DNA of 64,000 nt from Saccopteryx bilineata. Its lineage: Eukaryota; Chordata; Mammalia; Chiroptera; Emballonuridae. The notes below the pieces were generated by a model, which ran no database searches, was not told where the DNA came from, and saw only the letters and a list, made by a program, of their open reading frames with translations. Both the position numbers and the translations under genes were made by a program. Shown one piece after another: positions 1-64,000 of the stretch. Each line of letters starts with the position of its first letter. Within the stretch, counting starts at the first letter, position 1. Where the stretch lies: contig NC_089490.1 in assembly GCF_036850765.1 (NCBI RefSeq), forward strand, positions 101,172,074 through 101,236,073, in the 5' to 3' direction.

Positions 1-1920
1 GATAATGTGTCATATTTATGTTCATATTGTATATCTTTCACAAGACTTTAAGCACAGACATGATGGAAGCCATATCTTTATCACCCCTTTGTCCCAATAG
101 CACCTAGTAGAATAACTTGCACAAAGCTATATTTTTCTTATTGCTTTATTCAAACAAATATTTTTGAATGAATAAATAAATGATGATAAGAATCAGATAT
201 ATAACATTAGCTTCATTAGAAAAGCTTTCTAAACAACCGTCCTAAGCAGTGCTTACTTTTCTAAATAGCTGAATAGAGACTCATCGCTGGGGGTGTATTT
301 CTTGGACAATACAAAGCTGGCCACTAAATTCCTTTGATTTTTTCCAAGACAAAAGCTGTAGTCTGAAATTGAGGGAGGTTCCTTAGGGCAAGGGAATCTC
401 CCCCTCTAACTTTCTATCACTTAGGTATAGTGAATGCTTCTTGATTTGAATAGATATGAAAAAAATGTAGAATATGAGCTTCTGAGTTGAAAGAAACCTT
501 AGATTTTTTTTGGTTCCCAATGCCCTGCTCTTGGAGCAAATTACTTTATCATTTTTCAGGGTGGTATGTTGTCTTACTAAAGCTCCAACCACCCCTTGAA
601 CTTGAAACCTATTATTTGTTTTCACAGCTTTCTTGTTCCAGGAGACTTTAGCTTTCATCTGGACAATGATCAAAGAGAACTAGCATTCACAGCTCAAAAT
701 GAAAGATTCTAAATAGCAGGTTAATTAACAAAAGTTTTTTTGTTTGTTTTACCTTATATGTATTTAAAAAATCAAGGTGATTTTTATAAAAGTATTAATT
801 TTCAAAATAATTTTATATGGTTGAAAATTGGAGAGCTCAACAAATTTAATTTTTCTAGTGAGGAAAAGAGACTCAAGAGAAAGCTTTAGTTATTAATTAC
901 ATGAAGTATTTGAAAAGAATAAATAATTAGAATAGCTGCATCCCGAACAGAAGGATTTAGAGACAACGATGACATAAACTTCATTTACTGCTGTTGTTAC
1001 AGGTGACCTAGATTTTGTTGGACGCATAAAAGAAACCATTATAAATGATACCCAACAATTGGATTGGGACTAACGCAAGGTTTGTGAAAGTTTTAAAAAT
1101 TCTCTGTGAAAATAAAAGGAATAATGTAAAATAAGGATCCAGTGGTCAGGTAAATTTTGGAAATACGAGGATAAAAGAACTTAAACAGGTTTCTTTAAAC
1201 TAGGTTTTCTAAAAACCTTTGAAATACTGATTTGCTTCATCAACCTGTGAGAGGGGGCATTATAGCATTGATGTTTCCTGACCGTATAAGGCTACGGGTT
1301 ACTCTACACATTTTTATCAGAATACCTTGAAAAACTAATGATCTATGCAGCACACTTTGGGAAGTTTATCCCTAATATTACCCAAAGAAAGTTAATGGCA
1401 ACATTTGGTGGGAAATCAACTGTGTCAAGTTAAGTGCTCATAAACATAGTTTATTTGTAATATATCAAATCTAAAAGGCATAGCTCCAAAATAAAATGGA
1501 CCTTGCCATCTTAAATGGGGGTGATTTTTAAAGAACAGTGAATAGTTCTAGATCATGTGGGTATAAATTCAGCTGTTGATCAGAGTGTGATCATTCATTA
1601 AACTGTACTCTGTTTTCACATTCTTTAAGGTAAACACTGTATTCAATATCATGATAAATAAAAGACAGTAAGACAATATATCTTCACATTTAGATTGTAA
1701 AGCAGTTAAAAGTATGTAAAGAATCTATCAATACTTTATTAAACCATCGAAGTTTAAAGAAATAGAGGATCAATATGGGAGAGAGGAGAATGTTTCGCAG
1801 AGGACATGAGTCTTGAGTTTGGCTAGGAGACTAGAGAAGATTTACAATATAGCTCTATTTGGACTCAAGCATAGACTATGTCCAGAATAAAAATGAGAGT
1901 CAGTGCCCCAATTTCATGGT
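1..1920. other. AT-rich non-coding stretch, nothing recognised
   Basis: No reading frame here has coding character, and no splice-bounded open stretch stood out on either strand. The 96-codon minus frame at 383-673 has ordinary AT-rich intergenic composition with no recognisable domain. The stretch is probably intronic or intergenic and old repeats beyond visual recognition are likely. Confidence 0.5.
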
Positions 1921-1924
1921 AGAA

Positions 1925-2395
1925 AAGTTTCCTAGATCTGGAGTTAGAGATCTAGATTCCAATCCCAGTTCTGAAAGTCACTTTTACTTGACATGCTTTG
2001 GCTTTCTTATGTCCAGATTATGAGAATAATGGCTATTCTATCTACTTTAAAGTATTGTTAGAAGAAACACCTGTATATCACATAGCAATGGTGTTAAGAT
2101 TCAGGGTTCCAAGCTATTCATCTCTCTAATTCCATAAAGACCCAGTGCAAAGTACTGCAATGCAATGTGCCTTGATAATCATTTGTTTCATGAAAGAATG
2201 ACTGGAAGAATGGAGTTAGACCAACTTGAAGGTCTTCGGCCAGTTACTAGCTGAGTGATCTTAATCAACCTACGGAGTCATCCTGAATCTTAAGTTCTTT
2301 TCTTTAAAATGAGAGTTAAAAAATTATGCTTATGTCACAGGATTGTTCTGTGGTTAAATAAAATAACTAATGAAAAGTGCTTAGCAGGGTAGTGG
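1925..2395 (+). repeat. MIR SINE fragments (two, tandem)
   Basis: Two stretches (about 1925-2090 and 2215-2395) follow the MIR pattern: 'not-shown-here' description of a patient record-like core (tagattccaatcccagtt; then loss of a tail such as gagtgatcttaatcaacct) followed by an AT-rich tail. MIRs are ancient inactive tRNA-derived SINEs of all mammals. Boundaries are approximate because the copies are diverged and have no visible target duplication. Confidence 0.55.
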
Positions 2396-2978
2396 GTACA
2401 TACTCTATAATACATACACATTTTATAAATTGGACAACTGATGAGTACTCAGCAAACATAAAGTACAATAATTGTGTTTGTAATAAAACAACATCAAATG
2501 GAAGAATTGCAATAGAGTGTCCAACATATAGTTGTGACTTGATGTTTTTGGCTCAGAATGTATGAATGACACATAATGCATCCAATAGCATCACTAAGAC
2601 TGTGGGTTTAGAAAGTATCAGGTCATTGACTGATAATCAATTCTTATAAGAGCCATAGATTATTATGCCATTGAAAAATATTGTGAAATAAAATCAGAGT
2701 TCAAAAATAGTATACATAAGGTTTTCCAGTGTATGTTAAATCTCAAAGAAACGAATATAATGAACTGAAACTTTCACAAGGATGGTATAGCTCAGTGGTG
2801 ATAATGTTAATCGTTTTATACATTTGTAAATTGGTTTGACTTCTAGTGGGAGCCAAAGGGAATGTTATGTAACATAAGATGATAACAACAGATGTCAGAT
2901 GATTGAGGTGGTACTCAGTGATTCTGAGGAACACTCACTGATTTTGATAGAAATTTTATTGTTAGAAATGCTAAATTG

Positions 2979-3178
2979 GGGGGAGGGGGAGGGGCACAAA
3001 AAGAACTGGATAGAGGGTGACAGGACAATCTGACTTTGGGTGATGAGTATGCAACATAATTGAACTTTAAGATAACCTGGACATATTATCTTTGAATATA
3101 TGTATCTTGATTTACTGATGTCACCCCATTAAAAATAAATACAATAGAAATTAAAAAAAAAGAAAAAAGAAAAAAAAA
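2979..3178 (+). mobile_element. 5'-truncated LINE-1 3' end with target-site duplication
   Basis: About 200 bp matching the 3' UTR of the full-length LINE-1 at 26782-32449: a G-rich run, then text such as aggacaatctgactttggg, then an A-rich tail. It is bounded by a perfect 15-bp duplication (AGAAATGCTAAATTG at 2964-2978 and 3179-3193). This is a short LINE-1 insertion that kept only the 3' UTR. The perfect duplication implies fairly recent insertion. Confidence 0.9.
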
Positions 3179-3194
3179 AGAAATGCTAAATTGA

Positions 3195-4790
3195 TTTGAA
3201 GTGTTTTTTTTCTATTATTTTTCTACTATTTTTGAAGTATTTTGAGGGAATCTCAATAAATTAATAATATATATAGATTGTCTCGTGAAAGTATTTGTTT
3301 CTTTAGGCTATTAAACTGTTGACAGCACATTAATTCAACTATTTATGACTTATTCTGTTGAACAAATGTTTATTACCTAAAAGATAAATTCAGTCCTATT
3401 CAATACATTATTAAAGTTAAATTATCTGTTCCTAAAAACCAGAGTTGGGTGCATCATTATTTCTTTCTTTAGCGTTTTATAAATACAAATGGGCCTATTT
3501 CCAGTAACAAAAGATGAACCACTTCACAAGGCATGCTAGAAAGGAGTGCTCATGATATCAGATTTTAAATAATTGAAAAATGTATTTAAATATATTTTAT
3601 CCAAAGTAAAGTGTGACATAAACCATCTGTGTATAATATAAAATTGCATTTGCTTAAATTCTGTGGCTACAGATTATAGTGACTATCATGTAAAAAGAAT
3701 CATCAAATTATTCTAATAATATTTTTAAAATCATTAAAAAGTTTTCTGTTCTTTTTAAAAAAATAGAATTTGGGTATAATGTTTTGAAAGTTTTTATATG
3801 CTATTTTACATAATAAATGTGTATAGTACTACTCCACAGTCTTCTAGTATTGAAAGCTAAAAATTTTGGAATTAACCCCTTATTCTTTCCTATTTTCATC
3901 TCCTAGAAAATGTGTCATCAAATTCTGATATATCTTCCTAGTTCTTCAGATTTGACTTTTTCTTTGATTCTCACTTTTATGATACACCTGGAATAAATGA
4001 TGAATATCTTTAATACGATTAATTCTGGAACAATAGTTATAGATACTCAATACATGGTAGATGAATGAATTACTCATTCAACTTTCTTTCTGGTCTCTGG
4101 AGAACTAGTGTAAGAAGACAGACTTCCCATTTATTATTTATTTCAGGCTTTATATGTGATAGAATAATAAAAAATGAACTTAATTTGAATATATTTATTC
4201 ATGGGATTATTTCCTATTTATGACCATTTGAAAGTTGTTACTTTAGAAATTGATGTCTACATTGCATAAACATATGCATGCATTTGTCTAACATAAAGCA
4301 AGTCTTCAATAAGTATTAATTTAATAAAGGAATAAGTAAACATTATGGTCAACATAAATGAGTCCAGGCTGTTTCCTGATGGCTTCAAGGGGCTCATCAT
4401 CAGTGTTCCAGGTGCTAGGCTTTCAGTAGTGAAGACAGACATCACCCTTTTCTTCACACAGCTTACCATTATGCTGCTGCCTTTAATTTAAACAGGAATT
4501 TAATTATTTTTAAAATAGATTTTCATACTTTGAGAGAAATCAAGTTCTAAATAACAGATTACTGAACTCATAAAAGAAGCTTTTAAAACATTGCCATGTG
4601 ACTTCATCAACAAATAAATGTCAAGGAACAAGTTAAAAAGAAATGGAGTGTGAATTTACATATTAAAAGAGCCATAAGAGACCTATCAACCAAGCATGAT
4701 GTATTTTATAACAACCTGATTCAAACAAACCAAAGGTTAAAAAATAAATTGAGACAATTAGAGATATTTAATAACCAAGTAGATCTCGAG
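3195..4790. other. AT-rich non-coding stretch
   Basis: No plausible gene. About 4000-4480 may hold diverged L2/CR1 or MIR pieces (a phrase like tcattcaactttctttc and a lost catgcatttgtctaac tail), but not clearly enough to assign. The 70-codon minus frame at 4257-4469 falls inside this repeat-like sequence and is not supported as a gene. Confidence 0.45.
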
Positions 4791-4794
4791 TGAC

Positions 4795-5092
4795 AGCAAG
4801 AAATTACTGTTTGATTTTTCTTTAGTTGTGGTCATGGTATATTGGTTATATTCTTAAGTCTGAATCTCTTGGAGTTTTACACAAAATATTAACAGATGAT
4901 ATGATGGCTGAGATATTTTTCAAAATGATCCTGGGTGTGTATAGGGAATGAACATTTGGTATAGAGTAAAACAAGACTGGCCATGTATCAATAGGTTTGA
5001 AAGCTAGGTGATGGTATATGAGTGTTTACAATACCATTTTATTTATTTTTGTATATGTTTAAAATTTTCCATAATAAAAATGTTTTTGTTAA
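4795..5092 (+). repeat. Old LINE-1 (L1M-type) 3' UTR fragment
   Basis: The segment ends in ttttccataataaaa after text resembling the mammalian L1M 3' end (acaagactggccatg, then a ggtgatggtatatgag phrase). Identification is from memory of the family. No target duplication is visible, as expected for an ancient copy. Confidence 0.55.
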
Positions 5093-5447
5093 GTCATGTT
5101 GGTAAAACTGTAGGAGAGACACTAAACTTGCTTTATTTTTAATCTTTCAAGAAAAAAGTAAAACAAAATAAAATGCTGTCATACATTGTTCCCTAAATGC
5201 TTTTTAAAAAATGCTATTACTGAATTTCTTGGCTAAGTCAACATATTAAATGGTAGAATCATGATCTTGCCAATATTTTAAAATTTTACTGATTTTATTG
5301 GCTATCTGTTCTTCATAGATAGATATATTAATAGTATTTAGCTTGACAAGTTATAGAACTCCAATAACATAATAAAAATGTTAGTCCCCTTGTATAGATA
5401 AATCTCTTCTGAGTATGTACCTTATTGGTGATTTTAAAAATGAACTT

Positions 5448-5874
5448 TTTCTTTTTTGGTGACACAGAGGAGAGAAAGAGAGAGACACAAAGAGGGACAG
5501 ATAGGGACAGACCGACAGGAAGGGCAAGAGATGAGAAGCATCAATTCTTTATTATGGCTTCTTAGTTGTTCATTGATTGCTTTCTCATAAAGCCTTGATG
5601 GGGCACGGGGTGGGGGTGGCTCCAGCAGAGCAGAATGACCCCTTGTTCAAGCCAGAGACCTCAGGCTCAAGTCAGCAGCCTTGGGTTTCAAGCCAGCAAC
5701 CTTTTGGCTCAAGCCAGCTACCATTGGGTCATGTCTATGATCATATGCTCAAGCCAGAAATCCCCATACTCAAGCTGGATGAGCCCACACTCAAGTCAGT
5801 GACCTTGGGTTTCGAATCTGCATCCTCTGCATCCCAGGCCAACCCTCTCTCCACTGCACCACCATCTGACTGAA
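5448..5874 (-). mobile_element. Long tRNA-derived SINE, GTGGCGCAGTGGATA family
   Basis: Read on the minus strand it has a tRNA-like head, repeated blocks built on 'tggcttgag', the phrase gagaaagcaatcaatgaaca, a CT-rich segment ending in ctgtccc-type repeats, then an A-rich tail. The flanks AAAATGAACTT and AACATGAACTT are a degraded target duplication. The 98-codon plus-strand frame at 5577-5873 is an artefact of the SINE's internal repeats. The copy is diverged, so fairly old. Confidence 0.85.
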
Positions 5875-5876
5875 CA

Positions 5877-6500
5877 TGAACTTCTAATAACTAAGTATCA
5901 TAGTGTCAAATGTTGACTTAGGCAAAAATGCTGCTTTTAACTGGTTCAAGCAAAACAGTTCCCAAAGCATAGCAGCAGCAGCACAATCTGTTAAATTTGC
6001 AATGAGGAGAAATTGGCAAGGCTCATAAAAGTTACTTAAGAGAGAACTTCACAAGGAGATGAAGCACAAATGGAAATGCCACAGAAAGCAGAATGTAGGG
6101 CAAATTCCTGAGGAGATCACAGAGAAATAGCAGAAGCTTGTAGGAGTTGGGTCAAAAAAGCTCAGTGAGAAACAGGATGCCACATCTAAGAGACATAAAA
6201 GGAAACAGAAAAAAAAAAGAATTCTTTTCCTATTTCAGGAACAAAAGAAAGCTAAATGACACATTTTTCTCCTTCCATCGAGAAAGGGGAAGTGAATGGC
6301 TCATGATAGTAAAAATGCATATGGAACTGGTAATTTTTAAAAATCCTTCTTAAAATAAAGATAAACCAGAAGCAGAATTACTAGTGCACTGTTGATTGAG
6401 AGGTACCAATTTAAGGCACAAAAAAGGAAGTATGTATTTTAAAGTTATTCTAACACAATTTACTAATATGATCTTGTAGCTTATGTTCAAAGTTATCTAA
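5877..6500. other. Non-coding stretch, nothing recognised
   Basis: No coding evidence and no clear repeat identity. Small frames around 6147-6353 have no recognisable domain and no splice-site framing. Confidence 0.4.
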
Positions 6501-7045
6501 AGAATTGACATATGATGGAATATTATGTGGCCAATAAAAGTCATATTTTCAAAGATAATGACAAGAGGATTTTTTTTTCATTGAATTCATTGGGTGACAT
6601 TGGTTCACAAAAACATGCAGGATTCAAGTGTACAACTGCATGGTGCACCCACCGTCCCAAGCAAAGTCCCTTTCAGTCTCCATCTCCCCCATTTGCCCAC
6701 CGCCACCTCCCCCACCCCCTTTCCCTCTGGCTGTCACCACACAGTTGTCTGTGTTTATGTTTTATATATTTGCTTAATCTCTTTGTCTTCTCTCATCCAG
6801 CTGCCCAACCCCCGCCACTCTGACAGCTGTCAGTCTATTCCATGTAAGGAGGAATTTTTAATAATGTTATATTAAGTGATAAATACAGAATCATATTATT
6901 ATCTGGAAGGAAAAGAGTAAACCATCAGCAATAGTTAATACTAGAGAGGTTACTGGTGATTTTTTTCCCGTCATCTATTTATATATTTGTCGGATATTCT
7001 ACAATGAGAATTACTTTTATAATCAGATATAACAATAAAAATACT
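6500..7045 (+). repeat. Old LINE-1 3' end interrupted by an antisense LINE-1 3' fragment
   Basis: Segments at about 6500-6558 (gatggaatattatgtggcc) and 6860-7045 (ending near acttttataatcaga) read as a plus-strand L1M 3' end. Between them, about 6560-6855 is an antisense LINE-1 3' piece of the kind that begins tcattgaattcattgggtga. This is one LINE nested in another. Two overlapping plus-strand frames of 93 and 103 codons in this interval are incidental. Confidence 0.6.
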
Positions 7046-7074
7046 ACGTAAAGCACCAACTTCTCAATTTTCTA

Positions 7075-7340
7075 CAGTCAACTCCTACTAGCCCATTTAA
7101 ATAACTCTTTTTAACGTTACCAACAAATCAAATGGACGCTTTGTCCTTTGAGTCTTTGGTTCTCTGCAACCTTTGACACCGATGACCACCCCCTGCTAAA
7201 ATACTATGTTCCTGTCACTTGACTGTTTTAATTTAATCATACATCAGCTGTCACCTGGAAGACTGCACTGGCTGTCTGTCTTTACTAAAAGCCATTCAAT
7301 GCATTGCTTTGTACTGAATGAACCACATCACTCCATTGCT
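7075..7340 (+). repeat. L2 LINE fragment (probable)
   Basis: Text such as ggaagactgcactggctgtc resembles the L2 body. Diverged, with soft ends. The rest to 7940 has no recognisable content. Confidence 0.4.
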
Positions 7341-7947
7341 TTCATCTTTGAAAGTCTTCTCACAGCACATAAAGTGAGTTACTTAGGACTCTTTCAGTTG
7401 CGAGTACCCCACTAAAAATCAAAGGAAAGTTTCAGGTCCAGGGATTTAAATCAGTTCTTAGATTTCTATTCTTTGCTTCTCTTTTTCCTTAGGAAGTTGC
7501 ATCTCTTATAAATTTCCTCTCAGCAACTGGGATTTGAGAGCAGACCCACAGAAAGTTTGAGGTTTATATCATCCCAGCAAAGTTTCTGGTTAAATAATAA
7601 GTCTACACCTTTAACTATTAACAAAGGCTAAGAGGTCAGGCCTGAGTCACAGATCCAATCCTGTGGACAGGGGAGTAATACACTATTATGATTAGCAGCC
7701 TGACCAAAAGTATAGCATGTCAAATGACCAAGGGGAAGTTCTTCAAAGGAAATTAGGTACATTGTTAATAAGAGAAAGGGGTGTGGAATATTGGGCAGAT
7801 GGAAAAACAAATATCCCTTATACACAATAATATCTACCCTTGGACTTTCTTGGATTGGCCTCTTCAGACTTCTGTAGCCTAGTCCTTTCCCAAGAATCCT
7901 AAAATCTAAACATACTGAACACTTGGCTATTTTCTGAATAGACTATG

Positions 7948-8495
7948 TGTTGGGCAGATAAGTTTGCAAAATTTGTGTTATTTGATTTTGCTCACTGTTA
8001 TTGTTAAAAATGGTGCTGCCCATGTGAATGATGCTGCCCAGGTGAAACAGCTAATTACCTTCCTGCTTGGGAAGGAGCTTTGTTATGCTAATGTGTGCTG
8101 GAGGAGGGTTTTTGTGCTAAAAGGTTTTAAGAGAAGAAGGAGGAGGAAGAGGTCATGTTGTTGAAGAGAAAGCAGCCAAGATGGTGGGGTGCTGAAGGAG
8201 AAGCCAGTTTGTGCAGAGAGAAGGAGATGGGGAACAGAGGTGAGGGGCTTTGTGAGCTCCACTGAACTGGTGGGGGCCCTTGATTCTGGGAAAACTCCGA
8301 TGTGTCAGTAGCTTTGTGAGTGCTGAATGAGTCGGTTTTGGAGCCCAGTGTGTTTTTTACTCACCAGCTGGGTGCAAGGCTAGAATAAACGGATAGCCCA
8401 CCATTTCTTGGCTCCGTTGTTTCTCTACCATCTGTCTGAATCTAATGGAAACCTGCATATGCCTGGTTGTGATGGCCATGACTACTGGCCATACA
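7948..8495 (+). repeat. 5' LTR of the ERV-like element
   Basis: Starts TGTTGGGCAG and ends ctggccataca. It closely resembles the downstream LTR at 9533-10092, apart from small indels in a purine run near 8140. An AATAAA polyadenylation signal lies at about 8383-8388, followed by the conserved tail ggctccgttgtttctctacc shared with the two solo LTRs. The motif CAAGATGG near 8178 resembles a YY1 core site. Confidence 0.88.
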
Positions 8496-8520
8496 TTTGG
8501 CGTAGTTTGTGGCAGGATTC
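8496..8520 (+). promoter_or_regulatory. Primer binding site, tRNA-Ser type
   Basis: Right after the 5' LTR the sequence reads TTTGGCGTAGT, then TGTGGCAGGATTCG. The complement of a mammalian serine tRNA 3' end including CCA would read TGGCGTAGT followed by CGGCAGGATTCG. The match is good apart from a short insertion or substitution in the middle. It is the evidence for serine tRNA priming of reverse transcription. Confidence 0.65.
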
Positions 8521-9532
8521 GGATCAGATAGATATGGAGCCGCCACCACCCATGAGCGGTGGGATAAAAGACTGGCTGTTGTTATGGTTCCCCATGGCTG
8601 TCCTTTTGGGGACCATGGGCTGGCTGATTTTCCTCAGCTCTGCATGAGGAAACTGAGAGCTCTGTGGAAGAGGCTGCCAAGGCCTGCAAACCGAGGAGTG
8701 GAAGGAGTTGGAATGGCCACAGGAGAAAGAGATGCAGATCCTGGAACTGGAGCAAGCACTGGAGAAGAAGGCTGACTAGGTTCATGAGTTGCACCTGGAA
8801 ATGGAGCAGTCTCTGGAGAAGGAATTATGGGTTCATGAATTGCAGTTTACTGAAAGTTGCCGAGAGCAGGAAGCTGCAGGCACCTAAGAGGAGCCGTGCC
8901 TGCAGAGTGGATCTCAGTTGGCAGAAGCAGGCATTTCCAGCTTCTCTTCTGAGGATGAGAATAATTGGGCTGAAACTGACATACACAGACTTTTGAAGGT
9001 AAAAGCCCAGCAGCAAGGAGTTCTTACTATGCTCCTGGTAGGTCTGCAATTTTGGGACAAAGGGGTGGATGGCAGCATGCTCTCTGGAGCAGGGGTAGAA
9101 ATGCTGGCTGCCATTGCCACATGCTCCTCCTTGGGACAGCCTCTTAAGACCTACCAGGATGGCAGGGATGAGGAGGGAGGCCTGAGGCCCCATGTGCAAG
9201 GACTGACTCTTGGACTGTGACCAGAGGGGGCACCAGCTCCCATGTTGAATAGACATGCAGCCCTTTGGATAATGTGAGAAAGCCTGATAGGGGTGGGGGT
9301 GGGGGCTCTGCTGGAGGCCCTCCTGCACCAGGAAGTTCTTCATCCAGTTGGAGAGAAGCTCTGAGGACATTTTGTGCTTTGGGCAAAGTGCTCAGAGAGA
9401 CACAGTGAAGGGCACCTTTGTAATTGTTTAAATTGTATGACTTGTGCTGTTGCTGTAATTTGTCTGATGTGCCTAATTCCCTGCATGGGAATGCCTGTGA
9501 TGTGGATTACAAAGTGAGCAAAATGGGTGGAA
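8521..9532 (+). pseudogene. Degenerate ERV interior (gag-like remnant, no pol or env)
   Basis: About 1 kb with several short overlapping frames on both strands and no long one. Around 8700-8880 the plus strand has repeated Leu/Glu/Gln-rich codon patterns (ctggaactggag, ctggagaagaag) that would make a coiled-coil, as in some gag-derived interiors. Stops interrupt all frames. No reverse transcriptase, integrase or envelope signature was seen. The highest-quality frames are incidental GC-rich openings. Confidence 0.6.
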
Positions 9533-10092
9533 TCTTGGGCAAATAAGTTTGCAAAATTTGTGTTATTTGATTTTGCTCACTGTTATTGTTAAAAATGGTG
9601 CTGCCCATGTGAATGATGCTGCCCAGGTGAAACAGCTAATTACCTTCCTGCTTGGGAAGGGGCTTTGTTATGCTAATGTGTGCTGAAGGAGGGTTTTTGT
9701 GCTAAAAAGTTTTAAGAGAAGAGAAGGAGGAGGAGGAAGAAGCCATGTTTTTGAAGAGAAGGCAGCCAAGATGGTGGGGTGCTGAAGGAGAAGCCAGATA
9801 GTGCAGAGAGAAGGAGATGGGGAACAGAGGTGAGGGGCTTTGTGAGCTTTGCTGAACTGGTGGGGCTCTTTGATTCTGGGAAAACTCGGATGTGTCAGTA
9901 GCTTTGTGAGTGCTGAATGGGTGGGTTTGGAGCCCTCTGTGTGTTTGTGTTTACTTGCTGACTGGTTGCGAGGCTAGAATAAAGGGATAGCCCACCATTT
10001 CTTGGCTCCATTGTTTCTCTACCATCTGTCTAAATCTAATGAGAACCTGCACCTGAATGGCAGCTGTGATGGCTGTGGCTACTGGCCACACA
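9533..10092 (+). repeat. 3' LTR of the ERV-like element
   Basis: Pairs with 7948-8495. Differences include TC for TG at its start, an extra gag triplet run near 9722-9740 and scattered substitutions. An AATAAA-type signal occurs at about 9978. It ends ggccacaca directly before the CTATG duplication. The differences between the two LTRs mean the insertion is not recent. Confidence 0.88.
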
Positions 10093-10097
10093 CTATG

Positions 10098-10600
10098 GTA
10101 GGCAGAACAGTAGATCCCAAAGATGTCCATGCCCTAAAATTCTCAGAACCTGTGAATGTTATAAGACAAAAAGCACATTGAAGATATGATTAAAGTTCAG
10201 GAACTTGAGATGGGAAATTATTCTGAATTATCCAGGTTGGCCCAGTCTAATCATACAAGCCCCGAAGAGTAACAAACCTTTCCCGGATTCAGAGAACCAG
10301 ACAGAGGGCAGTGTGATAAGGGCTGGGCCCTACACCACTGAAGATGGGCAAAGAGGGCACAAACCAGACGATGTAGGTGGTCTCTAGGAGCAGGAAAAGG
10401 CAAGGGAATGGACTTTCTCCTAGAGCCTCCTGCTGTCCTGAGATTTTAATGTTAGCCCTATGGAAACTGTGTAAGGCTTCAAACCTATCACAGAATTGAA
10501 AGACAGCAGATATGTAGTGGTTACACCACCACACTTGTGGTTGATGCCACAGTAATGAAGAGCAATTCACAGACCATGCTATGTCATAATTTGTAGGGGA
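10098..10600 (+). repeat. MLT1-like LTR (ERVL-MaLR)
   Basis: Begins ggtaggcagaacagtagatc and continues with gaacctgtgaatgttat and tcctagagcctcctgctgtc, the order of an ancient MLT1 LTR as remembered. Diverged, with no duplication visible. The adjacent ERV-like element inserted at its 5' edge. Confidence 0.6.
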
Positions 10601-11080
10601 GAAAAAATTTTCCTTGACTCTCTTGGAGCCCATGACTAGATCTCAAAATTAAACTGATAAAGACATATTAACAGGAGAAAAGCATACATACACACTTATT
10701 TAATATGATGCAGAAGCCATCACAAGGAAGTGAAGACTCAAAGAAACCAAAGAAACATTAGACTTGTCTATTATATGCACAGTTGTGGAGAGAATAGGAC
10801 AGGTTAATGAGTATGGGGTAATTGCAGTAAACTGGGAGAAACTTTACAAGGCCTGTTTATTCAGATTCTTCTGAGAGTCCTTCTTCTGTTGTAAATAAAG
10901 ATACTCTTTTCTTCCCGTTATGGAGGGTGCCTCTCACATAATGGTTTTATGACCTGCTTTAAAGAAGAAGGTTGAGTGGGAAGGAGGTCAGAGTGACCTT
11001 CCTATTTCTGCCATCAAACTTCTTCAGCTTTACATATTCAATATGCCAGGGTGTTATATTTTAGGGTAGCATGTCCTGAA
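10600..11080. other. Non-coding stretch, nothing recognised
   Basis: No gene or clearly identifiable repeat. Confidence 0.4.
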
Positions 11081-11089
11081 CCTCATCAT

Positions 11090-11440
11090 TTTCTTGTTTT
11101 TTCACATTTTTGTCTTTTCATGTAAAATGCCTTCTTTACGGACCCACCCCACTCAATTCCAGTCCACTTGTTGAACTATTATTGTTCAAATATTACTCAG
11201 GTGTTAGGTCCTCTTTGAAGCCTTCCTTAGTATCAATCCTTAGGACTTCTGTTCTAATGCCACAAGGCACTCTGTGTATACTTCTTGTATTTAACATACA
11301 GTATTGAAGCTGTCTCAGAACAGGTATTTCTCTTTCATGGTATTGTAAATGTCTTTTAGGCTAGAGACTATATCCTATTCCCCAATGTATATCACAATCA
11401 AGCAATGTAGGGCTCATCGTAAATTTAAATGACTGTTGGT
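11090..11440 (+). repeat. L2 LINE 3' region
   Basis: Follows the L2 3' pattern: tctttgaagccttcctta, then a ggcactctgtgtatac phrase, then ggctagagactatatcct, then a gttggtgaatgcat-type end. Ancient and inactive. The 65-codon plus frame inside is a chance opening in the L2 body. Confidence 0.65.
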
Positions 11441-11880
11441 GAATGCATAAAAAGTCAATGCATTGATCACTTTGAAATTTACACAGGAATGAGAAAGAGT
11501 TGGAAACTGGAGAATATCCATATTGTAAAAGATAAAATGAAGAAAACAATATAAATCTCACTTTTATTGCCATAAGGATGCTGGAAATCAATCAATGTTT
11601 GGTCAATTTTCAAATATCTTGAGGATAGCAGGTATCTTGAAGATAGCAGGTACATTTTTATTACAAGAAAAATCTTGTCTTAATTATTTAATCTAATCTT
11701 TCCCTATGTCATGACTTTTGGGGCAGAAATGGGTATAATGAATCTTTCTTGATGTCACAAGGCTTTGGATTGAATCTTGTACATCAGTGAATTGGAATAT
11801 GTGGTCCTTTCTGTAATGACATTAATAATATCTAATGCTACCACATAGAATGTGGTCAATACATTTGTGCTGAGCCAGCC
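11440..11880. other. Non-coding stretch
   Basis: Nothing recognised. Contains a small local duplication of 'gatagcaggta' near 11625-11652. Confidence 0.4.
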
Positions 11881-11884
11881 TGCG

Positions 11885-12425
11885 CGATGGCACCAAGTGA
11901 TTTTTGCCTCTTGAAATTCACTCCTTTGGGTAGTGCCCTCTTATATTGAATAGGGCTAACTTATGTGACCAATAGGACTTTGCAAAAGTGGCATTGTATG
12001 ATTTCTGAGGTTAGATCATAAATGCCACAGCTGCTTCTACCTCAACCTCTTGACTTGCTCGTTCTGGGAGAAGACAGCCCCATGTTGTAAGGACCCTCAG
12101 GCAGCCATTTAGAGGAGCCAGTTTGAGAGGAACTGGGGTCTACCAGCAACAACCAGCACCAAACTACCAGCTGTTGAGTGAGGTCACTTTGGAAGCAGAT
12201 CCTCCAGCACCAATTCAATTCTCAGGTGACCACATCATTGGCCAATTTCTTGACTGCAACCTCATGAGAGATTCTGCACAACCCTTACTCGGCTAAGCTG
12301 CTCTCAAATTCCTCACTTACAGAAACTAAGAGGTAATAAAAAGTCTATTATTTTAAGCCATTAAGTTTGGGGGTGGTTTGTAATGCAAGCAACAGATAAC
12401 TTCTATTCATGTAAAATATAATCTG
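11885..12425 (+). repeat. MLT1-like LTR (ERVL-MaLR)
   Basis: Ordered matches to a MaLR LTR as remembered: gggagaagacagccccatgt, gaccctcaggcagcc, a ggaagcagatcctccag phrase, cctcatgagagattctg, and the tail ttttaagccattaagtttgg followed by caacagataac. The polyadenylation region is aggtaataaaaagt. Ancient and diverged. Confidence 0.6.
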
Positions 12426-12436
12426 TAGACTACAAC

Positions 12437-13408
12437 CAGTAGTTCTCAAACTTTTTGAAGTCAGGGCACATTTAAAATCCTACAAATAATTGTAGGCACA
12501 CTATATACAAATTTCTGAAAAATATGTTATAATAATTAAGTCAAATATTTAAAAATATATATAAAGTCCAAGTGTGTTTTTATGGTAATTAAACAAAATA
12601 AATATGACAAAATTAAATTTATTCTGACATTAAAAATCATTTTTATGTTACATTTTTTGAGTATGCTTTTTAAAATTTGTAAAAAAGAGGGGTTAAAAAA
12701 AAGTTTTATCATTTTATATATACAGATGCATTCTTAGGATTTAGTAAATTTGGCAGGTCCCGGCGTGAATGTTTTAAGTTTTTTCATTCTTGTGTTCACG
12801 AGAAACATGAGCCTGATGTGTCCTAGTGATTTTTTCAATATTTGGGCATATATTTGAAAGGCAAATTCTCATTTCCTTGTCAATACATTGAAGAATTCCT
12901 CTCTTTTTACTCTTATGTTGAGGGTATAAAATCCTAATTCACATAAATAGGATGTGGAAAATTGTAGTAAAATGTTCAAAGCTCTTTTAGATATTGCCAC
13001 ATATTTTTCTTTTATAGAAATCCAAAAGGCTTCAAGAGACAATTTCTTATGTTTAATCATCAATCCCAAACCCCTACCATACATATCATCTTAACTTTAC
13101 ACCAAATAAAAGGATAGAAGAAACTTGTCTCTAGTCTTTCCAGGGAACATGGGGGTAGTGTAAACAATCCAGCACCACAGCTTAACAGCCTTTTACAACC
13201 TAATCAGACAAGTGAGGTGGTGGGTTGGGCAGACTGTCAGCTTATAGCCAATTCCCCACACCTCTGTCCTTCAAAAATCTAAACTCCAAAAACCCTGTTG
13301 GATTTTTGGTCCCCAAGAGTCACATATTTCTCTGGAATACCATAGGGTGCACCTGGAAATCTTCTAGGGCACACCAGTGCGCCCTGGTGCACACTTTGAG
13401 AACCACTG
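12437..13408. mobile_element. Non-autonomous hAT-type DNA transposon relic, about 1 kb
   Basis: The ends form an inverted repeat: CAGTAGTTCTCAAACTTTT at the left and the complement of AAAGTGTGCACC...; the right end reads ctttgagaaccactg. The CAGNGGTTCTCAA terminus is typical of hAT/Charlie elements. No clear 8-bp target duplication survives (ACTACAAC versus ATATAGAC), so the copy is old or rearranged. No transposase frame remains; 12869-13084 minus is a chance opening. Confidence 0.7.
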
Positions 13409-13419
13409 ATATAGACAAA

Positions 13420-14060
13420 AGTCACTATAAAGTGCTTCTTTGTATTGTTAGTTATTAATTTAAAAAAATGGTTATTTACCAGTCTTAGCACAGAAAGAAG
13501 ATAATCTCAGGGCAGTTCTATTTCTTTTAAATTTTATTCTAATAAAAAAAGAGAGCGAGAAGGAAAAAGAGAATAAAAGATACTGCTCAACAGAGAAATT
13601 TAGAAGAGGACAGTCTCTCTGGATGTATCATTTGAAAACACACCTGAAAGGATGTTGACCCGGGGGTTCCTGAAGGAAGAGTGGTTTAGGTGGTGGGAAC
13701 AGCATGTTAAGGACCTGGTGAGGTAGTGAGCTCCGTGTCTTTGAAGAGCAATAATGTCTTTGTTGTAGGACCAAGGAAGGAAGGGGTGAGTGGTAGGAAA
13801 TGGATAGGAGATATAGCTGAGAGCGAGATCATGTAGAGTCTAATAGGTCACTATAAGAATTGTACCAGAGTGTGAATGTGATAGGAAGATGTTATTGACT
13901 AACGAATATAATCAGGGAGCCAGAATGAGTATTTGTAGTCCATGAGAGTGACAGGCTATCTTTGAAACATGTTATTTCTGCGTAGAAAAAAAACAACAAC
14001 TAAAAATTCTGAAGATATAGTCAAGTATCCCATGAGCACCGAGTAAATGCTTTTTATCTT
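13420..14060. other. Non-coding stretch, probably old repeat
   Basis: The interval 13620-13930 has wording (gagatcatgtagagtctaat and aggtggtgggaacagcatg) like an old, common mammalian interspersed repeat, but I could not name it. No gene support. Confidence 0.35.
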
Positions 14061-14065
14061 TCTTT

Positions 14066-14464
14066 TTTTTTTTTAGGTGAAAGGAGGGGAGATAGTGAAG
14101 TAGACCCCCGCACGCACCCTGACTGGGATCCACTCGGCAACCCTGTCTGGGGCCAAGGCTGGAATACCAAGCTATTTTTAGCACCTGAGACTGACATGCT
14201 TGAACCAACCCAGCTAGCCTCAGCGCCTGGGGCCGTGCTCAAACCAATTAAGCCACTGGCTGTGGGAGGGGAAAGGGAAAAGAAGGGGGAGAAAAAGGAG
14301 GAAAGGGAGGGGGAGAGGCAGAGTGGAGAGGGAGGGAGAGACAGAAGGAGAGAGGGTGGAAAAGAAGCAGATGATTGCTTCTCCTGTGTGCCCTGACAGG
14401 GAATTGAACCTGGGATGTCCATATGTTGGGCCAACATTTTATCCACTGAGCCACCGGCCAGGGT
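14066..14464 (-). mobile_element. Long tRNA-derived SINE, GGCTCAGTGGTAGAG family
   Basis: On the minus strand: head ccctggccggtggctcag, B-box-like region, purine/pyrimidine tract, then an end whose complement is the T run at about 14066-14075. Internally expanded purine tract (14280-14360). Three overlapping frames of 66-130 codons here are products of that simple tract. Diverged relative to the copies at 23.5, 43.8 and 48.3 kb, so older. Confidence 0.85.
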
Positions 14465-14469
14465 TGAGC

Positions 14470-15000
14470 ATATACTCTTAATTCACTAGTAGATAAATGT
14501 GTTTGAAAATGATTAATAACAAACATACCATGTTATTATTATATTATTATAATGGGTATTGATTTAGTTCTTTTTTAAAAAAAGCTTCTAATCTTTTGAG
14601 AAGTTGAATAAATTTGTTATATTTTACACTGGCCTAGCCCTTAGAAAGAGGGTTGTTTTAGTATCATGCCAATACTAAGGGATTTTTTCACTTAGCTGAT
14701 CTTTCAGGTGTGCAGAGAATTTGCATAATAAATTTTGCATGTATATATTTTCTCTCTCCTTTGCTGCAAAAGAAGCCAAGTAATAAATACTCTTCCTCAG
14801 TAAAGGGCTTAACAAAGGAACACAAATATGCACAATAGTCAGATCACAAGAGACCATTGATAAGGAGAGGATCACACAAAGACTTTATCTATAGTTTATG
14901 ACAAAATATTTTATCTGGAGGAAATAACTCAGCTGGTTATTTCCAGTTACTCAATAAGCAAGTAGTTATGAAGGACTGTCAGGTAAAATGAACACTACCA
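14470..15000. other. Non-coding stretch, nothing recognised
   Basis: AT-rich; no gene and no identified repeat. Confidence 0.4.
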
Positions 15001-15032
15001 AGTGGCACAGGACGGTTGTAAAATTTTGGACC

Positions 15033-15180
15033 TCATTCATTCATTCATTCATTCATTCCTTATTCACTCATTTATTCAAATCAACGAACATCTATTATGC
15101 AAGTACCATGTACCAGGTACTAGATACTATGCTAGGAACCAAACAGAAGAAAACATCTTAATTTTAACTAAAAATAATTA
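15033..15180 (+). repeat. (CATT)n microsatellite followed by L2/CR1-type LINE tail
   Basis: Six copies of CATT at about 15033-15058, then tattcactcatttattcaa and accaggtactagatactatg, typical of old L2/L3 3' ends. Confidence 0.55.
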
Positions 15181-15780
15181 ATAGTCTAGTAAGAACTCAA
15201 CAGAGTAACAGTAGCTTTTTCTTATTCTAAATGAAAATAGAGTCAGACAGTTCTTCACAGTTATAACAATGGGCAACAGACTGTGAATCTCTTTGGATTT
15301 ACTTTATCCCTCTCTGCTCTGACTTTGTTGGTAATCAATAGGACTGTCAGCATGACTGGATCCACAGATGAGAATCCAACTGGACAAATGCCTAATTCTC
15401 ATGGTCAGTTTAGATGACTGCCTTCTGTCCCCTTGTGCTCGTCCTCTGAAGTGCTGTCGTGCTCACTCCAGTGATTTACCATCCATAACCTTTGCGGTTC
15501 TTTGCACGTGTGCACATACTAGCTCCTTCATGGAAAGCCTTATCTCTGTTAATAGAGAAGTGATATGTGACTAAAATGATGATTAGCTCTCACATCAGTA
15601 CTCGAATATCAAACAGTTTAATCTTGCTTTGCAATTTAGCATTTCACTCCATATCAACCCCTCAGCTGGACAACGTTCTTATCTTGTTAACACACTGGTA
15701 GGTTAAGATGGGATGGGGAGAGTAATAATTTCTTTAACCCACAGACATCTCTCATACTACTTGTCATATGACTTTTGAAA
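15180..15780. other. Non-coding stretch, nothing recognised
   Basis: No coding or repeat identity assigned; the 68-codon plus frame at 15368-15574 has no domain features. Confidence 0.35.
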
Positions 15781-15789
15781 TACATTTAG

Positions 15790-16205
15790 GTTTCAGTTAT
15801 CTATTGCTATGCAACAACCCCAAATCTTAGAGAATTAAAACAACAAACATTTTATTTTGTCATGATACTGCAAGATGGGCTGTGCTTTGCCAAGCAATTC
15901 TTCTACTGGAGGTCACTGGTGTGGATGTACTTAGTTAGCTGTTGGTGCCACTGTGGGACAGTTGAGACAGTTGTGATTCCTTTCGTCTTCATGTAGTCTC
16001 AGGCTTCTCTCTGTCATGTGCTGTGTCCTCTCTGCACTGTCTCACTGCAGGCTGGATGGCTTTCTTTACACAGCACTTCAGAGCCCTCAGAGTCCCAGGA
16101 CTTATTAAGGCTTAGCCCTAGACCTAAAGCACATCACTTCCGCTATGTCCTATAATGAATGAAAGAGAGACATGGAGCCAACCAGATTCAAAGTAGGGAA
16201 CCAGG
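15790..16205 (-). repeat. MLT1-like LTR, reverse orientation
   Basis: The plus strand reads as the reverse of a MaLR LTR: tatctattgctatgcaaca, then agaattaaaacaacaaaca, then gccacagtgg-type and cacatcacttccgct phrases. Compare the forward-oriented relative at 11885-12425. Ancient. Confidence 0.55.
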
Positions 16206-16429
16206 TGCATGAATACTCAGGCATGGTTCAATAGAGACCTCTCATAACAATTACAACTACCTTGAACTGAATAGTCTGTAAACCTGTATTTACATACTCA
16301 GGGTGAAAGAGAACTTCAGGAAGGTAGAAGTGAGCTACTTAGCAGGGCAAAAGGGTACTAGTCCTCGATGATCAGGGTCCTACTTGTTTTATACTTCTTG
16401 GCTCCACAACACCATTTCTAGATATCATC

Positions 16430-16870
16430 TTTCCTTTAATCATTCTAGCCCCTTGGCCCGGGAGAGCTCTCCCCTACTTTTTGACATCTGGCAAAGTCTC
16501 TCCTCCTGCAAGTTCCGTTCAGGTGTTATCTTCTTCAGGGCACCTTGCCTGAAGCTCTCGGGTTCTGTCAGGTCCTTGCCTCTGAGCTTCTAGCTTCGCT
16601 TTCACAGAATTTACCATATTGCATTAAATGTCTGGGAATTTGTTTCATGAGTTTGTCTCCCCAGGTAGACTATAAACAGCCTAAAGGCAGGGGCTGAGTC
16701 TTATTAATAGGATTCTTGCCACTTTGTAAGGGCCCAGTAACAACATGTTAAAACAGAATTGGAACTGTAGGAGTGCATCTTGTGTAGTTCGACTTCACCA
16801 AGTTATCCAGAATAATGTAATGCACGTATCAGTGGTTTAATAAACATGGATGGCTAACTGAATGAGTAAG
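16430..16870 (+). repeat. L2 LINE 3' region
   Basis: Reads caggtgttatcttcttcagg, then cagaatttaccatattgc, then aggtagactataaacagcc, then gggctgagtcttattaatag, ending near ggctaactgaatgagtaag. This is the standard order of the L2 3' end. Inactive. Confidence 0.7.
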
Positions 16871-17660
16871 TCTATTTCTCCTAGTTGCTATGTAAGAGAC
16901 AGACACTCTGACTTCAGTGACCTGGTACATTTTCAATAAGCTTCATAAAAACTTCAATTCTCAGCTTGGAAGGAAGAAGCAATGTGCCTCGGGTATAACT
17001 TTTCAAGAAATATCAATGTTTGACAGCAGAAAGCTTTCAGGTGGGGGCATATGGCTAAAAATAAATCCATGTCCTTCTGAAGATGCTGGCTAAAGTTCTG
17101 AGGGCATGGCTTCATTACACCAAACACAAAACTGCTCTCTTGCTTCTACAAAACAGAGTAAAACCTGTAGGAAACCAAATTACTTGGCAAAGTGTGACAA
17201 ATCCAAACTGCTACAGAACAAGAGATAACATAAATCAATGGGTCTCGGAGGTGAACACCAGGAGTTATTTTGAGATGAGTGAAATATGCGGTCTTCACCT
17301 TTAAACCATACTGCATTCCCATAGATCAAGTTTTATGCTATATGGAAAATGAGTTATACACAATGATTTCAGCCACCTGAAAAGCCTTAAATAAATATGA
17401 TAGCGACAGGGTACCACTCAGGCACGTGCCTGCATTTACTGACCTCTCTTCCTTTTGAGTATTTTTTTTTTTGTGAGCTTTGTACCTGTGTTTGACAATT
17501 CTCTAAACCCTAAGAGCAGAGATGCTGCAGGGGTTGGGAATACCAGGTGACTCACAGTGCTTGAATATGATATCCTGTTGCCAAGGCAATGAAACATCAT
17601 AAACATATTCTACAACTACCATCCTTTTCCTGTTTTCAGACTCTATTGTTCTAAGACAAG
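16870..17660. other. Non-coding stretch, nothing recognised
   Basis: The 73-codon plus frame at 17083-17304 has no recognisable domain or splice framing. No repeat could be named. Confidence 0.35.
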
Positions 17661-17669
17661 GGAATATAG

Positions 17670-17805
17670 TGTCAAGAACTCTTGATTGGGAAGCAGAAAA
17701 GTTGGGTTCTGTGTATGGCCCTGCAACTCCTTAGTTATGTGACTCTAATCCGTCATCTGACCTCTGTGTGTTTGTAAGATTCCTCACCAATAAAATACTG
17801 CTGGC
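17670..17805 (+). repeat. MIR SINE fragment
   Basis: The core ggaagcagaaaagttgggtt, then cttagttatgtgactcta, then cctcaccaataaaata matches MIR order. Ancient. Confidence 0.65.
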
Positions 17806-17829
17806 GAGGGGAAAAATCTCCTAGATGTC

Positions 17830-18530
17830 TGATGTTTTTTTTTCTCTAAGAATATTTTGACTTTCTACAATTTATGGCCATAGAACCTTTGAGAAATTTG
17901 GGTCAATTGTTAAATTTTATTATATAAATCATATTCACAACCTGGGCTGTTAGGAGTTTCTGGCTGGCATGTTTCTAACTGCAGAACCAGCTCAAAATGG
18001 TTCTATCCTATCTGAAACATTGAGATGTTTGCTGGAGACAACAGACCACGAATCATGCAGCTGCGGCAGGCATGCACAGAGGGGAAGAGAGAGCTTCCAC
18101 CTCCTGCTGTACCTGGATCCAAAGTCTTTACCCCCTTCCTGCTCACACAGAACCAAAGGACTAGGACATAATCGAAACCTGAACACCGGAACCCTTTCAG
18201 AAGCCAAGGATCTGTTGTGCAGGAAGATCTTGTGTTGACAGCTCTTTATCATATGGCCAAGTGCCAAGGCTCTCCAATTAAAACTTGCCTCTCTAGCACT
18301 TGTGCATACCTGTTCCCTCATCACCTTAAAAACCCCTGGCCTGGTCCAGTGAGCAAGATAGATGTGAGGACCAATAAGTTTCCCACCTTCTTGGCTGGTA
18401 CCTTCTCCATCATTGAACTTTTCCTTATGCGGTATCCTGACATTTTGAATTCTAGCATTTCAAAGCGTCAGGCACATGGACTTCACATTGGAAATGCCTT
18501 TGTCTATGCAGCCCAGCCTCCTGATCTTGG
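17830..18530. other. Unassigned stretch, possibly LTR-derived
   Basis: Holds two long-ish plus frames (17969-18238, 89 aa; 18217-18585, 122 aa) and a 110-codon minus frame, without recognisable domains. A ccttaaaaacccctgg phrase near 18326 resembles the promoter area of some ERV LTRs, but LTR ends were not found. Left unassigned; the second frame runs into the solo LTR, which argues against a gene. Confidence 0.35.
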
Positions 18531-18534
18531 CACC

Positions 18535-19188
18535 TGTTGGTCGAATAAGTTTGTAAATATGACATATATGTTTGCTTGCTTATAGTTTCCATTGGATATG
18601 GGGAACAGGCTGTAAGCAGGCAGGGTCCTTATAGACTAAGGTTAGTTTTAAGACTAAGCTTTTCTACACACCCCTGACTGTTGCATGATAGGGGGTGGTG
18701 CACTCTTATGAGGAATCCCATTTATGCCTCAGATAAGTGATTTTGTATCAGAGACTTCCTTGTTTGTATATTGGATTCAAGGTTTTGATTTCTACACTAT
18801 AAAATGGAGCAGAGGAGCCCATACAGGAGGAGAGCAGAGAAAGGCCACGTGGAGGAGAGGAGAAGCAGCCAAGATGGCAGAGTGCTGAAGGAGAAGCCAG
18901 TTTGTGCAGAGTTTGTGCAGAGAGAAGGAGATGGGGAACAGAGGTGAATAAGGCTGGTGAGGTAGAAACCTTTGATTCTAGGAAACTCAGATAAGTCAGT
19001 GGCTTTGGGAGCCCTGAATGGAAAGGGAAGTGTTTTCCCACTGTGTGTATTTCTCGCCCTCCGGGTGCAAGCTAGGATTAAAGTTAATGGCCCACCAGTT
19101 CTTGGCTCCGTTGTTTTGTTACTGTCTGTCCAAATCAAATGCGAACCTGCACAGGCCAGGCAGCTGTGATGGTGGCTGTGGCTTTACA
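18535..19188 (+). repeat. Solo LTR related to the ERV at 7.9-10.1 kb
   Basis: Starts TGTTGGTCGAATAAG and ends tggctttaca. Its 3' half (agcagccaagatggcagag, a ggagatggggaacagaggtg block, cttggctccgttgtttt) matches the LTRs at 7948 and 9533 and the solo LTR at 20702. Flanks GCACC (18530-18534) and GCCCC (19189-19193) are a 5-bp duplication with one mismatch. Its 5' (U3) half is different and longer than in the relatives. Left by recombination between two LTRs of a provirus. Confidence 0.8.
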
Positions 19189-19189
19189 G

Positions 19190-20700
19190 CCCCTCCTGAT
19201 ACTAATGTACACAAAACCCATTAGCAGTCAGGAGGTCACAGACTAATTGCTTAAATTGTCTGCCTTTCAGGTGCCTCATCTATCAAATAAAAGGATTTGG
19301 TTTAATAATCTAAAGTCCTTCCAGCTATAACAATCTTACCAATGAGTCTTAGTGCCTGTTTTCCCTCCTTTTGAAATGAATAATTAAAGCCCTCACATTC
19401 TGTGTGGGTGTATGTGGGGCATTGGGCCGCCTGAGCTACACAGCTTATTGGTGGTAAAACCCAGCAGGCAGAGGGCAACATGGAAACATTAGGTCCTGTT
19501 AATCTCAGGGGATCCGTCAGCAGCTGGGTCCCCCATGACCATCTGGGTTCCTCAGGATGTCCAAAGGCCACTTCAGTCCGTGATTTCCAGTATCTAGATT
19601 AAATTGCTCCTGTGAAACTTTATCCAACAACAATATAAAACCACAGCTATTAATGTTATATTATTTTTTGGAATTTGTCAAACGCTGTCTCATATCATCA
19701 TTATTTGGGCGCCTGTCATTTCCCTAAATTAAGCCTTAATTATCCTAAGGACAGAAGAGTTCTCTTAGAGTTCTTCTGCCCTTCAGAGTCTCTGCATACA
19801 GGGAGTGCTAAGAAATATTTGAGTCACCTTCTAAATTAAATTCACCTCAAAGGAGAGACATTATCTTACTTTAAACCAGGACGGACTCCTCAGCCTGCCT
19901 GCAGGTTGATCATTCTCCTGCCGGATTCTCTAGCTGGGTGAAACTCAGAACAAAGTAGAACAGAGGACCTCCAGGGGAGGGTAAACCATGCTAATTTTTG
20001 TTGACTGGCCCATTGAAGTGGTAATGAGGCAGAATTACCGACTTGGGTCAGAGCAGACCTGGGGCTCTTCTGCCTTATTATTCATCTTTTCCTGGGGGAT
20101 TAGCAACCCAGGCAGACAGTTTCCTTCTGCCAGGCAAACCCCAAGCCTCTTGGTGAAGTGACAAGTAATATTCAGCCCCCGTGTGCATCTTTCCAAGGAG
20201 GCTGAAGGCGGAAGGCTGTTTTTTCTCCATGGCTCCTAGGCAATCCAATCTCCCAGAAAGTTCAGTTCAGAGCACATGCCACAGGGAGAAACAAGCAAAC
20301 AGAGAGGAAAGAAGTCCACTCTGCATCCTGATTTTGTCTGATGTGGCATTTGCACACAGGGGTGGCCACAGTCCTTCCGCTGCTGCCGGTTCCTTCTCCA
20401 GACACTGCTCTGATGGCGGCCGCCCCTGATCTCTCTCCTGGAAAAGGTGGCCTGAGAAGGAAAGGTTGGCTGGTCTGCCTCCTATGTTTTCATCTTTCTA
20501 ACCTATATTTTCATCTTTCATTCCATGATTTCAAATTCCAGTCAACCATCTTCTATATTATTCTACACTTTCCTATGTTTTTATATATGCATGGGTTTCT
20601 TCGCCTGTAAGTCAAAGGCCTGGGCTATACTTCTGATTCCAGCTGCTCACTGGCCCACTATGCAACCCAGCTCTCACCGTGCTCGTTGGCAGAAATATTA
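19190..20700. other. Non-coding stretch, moderately GC-rich
   Basis: No splice-framed open stretch stood out. Frames at 19302-19571 (minus), 20181-20429 and 20341-20610 (plus) lack recognisable domains. The GC-rich part near 20350-20460 could be regulatory, but nothing specific is visible. Confidence 0.35.
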
Positions 20701-20701
20701 C

Positions 20702-21247
20702 TGTTGGGCAGATAAAATATATTATGCTCACTTTGTTAAAGATGGCGCTGCGCTGCCCATGTGAAAGCCCATCACCCAGGTGATTGCTTGAGATGGGTGT
20801 GATTATGTTTATATGTGTTGGGGGAGGGCTTTCACACCAAAAGGTTTTAAAAAGAAGAGGGATCAAGTTGTTCCAAGAGAAGAGTGATTACCTTCTAGGA
20901 GAGGCCCATGCTGTAGAAGAGCAGAGAAGGGCCACGTGGAGGAGGCCGGGAGAAGCAGCCAAGATGGCAGAGTGCTGAAGGAGATGGGAAACAGAGGTGA
21001 ATAAGGCTGGTGAGGTTAGAAACCTTAAATTCTAGGAAACTTGGATAAGTCAGTAGCTTTCTGAGCACTGAATGAGTGGGTTTTGGAGTCCAGTGTGTGT
21101 TTTTACTTGTCTGCGGGGTGCAAGCTAGGATTAAAGGTAATGGCCCACCACTTCTTGGCTCCATTGTTTCATTACCAACTGTTCGAATCAAATGTGAACC
21201 TGCATGGGCCAGGTGGCTGTATGGTGGCCATGGCTACTGGCTTTATA
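20702..21247 (+). repeat. Solo LTR related to the ERV at 7.9-10.1 kb
   Basis: Starts TGTTGGGCAGATAAAATA and ends ctactggctttata. An exact 5-bp target duplication ATTAC lies at 20697-20701 and 21248-21252. U3 resembles the ERV at 7948 (ggtgctgcccatgtg-like text) while the 3' half resembles the solo LTR at 18535. Carries the motif CAAGATGGCAG near 20959, a YY1-like core. Confidence 0.88.
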
Positions 21248-21599
21248 ATTACCTCCTCTGCTAACAATGGTTTTTTCATGGCATTTTGGCATTTATATTT
21301 CTTCTTGTCTGGTACATGTTTGTTCGCTCTATGCAGAACATAGTCCAGTACCTGGCACATAATAGGCATTTCATAAATGTTTATTGAACAAATACTGATT
21401 TTTTTACTCATGTGGCCTGTGCATTGATGGTTTCTTTGGAAACGAAAGATAAAATTTAAATCAACTCATCATTGTCAAGGGTCAAAGGTAATCCCACTTT
21501 TCAAGGACTGAGGGTTCTGGAGTCTCTGCAAAGCTCTCAGGGCCTCGTGCTATTCCAGGACACGTTGAGACTTCCCTGTTCCAGGTAGATGATACAATA

Positions 21600-21835
21600 T
21601 TAATGCGCGTGTAATTTCCTGAGTGCCTACTGTGCACTAATCACGCCCCATCCACACTCCCTGTCCTCCCAGTGACACACTGATGATGCTTATCTCCTTC
21701 TTAGAGAAAATAAAGGACAAATGCTTGAAGATCGACATCCTTGCTCACAGTCTCCTTGAGAGGGAGTGCTAGAGCCAGGATTCACACTCGGGTCCTTTTG
21801 GTTCCAAATCTAGCTTTTTACCCCTCCCCTCACCC
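21600..21835 (+). repeat. MIR SINE, nearly full-length
   Basis: Has the MIR order: tgagtgcctactgtgcacta, a decayed aactgaggct-type segment, then gctagagccaggattcacac and ttggttccaaatctagc. Ancient. Confidence 0.65.
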
Positions 21836-21839
21836 CGTG

Positions 21840-22985
21840 TCCCCTCTTTGAACTGCACAGCAGGTCCGGTGGAAGCTTCTGATATTTCTTTGTCACTTTT
21901 CTGAGGTTCATTTCCCACTCCTGCAGCTTCTCAAAAGGCCAATTACACCTGCCAGTGACCTGCTTCCTCCCACAGGACATCTGACAGCTGTGGTGCCGCG
22001 ACAGCATGTGCTTTGTCTGCCTTTCTCTGCCCAGAGCAGGCTCCCAAGAGGCACTGGCGGCCGGGCAGTGGCTCAGCTGAGCTGCTTGTTTCTGCTGTCA
22101 GCCCAAACTGCGTGTTTCAAAGCTTCCTGTGACACGTCACTCGCCTGCCGAGCCCCACTTTCTCCTTCCCTTCAGTCCCCCCCCAGAGGTCTGTAAGTCA
22201 CAGTGGTGACTTAGAGCATCAGGGAAGAGCTGACCTAATTGGGATGTGGAGAAAACTCCACTGAGACTCATCTAATGAGGATTACCTTTGAACTATCTAT
22301 GAAGAAATGGTTTTCTGAGCCTGGAGGAGACTCATGATAGAGATGTATGTATGTGGACAGGAAGGGAGAGATGAACTCTCAACTGAGAAAGCAGAGCTAT
22401 TTGCAAGCAGCAAAACAGTTCCTAAACATAGTTCATGAATCAATGGAAATATTATGTCATCAATTCTAAGATGTACTTTTTAAAAAACATTTGAACATCC
22501 CTATAATTGGAATGTGGCTAATTAATTGATAGTTGTAGAACCATTGTTGGCCAAACAGCAGTCATCATAGCTGTCATTGCCTTTAACTGTGAAGTTATCA
22601 AATGCACCAGCTTCAAGATTTCCAGAACAGGTGGGAAAAGCAGATGAGTGCTACATAACTGCAAAGGCCACATCAGAGCCCAAGCTTTTAGTCCCCTTAC
22701 AGTTTCTTTTAGGAAGCGCTTCATCACCAGAACTCTTATGGGCACAGAAGACAATAATTGTGTAGAGGGACTTGGACCTCAATGACTGAATCAACACTGA
22801 ATCTACTCAGAAGAGTCTGATTCAGACACTGAGAAAGTTTTAGAAAAATCTGAAGGAGCTTATTTTGCTTATATTTTTATTTTTATGTATGTCCAAGAAT
22901 GATATGTGATTTTTCAAATGCCTCAGTATATTAGAGTTCTCTTAGTAAATATAAAATGAAAAGTCTAAGTGATAAAATAGCCTGC
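21840..22985. other. Non-coding stretch, nothing recognised
   Basis: Single-copy-looking sequence without splice-framed coding stretches. The 78-codon minus frame at 22518-22754 and overlapping 62-codon plus frame have no recognisable domain. An older DNA transposon or LTR could lie at 22480-22780, but I cannot name it. Confidence 0.3.
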
Positions 22986-22989
22986 ATTG

Positions 22990-23262
22990 GGCCCTGTCCA
23001 GTTGGCTCAGCAGTAGAGCATCGGCCCAGCGTGTGGAAGTCCAGGGTTCAAGGCTCTATTGGAGCAAAATTGGCCCAGGTGCTGAGGATGGCTCCATAGC
23101 CTCCGCCTCAGGAGCTAGAATGGATCTGGCTGCAATAGAGCAATGCCCCACATGGGCAGAGCATCGCCCCTTGGTGGGCATGCCGGGTAGATCCCTGGTC
23201 AGGTGCATGTGGGAGTCTGTTTGACTGCCTCCCCGCTTCTAACTTCGGGAAAAAAATTAGCC
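22990..23262 (+). mobile_element. Long tRNA-derived SINE, internally shortened copy
   Basis: Head gccctgtccagttggctcag and B-box-like ggttcaaggct, then jumps directly to the second half (ttggagcaaaattggccc ... gggagtctgtttgactg). It lacks the pyrimidine tract of about 80 bp that separates the halves in the copies at 23.5 and 48.3 kb. Ends in a short A run. Either a deletion or a subfamily variant. Confidence 0.85.
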
Positions 23263-23344
23263 TGCATTGTTGTCTAATTGATATTTTTCTCTGATGCAGT
23301 TTGTAAAAATGTTTAAGTGTACATGGGAAATAACTTGTACTTTT

Positions 23345-23510
23345 GCATCAGATGGGGTTGAGTTTAAATTCTGGTGTAACACTTACTAGCACTGGGACTC
23401 TGGGCATGTTACTAGGTCTCACTGACAGAGTAAAATTTGTAAAATGTGGCTAATAATTGGTATTCTGAAAGCATTAATGATTTATTAAATCACTGCTTTT
23501 ATTTCGTGAG
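23345..23510 (+). repeat. MIR SINE fragment (interrupted by the SINE at 23.5 kb)
   Basis: The core ttgagtttaaattctggtgt, then actagcactgggactctggg, then aaaatgtggctaataattgg. Typical MIR. The young SINE lies just downstream. Confidence 0.6.
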
Positions 23511-23513
23511 ACT

Positions 23514-23914
23514 TTTTTTTTTTTTTTTTTTCATTTTTCTGAATCTGGAAACAGGGAGAGACAGTCAGACAGACTCCCGCATGCGCCCGACCGGGATCCA
23601 CCCGGCACGCCCACCAGGGGCGGTGCTCTGCCCCCCAGGGGGCGATGCTCTGCCCATCCTGGGCGTCGCCATATTGCGACCAGAGCCACTCTAGCGCCTG
23701 AGGCAGAGGCCACAGAGCCATCCCCAGCGCCCGGGCCATCTTTGCTCCAATGGAGCCTCGGCTGCGGGAGGGGAAGAGAGAGACAGAGAGGAAAGCGCGG
23801 CGGAGGGGTGGAGAAGCAAATGGGCGCTTCTCCTGTGTGCCCTGGCCGGGAATCGAACCCGGGTCCTCCGCACGCTAGGCCGACGCTCTACCGCTGAGCC
23901 AACCGGCCAGGGCT
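23514..23914 (-). mobile_element. Young long tRNA-derived SINE with target-site duplication
   Basis: Full length, about 400 bp, antisense. Begins (minus) gccctggccggttggctcag, includes an RNA polymerase III B-box-like GGTTCGATTCC, a purine/pyrimidine tract, a CpG-rich 3' half, and ends in the T run at 23514-23531. Duplicated target ATTTCGTGAGACTTTT flanks it (before the T run and from 23915). High CpG retention and exact duplication imply recent insertion. The frames here (23446-23694, 23485-23739, 23531-23713 and 23691-23873) are SINE-derived, not genes. Confidence 0.92.
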
Positions 23915-24269
23915 ATTTCGTGAGACTTTTAAAAGAGGTTTTTGTTTTTGTTTCTTACTAGAAAGTCAAAATATACATTTCTTTAAAAACCTATAGCTTT
24001 CTTTACTGATTGATTTTGTAGTTTCAGTAAAGTAGCATGTACTATGCAAATAAGCTTTGCTGTCAATTAAAAGAGTGGAAATAAAAGAACAGGAGGTTGG
24101 GTGGAATCCAAAGTCTTGATGGAGACTGGTAGGTTTCCTCTAAATACTAGTGGAAATATAGTATCTGAGAAGGCCCTGAAGAAGGCATGGTTTGATACAA
24201 CTTCATGGTGCTGAGATTTCATGACCTGACTTCCATTTTGGTGTCCATGGCATAGACTACTAGTTTAAT

Positions 24270-24665
24270 AACCTTAATTAATAATGACAATCATTGACGG
24301 GCTATGGCTGCCCAGCCAAAATTACCTCTAGCTTCCTTTGCAGCGTGGTGTGGCCATGGGATCAAATTCCAGCTAATGGTACGTGAGGAGACATGAGGTG
24401 TGCAACTTTCAGTCACGCCCTTTAAATGGAGGTGCGTCCTCTTTCCCTCCACTGTTTAGAGTATGGATGACATGAGAAAAGCTGGAGACCTTATCTTGGG
24501 CCAAAGACAAGCTATGTATTCAAGGTGGCGGGACACTACAACAGAGCACGAGCCCTGATGATTTTGAATGATTTTTGCTGTATCATCCTAGACCACTGAC
24601 CCAGTCTATTGGGCGAGAGAAGTAAATTTTTATCTTATTAAAGCCACTATCACTTAGGGCCTCTC
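24270..24665 (+). repeat. Old LTR-like repeat (probable MaLR/ERVL)
   Basis: The wording gatcaaattccagctaatgg, then tgtgcaactttcagtcacgc, then ttatcttattaaagccacta, then ctctctgttacagctg follows an ancient LTR pattern with a terminal polyadenylation region. Family not determined. Confidence 0.45.
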
Positions 24666-24669
24666 TGTT

Positions 24670-25150
24670 ACAGCTGCCCCACTGCTGTGGTCCAGTTCTC
24701 TCATCTCGCCTCTCCATGACTGACTCTGCTCATGAGTTCCACTCTCACACAGGGGCTTCTCTTAATCTGGAACCTGCTAAACTTTCTTGAAATCTAGTTG
24801 CCTTGGAGGTACCAGATCCCTAAAGGAAGGAGCCCTAAAGATGGGCCCCAATACTTCTGCAAAGTGTTTCTCAAAATCTGGTTTATATTCATTCTTCCTA
24901 CCTGAATTATGTCATGTTGCCTGTCTCCACTTAACATTCTCAGCTTCCTTAAGTGGGACTTGATACTGACTATAACCTTAGGTCGTTTTTTCCTTGCCGT
25001 GCCTATGTGATCCTTTTCTTCATCACCTACCACCATGAGGTCCACAGACAGCTGTTTCTATAGCTCCCCAGATAGACCTGGTCCCTGGTTCAAATCTCCT
25101 TCTGCTTGGTTCTGAGCTCTTCAGCTGAACATGACTGGAAGGAGCCTGCT
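24670..25150. other. Non-coding stretch, nothing recognised
   Basis: No gene support; the 83-codon minus frame at 24794-25045 has no recognisable domain. Confidence 0.35.
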
Positions 25151-25164
25151 AAAGCATACAGATA

Positions 25165-25345
25165 TTCATAATGCTGAGTGACTGTTATGTAAGTGAAACT
25201 TTTTTATACGTTATTTCTAATCTTCACAACAGCTCTAAAAAGAGTTATTCCTACTATACAGATGAGAACACTGAGGTGAAGAGTGGATAAAGGTTTCGCC
25301 CAACATGCCTCATCTAATAAGTAATGAATCTTCAATTAAAAAACA
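25165..25345 (+). repeat. MIR SINE fragment
   Basis: Text ttctaatcttcacaacagct, then acagatgagaacactgaggt is the MIR core. Ancient. Confidence 0.65.
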
Positions 25346-26029
25346 ACCTATAATTTTCCCTCTATCCATATTATAACCTGTGCCCAGTGATAAGACAAGG
25401 GGCCAAAGATGAGGGTTCAGTTGGAAAGAAGAAAAAGAAGTGTTAGTGACCGTGTCCTGGCACAGGCACAGACTCCAGAGAGGGACAGGAACTGCCCAGC
25501 ATCCCGCTCCAGAGGTCAGATCAGTACCGAGATGCTAAGATTCACTTTTCAAAGCTGCTCAGAAAAAAAGGGGAGATACTTTCCTTTTAACTTTTGCCTT
25601 TTGGGTTTTTAAAAAATAATTTTTCTTACCTTTCTTCCCCCAGGGTTCTCCTATTTCCCTGACCTTGACAGACGTTTCTCCCAAAGTCCTCTGAATTATT
25701 ATGGAGTCATATGGCTTATTTTAATTTCCTTCAGTGTCTTTATTGAATTCTTTCACAGTATTTTATGGAAAATATCTGATTACTAATTCATAGGACAGAC
25801 TATTATGAGATTCTCTGCTAAGTGGCTGCTACGGCGGCATTCAGGCTGAGAGCCTCCGGGGGTCACTGGTTCTGACCTGCTGCCCACAGGCTCAGAGTTA
25901 AGGAGGCCAGCTAAACTCAAGTCTCATGCAGTTTATCCTCTTCTATCACCCCCTGAACAATTCTGAAAATAAAATGCTGTCCCCAGGCCCCTAGAAGAAC
26001 TCTTCAAAGGTTTGAAAGCAAGGTATTTT

Positions 26030-26325
26030 AACACAGAAGTTAAGATCTCAGATTCTGAAATCAGACTGTGTTTAAATCCCACTGCTTTTGTTTAAATTAC
26101 CTGTTCTCTCTGTTCCTCATTTTTGTTTTTTATTTTAGAGAAAAAGAGAGAGAGACAGACAGATAGACAGACAGGAATATCACTCTGTGCCTGTATGTGC
26201 TTAGATCAGGGATTGAACCAGCAACCTCTACACTCCAAGATGATGCTCTAACCAACTGAGCTTTTGGGTAGAGCATGTTCCTCTGTTTTATAGTCTGCAA
26301 AGTAGGGGTATAATGGGGGATGAAT
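26030..26325 (+). repeat. MIR SINE split by a later tRNA-derived SINE
   Basis: The MIR core at 26030-26118 (ctcagattctgaaatcagac, tttaaatcccactgct) resumes at about 26276-26325 (tctgcaaagtaggggtataa). A minus-strand tRNA-derived SINE lies between. Confidence 0.65.
26122..26275 (-). mobile_element. Short tRNA-derived SINE
   Basis: Minus-strand head gctcagttggttagagcatc with a GGTTCAATCCC-type B box, then a CT-rich tail, with a T-rich stretch at 26122-26135. Shorter than the 400-bp families and resembling the VES-type bat SINE layout. Nested in a MIR. Confidence 0.75.
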
Positions 26326-26413
26326 ATATTATATTACTGATATTAGTCTGACCAGCCATAGAACAGAATTAAAATAAGAATATACTAATAAAGTAAGCCT
26401 ATAAAAGAATTTA

Positions 26414-26657
26414 CACTGCTCACAAAAATTAGGGGATCAGGGAACATGCAGATATTCCAGTATTTTCAGCCTTTTGTAGAGTGCATTTTCACCAATGAAA
26501 TAAAAGTTGGTTTTGCATCTCACTTGCATAATCAAACAACTTTCTTTGACTTGTCATTTGCTTTTCTGATGTTCTTGTCTAATAAAAAAAAACAAATGCT
26601 TCTTTTTTTATCGCTTTGTATTCATTTTGAAATATCTCCTAATTTTTGTGAGCAGTA
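26414..26657. mobile_element. Mariner-type MITE, 244 bp
   Basis: Terminal inverted repeats: left CACTGCTCACAAAAATTAGG, right the complement ending CCTAATTTTTGTGAGCAGT. The left flank has the TA expected for Tc1/mariner insertion (26412-26413); the right TA is mutated. The interior is AT-rich and non-coding, so it needed a transposase in trans. The 72-codon frame inside is incidental. Confidence 0.85.
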
Positions 26658-26659
26658 CA

Positions 26660-26767
26660 TATGAAGCAGTCATATTAATCTTATTAGACCCATCTTGTCA
26701 CTCTAACTATAACTATGATTTAATATTACCAATCCAGTTATCAAAGTTATGCATTCTGTAACAGATC
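26660..26767. other. Short spacer before the full-length LINE-1
   Basis: Ordinary non-coding sequence, ending in the 14-bp target of the LINE-1. Confidence 0.4.
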
Positions 26768-26781
26768 AAAAGTATATATTC

Positions 26782-27029
26782 GAGTGACGTCACGGAAATG
26801 GCGCCGTGAGAAGCGCGTCCGACAGCTCTCCCCTAAATCACAACAAATTTATCAACTAGAAACAGAAAAATTTATCCTCGGAGCATTCCGGAGTTCCACA
26901 CAAACTGAAAGCAAAAGGACTGTTATCACTTGAATCTGAGAGACGAGGGTGTGGAGGAAGCTACCGCAGCGACGCTCATTCAAGCCGCGAGGGAGTGCGC
27001 CTGCGTGCTATCAATAAGACCACCCTCAG
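26782..27029 (+). promoter_or_regulatory. LINE-1 5' UTR, short form, with CRE and YY1-like motifs
   Basis: The first bases carry TGACGTCA (26785-26792), the palindromic ATF/CREB site, then GAAATGGCGCC (26795-26805), close to a YY1 core. The second LINE-1 has the same pair at 57991-58010. CpG-rich. Only the first 100 or so bases and the last 25 before ORF1 resemble the 2.4-kb 5' UTR of the second element; the middle is different. Whether this short leader still drives transcription is not known. Confidence 0.75.
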
Positions 27030-28025
27030 ATGCCGATAAGAAAGAGGAAATCGAATATTATGGATACAAAAGAAAGAGAGGTAACACAAATAGATGTGGA
27101 AAAATCTATGGAGAAAAGACTTAACATATTGGAAGCCTTGGAGCTAAATGACAGAGAATTTAAAATAGAAATCTTAAAAATACTCAGAGATATACAAGAA
27201 AACACAGAAAGGCAATATAGGGAGATCAGAAAACAACTCAATGAACACAAAGAATATATTACCAAGGAAATTGAAACTATAAAAACAAATCAAACAGAAA
27301 TGAAAAACTCAATTCACGAGCTGAAAAACGAGGTAACAAGCTTAGCTAACAGAACAGCCCAGATTGAAGATAGGATTAGTGAAATAGAAGATAAACAACT
27401 TGAGGCACAACAGAGAGAAGAAGAAAGAGACTCAAAAATAATAAAAAACGAGAAAGCCCTACAGGAATTGTCTGACTCCATCAGAAAGAATAACATAAGA
27501 ATAATAGGTATATCAGAGGGAGAAGAGAAAGAAAATGGAAAGGAGAATATACTCAAACAAATAATAGACGAGAACTTCCCAAGCCTGTGGAAGGAACTAA
27601 AGCCTCAAATTCAAGAAGCAAAGAGAACACCAAGTTTTCTTAACCCCAACAAACCCACTCCAAGGCACATCATAATAAAGATGACACAAACCAATGACAA
27701 AGAAAAAATTCTCAAGGCAGCCAGGGAAAAGAAGAGTACAACATATAAAGGAAGGCCTATTAGATTATCATCAGATTTCTCAGCAGAAACTCTACAAGCT
27801 AGAAGAGAGTGGACCCCAATATTTAAAGCCCTGAAAGAGAGGAACTTTCAGCCAAGAATACTATACCCATCAAAGCTATCCTTCAAGTATGAAGGAGATA
27901 TAAAAACATTCACAAATACAGAAAAGATGAGAGAATTTATCAACAGAAAGCCCCCACTCCAGGAAATACTAAGGGGGGTTTTCCAACCAGATTCAAAGAA
28001 CAAAAGAAAACAACACCACAAGTAA
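27030..28025 (+). CDS. LINE-1 ORF1 protein (RNA-binding nucleic-acid chaperone), intact
   Basis: 331 aa, close to the 338 aa of the human protein. By family knowledge, ORF1p trimerises and coats LINE-1 RNA in cytoplasmic particles needed for retrotransposition. Visible here: basic N-terminus (MPIRKRKSN), a long heptad-rich coiled coil at about residues 25-150 (many Lys/Glu, with 'LNEHKEYITKEIETIK'-like stretches), an RRM-like domain from about residue 154 (start NNIRIIGISEGEE) to about 245, and a C-terminal domain (YKGRPIRLSSDFSAETLQAR, ILYPSKLSFKYEG) to about 310. The start at 27030 was chosen as the first in-frame ATG and gives near-family length; a second ATG (MDTKERE) at 27060 is an alternative. 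No stops or frameshifts. Confidence 0.97.
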   Translation: MPIRKRKSNIMDTKEREVTQIDVEKSMEKRLNILEALELNDREFKIEILKILRDIQENTERQYREIRKQLNEHKEYITKEIETIKTNQTEMKNSIHELKNEVTSLANRTAQIEDRISEIEDKQLEAQQREEERDSKIIKNEKALQELSDSIRKNNIRIIGISEGEEKENGKENILKQIIDENFPSLWKELKPQIQEAKRTPSFLNPNKPTPRHIIIKMTQTNDKEKILKAAREKKSTTYKGRPIRLSSDFSAETLQARREWTPIFKALKERNFQPRILYPSKLSFKYEGDIKTFTNTEKMREFINRKPPLQEILRGVFQPDSKNKRKQHHK

Positions 28026-28349
28026 CAGCTCCACCAAGAACACAATAAAACCAAATTTAACTGTGACAACAAAGGAAAAAAAGGGGGGAGAGGATGGAGA
28101 TTAACAGTAGCAAAGGATGATGAAGTGCAGAAATACTTATAAGATAGGGTACTACAATGAATATGGTAGGTACCCTTTTCATTACTTAATGGTAACCACC
28201 CTTAAAAAAACCACCACAAAAACACTTGACTTAAAAAAGGTAGCAACAGAGGAAAGAAGTATGGAACACAAACAAACAAAAACAAATGATAGAAAAACAA
28301 AAGAGAAGAATCAAACTAGATACAAAACTAACAGAAAGCAATTTATAAA
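28026..28349 (+). other. LINE-1 inter-ORF spacer
   Basis: About 324 bp between the ORF1 stop and the ORF2 start, much longer than the 63 bp in human L1. It contains an 80-codon frame (28117-28359) that overlaps the ORF2 start by 10 bases; see that entry. Confidence 0.85.
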
Positions 28350-28359
28350 ATGGCAGTAG
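28117..28359 (+). CDS. Short spacer ORF overlapping ORF2 start, coding status doubtful
   Basis: An 80-codon frame, Lys/Thr-rich, ending in a TAG that overlaps the ORF2 ATG by ten bases. The equivalent frame is also open in the second LINE-1 (61475-61735, 86 codons) with no indels. But by eye amino-acid differences between the copies are frequent, about a third of positions, although the DNA is much more alike, which argues against selection for the protein. It may be a by-product of composition or part of a translation-coupling leader for ORF2. No domain recognised. Confidence 0.3.
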
Positions 28360-31300
28360 GGAACCCACAAGTGTCAATAATTACACTAAATGTAAATGGA
28401 TTAAACTTACCAATAAAAAGACACAGAGTAGCAGAATGGATTAAAAAAGAAAATCCAACTATATGCTGCCTACAAGAAACACATCTAAGCAACAAGGATA
28501 AAAACAAATTCAAAGTGAAAGGCTGGAAAACAATACTCCAAGCAAACAACACCCAAAAAAAAGCAGGCGTAGCAATACTCATATCGGATAATGCTGACTA
28601 CAAGACAGAAAAAGTACTCAGAGACAAAAATGGTCATTTCATAATGATTAAGGGGAAGTTGAATCAAGAAGACATAACAATCCTTAATATATATGCACCA
28701 AACCAAGGAGCACCAAAATATATAAGACAGCTACTTATTGACCTTAAAACAAAAACTAACAAAAATACAATCATACTTGGAGACCTCAATACACCGCTGA
28801 CGGCTCTAGATCGGTCATCCAAACAGAGAATCAATAAAGATATAGTGGCCTTAAACGAAATACTAGAACACCTGGATATGATAGACATCTACAGGACACT
28901 TCATCCCAAAGCGACAGAGTATACATTTTTCTCTAGTGTACATGGAACATTCTCAAGAATTGACCATATGTTGGGCCACAAAGACAATATCAGCAAATTT
29001 AGAAAAATTGAAATTGTACCAAGCATATTTTCTGATCATAAAGCCTTGAAACTAGAATTCAACTGCAAAAAAGAGGGGGAAAAACCCACAAAAATGTGGA
29101 AACTAAACAACATACTTCTAAAAAATGAATGGGTCAAAGAAGAAATAAGCGCAGAAATCAAAAGATATATACAGACAAATGAAAATGAAAATACGACATA
29201 TCAGAATCTCTGGGATGTAGCAAAAGCAGTAATAAGAGGAAAGTTCATATCACTTCAGGCCTATATGAACAAACAAGAGAGAGCCGAAGTAAACCACTTA
29301 ACTTCACACCTTAAGGAACTAGAAAAAGAAGAACAAAGACAACCCAAAACCAGCCGAAGAAAGGAGATAATAAAAATCAGAGCAGAAATAAATGAAATAG
29401 AGAACAGAAAAACTATAGAAAAAATCAATAAAACAAGGAGCTGGTTCTTTGAAAAGATCAACAAAATTGACAAACCCTTGGCAAGACTCACCAAGGAAAA
29501 AAGACACAGGACTCAAATAAATAAAATCCAAAATGAAAGAGGAGAGATCACCACAGACATCATAGAAATACAAAGAATTATTGTACAATACTATGAAAAA
29601 TTATATGCCACCAAATACAACAATCTAGAAGAAATGGATAAATTCCTAGAACAATACAACCTTCCTAGACTGAGTCAAGAAGAAGCAGAAAGCCTAAATA
29701 GACCAATCAGCAGGGAGGAAATAGAAAAAACTATTAAAAATCTCCCCAAAAATAAAAGTCCAGGCCCAGACGGTTATACTAGTGAATTCTATCAAACATT
29801 CAAAGAAGACTTGGTTCCTATTCTACTCAAAGTCTTCCAAAAAATTGAAGAAGAAGCAATACTTTCAAACACATTTTATGAGGTCAACATAACCCTCATA
29901 CCAAAACCTGGCAAGGATGGCACAAAGAAAGAAAACTACAGACCAATATCTCTAATGAATACAGATGCTAAAATACTAAACAAAATACTGGCAAACCGAA
30001 TACAAGAACATATTAAAAAAATAATACATCATGATCAAGTGGGATTCATCCCAGAATCTCAAGGATGGTTCAACATACGTAAAACGGTTAACGTAATACA
30101 CCATATCAACAAAACAAAGAACAAAAACCACATGATCTTATCAATAGATGCAGAAAAGGCTTTTGATAAAATACAACACAATTTTATGTTTAAGACTCTC
30201 AACAAAATGGGTATAGAAGGAAAATATCTCAACATGATAAAGGCCATATATGATAAACCATCAGCCAACATCCTATTAAACGGCATAAAACTGAGGACTT
30301 TCTACCTTAAATCAGGAACAAGACAGGGTTGTCCACTCTCTCCACTCTTATTCAACGTGGTGCTAGAAGTTCTGGCCAGAGCAATCAGACAAGACAAAGA
30401 AATAAAAGGCATCCATATCGGAAAAGAAGAAGTAAAGCTATCACTTTTTGCTGATGATATGATCCTATACATCGAAAACCCGAAGGACTCCACAAAAAGA
30501 TTATTAGAAACAATAAACCAATACAGTAAGGTCGCAGGATACAAAATTAACATACAAAAGTCCATAGCCTTTCTATATGCCAACAATGAAATATTAGAAA
30601 ACGAACTCAAAAAAATAATCCCCTTCACGATTGCAACAAAAAAAATAAAATACCTAGGAATAAACATAACAAAGAACGTAAAGGACCTATATAATGAAAA
30701 TTACAAAGCATTGTTAAGGGAAATCGAAAAAGATACAATGAGATGGAAAAATATTCCTTGTTCTTGGATAGGAAGAATAAATATAATCAAAATGGCCATA
30801 TTACCCAAAGCAATATACAAATTTAATGCAATTCCCATCAAAATCCCTATGAGATTTTTTAAAGAAATGGAACAAAAAATCATCAGATTTATATGGAACT
30901 ATAAAAAACCCCGAATAGCCAAAACAATCCTAAGGAAAAAGAATGAAGCTGGGGGCATTACAATACCTGACTTTAAACTATATTATAGGGCCACGATAAT
31001 CAAAACAGCATGGTATTGGCAGAAAAATAGACACTCAGACCAATGGAACAGAATAGAAAGCCCAGAAATAAAACCACATATATATGGTCAAATAATCTTT
31101 GATAAAGGGGCCAACAACACACAATGGAGAAAAGAAAGCCTCTTCAACAAATGGTGTTGGGAAAACTGGAAAGCCACATGCAAAAGAATGAAACTCGACT
31201 ACAGCCTGTCCCCGTGTACTAAAATTAATTCAAAATGGATCAAAGACCTAAATATAAGACCTGAAACAATAAAGTACATAGAAGAAGACATAGGTACTAA

Positions 31301-32177
31301 AATCATGGACCTGGGTTTTAAAGAACATTTTATGAACTTGACTCCAATGGCAAGAGAAGTGAAGGCAAAGATAAATGAATGGGACTACATCAGAATTAAA
31401 AGTTTTTGCTCAGCAAGAGAAACTGATATCAAAATAAACAGACAGCCAACTATATGGGAACTGATATTTTCAAACGACAGCTCAGATAAGGGCCTAATAT
31501 CCAAAATTTACAAAGAACTCATAAAACTCAACAACAAACAAACAAACAATCCAATAAAAAAATGGGAAGAGGACATGAACAGACACTTCTCCCAGGAAGA
31601 GATACAAATGGCCAACAGATATATGAAAAGATGCTCAGCTTCATTAGTTATTAGAGAAATGCAAATCAAAACTACAATGAGATACCACCTCACTCCTGTT
31701 AGATTAGCTATTATCAACAAGACGGGTAATAGCAAATGTTGGAGAGGCTGTGGAGAAAAAGGAACCCTCATTCACTGTTGGTGGGACTGTAAAGTAGTAC
31801 AACCATTATGGAGGAAAGTATGGTGGTTCCTCAAAAAACTGAAAATAGAACTACCTTATGACCCAGCAATCCCTCTACTGGGTATATACCCCAAAACCTC
31901 AGAAACATTGATACGTGAAGACACATGTAGCCCCATGTTCATTGCAGCACTGTTCACAGTGGCCAAGACATGGAAACAACCAAAAAGCCCTTCAATAGAA
32001 GACTGGATAAAGAAGATGTGGCACATATACACTATGGAATACTACTCAGCCATAAGAAATGATGACATCAGATCATTTACAGCAAAATGGTGGGATCTTG
32101 ATAACATTATAAGGAGTGAAATAAGTAAATCAGAAAAAAACAAGAACTACATGATTCCATACATTGGTGGAACATAA
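28350..32177 (+). CDS. LINE-1 ORF2 protein (endonuclease and reverse transcriptase), intact
   Basis: 1275 aa, exactly the human length. It nicks target DNA and reverse-transcribes LINE-1 and SINE RNA at the nick. Endonuclease domain residues align with human numbering: N14, E43 (in LQETHL), D145 and N147 (in GDLNT), D205 (in SRIDHM), D229 and H230 (in SDH). The reverse transcriptase active site is FADD with D702 and D703, also the human positions; upstream are [15 protein letters not shown] and [13 protein letters not shown] motifs. The C-terminal Cys/His cluster is C1130, C1134, H1142 and C1147 (CWRGC...HCWWDC). No stops. The ATG at 28350 is preceded by ataaa and overlaps the spacer ORF. Confidence 0.98.
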
Positions 32178-32449
32178 AAATGAGACTAAGAGACATGGAC
32201 AAGAGTGTGGTGGTTACCATGGGTGGGGGGGGAGGGAGGACATGGGAGGGAGGGAGGGAGAGAGTTAGGGGGAGGGGGAGGGGCACAGAGAACTAGATGG
32301 AGGGTGGCGGAGGACAATCTGACTTTGGGCGAGGGGTTTGCAACATAATTTGATGACAAAATAACCTAGACATGTTTTCTTTGAATATATGTACCCTGAT
32401 TTATTAATGTCATCCCATTACCATTAATAAAAATTTATTAAAAAAAAAA
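32178..32449 (+). other. LINE-1 3' UTR with G-rich tract and polyadenylation signal
   Basis: A purine tract at about 32221-32283 contains several runs of 3-8 G and could form G-quadruplex structure, as known for other mammalian L1 3' UTRs. AATAAA at 32426-32431 precedes a short A tail to 32449. Truncated copies at 2979 and, older, 40860 start in the same G-rich tract. Confidence 0.85.
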
Positions 32450-32536
32450 AAAAGTATATATTCAATCCTATGCTTTCACTGCTGGCTGAGTTTCCATTAC
32501 AAGTAAGTGGCCTGTTTCCCTTTTGGAATAAGGAAC

Positions 32537-32966
32537 ATTACTGCTGGTGAGGAATCACAGACCTCTGGCTGATGCACATCAAGAGTTAATATGAGACTAA
32601 GAAGAATAAACTCTTAGCCCACTCCTCCCTCCTGCCACACTGAAGCTTACAGTTTTTGATTCTCTGATGAGGTCAAGAGGCCCATGGAAGCCCGGCCAGC
32701 CATAAAGATAAGAACTTCCCTTCCTCAAGAGAAACTGCATGTCTACCTTCCCCCTAAGAATTCTCCCTCTCTAACTCCCTTGATCCCCTATATATCATGG
32801 CTAGGTTGTCTGAGCTATTAAGATGGGTTTTTGATGGCAGGAGTCCCCCATCTTCTCAGATAGTTGTCACTTGAATAAACCTTTTTCCTTTTCACCAACA
32901 TGGGTGTCACAAATATTGGCTTGCTGTGGCAGGCAACAGAACCTGTGGGTCATTTTACCCAGTTAC
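32537..32966 (+). repeat. Solo LTR, class I ERV-like (420 bp)
   Basis: Likely LTR 32542-32961, beginning TGCTGGTGAGG and ending TTTTACCCA, flanked by ATTAC and GTTAC (one mismatch). A TATA-like tatatatcatgg at about 32789 and AATAAA at about 32875 give promoter and polyadenylation signals about 85 bp apart, as in gammaretrovirus-like LTRs. It appears to have landed inside a MIR: the sequences at 32500 and 32967 rejoin as MIR-like text. Ends are inferred. Confidence 0.6.
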
Positions 32967-33070
32967 AGGGGTAATAACTATCTCACAGAGTATTTGTGAG
33001 GAATACATGAATATAAATAAGGTATTTAGAATAGTACCTGGCTCTTATTAAGTGCCTCCTTAAAAAGTTA
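32967..33070 (+). repeat. MIR SINE 3' half
   Basis: ggggtaataactatctcaca, then gtacctggctcttattaag matches the MIR tail. Confidence 0.6.
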
Positions 33071-33136
33071 ATTAACTATTTCTTTTATAATTAAGAGTTA
33101 GTAACTGAGGAGCCACTGAGCCACTTCACCCGCAGG

Positions 33137-33520
33137 TGTTGTAAAGTACCAAAAGCTATAGAATTAATATTAATATTTTGGGAGGCTTGAGAAACATTTT
33201 GTTGATTTGGGTTAAGGTGTGCAGAGAAATTGTGAGAATAGTCTCTGTACTGTGTGATTGGCATAGTCAGGATGGCCCTTGGCATTGTATTGCAAATGCA
33301 AAAGGGAGGAAAACATGGATCCCCAGACATTCCACCATGCCTGTGGGGAAAAGGGTGAATGGCTAGCCAGGTACAGGGAGAGAAAAGCCAAAATAAATCT
33401 TTTCTCATAGCAATGAGCCATTGCTGCTTGGCCAAGCTAGACAATAAAGCTTTCATGTGTAAACAACGGACCTTGTTCCTGTCTTCAATGTTTCCGGTCC
33501 CTCCGAATTAGGCTTAACAG
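33137..33520 (+). repeat. Possible solo LTR
   Basis: Begins TGTTGTAAAG and contains gacaataaagctttcatg (polyadenylation region) near the 3' end, followed by a pyrimidine-rich stretch. Possible end at a CA near 33515. No target duplication was found, so the call is tentative. The 121-codon minus frame overlapping it is not supported as a gene. Confidence 0.4.
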
Positions 33521-33656
33521 TAACAGTCCCGTAAAAAAATACCATAGAATGTTAAATGTTCTGAGTAACTGACCTGCATAGGCATTTTCTGGCCCATGTA
33601 TGTAAATACTCATAGATATAAAATCATATGAAACCGTGTATTTCGTAGTATGATTC

Positions 33657-34022
33657 CTCTAACTCAGTGGTAGTCAACCTGGCCCCTACCGCCCACTAGT
33701 GGGTGTTCCAGCTTTTATGGTGGGTGGTAGTGGAGCAACCAAAGTATAAATAAAAAGATAGATTTAACTATAGTAAGTTGTTTTATAAAGATTTATTCTG
33801 CCAAACTTAGCAAAAATCCAACATAAAGTACTTGGTAAGTAATTATTATTATATGCTTTAACTTGCTATAACTCTGCTTTATAAATTTTATTAAGTAAAG
33901 TTACTTGCTTAAATTATAAATCACCATTACTGTGGAACCAGTGGGCAGTTAGAAAATTTTACTACTAACAGATACAAAAGTGGGTGGTAGGTATAAAAAG
34001 GTTGACTTCCTCTGCTCTAGCT
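33657..34022. mobile_element. Non-autonomous hAT element (350 bp) with 8-bp target duplication
   Basis: Element at 33665-34014: left end CAGTGGTAGTCAACCTGG, right end complementary to CAGAGGAAGTCAACCTTTT. Flanks CTCTAACT (33657-33664) and CTCTAGCT (34015-34022) form an 8-bp duplication with one mismatch, diagnostic of hAT. Interior is AT-rich and non-coding; a transposase in trans would be needed. Confidence 0.88.
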
Positions 34023-35424
34023 CAACTGGGTTGACAAATATAGTACACCATGTGGAAAGTACTGAGTGATCAGACGATTCTCTCAAGGAAAAGGATCCCC
34101 ATTAGAGATCTGGGGGTTACAGGCAGAATGAGTTCCTGGGTGAATTACAGAATGAGTTATTAGTAAGTAGATTCACTGTGAGTTAATGTTCCCATTAGTT
34201 TGACGAAACTTCAGACAGTTTTCTTCCACATTGTAGGCTTCTGCTTTCTCTTTTTGTATAGCATTTACTTTAGAAAACTTACAATTACAAATACTTTCTC
34301 TGCCTTTTTGAGATGTAAATCTCCTAGTTTCTTGCTGCTTTTATAACCCAGGAATATCTTTCCCAAGGACCTGGAAGCCATTCCTTTGAAATGTAGTCAT
34401 CAAAGAAGATATTGCCCCAATCTCCCAAAGCTCTGTGGGAGGGTAGGAGTCTAATTTCAATAAGCATCAATTAGTAAACACAGATGATCTAATTACATTG
34501 ACCAATCTTCCCCCATAACTGTCCTTCAGTACTTTTCCACTAGCTCACACCAACATTTAAAAACTCTCCCATCTTTTTTTCAGGAGAGTTGAGTTCAACC
34601 TCTCTTTATTACAATAGTCTTGAATAAGTATTTCTTGACTGTTTAACTGCCTCCAGCACATTTTTTCTTTGACACTACAATCAGCAGGTAGACTACAACT
34701 GTGAAACAAATGTTTCTTGGCATAAAGAATGATGGTGATATAAAAATGGAAATGAAGAATAAAAGAAGCCCCTTGTTATCCATCTCCCAGTCTCCTGCCC
34801 ACAAACAAACAAACAAACAAACAAACAAAACCAACAAATAAGATTTTGCTTTAGAGTAAAGGAATAGGAAAGAAATGAACCGTAGGGAGTGTTGAGTATG
34901 GCTCAAATTCAAGCAGAAGGTGAGTTATAGTCGTTACTGAGAAGTTATAACATATGTTCATTTCTTAGAAGTTGGCTGGGCTTTGAGAAGACTGGAGAAA
35001 GGCTCAAAGATACAGACCTTTATGAGAAAATGCACATGAAGATTTCTCTCACTGAAGACAGTCAACGCAACTCTCCAATGGACCCCTAGTTTGCATAAAG
35101 CTCCATGTAAAGACCAGCCATTCAGTCTCTAAAGGCCCCAGCAGTGTGCTGGGATCTTCCATCTACCTAGAAGGCCTCCCTCCAAGAAGCTAGTCTTTGA
35201 GCTAGTCTCTGTCAACTAGAAAGAAAATTCTGACTGCTCTGACTCTGCAGAACTGGAGTCACCCACATGCCCTACAAGGATAGACATCTTTGAACCTTGA
35301 CAAAACACAAGGGTAGTGGGTGGTGTTCAAACATCTTTTAGAGCAACAGCATGAATTTAATGGGTATGAAAATATGAATTCTGAAAATGAATATTAAGAC
35401 ATATTATGAAGTTAAATAATTAAA
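34023..35424. other. Non-coding stretch with a (CAAA)n tract
   Basis: No gene seen. A (CAAA) microsatellite lies at about 34800-34830. The 89-codon minus frame at 34643-34912 spans this tract and is not supported. No named repeat elsewhere in the stretch. Confidence 0.4.
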
Positions 35425-35427
35425 CAG

Positions 35428-35559
35428 TGTGGTGAGGGCCTGACCTGTGGTGGCGCAGTGGACAAAGCGTCAACCTGGAAATGCTGAGGTCGCTGGTTCA
35501 AAACCCTGGGCTTGTCTGGTCAAGGCACATATGGGAGTTGATGCTTCCTGCTCCTCCCT

Positions 35560-35616
<57 letters not shown>

Positions 35617-35674
35617 TCTCTCTCTCCTCTCTAAAAATAAATAAATTTAAAAAAATTAAAAAAAAAAAAAAACA
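35428..35674 (+). mobile_element. Young short tRNA-derived SINE with target-site duplication
   Basis: Head cctgacctgtggtggcgcag, B-box-like GGTTCAAAACC, then a CT/CA-rich tail (35562-35635) and an A run. Exact 13-bp duplication AAACAGTGTGGTG, left at about 35423-35435 and right after the A tail. The (CT)n(CA)n tract is a microsatellite seeded by the SINE tail; frames of 65-83 codons there are low-complexity artefacts. Confidence 0.9.
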
Positions 35675-35679
35675 GTGTG

Positions 35680-36725
35680 GTGTGGACATGTGAAAAGATA
35701 TAGATACACAGGGGAACAGAATAGAAAGTGAATAAAAACAAAGTATCAATGGACATCAAGCATATAATAAATGCATTATCTCTGATCAGTGAGGACCACA
35801 TGGACTATTCATTGATTAAATGACGTAGGGAAAACTGAGTAGTCACCTGTAAAAATAAGATCTTCCCAAATGGAGGCTCTGTATCATTCTCTGAGAGACT
35901 TTGGTGATATATTTAGCACTAATTGTGGGTATAAAATCATTTAACTCCGGAAATGTAAAATCTGGAGTACTCGCAGGAGCTTAGGAAATCTTTTTAAAGT
36001 TGCTAATTCTTCATTAATGCTTATGTTTTATTTGCCTACCAGCATTTTCCCTTCCTTATGATGGATGTATGAGCGCGCACACATGCATATGTGTGAAAGG
36101 AATTGAAAATAAAATATTTTCTAAAAGCGTATTTGCCTTTTTCCTGCAAGAGGCCTCCTAGTTTCTATGAGCCTCTCAAAACAATTGGTGACTAGAAAAA
36201 AGTTAAATATCAGTAAATGTGGTCATCACCTCTCATAGGCACTGCTTCCCTTTTTCCTTCAGCCACAGGGCCTTGGTTGTGAATTTTCCTTGGCTCTTGG
36301 TGACTGAGACAGCAGCACAGGTGGCCTGTCCACCTTCTGGCTCTCTATGCTCCATCCTGTATACTCATCCAGCCAAGTGTTGGCACAATCGTTTATTAAA
36401 TCATTTACAGCCTACTTTATCAATTTTTTGAGGGTGAGTTTGATTGTAGGATGAACAACAATTACACTATAATCACAATGTTCCTTTTTTTATTTGCAGG
36501 GAAAATCGCCTTATTTATTTTATTCATAAACAAAATTTTCTTTAATTTATGAAAATAAACTAGAAAATCTGATTTACTGCTCATCTCTTCAAGAAGAAAA
36601 GCCTAATTAAAAGAATTATTTTTAGAAAACTTACAGAGGGTGAATGGTCTATGTGTGAATATAACTACATCTTTGAGCAATTATAAACTGCATTCAATTA
36701 CCTGAAGACATAAATGAGCAGAATA
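35680..36725. other. Non-coding stretch, nothing recognised
   Basis: No splice-framed coding sequence; the 70-codon plus frame at 36219-36431 has no recognisable domain. Confidence 0.35.
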
Positions 36726-36754
36726 CATCTAATTTAAGAGTAAAGAGCTTTCTG

Positions 36755-36960
36755 GGAAGGTAATATCATAATAACTGACGGACCTTTATAGGTTACAAGT
36801 GCTTTCATTTAAATGATCTCCTTTAATTACAGCAAGAAGAAATTTATTCTTCTTCTTATTTAAAAGAATAAGGAAATGAAAGCTCAGAATGATGGAGTAA
36901 GTCCTTCAAGGTTATACAATAAGTAAGAGACTGAACTGGGACTTTGACATTTTTGGGTGC
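36755..36960 (+). repeat. MIR SINE
   Basis: ttaaatgatctcctttaatt, then aaggaaatgaaagctcagaa, then ggttatacaataagtaagag, then actgaactgggactttgac follows MIR order. Confidence 0.65.
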
Positions 36961-37751
36961 TACATAGCTCCCCAATCTCATTGTCATGTAAAATTTTAGA
37001 TAATGTGTTTAATTTTCTTAAGTACCCCTGAAATCCTGATACTCAAGTCACTGACACACAGAACAGTGAAATGAAGAGGGCTTTTTTTGAAAGAGTAAGG
37101 GGAAAAAAAACGTTGATACTTTTGAACCGATGTTGTTGATATCTCGGAGAAAGCTAGAAGTCACGGGTAGAAAGGTCCTGACGGAGGCGCTCCTTATCAC
37201 TGCACACCTGGCTGTGTCTACATCCTAGGTAGACTAACCCCCCTCTCCCCTGCATTTTAATAAAAGCACAGTTCCTAATCTAGTTCTATATCATTTATAA
37301 AATAACCCATGAGGAAAAACCCTTCTGGAGCTTCAAGTTGGGGAAGAGCCCCTTTCTCGGCAGGCCTTGGTAACATTTCCCTACGACAGCTCTGCAACCC
37401 ACTTTTGATTTGGTTGCCAAGAAGCCCAGAGCAAAGTTTTATCCTTATTTGTAGTCATTTTCCTTAGATTAAGTTTTCTGGAATCTTTTCCTTTTTGTCC
37501 CTTATAAACTGTCTGGTTCGTACTGATGCAGGATAGACGGAGTTATGGAAAGCTCTTGACAAGTGGAATAGGAAGTAGAAATGGACATCACAGGCCAATA
37601 AGCTGCTAGGTCCTCTCACTAGAGCCTCTACCTCCACACACGGTCGAAGGGAAATAGTTTATGGCAGAGAGTTACCGCAGAGGTCACAGAAGTCAACAAG
37701 AACTGGCTAAAACCAGATCAACCTAAGACGGAGGAAAATTGACTGAAAAAA

Positions 37752-38292
37752 TGTGACCCCAAAGCTCATTATATCATCATTATAATAAAAATTGACATCA
37801 CAAGTAGAAGGGGAGCCAGAGGGGACAAATGCATGACACTCCTTGAATAGATCATATCAGGAACAAGACCCCCCAAACCTGAAGGCAGATACAGAATTTG
37901 GTGCCACAAAAGTTCAGAAACAACCCACCTTTGGAAACATCTAAAATTCCAAGGACTGACGGATAGTGGTGCAACATGCAACTCATTTGTGAGTTTCCCG
38001 CATCTGCTCAGACGTGTTCTTGAGCTTCTCTCACAGCAGTGTTCTCTGAGACCTGCAGCCGGGCAGAGCAGGTGGCTGAGCTCCTAGCCTGTCTCCAGGA
38101 ACCTGAAGCCTAGTCTCTTTCTTTCTCTCCATTTAAATATATTAAATATATATTTAAATAAATATATATAGAAATATATATATAATTTTTTTTTTTTGCT
38201 CTTACTTAAAACTTGTTCTTGAATTCTTTCTTATTCAAAGTCAAGAACCTGCAGGTCACAGAGTGCTTTGGGCCCCATTTTGGGTCCACATT
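37752..38292 (+). repeat. Probable class I ERV LTR
   Basis: The 3' part reads like a gammaretrovirus-type LTR end: cttaaaacttgttcttgaat, then tcaaagtcaagaacctgc, then gggccccattttgggtccac, ending in ACA directly before TTTGGTGACA, which resembles the start of a primer site. The 5' limit near 37752 (tgtgaccccaaagc) is a guess. An AT-rich insert or expansion lies at 38130-38200. No target duplication identified. Confidence 0.5.
38130..38200. repeat. AT-rich low-complexity tract
   Basis: Alternating ttaaatatat and tatatatata-type sequence ending in a T run. Confidence 0.8.
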
Positions 38293-38338
38293 TGGTGACA
38301 ATATCTTTTTTTTTTTTTTTTTGGTGACAATATCTTTT
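38291..38338 (-). repeat. 19-bp direct repeat flanking a T-only tract
   Basis: TTTGGTGACAATATCTTTT occurs at 38291-38309 and again at 38320-38338, separated only by T residues. The shape equals a target-site duplication around a poly(A)-only insertion in antisense; local slippage is the other explanation. Confidence 0.7.
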
Positions 38339-38851
38339 AATCTTTTATTACTGTTTTAATGGGGTTCATTTTACTGTAATTTTATGTTTTATTGTAAGCT
38401 TTTTCGAGACTTTCGTAAAGATAGGCAGAGCATAAATATATAGAGTCCAACTCTAAGTAACTCTAGTAAGAATATGAGCATTTACTCCTTTGAAAAAATA
38501 AAAAGAATATACCTGGTATAAATAGTTTACTTAAATACTTGGGAAGCTCACATAGAAGAGATTTTTGTTGTGAATGCACAGAAGAATAGAGTCTTGTTTT
38601 GTTTCTTTTTATTCTTTGTTTCCATTTTTTATTGTAGTAAGAATAAACGTAAGATTTACTCCTTCTTAATGAATTTCTAAGTGCACAGTACAGTATCGGT
38701 CACTACAGGTACAATGTTGTATAACAGATGTCTCAAATTTCCATTTTATACTCATTGAATGGCAACCCTTCATTTCACCCTCCCCCCAGCCTCTAGCAAT
38801 CACCATTCTAGTCTCTGTTTCAACAAGTGTGGCTATTTTATATACCTCATA

Positions 38852-39150
38852 TGCTATGGACTGAATGTTAGTGCTCCTCTAATATTTATAGCTTGAAATC
38901 TAATCCCCAGTATGATGGTTTGGGGAGGCGGAGCCTTTGGGAGATAATTAGGTCACGAGGGCAGAACCTTCATGAATGGGATTAATGCCCTTAAAAATGA
39001 AATCCCAGAGAGAGCCCTTGACTCCTTCTGCCATATGAGGACACAATGAGAAGACCATGAATTAGGAAGTGAGTCCTTATCAGACACAAAATCTATTGGT
39101 GCCCCACTTCCCAGCCTCCAGAACTCTGATGAGTAAATTGCTGTTACTTA
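38852..39150 (+). repeat. MaLR LTR (MST/MLT1 type)
   Basis: Starts TGCTATGGACTGAATGTTAG and has aggcggagcctttgggagat, aggtcacgagggcagaacct and gccatatgaggacacaatga in the family order, ending near a cagaactctgatgag segment. Inserted into an old antisense LINE-1. Confidence 0.75.
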
Positions 39151-39165
39151 AAAAAATACTTTTTA

Positions 39166-39292
39166 AAAAAACTGATTTTGGAGAGAGATGAGAACATAGA
39201 TCTGTTCATGCATGTGCCCTGACTGGGGATCAAACCAGCAACCTTCGAGCTTTAGGACAAAGCTAACCAACTGAGCTATCCAGCCAGGGCAA
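39166..39292 (-). mobile_element. Short tRNA-derived SINE
   Basis: Minus-strand head gccctggctggatagctcag followed by a GGTTTGATCCC-type B box. Truncated tail; T/A-rich 3' edge at about 39166-39175. Imperfect flanking repeats near ttgctgttactt and aactgctattctt. Confidence 0.75.
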
Positions 39293-39415
39293 CTGCTATT
39301 CTTTATTAATGACCAGTTTGTGGCATTCTAAATGGACTATGACATCATACAGTGGAATTAGGTAGTTTTCATCCTTCTGTGATTACATATTTCACTAAGC
39401 ATAATGTCCTCCAGG

Positions 39416-39868
39416 ACAACAGGTACATGAAAAGATGCTCAATATCAATTATCAGGAAAATAGCGAATCAAATCTACAATAAGATTATTACCTCATACCT
39501 GTTAGGATGGCTATTAAAAGTATTAAGATAAGATAACAAATAACGGCAAGAATTTGGAGAAACTGAAACCCTTGTATACTGTTGGTCGGAATATAAAATG
39601 GTGCAGCCACTATGGAAAGTGGTATGAAGGCTCCTCAGAAACTAAAAATGAAACTACCATATGATCCAACCACCTCACATATGGATATTTACCCAAAAGA
39701 ACAGAAATTAGGATCTTGAAAAGACGTCTGCACTCCCATGTTCATTGCAGCATTACTCACAATAGCCAAGACATGGAAACAAATGTCCAGTGACGTGTCA
39801 ACTAATAAAGAAAATGTACTATATACATACAATGGAATATTATTGGCTTTAAAAAGGAAATTGTTCTT
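39416..39868 (+). pseudogene. Old LINE-1 ORF2 C-terminal fragment
   Basis: The DNA parallels the end of ORF2 of the intact element: gaaaagatgctcaatatc, then ggatggctattaaaag, then tgttcattgcagcattac and gccaagacatggaaacaa, then tacaatggaatattattgg. Frames are interrupted by stops and indels. It lies head-to-tail against an antisense LINE-1 3' end, so it could be one 5'-inverted insertion or two copies. Confidence 0.85.
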
Positions 39869-39869
39869 T

Positions 39870-40367
39870 TATTTTTATAATAAGGGCTCAGTGTCACTAT
39901 AAGAAGCATTTCATGTCAGCAACAGTAGGTGATAAGGTATTTGGTATTGTATGTTACTGTTTTATTTAAAAGTAAGCTTTAATAAGCTTTAGTATTTCAA
40001 TGATGTTTTATGATAATGCACATTTGGTATAATACAAAGAGAGAGTGGTGAAGTTTTTCAAGGAAATTATTGGTTGATACATAACTGTATCAAAAACTGA
40101 TATAGAAATCAATCTGTATGTATCTCATATACATCTTTATGTCACATATCCAATTCTGATTATTGTAGGAATATAATCCATGTGTCACATACATATATAA
40201 GCATGCACACATTTTCAAAACAATGGCCCACATAGAGAAAGTAAGTAAGTAGGGACAACATGGGGAAGTGCTCTTTATCATCTGATTAATACCAAAGAAG
40301 GAAAAGAGAATAAACTGCTTGAGATGTTAAGGTGTGAACCAAAAAAGGTCTAAAATTTTTAGTACTG
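39870..40367. other. Non-coding stretch, AT-rich
   Basis: No gene or named repeat. Confidence 0.4.
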
Positions 40368-40735
40368 TTGAGTAAAAACAAATCCAGACTCAGGCAAGGA
40401 GAGACTGGAAAAGACCACAGTATAGCCAACATTCCTCCCACAGGATTTTCAAGTGTCTTGAAGTCAAACAGAAAAAAGCTTTTCTTTTATAAGGAGGGGC
40501 AAGCAGGACTCACAGGGACTCAGAGGGGACATGGAACAAGCAGGGGGAGCTGAGCAGACAGCGAGAGCAAGCTGGTCAGACAGCAGGTGTTCCTCTCCGG
40601 TCAGCGGGTCCGGAGTGAACTGCTATGGGAGACAGTCCGCCTTTTGGCCATTGCTCGGATCAGGAGGCCAGACAAGTTCAGGAGCCCCTGGAGAGGCTCA
40701 GTCAAGCCCAGTCAGTGGATAATAAATGGGCAATA
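40368..40735 (+). other. GC-rich segment, possible LTR, unassigned
   Basis: Has ttttataagg (about 40484) and a downstream aataaa (about 40722) with GC-rich, repeat-like text between (gacagcgagagcaagctgg). This resembles promoter and polyadenylation signals of a retroviral LTR, but no ends or target duplication were found. Plus frames of 61 and 63 codons lack recognisable domains. Confidence 0.3.
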
Positions 40736-40854
40736 GTGAGCATTTAGTACATGCAACCTAATAAAAAATATATACTATTGAAATGTTTTCTGTCATAAAA
40801 ACCCTCAAAAAGAATTTTAAATTTAAAAATTTAATAAAAAAATTTTAAAAAGAG

Positions 40855-41093
40855 CTTAGTGGACATAGAAGTGAAGTAGTTACCAGGGGGAGGGGTTTGG
40901 GGGAAGAGGGCGGGGGGGGGGGAGAGAGGGAAGAGGGACACCTATATGGTGACGGAAAATGATTTGACTTTGGGTGATAGGCACACAACATAATCAACAG
41001 TTCAAATGCTATAGAGACATTTACCTGAAACCTATGTACTTGTATTGCTCAACGTCACTCCGTTAAATTTAATTTTCTAAATAAAAAAAATGT
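40855..41093 (+). repeat. 5'-truncated LINE-1 3' end, older copy
   Basis: Starts with a ggggaggggtttggggg G-rich tract, then gatttgactttgggtgatag, then acaacataatcaacag, ending in aataaaaaaaa. Matches the 3' UTR of the intact LINE-1 with many differences. Confidence 0.8.
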
Positions 41094-41127
41094 GTTCAGT
41101 AGATTCAAGAAGCAGGCAAAATATTTT

Positions 41128-42164
41128 ATGGTAGTCCCGCCTTCTCTGTGGTTTTGTTTTCTGCAGTTTAGTTACCTGCGGTCTAAAAATATTAAATGAA
41201 AAATGCCTGAAATAAACAATTCACAAGTTGTAAATTGTGCGCTATTCTGGGCAGCCTGGTGAAATCTCACATCACCCTGCTTGTCCTAGCCAGGATGCGA
41301 ATCATCCCTCTCTCTCTCCACTGTCTCCAAGCTGTGTGTGCTACCTGCCTGTTAGTTGCTAATAATCCTCCCAGTTACCAGATTGACTGTTGAGGTATCT
41401 CAGTGCTTGTGTTCAAGTCATCCTTATTTATTTTATAGGTGCTATTTTAATTTAATTTTTTTGAGAGAGAGAAAGAAGAACATTGATTTGTTGTTCCACT
41501 TATTTATACTTTCATTGGCTGGCTGCTTTATGTGCCCTGATCAGGGATCAAATCCACAACTTTGGCATATAGGGATAATGCTCTAACCAACTGAGCTACC
41601 CGACCAGAGCCAGATCAATCTTATTTGAATTAATAATGGCCTCAAAGCAGAAGAGTAGTGATGTTGGCAATTTAGATATGTCAAAGAGAAGCCATAAAGT
41701 GCTTCCTTTATGAAAAGGTAAAAGTTCTCAGCTTAATAAGGAAAGAAAAATAACTGTATGCTGAGTTTGCTAAGATCAAATAAGAACAAATCTATCTGTG
41801 AAATTGTAAAGGAGGAAAAAAGAAATTCTTGCTAGTTTTGCTATTGCACCTCAAGCTGCAAAAGTTACAGGCACAGTATGTGGTTAGTGCTTACTTAACA
41901 TGGAAAAGACATTATACTGTGGGTAGAAGACATGAACAGAAAATGTGTTCCAACTGATTGAATGTGCTGCCGCAGAATGCATTGGCTCTATACAAATAGC
42001 TACATTCTCATAACTTTGACTGCAATATAATTTTATAACTGTTTACTTTAGGTATGTATGTATAGAAAATAAAATTTATATTGGGTTTAGTACTATCCAT
42101 GGTTTAAGACATCCACTGAGGATCTTGGAACATATCTCCTATGGATCAGAGAAGGACTATTGCA
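41128..42164 (+). mobile_element. Tigger-type (pogo) DNA transposon relic, SINE inserted
   Basis: Left end tggtagtcccgccttctctg and right end complementary to caatagtccttctctg are decayed inverted repeats. The 5' body (aaatgaaaaatgcctgaaat, aattcacaagttgtaaattg) is Tigger-like as remembered. From about 41632 a decayed transposase N-terminus begins ATGGCCTCAAAGCAG and continues with stop codons; codon patterns around 41820-41880 still resemble the helix-turn-helix region. A tRNA-derived SINE interrupts it at 41450-41612. Non-functional. Confidence 0.7.
41450..41612 (-). mobile_element. Short tRNA-derived SINE inside the Tigger relic
   Basis: Minus-strand head ggctctggtcgggtagctca with GGATTTGATCC-type B box and a CT-rich tail. 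The 76-codon plus frame through it is incidental. Confidence 0.75.
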
Positions 42165-42169
42165 TCAGA

Positions 42170-42510
42170 AATTCTGCATTTATTCTTAGTCACATCACTA
42201 ACGTGTACATGAGTTCAGTAAATCATTTAAGTCTCTGACAAATCAGCATGAGATAAGACTTATTAAGACAGCTAGGATGCCTAGGAGAAAGTCAATTTTG
42301 CATATAAAAACAAAGAACTTATCTTATGGACATATATCCCAAAATTATGCATTTATTATACTAATATATTTTAAAAGCATTGTAAAATGAGAATCTGGCA
42401 ACATTCCTAGAAAGATCTAGTCGAATTACACATCCTTGAGATTGACTGGTCATTTGTCCTTAAGAAATTAAGAAGTGGAAAGCTTTAAAGGACATTCTGT
42501 CGAAGCATAA
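42170..42510. other. Non-coding stretch
   Basis: Nothing recognised. Confidence 0.4.
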
Positions 42511-42544
42511 CCCATTCAATGCAAGATACAAGTGTGAGTCATAG

Positions 42545-42700
42545 ACTGAAAGAGTTGGAAAGGATCGAGTGCCACCTCTTCATCTTCAAATAAAGAAACA
42601 GGCTCCTTGTAAGGTGTTATTTTCCAAGTGACACAGCAAGCTACTGCAGAGGTCAGAGGAGCAGGCGGGTCAGAGCTCTCTTCCTCTCTGAGGGTGAACT
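42545..42700 (+). repeat. MIR SINE fragment
   Basis: ctcttcatcttcaaataaag, then caggctccttgtaaggtgtt, then aagtgacacagcaagctact is the MIR core. The 62-codon minus frame here is incidental. Confidence 0.6.
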
Positions 42701-42834
42701 TCACAGGTGCACTTTTGTTTCATAGGTTATTTACTGATTATGAAAACCAGGTGAAGCTATAATATATTATTAAATGGTAAGAACAAATTAGAGGGAAATG
42801 TATACAGCATGATTTCATGTTTTTAAAACATAAT

Positions 42835-42892
42835 AGCTATCTATCTATCTATTATCTATTTATCTATCTGTCTATTATCTATCTCCTATCTG
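42835..42892. repeat. (CTAT)n microsatellite
   Basis: Imperfect ctat/ctgt tetranucleotide array. Confidence 0.9.
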
Positions 42893-42899
42893 CTTGTCA

Positions 42900-43770
42900 T
42901 CATATGAAATTGGAGAAAAAGCCTAACACTTGGCTATTCACAGAAGGGGTAAAGCAAGGAGATAAGAAAAAACATGGAATAAAATAGAAGCTTGTGAAGT
43001 AGTACGTGAAAATAAAGATTGCAAAATTCTACCTATAATATTATTATGAATACATAGAAATGAAATATGCACATAATCCATGACCATAAAGTCACTAGAA
43101 TATGCACACAGACCAGAACATGGACAAGGGAAAAAATCATTTTGACTAGGGGTTGGGTTATAGATATTTTAAAAGTTGTGCACCTCTTTTTGTATAGTGT
43201 TTGCAGAAACATAAAAATATAAAATCAAAACCAACTCGAATGAATCCCTTTTCTAAAACTACTGAAACACACCCATTTTAACTCAAATCTGATGAAAAGA
43301 GTCACATATTCATTTACAGCATTCCCTGGAAAAACCTTTAATTATCATCATTGACAGCTATAACATTTTATGTTTTTCATATAAATGTTTACATATATGT
43401 GTTCATATATAAAAATATATATTTGTTTATTAAATTGGCATATACTTTTTTACTGACTTGTGGACAATAAAAATAAAAATAATGTATATATATACTCATT
43501 GTAAAAATTATAGGAAATTTAGGAGAGCAGAAAATAAATCAGTGATAATCTTATCCAGAGATATCTACAGTTAATCTTTTTGCATATGTTCTTCCAAATC
43601 TTTTTATACATGTGTATTCAAAAGTGGGATTATAATTTACTTTATCTACTTTGTCCTTTAGTTACTCTTTAATGGCTCTATTTCCACGGTAATAAGTATA
43701 GATACAATGTCATTTTAAATTAGTTGACATTTCATCATAGGACATTATGGTAATTAATTGTACAAATTTT
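42900..43770. other. AT-rich non-coding stretch
   Basis: Contains TATATA-type low-complexity sequence at about 43380-43500 and possibly an old LINE-1 3' piece at 43080-43220. No gene. Confidence 0.4.
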
Positions 43771-43775
43771 TTATT

Positions 43776-44227
43776 AATAGTCATTTGGTTTTTTGTTTGT
43801 TTTTGTTTTTGTTTTTTTCTTTTTTGCATTTTTCTGAAGCTGGAAACAGGGAGAGACAGTCAAGACAGACTCCCGCATGCGCCCGACCGGGATCCACCAG
43901 GCACGCCCACCAGGGGCGACGCTCTTCCCACCAGGGGGCGATGCTCTGCCCATCCTGGGCATCACCATGTTGCGACCAGAGCCACTCTAGCGCCTGAGGC
44001 AGAGGCCACAGAGCTATCCCCAGCGCCCGTGCCATCTTTGCTCCAATGGAGCCTTGGCTGCGGGAGGGGAAGAGAGAGACAGAGAGGAAGGCGCGGCGGA
44101 GGGGTGGAGAAGCAAATGGGCGCTTCTCCTATGTGCCCTGGCGGGGAATCGAACCCGGGTCCTCCGCACACTAGGCCGACGCTCTACCACTGAGCCAACC
44201 GGCCAGGGCCAATAGTCATTTGGTTTT
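43776..44227 (-). mobile_element. Young long tRNA-derived SINE with 17-bp target-site duplication
   Basis: SINE at 43793-44210, antisense, with the same structure as the copy at 23514. Exact duplication AATAGTCATTTGGTTTT (43776-43792 and 44211-44227). Unusually, its poly(A) (seen as T-rich) has a gtttgtttttgttttt pattern. CpG-rich. The frames here, 64-148 codons on both strands, come from the SINE. Confidence 0.93.
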
Positions 44228-46301
44228 AATTTATTTTTTAAATTGTCATAATGCTGAAATGACCATCTTTACATACATTATTATTATTCTTTTTGCTCTG
44301 GTCCTGGTGCCTCCTTAAGAGACATTCCTATGAGTGATATTGCTGGGCACTGCCATTTTTAAATGTCTAAAACATTCCATTTCCTAACTCTCTAGAAGTT
44401 TACATTTGAGTATCAAAAATTCTAGTACATGAGAAGCCTTTTGTTATAAGGACAGTGAATGATAGATACAATCAGCATATGCTGTAAAGTTTTTCTCATG
44501 GGAAAGAATTCTGGTATAAGTAGTAGACTACTTGCTCACTTCTCTAGGCCTCAACTAGAAGGTTAAATATTTTGTTGAACTGAAAACAATACAGCAGGTA
44601 TAAATTATTGATATTAGGCCACAGAATGATACTCAACCATTTCATACTTAGGAGAAACTAATTTCACATATGAATATTACTTGTAATTTCAAAACCAAAG
44701 AATCTCAGCCACATTCTAATGAACAAAACTATATTACATAGGTTATTTTAGTTTTCAATGACTAAGTACTTGGAATAAATGGTGTTAAATAAATTTTAGT
44801 GTCTCTTGTAACAGAGTAAACGCTGCCTCTTAATAAAGATTAGTTAACTCATGATAGCCTAACAATTACTATAATTCATATTTCTATATAGCTAGCTATT
44901 CTATTATTAAGGAATTTCTTAGATTTGATCTATCTAAAAAGAACTAAGTCACTCAGTGTCACGTTATATAACATGATGACAAAAACAGTGTGATTTAAGA
45001 CAAAATAATGTGCTTGTGTGCTAACATATTCTACTACCCACCTCCCCCAGTTGGTTCTATTAAAAATAGTGCTGTAAAAAGAAATAAAATTCAAAATAAA
45101 TTAGGCCTGTTGCAAAGCATTTCATGGTAAAGCTTTTATGTGCAATTTAACAGTTCATGAAAAAAAAATATTACTGAAGGCAACAAAAATTCTTCCTCCG
45201 AAAATAAGTGAAACCTAGGTCATTATTAGCATTTATGCATTCACTTTGGGGGAGCAGAAGAAGGTATGCTCAGAGCTGTGATCCATTTAAATATCTGACC
45301 ACGTGGCCTGCGCTTCCGGGTTTGAGCTAAAGCCTTCCACACTGATAGTTGAGCTTTGATAAGAGGAAGTGATTGGTTCTGCATCCGAACACCCTCGGAT
45401 GGCTCCCTTTAGTGCACTTGAGTACCATTTGAGCTAAAGGGAAAGAGACAAAGGCTGGCTCCTGTTATTCTCTGTAGGCGGCATATTTTATCGAAAGGAG
45501 TATGGACTTCAGAAGGAGAAAAACTACATTTGAAGCAGCTGACTCGACAAGCTATTTAACGTTTTTGAGCCCCTCTTTATCTATGAAGTGGGTATAATAA
45601 CACCTCACCGAGTTATTTTGAGAACAGGACGCAAAAATGTTCACAGGAGGAAACTACACAGCATCGGACACACAGGAAGAATAGACCGTGTCAGCTTCTT
45701 TCCTCTTTGTCATTTCTCTAATAGAGTAGCTCTGGGAAACTGTAAATACATCTTTAAAAAGTGTTGTCCTAGAGTTTGAGAAATCATATTCCCATCAGCA
45801 GCCTCGGCAGGAGGACAGCTGTCAGCTGCGTTGGTGGCAGGGAACCTCCTGTCGCAGATCTAGAGCTGAATGAGCAGAAATCGGAGGCCTGGTGGCACCC
45901 AAGACACAGGCAGGCACAGCTTCTGGAGCTGCGGAGATGTCTGCCCTGCCAGCCCCTCTTTGGGGAAAGGGCCATGCACGCTGGAAGTCCCTACAGACCC
46001 CGGGAAGGTGGGGGCTTAGGTCAGGAGGATAGAGAACACTTCTCTGCTTTAGTGAGCTCCTGCAACCCTAGAAACTCTGCCTGGAGGATCTCTACAGCTG
46101 CAAGGGACTCGACCCTCTCACCTGGCCCTCAGGCTCTTGGCAGAAGAGGAGCAAAAGCTTAGAAAGTGCAGTTGTGGGATTAACGTTAGCTACTGGTTTT
46201 AGAGCTATGTATTTTCCAGAAAATGGCTTGAGTTATGCTTTATTCAAGCTAGTGTAGCCTATGATAAAATCCTTTACAAATTCATTTTCATAGCTTTCAT
46301 T
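44228..46301. other. Non-coding stretch, last third GC-richer
   Basis: No splice-framed coding sequence was identified. The interval 45776-46162 has a 128-codon plus frame of higher GC but no recognisable domain, start context or donor, so it is left as unassigned; it could be an exon of an unknown transcript. Confidence 0.3.
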
Positions 46302-46688
46302 TATAATTAAAATTTAAGTATTTTTGTTTGTTTGTTTTGTTTTTTACAGAGACAGAGAGTGAGTCAGAGAGAGGGATAGACAGGGACAGACAGACATGAA
46401 CGGAGAGAGATGAGAAGCATCAATCATTAGTTTTTCGTCACGCGATGCAACACCTTAGTTGTACATTGATTGCTTTCTCATATGTGCCTTGACTGCGGGC
46501 CCTCAGCAGACTGAGTAACCCCTTGCTGGAGCCAGCGACCTTGGGTTCAAGCTGGTGGGCTTTTGCTCAAACCAGATGAGCCCGCGCTCAAGCTGGTGAC
46601 CACAGGGTCTCGAACCTGGGTCCTCTGCATCCCAGTCCGACGTTCTATCCACTGCGCCACCGCCTGGTCAGGCTATAATTAAAATTTA
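46302..46688 (-). mobile_element. Young long tRNA-derived SINE, GTGGCGCAGTGGATA family
   Basis: SINE at about 46317-46673, antisense. Minus-strand head gcctgaccaggcggtggcgc, GGTTCGAGACC B box, ggcttgag-type internal blocks, then ctgtctgtccctgtctatcc tail. Exact 15-bp duplication TATAATTAAAATTTA (46302-46316 and 46674-46688). Confidence 0.92.
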
Positions 46689-46689
46689 G

Positions 46690-47075
46690 ATGGAATTCAT
46701 ATATTGGCAAAAGTAGGATTTTTAAAAGACCAGACAATTTCTCTTTGAATACAGTTTAATCTGAAGTATAAGAAAAAAAAAATCTCAGCCTTAATAAAGA
46801 CCTTTTAACTAAATACTGTTTTATACGTTCATGCACTTGAGATCAGTTTAATACAGTCCAGTTACTTGAAGTCCGTTTAGTGTAACAGGAGATTATTCAA
46901 GCCAGTTTAGAAACAGGAGGGTGTTTATAAGATTATCTGTCTCCCCTGTATGGGAACATCCGGGTGCTCGATTACTCCACATATTTGCTGCCGTGTAATG
47001 AATGATAAGCAAGTCCGCTGGAGCCAATTATTGCCTCCTCTTTACTTAAGGAATCCTCAGGCTCATCAAGAAGAT
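46690..47075. other. Non-coding stretch
   Basis: Nothing recognised. Confidence 0.4.
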
Positions 47076-47076
47076 C

Positions 47077-47403
47077 ATCAAACTGCCTAACCAGGCAGTG
47101 GCGCAGTGGATAGAGTGTTGGACTTGGATGCAGAGCACCCAGGTTCGAAACCCTGAAGTCGCCAGCTTCAGTGTGGGATCAAAGACATGACCCCATGGTC
47201 CTTGGCTTGAGCCCAAAGGTTGCTGGCTTGAGCAAGGGGCCACTTGCTCTGCTGTAGTCCCCCCCCCCCCCCGTCAAGGCACATATGAGAAAGCAATCAG
47301 TGAACAACTAAGATGCTGCAACAAAGAATTAATGATGCTTCTCATCTTTCTCCCTTCCTGTCTGTCTGTCCCTATCTGTACCTCTCTGTCTCTGTCAAAA
47401 AAA

Positions 47404-47459
<56 letters not shown>

Positions 47460-47475
47460 AAATCATCACACTGAT
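47077..47475 (+). mobile_element. Long tRNA-derived SINE, GTGGCGCAGTGGATA family, with (AAAG)n tail
   Basis: Same family as 46302 but sense: head ctaaccaggcagtggcgcag, B box GGTTCGAAACC. Tail ends in an (AAAG) microsatellite at about 47400-47462. Flanks gatcatcaaactg and aatcatcacactg form an imperfect duplication. A run of C at 47258-47272 is an internal expansion. Confidence 0.9.
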
Positions 47476-47744
47476 TCTTAGAAAGTGTGACAATCTGAGG
47501 TAGGACTTCCAATGAACATGGTACATTTTCTAACTTGAAAGTGCTTCCTTGTGATTCAACAACAACAGTTAAGAAAGAAAACTTCAGGAAAGACTCCACA
47601 TAAACTCAACTTAGAACAGGAGTAGTTATCTCTTAACAACAATCCTCACTGATTGCTTATCTTAGCAAGATTGTCTAAGGGCCTTCTGTGCGTTGTGCAC
47701 TCTAATTGGAAAGAGAGCCATGCGTACTGGGATAAGAGGCAAGA

Positions 47745-47945
47745 GAATGTATATGTATTGATCACCTGGTACCTTTTAGGCTGTAGTAGTAGTATAACTG
47801 TGTGATTTAATCTTGCAGGAGTTTTATGGGGCGATTATAAAACAATCCGAATTTATAAGTGAAGAAGTTGACATTCAAGAGATCACAAAGCAAAGCTGGG
47901 ATCTCAATCCAAGTTCATATAACTTTAAGACTTGTTCTCCGAAAA
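47745..47945 (+). repeat. MIR SINE
   Basis: gtgatttaatcttgcaggag, then ttataagtgaagaagttgac, then gcaaagctgggatctcaatc is the MIR order. Confidence 0.6.
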
Positions 47946-48267
47946 AAAATCTTCTCTGTGGGATTTTATGATTATGTAAGAATGTACTATCACAAATCAC
48001 CAAAAAAATATAATGCTTTACATAATATGAAGTACTCACCATAATTGAATCTTATTGCCAATCTTGGTTTGCCAATCCTGGCATTTAAATCTGATTTCAA
48101 GTGTAAAACCAGAATTTGTGTTTGTGAAAATTAAGTGTTGATATTACTCTGAGTGAGAATCTGACGGAGTGATCTGAAGTAAATTCAGTAAATTTTATTT
48201 ACTTTCACTTCTTTCTTCATCCTGGATAGCTGATGTTGCTGGATAAGTTTCTAATTGTTTTGTAATT

Positions 48268-48682
48268 ACTGAGGAAATTTTTGTATTTTTCTGAAGCTGG
48301 AAATGGGGAGAGACAGTCAGACAGACTCCCGCATGCGCCTGACCGGGATCCACCCAGCACGCCCACCAGGGGGCGACGCTCTGCCCACCAGGGGGCGATG
48401 CTCTGCCCCTCCAGGGCGTCACTCTGTTGCGACCAGAGCCACTCTAGCACCTGGGGCAGAGGCCAAGGAGCCATCCCCAGCGCCCAGGCCATCTTTGCTC
48501 CAATGGAGCCTCGGCTGCGGGAGGGGAAGAGAGAGACAGAGAGGAAGGAGAGGGGGAGGGGTGGAGAAGCAGATGGGCGCCTCTCCTGTGTGCCCTGGCC
48601 AGGAATTGAACCCGGGACTCCTGCACGCCAGGCCGATGCTCTACCACTGAGCCAACCGGCCAGGGCACTGAGGAAATTTTTG
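48268..48682 (-). mobile_element. Young long tRNA-derived SINE with 16-bp target-site duplication
   Basis: SINE at 48284-48666, antisense, bounded by an exact duplication ACTGAGGAAATTTTTG (48268-48283 and 48667-48682). Lacks a T run at the 3' edge beyond a short gtattttt, so the poly(A) tail is nearly absent. Carries two tandem CCACCAGGGGGCG motifs at 48363-48375 and 48385-48397. Six overlapping frames (74-137 codons) are SINE-derived. Confidence 0.93.
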
Positions 48683-48689
48683 AACAGAA

Positions 48690-49172
48690 GATAGTGGTTT
48701 CTACGAGTGGAATTAGTTTTATGATTCTCAGAGAGTGTTCAAACAGGAGTGATGGTGAGAGTGTTCAAAATTCCTTCCTAGTCCAATGAATATTTTGTTT
48801 ACAAAATACCTGAAATTGCAAATGTGCAGGTGTAGGGAAGGGCAAACAAAACACTGAAACTTGATGGGCAAGGGCTTGAGAAATTACACGGTGATCCTCG
48901 ATCCTTCATGTGTTTCCATTGCTTATGATTTTATTCTCCTAGTCATCTTCTGAGGTTTTTAGCAACCAGCATCATAAATATTTGCTCATGAAACTATCCA
49001 GCTCTGTTAAAACCAGACATAGTGTTGGGCTCAGTGGCCTTCCAAAGCAAATTCTAGACACTTGACAATAGCAGTAGTTCCTCTTGCTCATTGGGAAGTT
49101 GCCTCCTCTTAGTTTCACTGCAAATCTCTAACAGACACAGGATACTCACATTTCAGAAAAGTGATTTAGACC
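48690..49172. other. Non-coding stretch
   Basis: Nothing recognised. Confidence 0.4.
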
Positions 49173-49482
49173 ATTTATATCAGTGGTCCCCAATCCCTGG
49201 GCCGCGCGGTACCAGTCCGTGGGCCATTTGGTACCGGTCCGCAGAGAAAGAATAAATAACTTACATTATTTCTGTTTTATTTATATTTAAGTCTGAACGA
49301 TGGTTTATTTTTAAAAAATGACCTGATTCCCTCTGTTACATCCGTCTAAGACTCACTCTTGACGCTTGTCTCGGTCATGTGATACATTTATCCGTCCCAC
49401 CCTAAAGGCCGGTCCATGAAAATATTTTCTGACATTAAACCGGTCCGTGGCCCAAAAAAGGTTGGGGACCACTGATTTATAT
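49173..49482. mobile_element. Non-autonomous hAT element (294 bp) with perfect 8-bp target duplication
   Basis: Element at 49181-49474: left CAGTGGTCCCCAATCCCTGG, right complementary to CAGTGGTCCCCAACCTTTTT. Exact 8-bp duplication ATTTATAT (49173-49180 and 49475-49482). Internal text (ggccggtccatgaaaatatt) is hAT MITE-like. No coding sequence. The perfect duplication suggests comparatively recent DNA transposition. Confidence 0.93.
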
Positions 49483-49692
49483 CAATATAGTCTAGGGTTT
49501 TTTTCTTTTCTTTGTGAGGGTACCCTGGAGTTTCATGTTTTCTTTTAGTAACTATTCTTCTCTCGGTTTACTACTACCTACCTGTATTACAAATTTACAC
49601 ACTATAACTTCAGGAAATACAGGATATTTAACATGAAAACCATGAGACTATCTGACATCCTGAAATTCTTAAAGAAAGGGCTAATGTGTGTT

Positions 49693-50060
49693 TTTAATTT
49701 TTTTTTATTTTTATTTATTTTTTGTGACAGAGACAGAGAGAGGGACAGATAGGGACAGTCAGACAGGAAGAGAGAGAGATGGGAAGCATCAGTTCTTCGT
49801 TGCAGCACCTCAGTTATTCATTGATTGCTTTCTCATATGGGCCTTGACCGGGAGGTGGGGGGGGGGCGGCTAAAGTAAAGCAAGTGACCCTTGCTCAAGC
49901 CAGCGATTGTGGTCTCAAGCTAGAGACTTTGAGCTTCAAGCCAGCGACTTTTGGGCTTAAGCCAGCAACCATGGGGTCATGTCTATGAACCTGGGTCTTC
50001 TGTGTCCCAGTCTGACGCTCTTTCCACTGCGCCACTGCCTGGTCAAGCTGATGTGTGTTT
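49693..50060 (-). mobile_element. Long tRNA-derived SINE, GTGGCGCAGTGGATA family
   Basis: Minus-strand head gcttgaccaggcagtggcgc; tail in T-rich stretch at 49693-49720. Flanks GCTAATGTGTGTTT (left) and GCTGATGTGTGTTT (right, about 50048) are a 14-bp duplication with one mismatch. A G run at 49856-49868 is an expansion. Confidence 0.9.
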
Positions 50061-50174
50061 ATTTTAATGTGCCTACAGTATCAAACACAACGTCTCCCTC
50101 ATGGTAGGCCAAGGGGGGAGCTGAAATATAATACAAATCTACATGTGTCGGACCCTACATACATTCCATTGCAC

Positions 50175-50335
50175 CTCTCTACCATTATTCAATATTAATA
50201 TCCCCATTTCTGTTGATGGGGAAATCAAGTGAGTTGCCTACAATCCTGAAGCTAGTAAAGAGCAGAACTGAGATTTGAACTGATGTTGGTCTGACTTTTA
50301 ACCTCACCACCTGATTTCCCAACCACACTCAGTAT
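50175..50335 (+). repeat. MIR SINE
   Basis: tattaatatccccatttctg, then agtgagttgcctacaatcct, then agcagaactgagatttgaac is the MIR core. Confidence 0.65.
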
Positions 50336-50643
50336 CTGATACTTTATTTGTGGAATGTCACCTTCATGGGGTTATTGCCTCTCTAGTTCTACCTAATCTC
50401 AGGAGGGAAAAGCCTGCAGCCAAGTAAAGTTGTAAGCCACAAATGGCCCACTGGCAAACTGGAATGCCAATTGTTATGGTCAATTGCATAGTGTATAATT
50501 AAGAGGTGAAAGTTAAAGGGGCTGAGTCTCAACTTTCATTTCCATTATCACTGTAGTAAAATAGTAAATAAAGGCAGTGGGTAGATGACAGCTTGAGAAG
50601 TGGGAAGAGGAGAATTAAGGGAAAATAATCTGGATTTGTTTAC

Positions 50644-50799
50644 CACTAATATGCCCTGCAAAGGCTGCTTTGCTGGAGTGGCATTTTTTAAGTTTACCCT
50701 TATTCTCATTATAATCGTTTTGATAACACTGTGACAATTTTATGATACTATCTGTTGGAACAATGTTAGGACATTGATATTCAATGTCACCTAAGTCTT
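50644..50799 (-). CDS. Predicted internal exon of unidentified host gene (exon C)
   Basis: Minus-strand open stretch bounded by an acceptor (tttctctgacag, then the exon at 50799) and a donor (gtaaac, last exon base 50644); 156 bp. It begins with two bases that complete a codon left by the upstream exon at 52654-52726, giving an uninterrupted run of about 52 residues (for example GDIEYQCPNIVPTD) with no stops, and ends in phase 1. Polar, Lys/Ser/Asn-rich, likely disordered. I do not recognise the protein. Acceptor quality is good, donor quality moderate. It could also be a terminal exon, since the frame stays open past the donor to a stop at 50615. Confidence 0.6.
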
Positions 50800-50936
50800 C
50801 TGTCAGAGAAATACTAAGTATCTGCTTGAACATTCTCAGTATCAAAAAATTTACTATTTATAAGAAAATAAATTCTTACCTTTATATGGAACAAAAATCT
50901 GCATTCCTACAGCAAACTTGCAATTATTATTTAAAA

Positions 50937-51313
50937 AAAAATGTTTTTTTTATTAAGTGAAAGGCAGGAGGCAGGGAGGCAGAGACAGACTCCCTCATGG
51001 GGCCCAAATGGGATCCAGCTGGCAGGCAAGCCTCCTACAGGGCAATGCTCTGCCAATCTGGGGCTGCTGCTCTGTTGCTTGGTAACCAAGCTATTTCAGT
51101 GCCTGAGGTAAGGCCATGGAGCCACCCTCAGCACCCAGGGCCAACTTGCTCAAACCATTTTAGCCATGACTGTGGGAGAGTAAGAGAGAAAGAGAGAGGA
51201 GGGGAAGGGTGGAGAAGCAGATTGTTACTTCTGTTTGCCCTGACCGAGAATCAAACCTGGGACTTCCATATGCCAAGCCAATGCTCCATTGCTAAACCAA
51301 CCAGCCAGGGCCA
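50937..51313 (-). mobile_element. Long tRNA-derived SINE, diverged copy
   Basis: Minus-strand head ggccctggctggttggttta, same layout as the copies at 23.5, 43.8 and 48.3 kb; T/A-rich 3' edge at 50937-50955. Flanks caattatta and caattataa are a likely decayed duplication. The 111-codon plus frame comes from it. Confidence 0.85.
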
Positions 51314-51319
51314 CAATTA

Positions 51320-52650
51320 TAAGCACATCTAAAGAAATTATGTAGCAACATACATTCCTAGACTAGTTCTTCGAACACTAGAAAAGTCTTCAGTGTTTAT
51401 CAGCATTTCTGGGTAGGAGACCAGGCGACACATGCTATTACAGAGCTGACATACTTGTGTCGCTAAACGTATGCACACAATTTGGTGCTTTTTTCATAAT
51501 GTTTCCGTTTTCAAAATCTAAAACAACTATGCATTTTATGAAAAAATTTTAAGACTTTTTAAAAATTATCACTTAATTGACACAGGACGAGTCATATTAG
51601 AATATTTTAAGTCTTTACTTGTCCTAGAACATGAGAAATGAGTGAGGTGCTCCTACAATTTAGACCTGAATGTCCCCTCTAGTGACTGCAACCTCTATTT
51701 CAATGTCACTTCTTATCCACGCAGGTCCAGTGCACCTCAGAAGAACCATTCTCCAACTTACCCATGCTTACGAGTTACTTGGAGGGCTGTTTAAAGGCCC
51801 TGGTGACTAGCTAAAGGGCTACAAAATCCTGTAGTAACTGTTTGTCCATGATATAGTCAGGCTTCTCTCACACAAATCTCAACCTTATTACTTCTGTAGA
51901 AACATCAACTATTACTGCTACTTAACACAAGGTGTTCTGGGCACACAGAAATCACTCGTCTTAACTCCAAATTCTATAGACCTATTTAATTTACAGTTAC
52001 ACCAGATCTTTTGACTCCTTCTAGAATAGTCGTTTCTTTAGTATGACCATTGCCACTATTTTTAGGCTTAGCTACCTGATTTGACATCACCCACTCATGT
52101 TAAGCAAAAAATCTTCAAAGAAAGTTTCAAATGCCTTTTACTCTGAGCCTTAGTTGTAGGGAAGGCAGCACTATTTCATAAGGGTATTTATTAAATAGCG
52201 ACCACAAACCTGACTATCTGTGAGATACACTGCTCAGTATTCTGGAACCCATGAAGACGAGTAACACATAGTTCTTGCCATACCGGAGCTTACAAGTTAG
52301 AAGCTGTCAATCATTTTGGCCAGGATAAATGAAACATTTCACCAAATGAGCAACAGTAGTATATTAAGTCATCATATTCTACAACTCTTTGAAGTGCTTT
52401 ATATTTAGCTCTACCTAAAGTTGAAACTCCATTAATGTTAACTGGCACAGTAAAATAGCACACAGGAATAAATATCTCAGTTTGCTAAATCAGTTTACTT
52501 ATCATTGATATTGTGTAGAAGTCACAGTTTTTGATATGAGTAGAAGAAAATCATTTATAGCTGCTATTAGGATAAAACATAAAATTATCTAAAGACTCAT
52601 CATTTTCTAGCTAGTTATTGAACATGTATAACATACAGGAAATGTTTCCT
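51320..52650. other. Intron-like non-coding stretch of the minus-strand gene
   Basis: Lies between predicted exons C and B. Contains a probable MER5-type hAT fragment at about 51740-51815 (ttctccaacttacccatgc, tacttggagggctgtttaaa) and a diverged L2/MIR-like piece near 52190-52310. No coding sequence seen. Confidence 0.4.
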
Positions 52651-52653
52651 TAC

Positions 52654-52726
52654 TTGGGGCCTCACCATTCATTTCTTGAAGTTCACTGTTAATTCCAACA
52701 TCTATCAAACTCATTATTTTGTCAAT
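52654..52726 (-). CDS. Predicted small internal exon of unidentified host gene (exon B)
   Basis: The acceptor tttgtttcttgcag ends just above 52726. Two candidate donors exist: gtgagg (exon 52666-52726, 61 bp) and gtaagg (exon 52654-52726, 73 bp). Both leave phase 1 and fit exon C, so a 12-nt alternative donor could add four codons. It starts in phase 0, matching the end of exon A. Reads IDKIMSLIDVGINSELQEMN without stops, likely amphipathic helix. Function unknown to me. Confidence 0.72.
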
Positions 52727-52816
52727 CTGCAAGAAACAAAAGCCATATTAAGTGAATCATTACACTCACTTTTAGCATTGCATTTTAAAATAACTTTCAA
52801 ATGCCAGAAACAGATT

Positions 52817-52943
52817 CAGGGTGGGGCAAAAGTAGGTTGACAATTGTTCATATGGAAAATAAAATAATAATTAATAAATAATAATACAAGAATAAACTGT
52901 GTTTTGCGTACTCACAACTGTAAACTTACCTTTGCCCCCCCCA
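52817..52943. mobile_element. Mariner-type MITE, 127 bp
   Basis: Left CAGGGTGGGGCAAAAGTAGG and right complement of CCTTTGCCCCCCCC form inverted ends around an A/T-rich centre (aataataattaataaata). Right flank is TA; left is TT, so one side of the TA duplication has mutated. It lies in the predicted intron upstream of exon B. Confidence 0.75.
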
Positions 52944-52949
52944 TACTCT

Positions 52950-53985
52950 TGATATATTACTACTGCAGTTAAGAGACTGACAGAGAAAAGTTTAAAGGGA
53001 AGCAGACATCTTTTGAATTGCTTTTAAAAATATAAATTATGTTTCCTTCCTTAAGCTTTCAACATCTACTTGACTTTTCCTTGTATATCCTAAAATAAAC
53101 TTTGTTTGAACCTGCATGGGTCAGTAAGTTTGAAATTGTGTATTTTTTAAACTCAGACGGGGGAAGGCTGAGAACAAGTTTCTCTGAGGATCTCCATCCT
53201 TCAGGGCATGTATCGCATCTGACTGAGGGAGGGGTGGGCTTCAGTTTGCAAGCATGGCCAGAGGAACCAAGTTCCTGCTAATGGTCTGGCCAGCCACAAG
53301 TTGACTTGTGGCATGTAATCACAACAAGAATTGAGGCATGGAAGCAACTTAAGTCGAAGAAATATGTTAAATGTTAATGAATCCTGCCTTGATCCAAAAA
53401 GAATTTCAGATGTCACTCACAGAGTTAATAAATATAAGTAATGGATAGACTCGAACAAACTATCAGTCTAGTTAGTATGGAATAGGAAGAAATGACTGTC
53501 TAAGCACTAGCCATTTATGTTCTAATCTCCCTCCTCATCATCCTGGTACCCCTAGTTAAGACAGTGGGTTTTAGAAAGGACAATAAGCATTAATTAATTG
53601 TCTCATTCTGTTCACCCTGAAACAGATGCAGAGAGATTGAGTGATTTTTCCCAAACAGCTCAATCAGAATGTCAATATAAGAACTATTTCCATTTCCAGT
53701 TCTCAGAATACTACAGTGACCTACTGTGGTTCAAAGCCTGATCCAACTGGCAGTCTTTTGAGAGACAAAATGTGCCATGTTAGAATAAAATGCCAAGGGA
53801 GAATGTGGTCCATTCTTTGAAGATATTAAAGAAAAATGCAAGAAAAGTTATTATTTTATGATGAGTCTTCCTTAGGGACAAAGGGTGATATTTCATAATC
53901 TTACAAGGGCCCTTCTGAGTCATTCTATAAAATTAAAGACTTTATCTTTAGGTAGAGCTTAAATTGGTGACACTCGTCCCCAACA
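52950..53985. other. Intron-like non-coding stretch
   Basis: Between exons A and B of the predicted gene. No named repeat except possible old LINE text; the 71-codon minus frame at 53201-53416 has no acceptor and donor framing and is not called. Confidence 0.35.
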
Positions 53986-53989
53986 CATT

Positions 53990-54283
53990 TTTTAAGTGAA
54001 AGGAGGGGAGATAGAGAGACAGACTCCTGCACGCACCCCAACTGGATCCACCCGGCAAATCTCATCAGGGGCTGACGCTTCAGACCAACCGAGCTATCCT
54101 CAGAGCCCCAGACTCAAACCACCTGAGCCACTGGCTGCGGGAGGCGAAGAGAGAGAGCAGGGGGAGAGGGAGGGGAGAGAAGCAACTGGTTGCTTCTCCT
54201 GTGTGCCCCAACCAGAGATAGAACCTGGGACTTCCACATGCCAAGCCAATGCTCTATGCACTGAGCCAGCCGGCCAGGGACCC
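53990..54283 (-). mobile_element. Long tRNA-derived SINE, shortened and diverged
   Basis: Minus-strand head ccctggccggctggctcagt with layout like the copy at 14066; internal deletion removes part of the middle. Frames of 103-108 codons on both strands are SINE-derived. Lies in the predicted intron. Confidence 0.85.
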
Positions 54284-54762
54284 ATCTTTTCTTTCATGTC
54301 TCTCTGATAGTTGTAAAAGGGAAATAGTAGGTAATTTATAGGACTATAAGGAGATCCTCTGAAAACACAAAATACTTTAAAGAAGGCAGACGAGCTAACA
54401 AAGAGTTTAGTATGCAGCAAAATCATACACTAAGATTTGTCTCCATTTGTTCGCTGCAGTGCTTGGGAGGACAGAATGTGAACATTCTCTTGTACCTCAT
54501 AGCTAGTTATTACTTCTGCTTGATGTCAATTTCTATGGAAACAATAGATTTCCCCACACGGGTAGAGCTGTGTTTGTTTTTATACTTGCTGTAAATTACC
54601 ATGTATTACCCCAAGTACCTTTCCTTTCCATTTGGAGCTGTATGCATTCGTTCATTTTTTTTTCTTTTTGCCTCTGTAAAACTTAAAAAGGCTGACCCCC
54701 CCCCCCCAAAAAAAAAAAAACCTTCCTTGACTCCAAAGCCTTAAATAAAGAATGAGGCTTAC

Positions 54763-55352
54763 TTCTTCCCATTCAGAAGTGAAGGAAGGTGTTCTTTCAG
54801 AATTCCCTTTAGAACTGTGGTCAGCAGTTGAAGATTCACTCCAGTTAACTCTTGATGTTTTCTCTTTTGAAGGGTAGGCAATGAGATCAGAATCTGATTT
54901 AGACACATTTTTTGATAAATGTAGGTCAATCAGGGCTTTTGGCAATGACCTTATTCTCCCCAGGGTGCAGGCTCTCTCCACAAATCCACCCGTGTTCACA
55001 ATCCATTGGTCCCCACTCCGGGATCCACTCCTACTTGTTCTTGTACCAACAATGGTGTGGTTTTCGACTTGGCTGCTTTTTTTGTGAAAAATTGTTCTAC
55101 TGACCACCTTGGGTTTAATTTTCTTTCCCGAAGGTTCCGAGTTATTTTCTTTGGGAGGCTGCTTGAAAGGCAAAGGACTATTTGCCAAACTGACTTCATC
55201 TTGCCCCTCTTCACGTTTTCCCCTTTTCCCATAGAGATGAAATGGATTTTCAGGGGACTCGCAGGCGGGGGAGGATCCATGGAGAAGGCCTGCAAATTGC
55301 CCAGGGTCATATTCTTTTGGGGGATCACTGTCCTCCTGTTGAGAGGGGTCAT
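54763..55352 (-). CDS. Predicted large coding exon of unidentified host gene (exon A)
   Basis: A 590-bp minus-strand exon: acceptor ttcttttcttttgcag immediately above 55352, donor gtaagc immediately below 54763. Starts with two bases completing a codon and stays open for about 196 residues, ending in phase 0, compatible with exon B. Residues include GDQWIVNTGGFVERACTLGR and LPKALIDLHLSKN. Overall Ser/Lys/Pro-rich with acidic patches, suggesting mainly disordered sequence with one or two short ordered motifs. An in-frame ATG lies at 55188, but the upstream open sequence and strong acceptor argue that it is internal. No domain recognised. This is the best evidence of a host gene in the window. 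Confidence 0.85.
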
Positions 55353-57600
55353 CTGCAAAAGAAAAGAAGGATGTCAGGATACTTGTTTTTCAATGACTCT
55401 GAAGGCCCTGAGACAACAGCAAGGCCCTTTCAAACCTGCACTATATCCAGACATTTGATTTATTGCTACCCAATGATATCCTCACTGTATGAAATACCCA
55501 TGACTCTACCATGCTGCTTACCAAATAAGTGTGTGTGCCAAATCTTCCTGATATACTTTAGGGTGCAATTCAAATGTATGAATTGGGTATTAATAGAGTA
55601 ATTGCATACCTCACTCCCTCACCAGGGTGTATGTTTTATATTAAATAACAAAATTGGGTTTTCTTAACATGAGACACCCACGTCTAAACCCTTGAAATAA
55701 ACGAGTCACTGTTCAGTAGGACATCAGGCAGGTAAATCAAGGTCATGCACAAAAACATCCCTTTGCCCTTCTCCCAGAAAATATATCCAGAAACAAAAAT
55801 CTTGAAAAGAAGTATTATTAGAAGTAATTTAAAGATAATAACCCTAATCGTGTTAGTTTAAGTACAAAATTAAGAACAATTCTACACAGATTATATAATT
55901 TAGACAGAAAGGATTTGTTCAGGCTTAACATAGGCAAACAATGCAATCCAATATCACTAAAAAGCGAGCTCTTCTACAAGAAACTGATGTTGAGCTATTA
56001 ACACAAAGCTATTTTTTCTTTCTTCTCTGAAATAACATTCTTTATTTCTGAATTTCTTCAGGTTTTTGAAAAGGCACTGCAGTAAAGAAACCAAAGAAGA
56101 GTGCTAAATTTTTATCACTTTATATTTTTTTCTAAGGTAAGTCATAAATGTTCTCTGAGATTTAAAATATAGCATGCTTTTTTATGACTTAATTTGTGTT
56201 TTCAAGATACTGTGTAAAAACTTGGCCAAAGAACTTAGCAAAGGAAGTCAGTTAACTTTTTTGACTGGTCATTTTAATTCATATAGCTAAATATTTGCTA
56301 CAAAATTACCCAATAAACCCATAACCCAGTCTTGTGAATAAAATTCTATACAGCCAATGTGGTAGATGATAACCGCAAATCCAAAGCTGACTTGGTGACT
56401 CACACCGCAAAGAAGTTAGTTATTATTCCAAACTCCCAAGAAAGTTTTTATAAGTTAACAAGTAACATTTAATAGATATGTGCTATTTACTAGGTACTTA
56501 ATGAAGGATTATATTTATATCATCTCATTTGACCTCATAATAACCCTGTGAAATGATTAATAATCATCATGACTTTCTGATAGAAAGAGACATGGCCAGA
56601 ATAATTGAATTCACGTGTTTATACAAATTGGCAAACACAATAGATATTTGCCCAGAGGATGCTACTGACAAATTGACTTTCTTCACTCAAGTCTGGTGCC
56701 AGGTCCTTCCACGGTTCTCTCCCTTGGAGTTGACAGAAGCCCACCTCCAGACCTCGCCCTGGTTCTTCTTTGGCTTTTCAAAACAGAAGATGTCCCCCTG
56801 CCCAGACCCATCACAATGGTATACTGAGATGGGAGAAATAAGAGTGACAGGAAGAGGGGTCCAAGAGGCAACCCACCAGTACTATTATAACCCCTTCCTC
56901 TACCATAAATACTCTATCCATGTCTAGTGTAGTAATATTATGCCCTTGATAAAACTCCATTTTGGCCTCCCATTGCAACAGGGACCCTTCTTAAAGTACA
57001 ATAGTAGGTGTAAGGTGAGGCAAGGCAGCTTTGAACTCCCTCCAAAGGCTAGTGTTTATGGCCTATAATATACCTGGTTTAGAAGGCAAAATGAACACTT
57101 AGACAACTTAAATTGCTGCAGTTCCCCCAGCCAGTAAATTAAGCTGAGATTCAAACAAAGGTCTATTAGATTCCCACACCCAACTGCCCTGAGGTAGGGT
57201 TTGGGGACAAGCGAGCAGGTTTTTTGAGGAGAGATGTGCTTCTCCTGTTTATAACTGTTTCTGGAATTTGGCAAAGTAGACTAAAAGATTTCGTTTTTTC
57301 TGCTTCGTGGAAGTAAGCTATTACTAAGAGGAAATGAAACCTGGCATTCTGTTCCAATTTGTTTTCTCTTTTTTCTTCCTTGGCTGCTTGGCTCCCCAGA
57401 GTGCTTGACAACATAAGCAGGTAGGTATGGACTGACAGTAATGGGTAAATAATTGTAAATGGAAGGAGGAATTCTGAAAAGGAAGTTTAGAAATTTATTT
57501 TGAAAATTGCTGAAGAAGGCTAAAGAGTTTGATTTTAAAAGGAAAAGTGAAAAGAATCAGTTGACTGTGGGAAAAAGGTTCTGTAAATCTTGGTTAAAAG
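55353..57600. other. Intron-like non-coding stretch, MIR-like piece near 56460-56570
   Basis: Upstream intron of the predicted gene on the minus strand. A MIR- or L3-like phrase (tatcatctcatttgacctca, then ataaccctgtgaaatgat) lies near 56520. The 82-codon minus frame at 57166-57414 has Lys/Glu-rich sequence but only weak splice sites, so it is not called as an exon. Confidence 0.4.
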
Positions 57601-57611
57601 GTTTTTGAACA

Positions 57612-57988
57612 TAGCCCTGGCCAGTTGGCTCAGTGGTAGAGTAAGGCCAGGCATGTGGATGTCCCAGGTTTGATTCCCAGTCAAAGCACACAGAAGAGGC
57701 AACCATCTGCTTTTCTACCCCTCACCCTCTTGCTTCTCTCTCCTTTGCTCTCTCTCTTCCCCTCCTGCTGCCATGGCTCAACTGGAGCGAGTTGGCCCTG
57801 GGTGCTAAGAATGGCTCCATGGCCTCTGCCTCAGGTGCTAAAATGGCTCCTGTTGCTATGGAGCAAGGGCCCCAGATGGGCAGAGCATTGCCCCCTAGTG
57901 GGTTTGGGGGTGGATCCTGGTCGAGGAACATGCGGGAGTCTGTCTCCATCTCCCTTCCTCTCACTAAATTAAAAAACAAAACAAAACA
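57612..57988 (+). mobile_element. Long tRNA-derived SINE with A-rich tail, abutting a LINE-1
   Basis: Sense copy: head agccctggccagttggctca, B-box-like GGTTTGATTCC, second half to gggagtctgtctccatctcc, tail aaaaaacaaaacaaaaca. Its last bases touch the 5' end of the LINE-1 at 57989 with nothing between. Frames of 70-106 codons are SINE-derived. Contains TGCCCCCTAGTGG at about 57889-57902, a CTCF-like core on the minus strand. Confidence 0.9.
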
Positions 57989-58199
57989 GATGACGTCAGA
58001 GTAATGGCGGAGTAGGAAGCGATACCGATAAATCTCCCCCAAAACTCAACAAGATCTTCAACCAGAAACAGAAAAACCTATACTTGGAGCCTCCAGATGC
58101 TTCACAATACACCCGAAGGTATGGTCGAGTGAAAAATTGGCTAAATATATAACCAAATCCTGAAGGAAATAGGGAGTAAGAAATGCTCCGCCTTCCTCA

Positions 58200-58637
58200 C
58201 TAACCTAAACAGGGCGGCGTTCTCTGGTAACTGTGAATATAGAAACTGAGGCGGGCAAAGGGGGTGAATACATCCAGGCCGCGCACAAAAGGCCGAACCA
58301 GGCTGTGGCACGGAGATCCTAGCGGAGGAAAAACTGTTCCTGTGGCAAGCCGGGCAATACAAGCTAACACTCGCGCCAAACCCAAACAAAGAAAGACAAG
58401 CGGGGCAGCCATTTTACCCGTTCTCCTGGTCGGTGCGCAGTTAGTGGGCGAGAGATCTCTTCCTAAGCCCCAGAAGTGGGTGTCCGTGTTGCCCCACAGA
58501 GAGGCAGGGTCAGAGGCCTTTCTGTGGGCCGAAAGCAGAATCTCTGGGCAGCTCCAGTGCCCTGGGAAAGCCGCGCACGGGAGAGAGCGAGAACTAATTC
58601 CAACGGTGGAAATTTTCCGTGCTGGTGAGGGTTTCAC
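58200..58637 (-). CDS. Antisense ORF in the LINE-1 5' UTR (ORF0-like position), doubtful
   Basis: A 145-codon frame antisense to the 5' UTR, starting inside the first tandem unit. The next unit carries a related antisense frame (58638-58859, 73 codons, and 58594-58851, 85 codons in another frame). Primate L1 has an antisense ORF0 of about 70 aa in the same location; sequence similarity cannot be shown. GC-rich CpG-rich DNA tends to stay open by chance, and a 141-codon sense frame overlaps. No domain recognised. Confidence 0.25.
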   Translation of the reverse strand: MKPSPARKISTVGISSRSLPCAAFPGHWSCPEILLSAHRKASDPASLWGNTDTHFWGLGRDLSPTNCAPTRRTGKMAAPLVFLCLGLARVLACIARLATGTVFPPLGSPCHSLVRPFVRGLDVFTPFARLSFYIHSYQRTPPCLG

Positions 58638-59040
58638 TCAGGGAAACGCGGCCGGCCTCATATCCTGGTGTGCGCGCGCAGATAGGTAGTGAGCTATTCC
58701 TCCGAGTGCCTCGGCAGGGCGCGCCCGTGTTATCGCACAGAGGGGCAGAGTCAGGGGCCTTTGTGTGGGCAAAAGCGGAATCTCGGGCCACCCCAGCGCC
58801 TTGCAAAAGCCGCGCACGGGGACGGAGCGAGAGCGAATTCCAGTGCTGCAAATTTCCATGCGGTTGGGGGTTTCACTCAGAGCGTGAGACTACTGGCCGG
58901 ATATCCTGGTCTGCGCGCGCAGATAGTGAATGAGAGTTTCCTCCAAGCACCCCAGAAGTGGGTGCCTGCCTGTGTTACCGGACAGAGTGGCAGAGCCAGA
59001 GGTCTTTGAGTGGGCGGAAAGCCCGCCTGATTATGCTAGC
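58430..59040 (+). repeat. Tandem 5' UTR units, about 240 bp each
   Basis: Unit starts: 58430 (tcggtgcgcagttagtg), 58669 (tgtgcgcgcgcagatagg) and 58910 (tctgcgcgcgcagatagtg). Each follows a tatcctgg or tctcctgg block. Shared internal blocks are gggtttcactcag, aaagccgcgcacggg and cagaggggcagag-type text. The third unit decays after about 130 bp. Divergence between units is visible but modest. Confidence 0.85.
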
Positions 59041-59454
59041 AGCTCTGACTGACTGAGCCTTACCCAGAGCCCTGAGCTGAGTGGAAATAGAGTGGGGAGT
59101 TGCCAGCTCTTTGAACCTCTTACTATCCAGGCAGAGGCAGCAACAACCCCATAGCTGGATTATCAGGCTACTAATTGAGGAAGGAAAGACTAGGAGAAAG
59201 GCTCCAGGAACACGGACTCTCTCACTGTTGGAGCCTATGAAAGCTAATGAGCCTTGACTCCCAACGAGACTAAAGCACAATACATGACATTGCCATAGAG
59301 ACTTATCAACTGCGAACCTCTACCTGAGCGTGCCAAAGGGGCAGAACCTGGGGTACAGAGTCACCGACCAGGAAGAGGGAGAGAAAAGAAAAAACAAGAA
59401 GATAACCTCTCAAAATCAAGAATAATCTGCAGACTTTATAACCTATCCCATTTT

Positions 59455-60360
59455 ATTATATTTGTTCGTTTGTTTCTCTTATCTTCATTCTTGATACTTT
59501 TTTTCCTCCTCCAATTTGGCCGATTAACTCTCTGCTTGTCTTACTCTCTACTCTCCTTGAACTACACTACCCATAAGTGTTACATCTCCCATTATCTTTT
59601 TTCTCCTCTTCCTTTCTCTCTATGAGGGTTGCACTCCAAAACCCTTAACTCTCTCTCTCTCCTTTCTTTTTTCTTCTTTTACTGGTTCCCTCTTTTTTTC
59701 TCTCTCTCTCTTTCTTTTCTCCCTCTATATTAGTTTCTTCCTTTCTCCTTTACATCTCCTCTCATTCAAACCTCAATAACAAACAAATTATTTTATCTGG
59801 GACTCAAACTTATGTTTGTGGCATTTTGGGGGGTTTTTACTTCACCTTTTTAACTCACTAGCAGTGCTCCCATCCCTGGCTCTCCATTTTATCTAGTTCT
59901 TGTTCCACTAAGTACAATAGTATTTTTTTAATTTGTCCCCCCATTTTTCTGTTCTCTTATTCCTCTCATCATAACTCTTAGACAACACCAACACCTAAAA
60001 GCAAATCATTTTATTCTTGACCCAAATTTTTTCCTTATTTGCTTTTTGTGGGTCCATACTGCCCCCCCTTTTTTTTTTCCTTTTCTTTCTTTTTTTTTTT
60101 TTTGCCCCTTTATTACTTTTCCCCAATTCAGGCCCTCCATCACAGGCATTGTTTGTTATAATTCACAGTTCACCACAAGATTTTCTCAAGAAAAAGGGGA
60201 GAGGAGAGGAAAAAAGGAGGGGGGGAATAATTTCCTTTTTTTAAAAATTATTATTTTATTTTTCTTTATTTCATTATTAATTTTTTTTAAAAAAAACAAC
60301 TCTTTTTGATGTTTTATTTTTTTTTAACTTTTTATTCTTTATTAAATCTCATTAATACTA
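59455..60360 (+). other. Pyrimidine-rich tract before ORF1
   Basis: Roughly 900 bp of T/C-rich sequence with ctctctct and tttctttttt runs and two A-rich interruptions near 60185-60300. The intact LINE-1 lacks it. Short plus frames here (75-87 codons) are low-complexity artefacts. Confidence 0.8.
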
Positions 60361-60379
60361 TCAACAAAACCACCCTCAG

Positions 60380-61401
60380 ATGCCATTAAGGAAGAGAAAA
60401 TCAAATATCATGGATACAAAAGAAAGAGAGGTAACACAGCTAGATGAGGAAAAAATCTATGGAGAAAAAATTTAATATATTGGAAACCTTGGAGCTAAAT
60501 GACAGAGAATTCAAGATAGAAATCCTAAAAATCCTCCGAGATATACAAGAAAACACAGAAAGGCAATTTAGGGAGCTCAGAAAACAACTCAATGAACACA
60601 AAGAATATATGTCCAAGGAAATTGAAACTATAAAAACAAATCAAACAGAGATGAAAAACTCAATTCACGAGCTGAAAAACGAAGTAACAAGCTTAGCTAA
60701 TAGAACAGGTCAGATAGAAGAGAGGATTAGTGAAATAGAAGACAAGCAACTTGAGGCACAACAGAGAGAAGAAGAAAGAGACTCAAAAATTAAAAAAAAA
60801 TGAGATAGCCCTACAAGAATGATCTGACTCCATCAAAAAGAATAACATAAGAATAATAGGTATATCAGAGGGAGAAGAGAGAGAAAATGGAATGGAGAAC
60901 ATACTCAAACAAATAATAGATGAGAACTTCCCAAGCCTGTGGAAAGAACTAAAGCCTCAAATTCAAGAAGCAAACAGAACTCCGAGTTTTCTTAACCCCA
61001 ACAAACCTACTCCAAGGCATATCATAATGAAATTGACACAAACAAACAGCAAAAAAAAAATTCTCAAGGCAGCCAGGGAAAAGAAGAATACAACATATAA
61101 AGGAAGGCCCATTAGATTATCATCAGATTTCTCAGCAGAAACTCTACAAGCTAGAAGAGAGTGGACCCCAATATTTAAAGTCCTGAAAGAGAGAAACTTT
61201 CAGCCACGAATACTATACCCATCAAAGCTATCCTTCAAATATGAAGGAGAAATAAAAACATTCACAGATACAGAAAAGATGAGGGAATTTATCATCAGAA
61301 AACCCCCACTCCAGGAATTACTAAAGGGGGTTCTCCAATCAGATACAAAGAACAGAAAAAAAACAGAGCCACAAGTAAAAGCTCCAAGAAGAACACAATA
61401 A
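60380..61401 (+). pseudogene. LINE-1 ORF1, broken by two frameshifts and a stop
   Basis: Starts with ATGCCATTAAGGAAG, parallel to the intact ORF1. Lesions by comparison with the intact copy: an extra A in the A run at 60450-60455; one extra base in the A-rich stretch at about 60786-60799; a TGA at 60820-60822 where the intact copy has TTG. The C-terminal half (60892-61401) is open again and carries the RRM and C-terminal sequence. Not translated as a complete protein. Confidence 0.92.
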
Positions 61402-61474
61402 AACCAAATTTAAACTGTGACAACAACAAAAAGAAAGAGGGGGAGAAGATGGAGATTAACAGTAGCAAAGGACG

Positions 61475-61735
61475 ATGGAGTGCAAAAGTACTCACAAAAT
61501 AGTTCGCTACAATGAACAGGGTAGGGACCCTTTTCATTACTCAAAGGTAACCACCATTGAAAAAACCACCACAGAAGCACATGAGATAAAAAAGATAGCA
61601 ACAGAGGAAAGATGTATGGAATACAACCAAATAAAAACAAAAGATAGAAAAACGAAAGAGAAGGATCAAACAAGACACAAAACTAACAGAAAGCAAGATA
61701 TAAAATGGCAATACGGAACTCACAAGTATCAATAA
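61475..61735 (+). other. Spacer ORF equivalent, 86 codons
   Basis: Parallel to the 80-codon frame of the intact element, same frame and no indels, but the stop that overlaps ORF2 is mutated so the frame runs on a few codons. Many amino-acid changes relative to the other copy. Confidence 0.35.
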
Positions 61736-64000
61736 TTACACTAAGTGTAAACGGATTAAACTCACCAATAAAAAGGCACAGAGTAGCAGAATGGATTGAA
61801 AAAGAAAATCCAACTGTATGCTGCCTACAGGAAACTCATCTAAGTAACAAGGATAAAAACAAATTCAAAGTGAAAGGCTGGAAAACAATACTGCAAGCAA
61901 ATAACATCCAAAAAAAAAGCAGGTGTAGCAATACTCATATCGGATAATGCTGACTACAAGACAGGAAAAGTACTCAGAGATAAAAATGGCCATTTCATAA
62001 TGGCTAAGGGGACACTGAATCAAGAAGACATAACAATTCTTAATATATATGCACCAAACCAAGGAGCACCAAAATATATAAGACAGCTACTTATTGACCT
62101 TAAAACAAAAACTGACAAAGATACAATCATACTTGGAGACCTCAATACACCGCTGATGGTTCTAGATCGGTCATCCAAACAGAGAATCAACAAAGACATA
62201 GTGGCCTTAAACAAAACACTAGAGCACCTGGATATGATAGACATCTACAGGACATTTCATCCCAAAGTGACTGAGTATACATTTTTCTCCAGTGTACATG
62301 GATCATTCTCAAGAATTGACCATATGTTGGGCCACAAAAACAACATCAGCAAATTCAGAAAAATTGAAGTTGTACCAAGCATATTTTCTGATCATAAAGC
62401 CTTGAAACTAGAATTCAACTGCAAAAAAGAGGAAAAAAATCCCACAAAAATGTGGAAACTAAACAACATACTTTTAAAAAATGAATGGGTCAAAGAAGAA
62501 ATAAGTGCAGAGATCAAAAGATTTATACAGACTAATGAAAATGACAATACGACATATCAGAATCTATGGGATGCAGCAAAAGCAGTGATAAGAGGGAAGT
62601 TCATATCACTTCAGGCATATATGAACAAACAAGAGAGAGCCCAAGTGAAACACTTAACTTCCCACCTTAAGGAACTAGAAAAAGAAGAACAAAGACAACC
62701 CAAAAGCAGCCGAAGAAAGGAGATAATAAAAATCAGAGCAGAAATAAATGAAATAGAGAACAGAAAAACTATAGAAAAAATTAATAGAACAAGGAGCTGG
62801 TTCTTTGAAAAGATCAATAAAATTGACAAACCCTTGGCAAGACTTACCAAGGAAAAAAGAGAAAGAACTCATATAAACAAAATCCAAAATGAAAGAGGAG
62901 AAATCACCACGGACACCGTAGATATACAAAGAATTATTGTAGAATACTATGAAAAACTTTATGCCACTAAATTCAACAACCTAGAAGAAATGGATAAATT
63001 CCTAGAACAATACAACCTTCCTAGACTGAGTCAAGAAGAAGCAGAAAGCCTAAACAGACCTATCAGTAGAGAAGAAATAGAAAAAACCATTAAAAACCTC
63101 CCCAAAAATAAAAGTCCAGGCCCTGACGGCTATACCAGCGAATTTTATCAAACATTCAAAGAAGACTTGGTTCCTATTCTACTCAAAGTCTTCCAAAAAA
63201 TTGAAGAAGAAGCAATACTTCCAAACACATTTTATGAGGCCAACATAACCCTCATACCAAAACCAGGCAAGGATGGCACTAAAAAAGAAAACTACAGACC
63301 AATATCTCTAATGAATACAGATGCTAAAATACTAAACAAAATACTAGCAAATCGAATACAACAACATATTAAAAAAATAATACATCATGATCAAGTGGGA
63401 TTCATCCCAGAATCTCAAGGATGGTTCAACATACATAAAACGGTTAACGTAATACACCATATCAACAAAACAAAGAACAAAAACCACATGATCTTATCAA
63501 TAGATGCAGAAAAGGCTTTCGATAAAATACAACACAATTTTTTGTTTAAGACTCTCAACAAAATGGGTATAGAAGGAAAATATCTCAACATGATAAAGGC
63601 CATATATGATAAACCATCAGCCAACATCATATTAAATGGCACTAAACTGAAGGCTTTCCCCCTTAAATCAGGAACAAGACAGGGTTGTCCACTCTCTCCA
63701 CTCTTATTTAATGTGGTACTAGAGGTTCTCGCCACAGCAATCAGACAAGACAAAGAAATAAAAGGCATCCATATCGGAAAAGAAGAAGTAAAGGTATCAC
63801 TTTTTGCAGATGATATGATCCTATACATCGAAAACCCCAAAGAATCCACAAAAAGACTACTAGAAACAATAAGCCAATACAGTAAGGTCGCAGGATACAA
63901 AATTAACATACAGAAGTCAATAGCCTTTCTATATGCCAACAATGAAACAACTGAGAAGGAACTCAAAAGAATAATCCCCTTCATGATTGCAACAAAAAAA
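61705..64000 (+). pseudogene. LINE-1 ORF2, one frameshift in the endonuclease, otherwise open to window edge
   Basis: Begins at 61705 parallel to the intact ORF2. An A run has nine A at 61910-61918 where the intact copy has eight, which shifts the frame at about residue 72 and gives a stop near 61947. After the shift the original frame stays open to position 64000: the endonuclease motifs (GDLNT, SRIDHM, SDH) and the FADD active site at about 63800 are intact. Only one lesion in ORF2 is seen in the window; the C-terminus is off the end. Confidence 0.92.

Follow-up and report, generated by a model that had tools for sequence, protein, structure and literature searches.

The closest described relatives of the element analysed here are the human SpIREs, retrocopies of spliced LINE-1 transcripts, which are reported to make up 131 of the 6609 annotated full-length copies of L1PA1-L1PA6 (about 2%, all three human classes taken together) (Larson et al., 2018, PMC5860796). 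Intra-5'UTR SpIREs such as human SpIRE 97/622 have a gap between an early donor and a downstream acceptor, keep both ORFs and bear the hallmarks of target-primed insertion, and the same source describes them as severely reduced in promoter activity and reduced in retrotransposition, SpIREs being in general dead ends in human (PMC5860796). It also reports that new L1 splicing has arisen through changes in the human 5'UTR (PMC5860796). Beside the human work there is a comparative study of LINE-1 chimeras, in which a coding-competent L1PA2 SpIRE at RAP1GDS1 is said to have been rescued by the co-opted promoter of a host gene (PMC13174262). No SpIREs in bats were found in the literature that we searched, which is weak evidence of absence, most subscription papers lying outside the scope of the search.

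We have analysed a stretch of 64,000 nucleotides from Saccopteryx bilineata (henceforth the window), in which positions 26782-32449 are a LINE-1 flanked by exact 14-bp target duplications (Table 1). The LINE-1 is real, young and intact in its coding parts; at the same time it is a spliced retrocopy (SpIRE), of which this genome has hundreds. The window copy itself is therefore a known kind of element, sharing with human SpIRE 97/622 an internal 5'UTR gap between an early donor and a downstream acceptor, the two ORFs and the insertion hallmarks, and with the RAP1GDS1 element its coding competence; what deserves attention is the abundance of spliced copies. The donor lies after base 224 here and after base 97 in SpIRE 97/622, the intron measures about 2.1 kb against about 0.5 kb, and the spliced share of about 24% compares with the human figure of about 2% for all three classes (PMC5860796). 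The reduction in promoter activity was measured for the human element, whereas here it is predicted by analogy.

Structure and coding capacity

The first-pass annotation had placed the element at 26768..32463, and these coordinates proved correct, the span taking in both copies of the perfect 14-bp duplication that it had also described. Its two ORFs (331 and 1275 aa) are uninterrupted, as claimed, in the reading frames. ORF1 has the Pfam domain Transposase_22 together with its dsRBD-like domain, and ORF2 has Exo_endo_phos and RVT_1. In a comparison with human ORF2p (8sxt), residues 4 to 1274 of ORF2 aligned and the numbering agreed at either end (1948.9 bits). The endonuclease residues, the FADD motif and the Cys/His cluster noted earlier were all recovered with the numbering of human ORF2p, namely N14, E43, D145, N147, T192, D205, S228 and H230, F700-A701-D702-D703, and C1130-X3-C-X7-H-X4-C. 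From what is generally known of the human protein, we take these residues to have a catalytic role. Domain order, catalytic residues and the 1275-aa length of ORF2 are as in human LINE-1 (8sxt, 8uw3, 2yko). An ORF1p-type RNA-binding protein encoded upstream of an endonuclease/reverse transcriptase ORF2, a target duplication and a 3' A-rich tail identify the element as a LINE-1. Competence requires intact ORFs and a working internal promoter; both ORFs are intact, yet ca. 2.1 kb of the 5'UTR is absent.

Table 1. Features of the two LINE-1 copies in the window (positions counted from the first base of the window)
Feature	Position	Strand	Basis or remark
Left target site duplication, AAAAGTATATATTC	26768..26781	+	Identical to 32450-32463
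5'UTR exon 1	26782..27005	+	Matches 5' start of unspliced sister copies
Exon-exon junction, GCG/TGCTATC	27005..27006	+	Ca. 2.1 kb missing relative to unspliced sister copies
Exon 2, remaining 5'UTR up to ORF1	27006..27029	+	Comparison with sister copies
ORF1, L1 ORF1p, 331 aa	27030..28025	+	Pfam PF02994 and PF17490; PDB 2yko, E 2.3e-63
Intergenic region, 324 bp	28026..28349	+	Between ORF1 and ORF2; aligns throughout with the older copy, two 1-base gaps
ORF2, endonuclease and reverse transcriptase, 1275 aa	28350..32177	+	Pfam, PDB, residue check
3'UTR: G-rich tract (about 32221-32284), AATAAA-like signal, A-rich tail	32178..32449	+	Direct reading
Right target site duplication	32450..32463	+	Identical to 26768-26781
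Second, older L1 copy	57988..64000	+	5'UTR about 2.39 kb; frames broken by 1-base indels; runs off the window edge

The short 5'UTR and its splice junction

The 5'UTR of the window copy is short: it measures 248 bp, whereas that of the older copy reaches about 2.39 kb. The short 5'UTR, the 324-bp intergenic region and the older copy itself are absent from the first-pass annotation. We searched the assembly (2.61 Gb, 256 contigs) with the ORF2 protein, scoring 36 places among 286361 first-look candidates, which makes all counts from this search lower bounds, and retrieved 20 near-identical copies with 5.3 kb upstream of ORF2. In 17 of these 20 there is extra sequence between exon 1 and window position 27006, and in three (L013, L022, and L029) there is none. 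The extra stretch measures ca. 2.07-2.17 kb and falls between window positions 27005 and 27006 in 16 of the 17 long copies; the seventeenth, L019, has a different exon 1 (90% identity to that of the window over 144 bases) and stands outside the donor count of 16. Exon 1 of the window copy is 94.6-100% identical to the 5' start of the unspliced copies in 16 of 17 cases (212-227 aligned bases), and the match with unspliced L015 is 100% over 220 bp.

In the read-through copies the ends of the extra stretch read G/GTGAGTCAGCC ... CTAAYTAG/TGCTATC. The stretch starts with the donor in GGTGAGTCAGCC (GTGAGT) in 16 of the 16 long copies shown, and a polypyrimidine tract with CTAATTAG or CTAACTAG precedes TGCTATC in 17 of 17. 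Judged by sequence, then, the extra stretch has canonical spliceosomal intron ends, and in the short copies the two exons are joined exactly. An internal 5'UTR gap bounded exactly by a donor and an acceptor found in full-length siblings, together with the insertion hallmarks at the window copy (target duplication and A-rich tail), is what characterizes a SpIRE. Target duplications were computed for four of the eight short copies known to us (the window copy, L013, L022, and L029), and repeated flanks of 16-17 bp were found for L013 and L022. The scripted search for such duplications found none for short L029 or for the long L012, L017, and L026; for the long L018 and L027 it gave no more than 7 bp.

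Frequency of spliced copies

Fifteen further places of the 36, viewed over 201 bases each, added 4 short copies, 10 long ones (classed from the intron end alone) and one, L030, that was left unclassified. Altogether 27 of the 35 classified copies are long and 8 are spliced (7 of 34 if the window copy is left aside). Genome-wide, a 34-base pattern across the spliced junction had 890 matches and a 34-base pattern across the unspliced donor 2789 (up to 3 mismatches in both cases, reversed controls 0). This puts the spliced share at ca. 24% of the copies that reach the junction point, close to 8/35, but the value is approximate, since older variants (e.g., L010 and L027) fall beyond the limit of 3 mismatches and the second halves of the two patterns sit in different sequence. 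The junction, the intron ends in the sister copies and these counts are direct observations. With a quarter of the copies spliced, and with donor and acceptor placed unlike those of human L1, they suggest that intra-5'UTR splicing may be a general hazard of LINE-1 leaders, and possibly a heavy tax on one family.

What was lost with the intron

In the five unspliced copies measured, GC content is 58-59% and the CpG observed/expected ratio 0.75-0.81 over the initial 1.1 kb of the intron, with two GGGCGG boxes in each copy, and the second half has 34% GC. This CpG-island-like segment, missing from the short copies, probably held promoter sequence, an argument that rests on its CpG content and on the human analogy. 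The short leader retains TGACGTCA at element base 4 and ATGGCG at base 17, which we take to be a CRE-like and a YY1-core-like motif, respectively. Transcription of the window copy is probably poor if neither exon 1 by itself nor a promoter nearby can drive it. The first-pass annotation had called it possibly mobile. The coding side of that statement holds, both ORFs being intact; against mobility stand the loss of ca. 2.1 kb of 5'UTR, the weak promoters of the human equivalents and an exact 40-base search that found no young descendant; much of the promoter was probably lost, and onward mobility is probably low. Even a full-length L1 whose ORFs are both intact and whose duplication is perfect is not necessarily competent.

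The leaders also differ in upstream ATGs, with 1 in the short leader against 5-10 in the 17 unspliced ones. However, the unspliced leader is itself depleted (6-7 observed against about 18-20 expected under a Markov model, three copies), which disfavours the idea that the spliced RNA is the sole translated form and suggests that the unspliced RNA may be translated as well.

Age and relatives

ORF2 is free of stops in 34 of the 36 scored places, with 99% identity for all but the window's own 100% match, and ORF1 is open in 15 of the 20 retrieved copies (by a simple script). The first-pass annotation had judged the insertion recent and proposed a genome-wide count of near-identical copies; that count yields no fewer than 33 further copies with a stop-free ORF2 at 99% identity, and together with the few private substitutions it supports a recent date. 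The family has therefore been recently active, and from the number of intact copies LINE-1 does not appear to be fading in this genome. Over ca. 5.4 kb, 14 substitutions (their positions computed without the misaligned L025) are private to the window copy in a comparison with 20 others, as is one 1-base deletion. Under a neutral rate near 2e-9 per site and year, the window copy would be roughly a million years old or less. Five of the 14 "private" positions have the same base in the older window copy, and two more of the letters co-occur in three old copies. Between 28056 and 30080 the window copy departs at several letters from the young relatives with which it was compared and agrees there with the older window copy or with other old copies; these old alleles may stem from gene conversion or template switching.

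Possible descendants of the window copy were sought by an exact search with a 40-base stretch that includes two private letters, a search that would overlook any copy cut to less than about 2.6 kb or carrying a mutation in that stretch. It returned 4 places, the window and three old copies (89-91% identical), so the candidates were discarded; the two letters are not strictly private, because these three old copies carry both. A search of this genome for the joined flanks, i.e., the empty site, gave no match when as many as 3 mismatches were allowed, as expected for a single assembly and silent on other individuals or species. A protein search for relatives of ORF2 gave 472 matches; among the best 120 of these the named hosts were mammals, the best-scoring being the donkey (71% identity). 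A scan of viral contigs turned up a single locus related to ORF2 (64% identity) and was uninformative. Among other bats, intact LINE ORFs have been reported from Rhinolophus ferrumequinum and two Myotis species (PMC10239488).

Origin of the spliced copies

We consider it very probable that the window LINE-1 is a SpIRE-type insertion derived from a transcript spliced in its 5'UTR, and that such splicing is recurrent in this genome. A full-length L1 transcript would have been spliced from the donor after base 224 to an acceptor that lies ca. 2.1 kb further downstream, immediately ahead of ORF1. The L1 machinery itself would then have reverse transcribed this RNA, in which both proteins were still encoded, into the genome, leaving the exact target duplication, the A-rich tail and the clean exon-exon join. 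The product could encode ORF1p and ORF2p, minus the CpG-rich part of the 5'UTR, and recurrence of the process would lead to the quarter or so of comparable copies that are short. That splicing and not another type of deletion caused the gap we infer from DNA comparisons. An assembly collapse or a chance deletion is scarcely credible: the GC-rich first half and AT-rich second half of the unspliced 5'UTR can cause assembly errors, but the identical base-exact join is found in 8 of the 35 classified copies and in the 890 genome-wide pattern matches. Very improbable too, if a little less so, is that the short 5'UTR is a deletion inherited within a self-propagating short lineage with a native short promoter. 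Hundreds of short copies exist, their exon 1 still has the CRE-like and YY1-like motifs, and leader length is known to vary widely, the L1 5'UTRs of horse and rhinoceros spanning 305 to 2855 bp (PMC5872511); however, the missing stretch stops exactly at the canonical splice sites of the unspliced copies, and a single clade of short copies is rejected. A tree of the 20 copies (built downstream of the junction and excluding L025, whose tail is misaligned) needs 4 changes of the short/long label and rejects a single clade of its 4 short copies (p-AU 8.5e-5), and with four short copies added (24 rows, 8 of them short) there are 7 label changes and a single clade is rejected once more (p-AU 8.4e-4). 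Neither tree groups the labels more closely than shuffling does. The trees are shallow, with 11 of 17 inner forks open for 20 rows and 10 of 21 for 24 rows, and the starred branches by themselves require just 2 label changes; recombination or gene conversion between copies could also scatter the labels. Shallow as it is, the tree supports several putatively separate origins of the short copies, and since they do not form one clade, splicing would have recurred. One case for inheritance was the pair of short copies L022 and L047, which are strongly joined (99/98) and have 8 alleles common to them alone among the 24 rows. We dropped them as candidates for a re-mobilised SpIRE, for unspliced L038, available in small pieces, has 6 of the 7 alleles checked there and also the one next to the junction, which makes 7 of the 8 (the remaining one is at window position 28118). 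No short ancestor is therefore needed, independent splicing from one unspliced sublineage explaining the pair.

It could also be argued that the window copy is an ordinary full-length and fully active source element, for which the short 5'UTR is irrelevant. The open ORFs, the catalytic residues and the exact duplication would all agree with this, and a single upstream ATG could even help translation. We nevertheless regard it as decidedly unlikely, as the missing ca. 2.1 kb includes the ca. 1.1 kb of CpG-rich sequence (five copies measured), the human equivalent is severely reduced in promoter activity and retrotransposition (PMC5860796), and the exact search with the private 40-base stretch recovered no young descendant. 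A bolder extension of recurrent splicing, somewhat less improbable but still unlikely, is that this LINE-1 family is in effect a two-exon element, with routine splicing of the leader, the spliced RNA as a common template and some spliced copies transcribed and jumping again. Some of them would stay transcribed because exon 1 retains the start-site motifs, and a defective by-product would have become an alternative, short form in which the family lives. We found no proof of onward jumping by spliced copies, the promising pair L022/L047 having dissolved.

The older copy and the source of the splice sites

Identity between the two window copies is 92.8% across 3637 aligned bases, among which there are six 1-base indels, and dN/dS between the copies is about 0.2, as expected for lineages that have long needed working proteins. 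In the 5'UTR of the older copy a 241-bp unit is repeated in tandem about 2.2 times (58484-59015). This 5'UTR aligns with the unspliced young one over the first 119 bp (72%) and from position 1044 onward (67%); for positions 120-1043 of the unspliced leader, donor included, no alignment was found in the older copy. Likewise, window positions 26901-27007 (107 bp) match the older copy at chance level (score 22, with 146 of 200 shuffles as high or higher), and their origin became clear only once young copies were compared. Splice-site scoring on the older copy gave candidate sites that proved irrelevant.

Because the segment with the donor has no alignable counterpart in the older copy, the donor probably arrived with a replaced 5'UTR segment. 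This would resemble the human 5'UTR changes reported to create L1 splicing (PMC5860796), and is a case for how 5'UTR turnover alters splicing. At the acceptor position the young copies have TTAGTGCTATC, the older window copy has AATACTATC, as do the old copies L055 and L057, and old L056 has TTAGTGTTATT. The acceptor end is thus TTAG in the young copies and L056 and AATAC in the other three, and the acceptor may be either a gain of the young family or, as L056 would allow, ancestral.

The intergenic region of human LINE-1 is about 63 bp, so that the 324 bp found here are long by comparison. They are also long against the median of 63 bp reported over 31 species (PMC4072516), and the spacer is aligned throughout in the older window copy. 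In length it can be likened to that of the reconstructed megabat L1 lineage 1, which is extinct and has an inhibitory spacer of 445 bp, retrotransposition being down about 26-40 fold (Yang et al., 2014, PMC4072516). Here the 324-bp spacer is that of the young window copy, with an alignable counterpart along its whole length in the older one.

Other repeats in the window

Two further fragments of older L1 are present: 39414-39782 comes from ORF2 and is 71% identical to the window copy, and 2976-3166 comes from the 3' end and is 80% identical to it. A direct repeat of about 559 bp in a G-rich stretch (7950-8495 and 9535-10092, 90% identity, ca. 1.6 kb apart) has weaker relatives near 18817 and 20904 and is possibly LTR-like or another repeat family. 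A dispersed repeat of about 400 bp is found at 23513-23913, 43808-44209, and 48278-48666 (90-95% identical among the three) and has an internal 22-bp tandem of the GCCCACCAGGGGGCGATGCTCT type, features that to our mind recall rhinolophoid bat SINEs.
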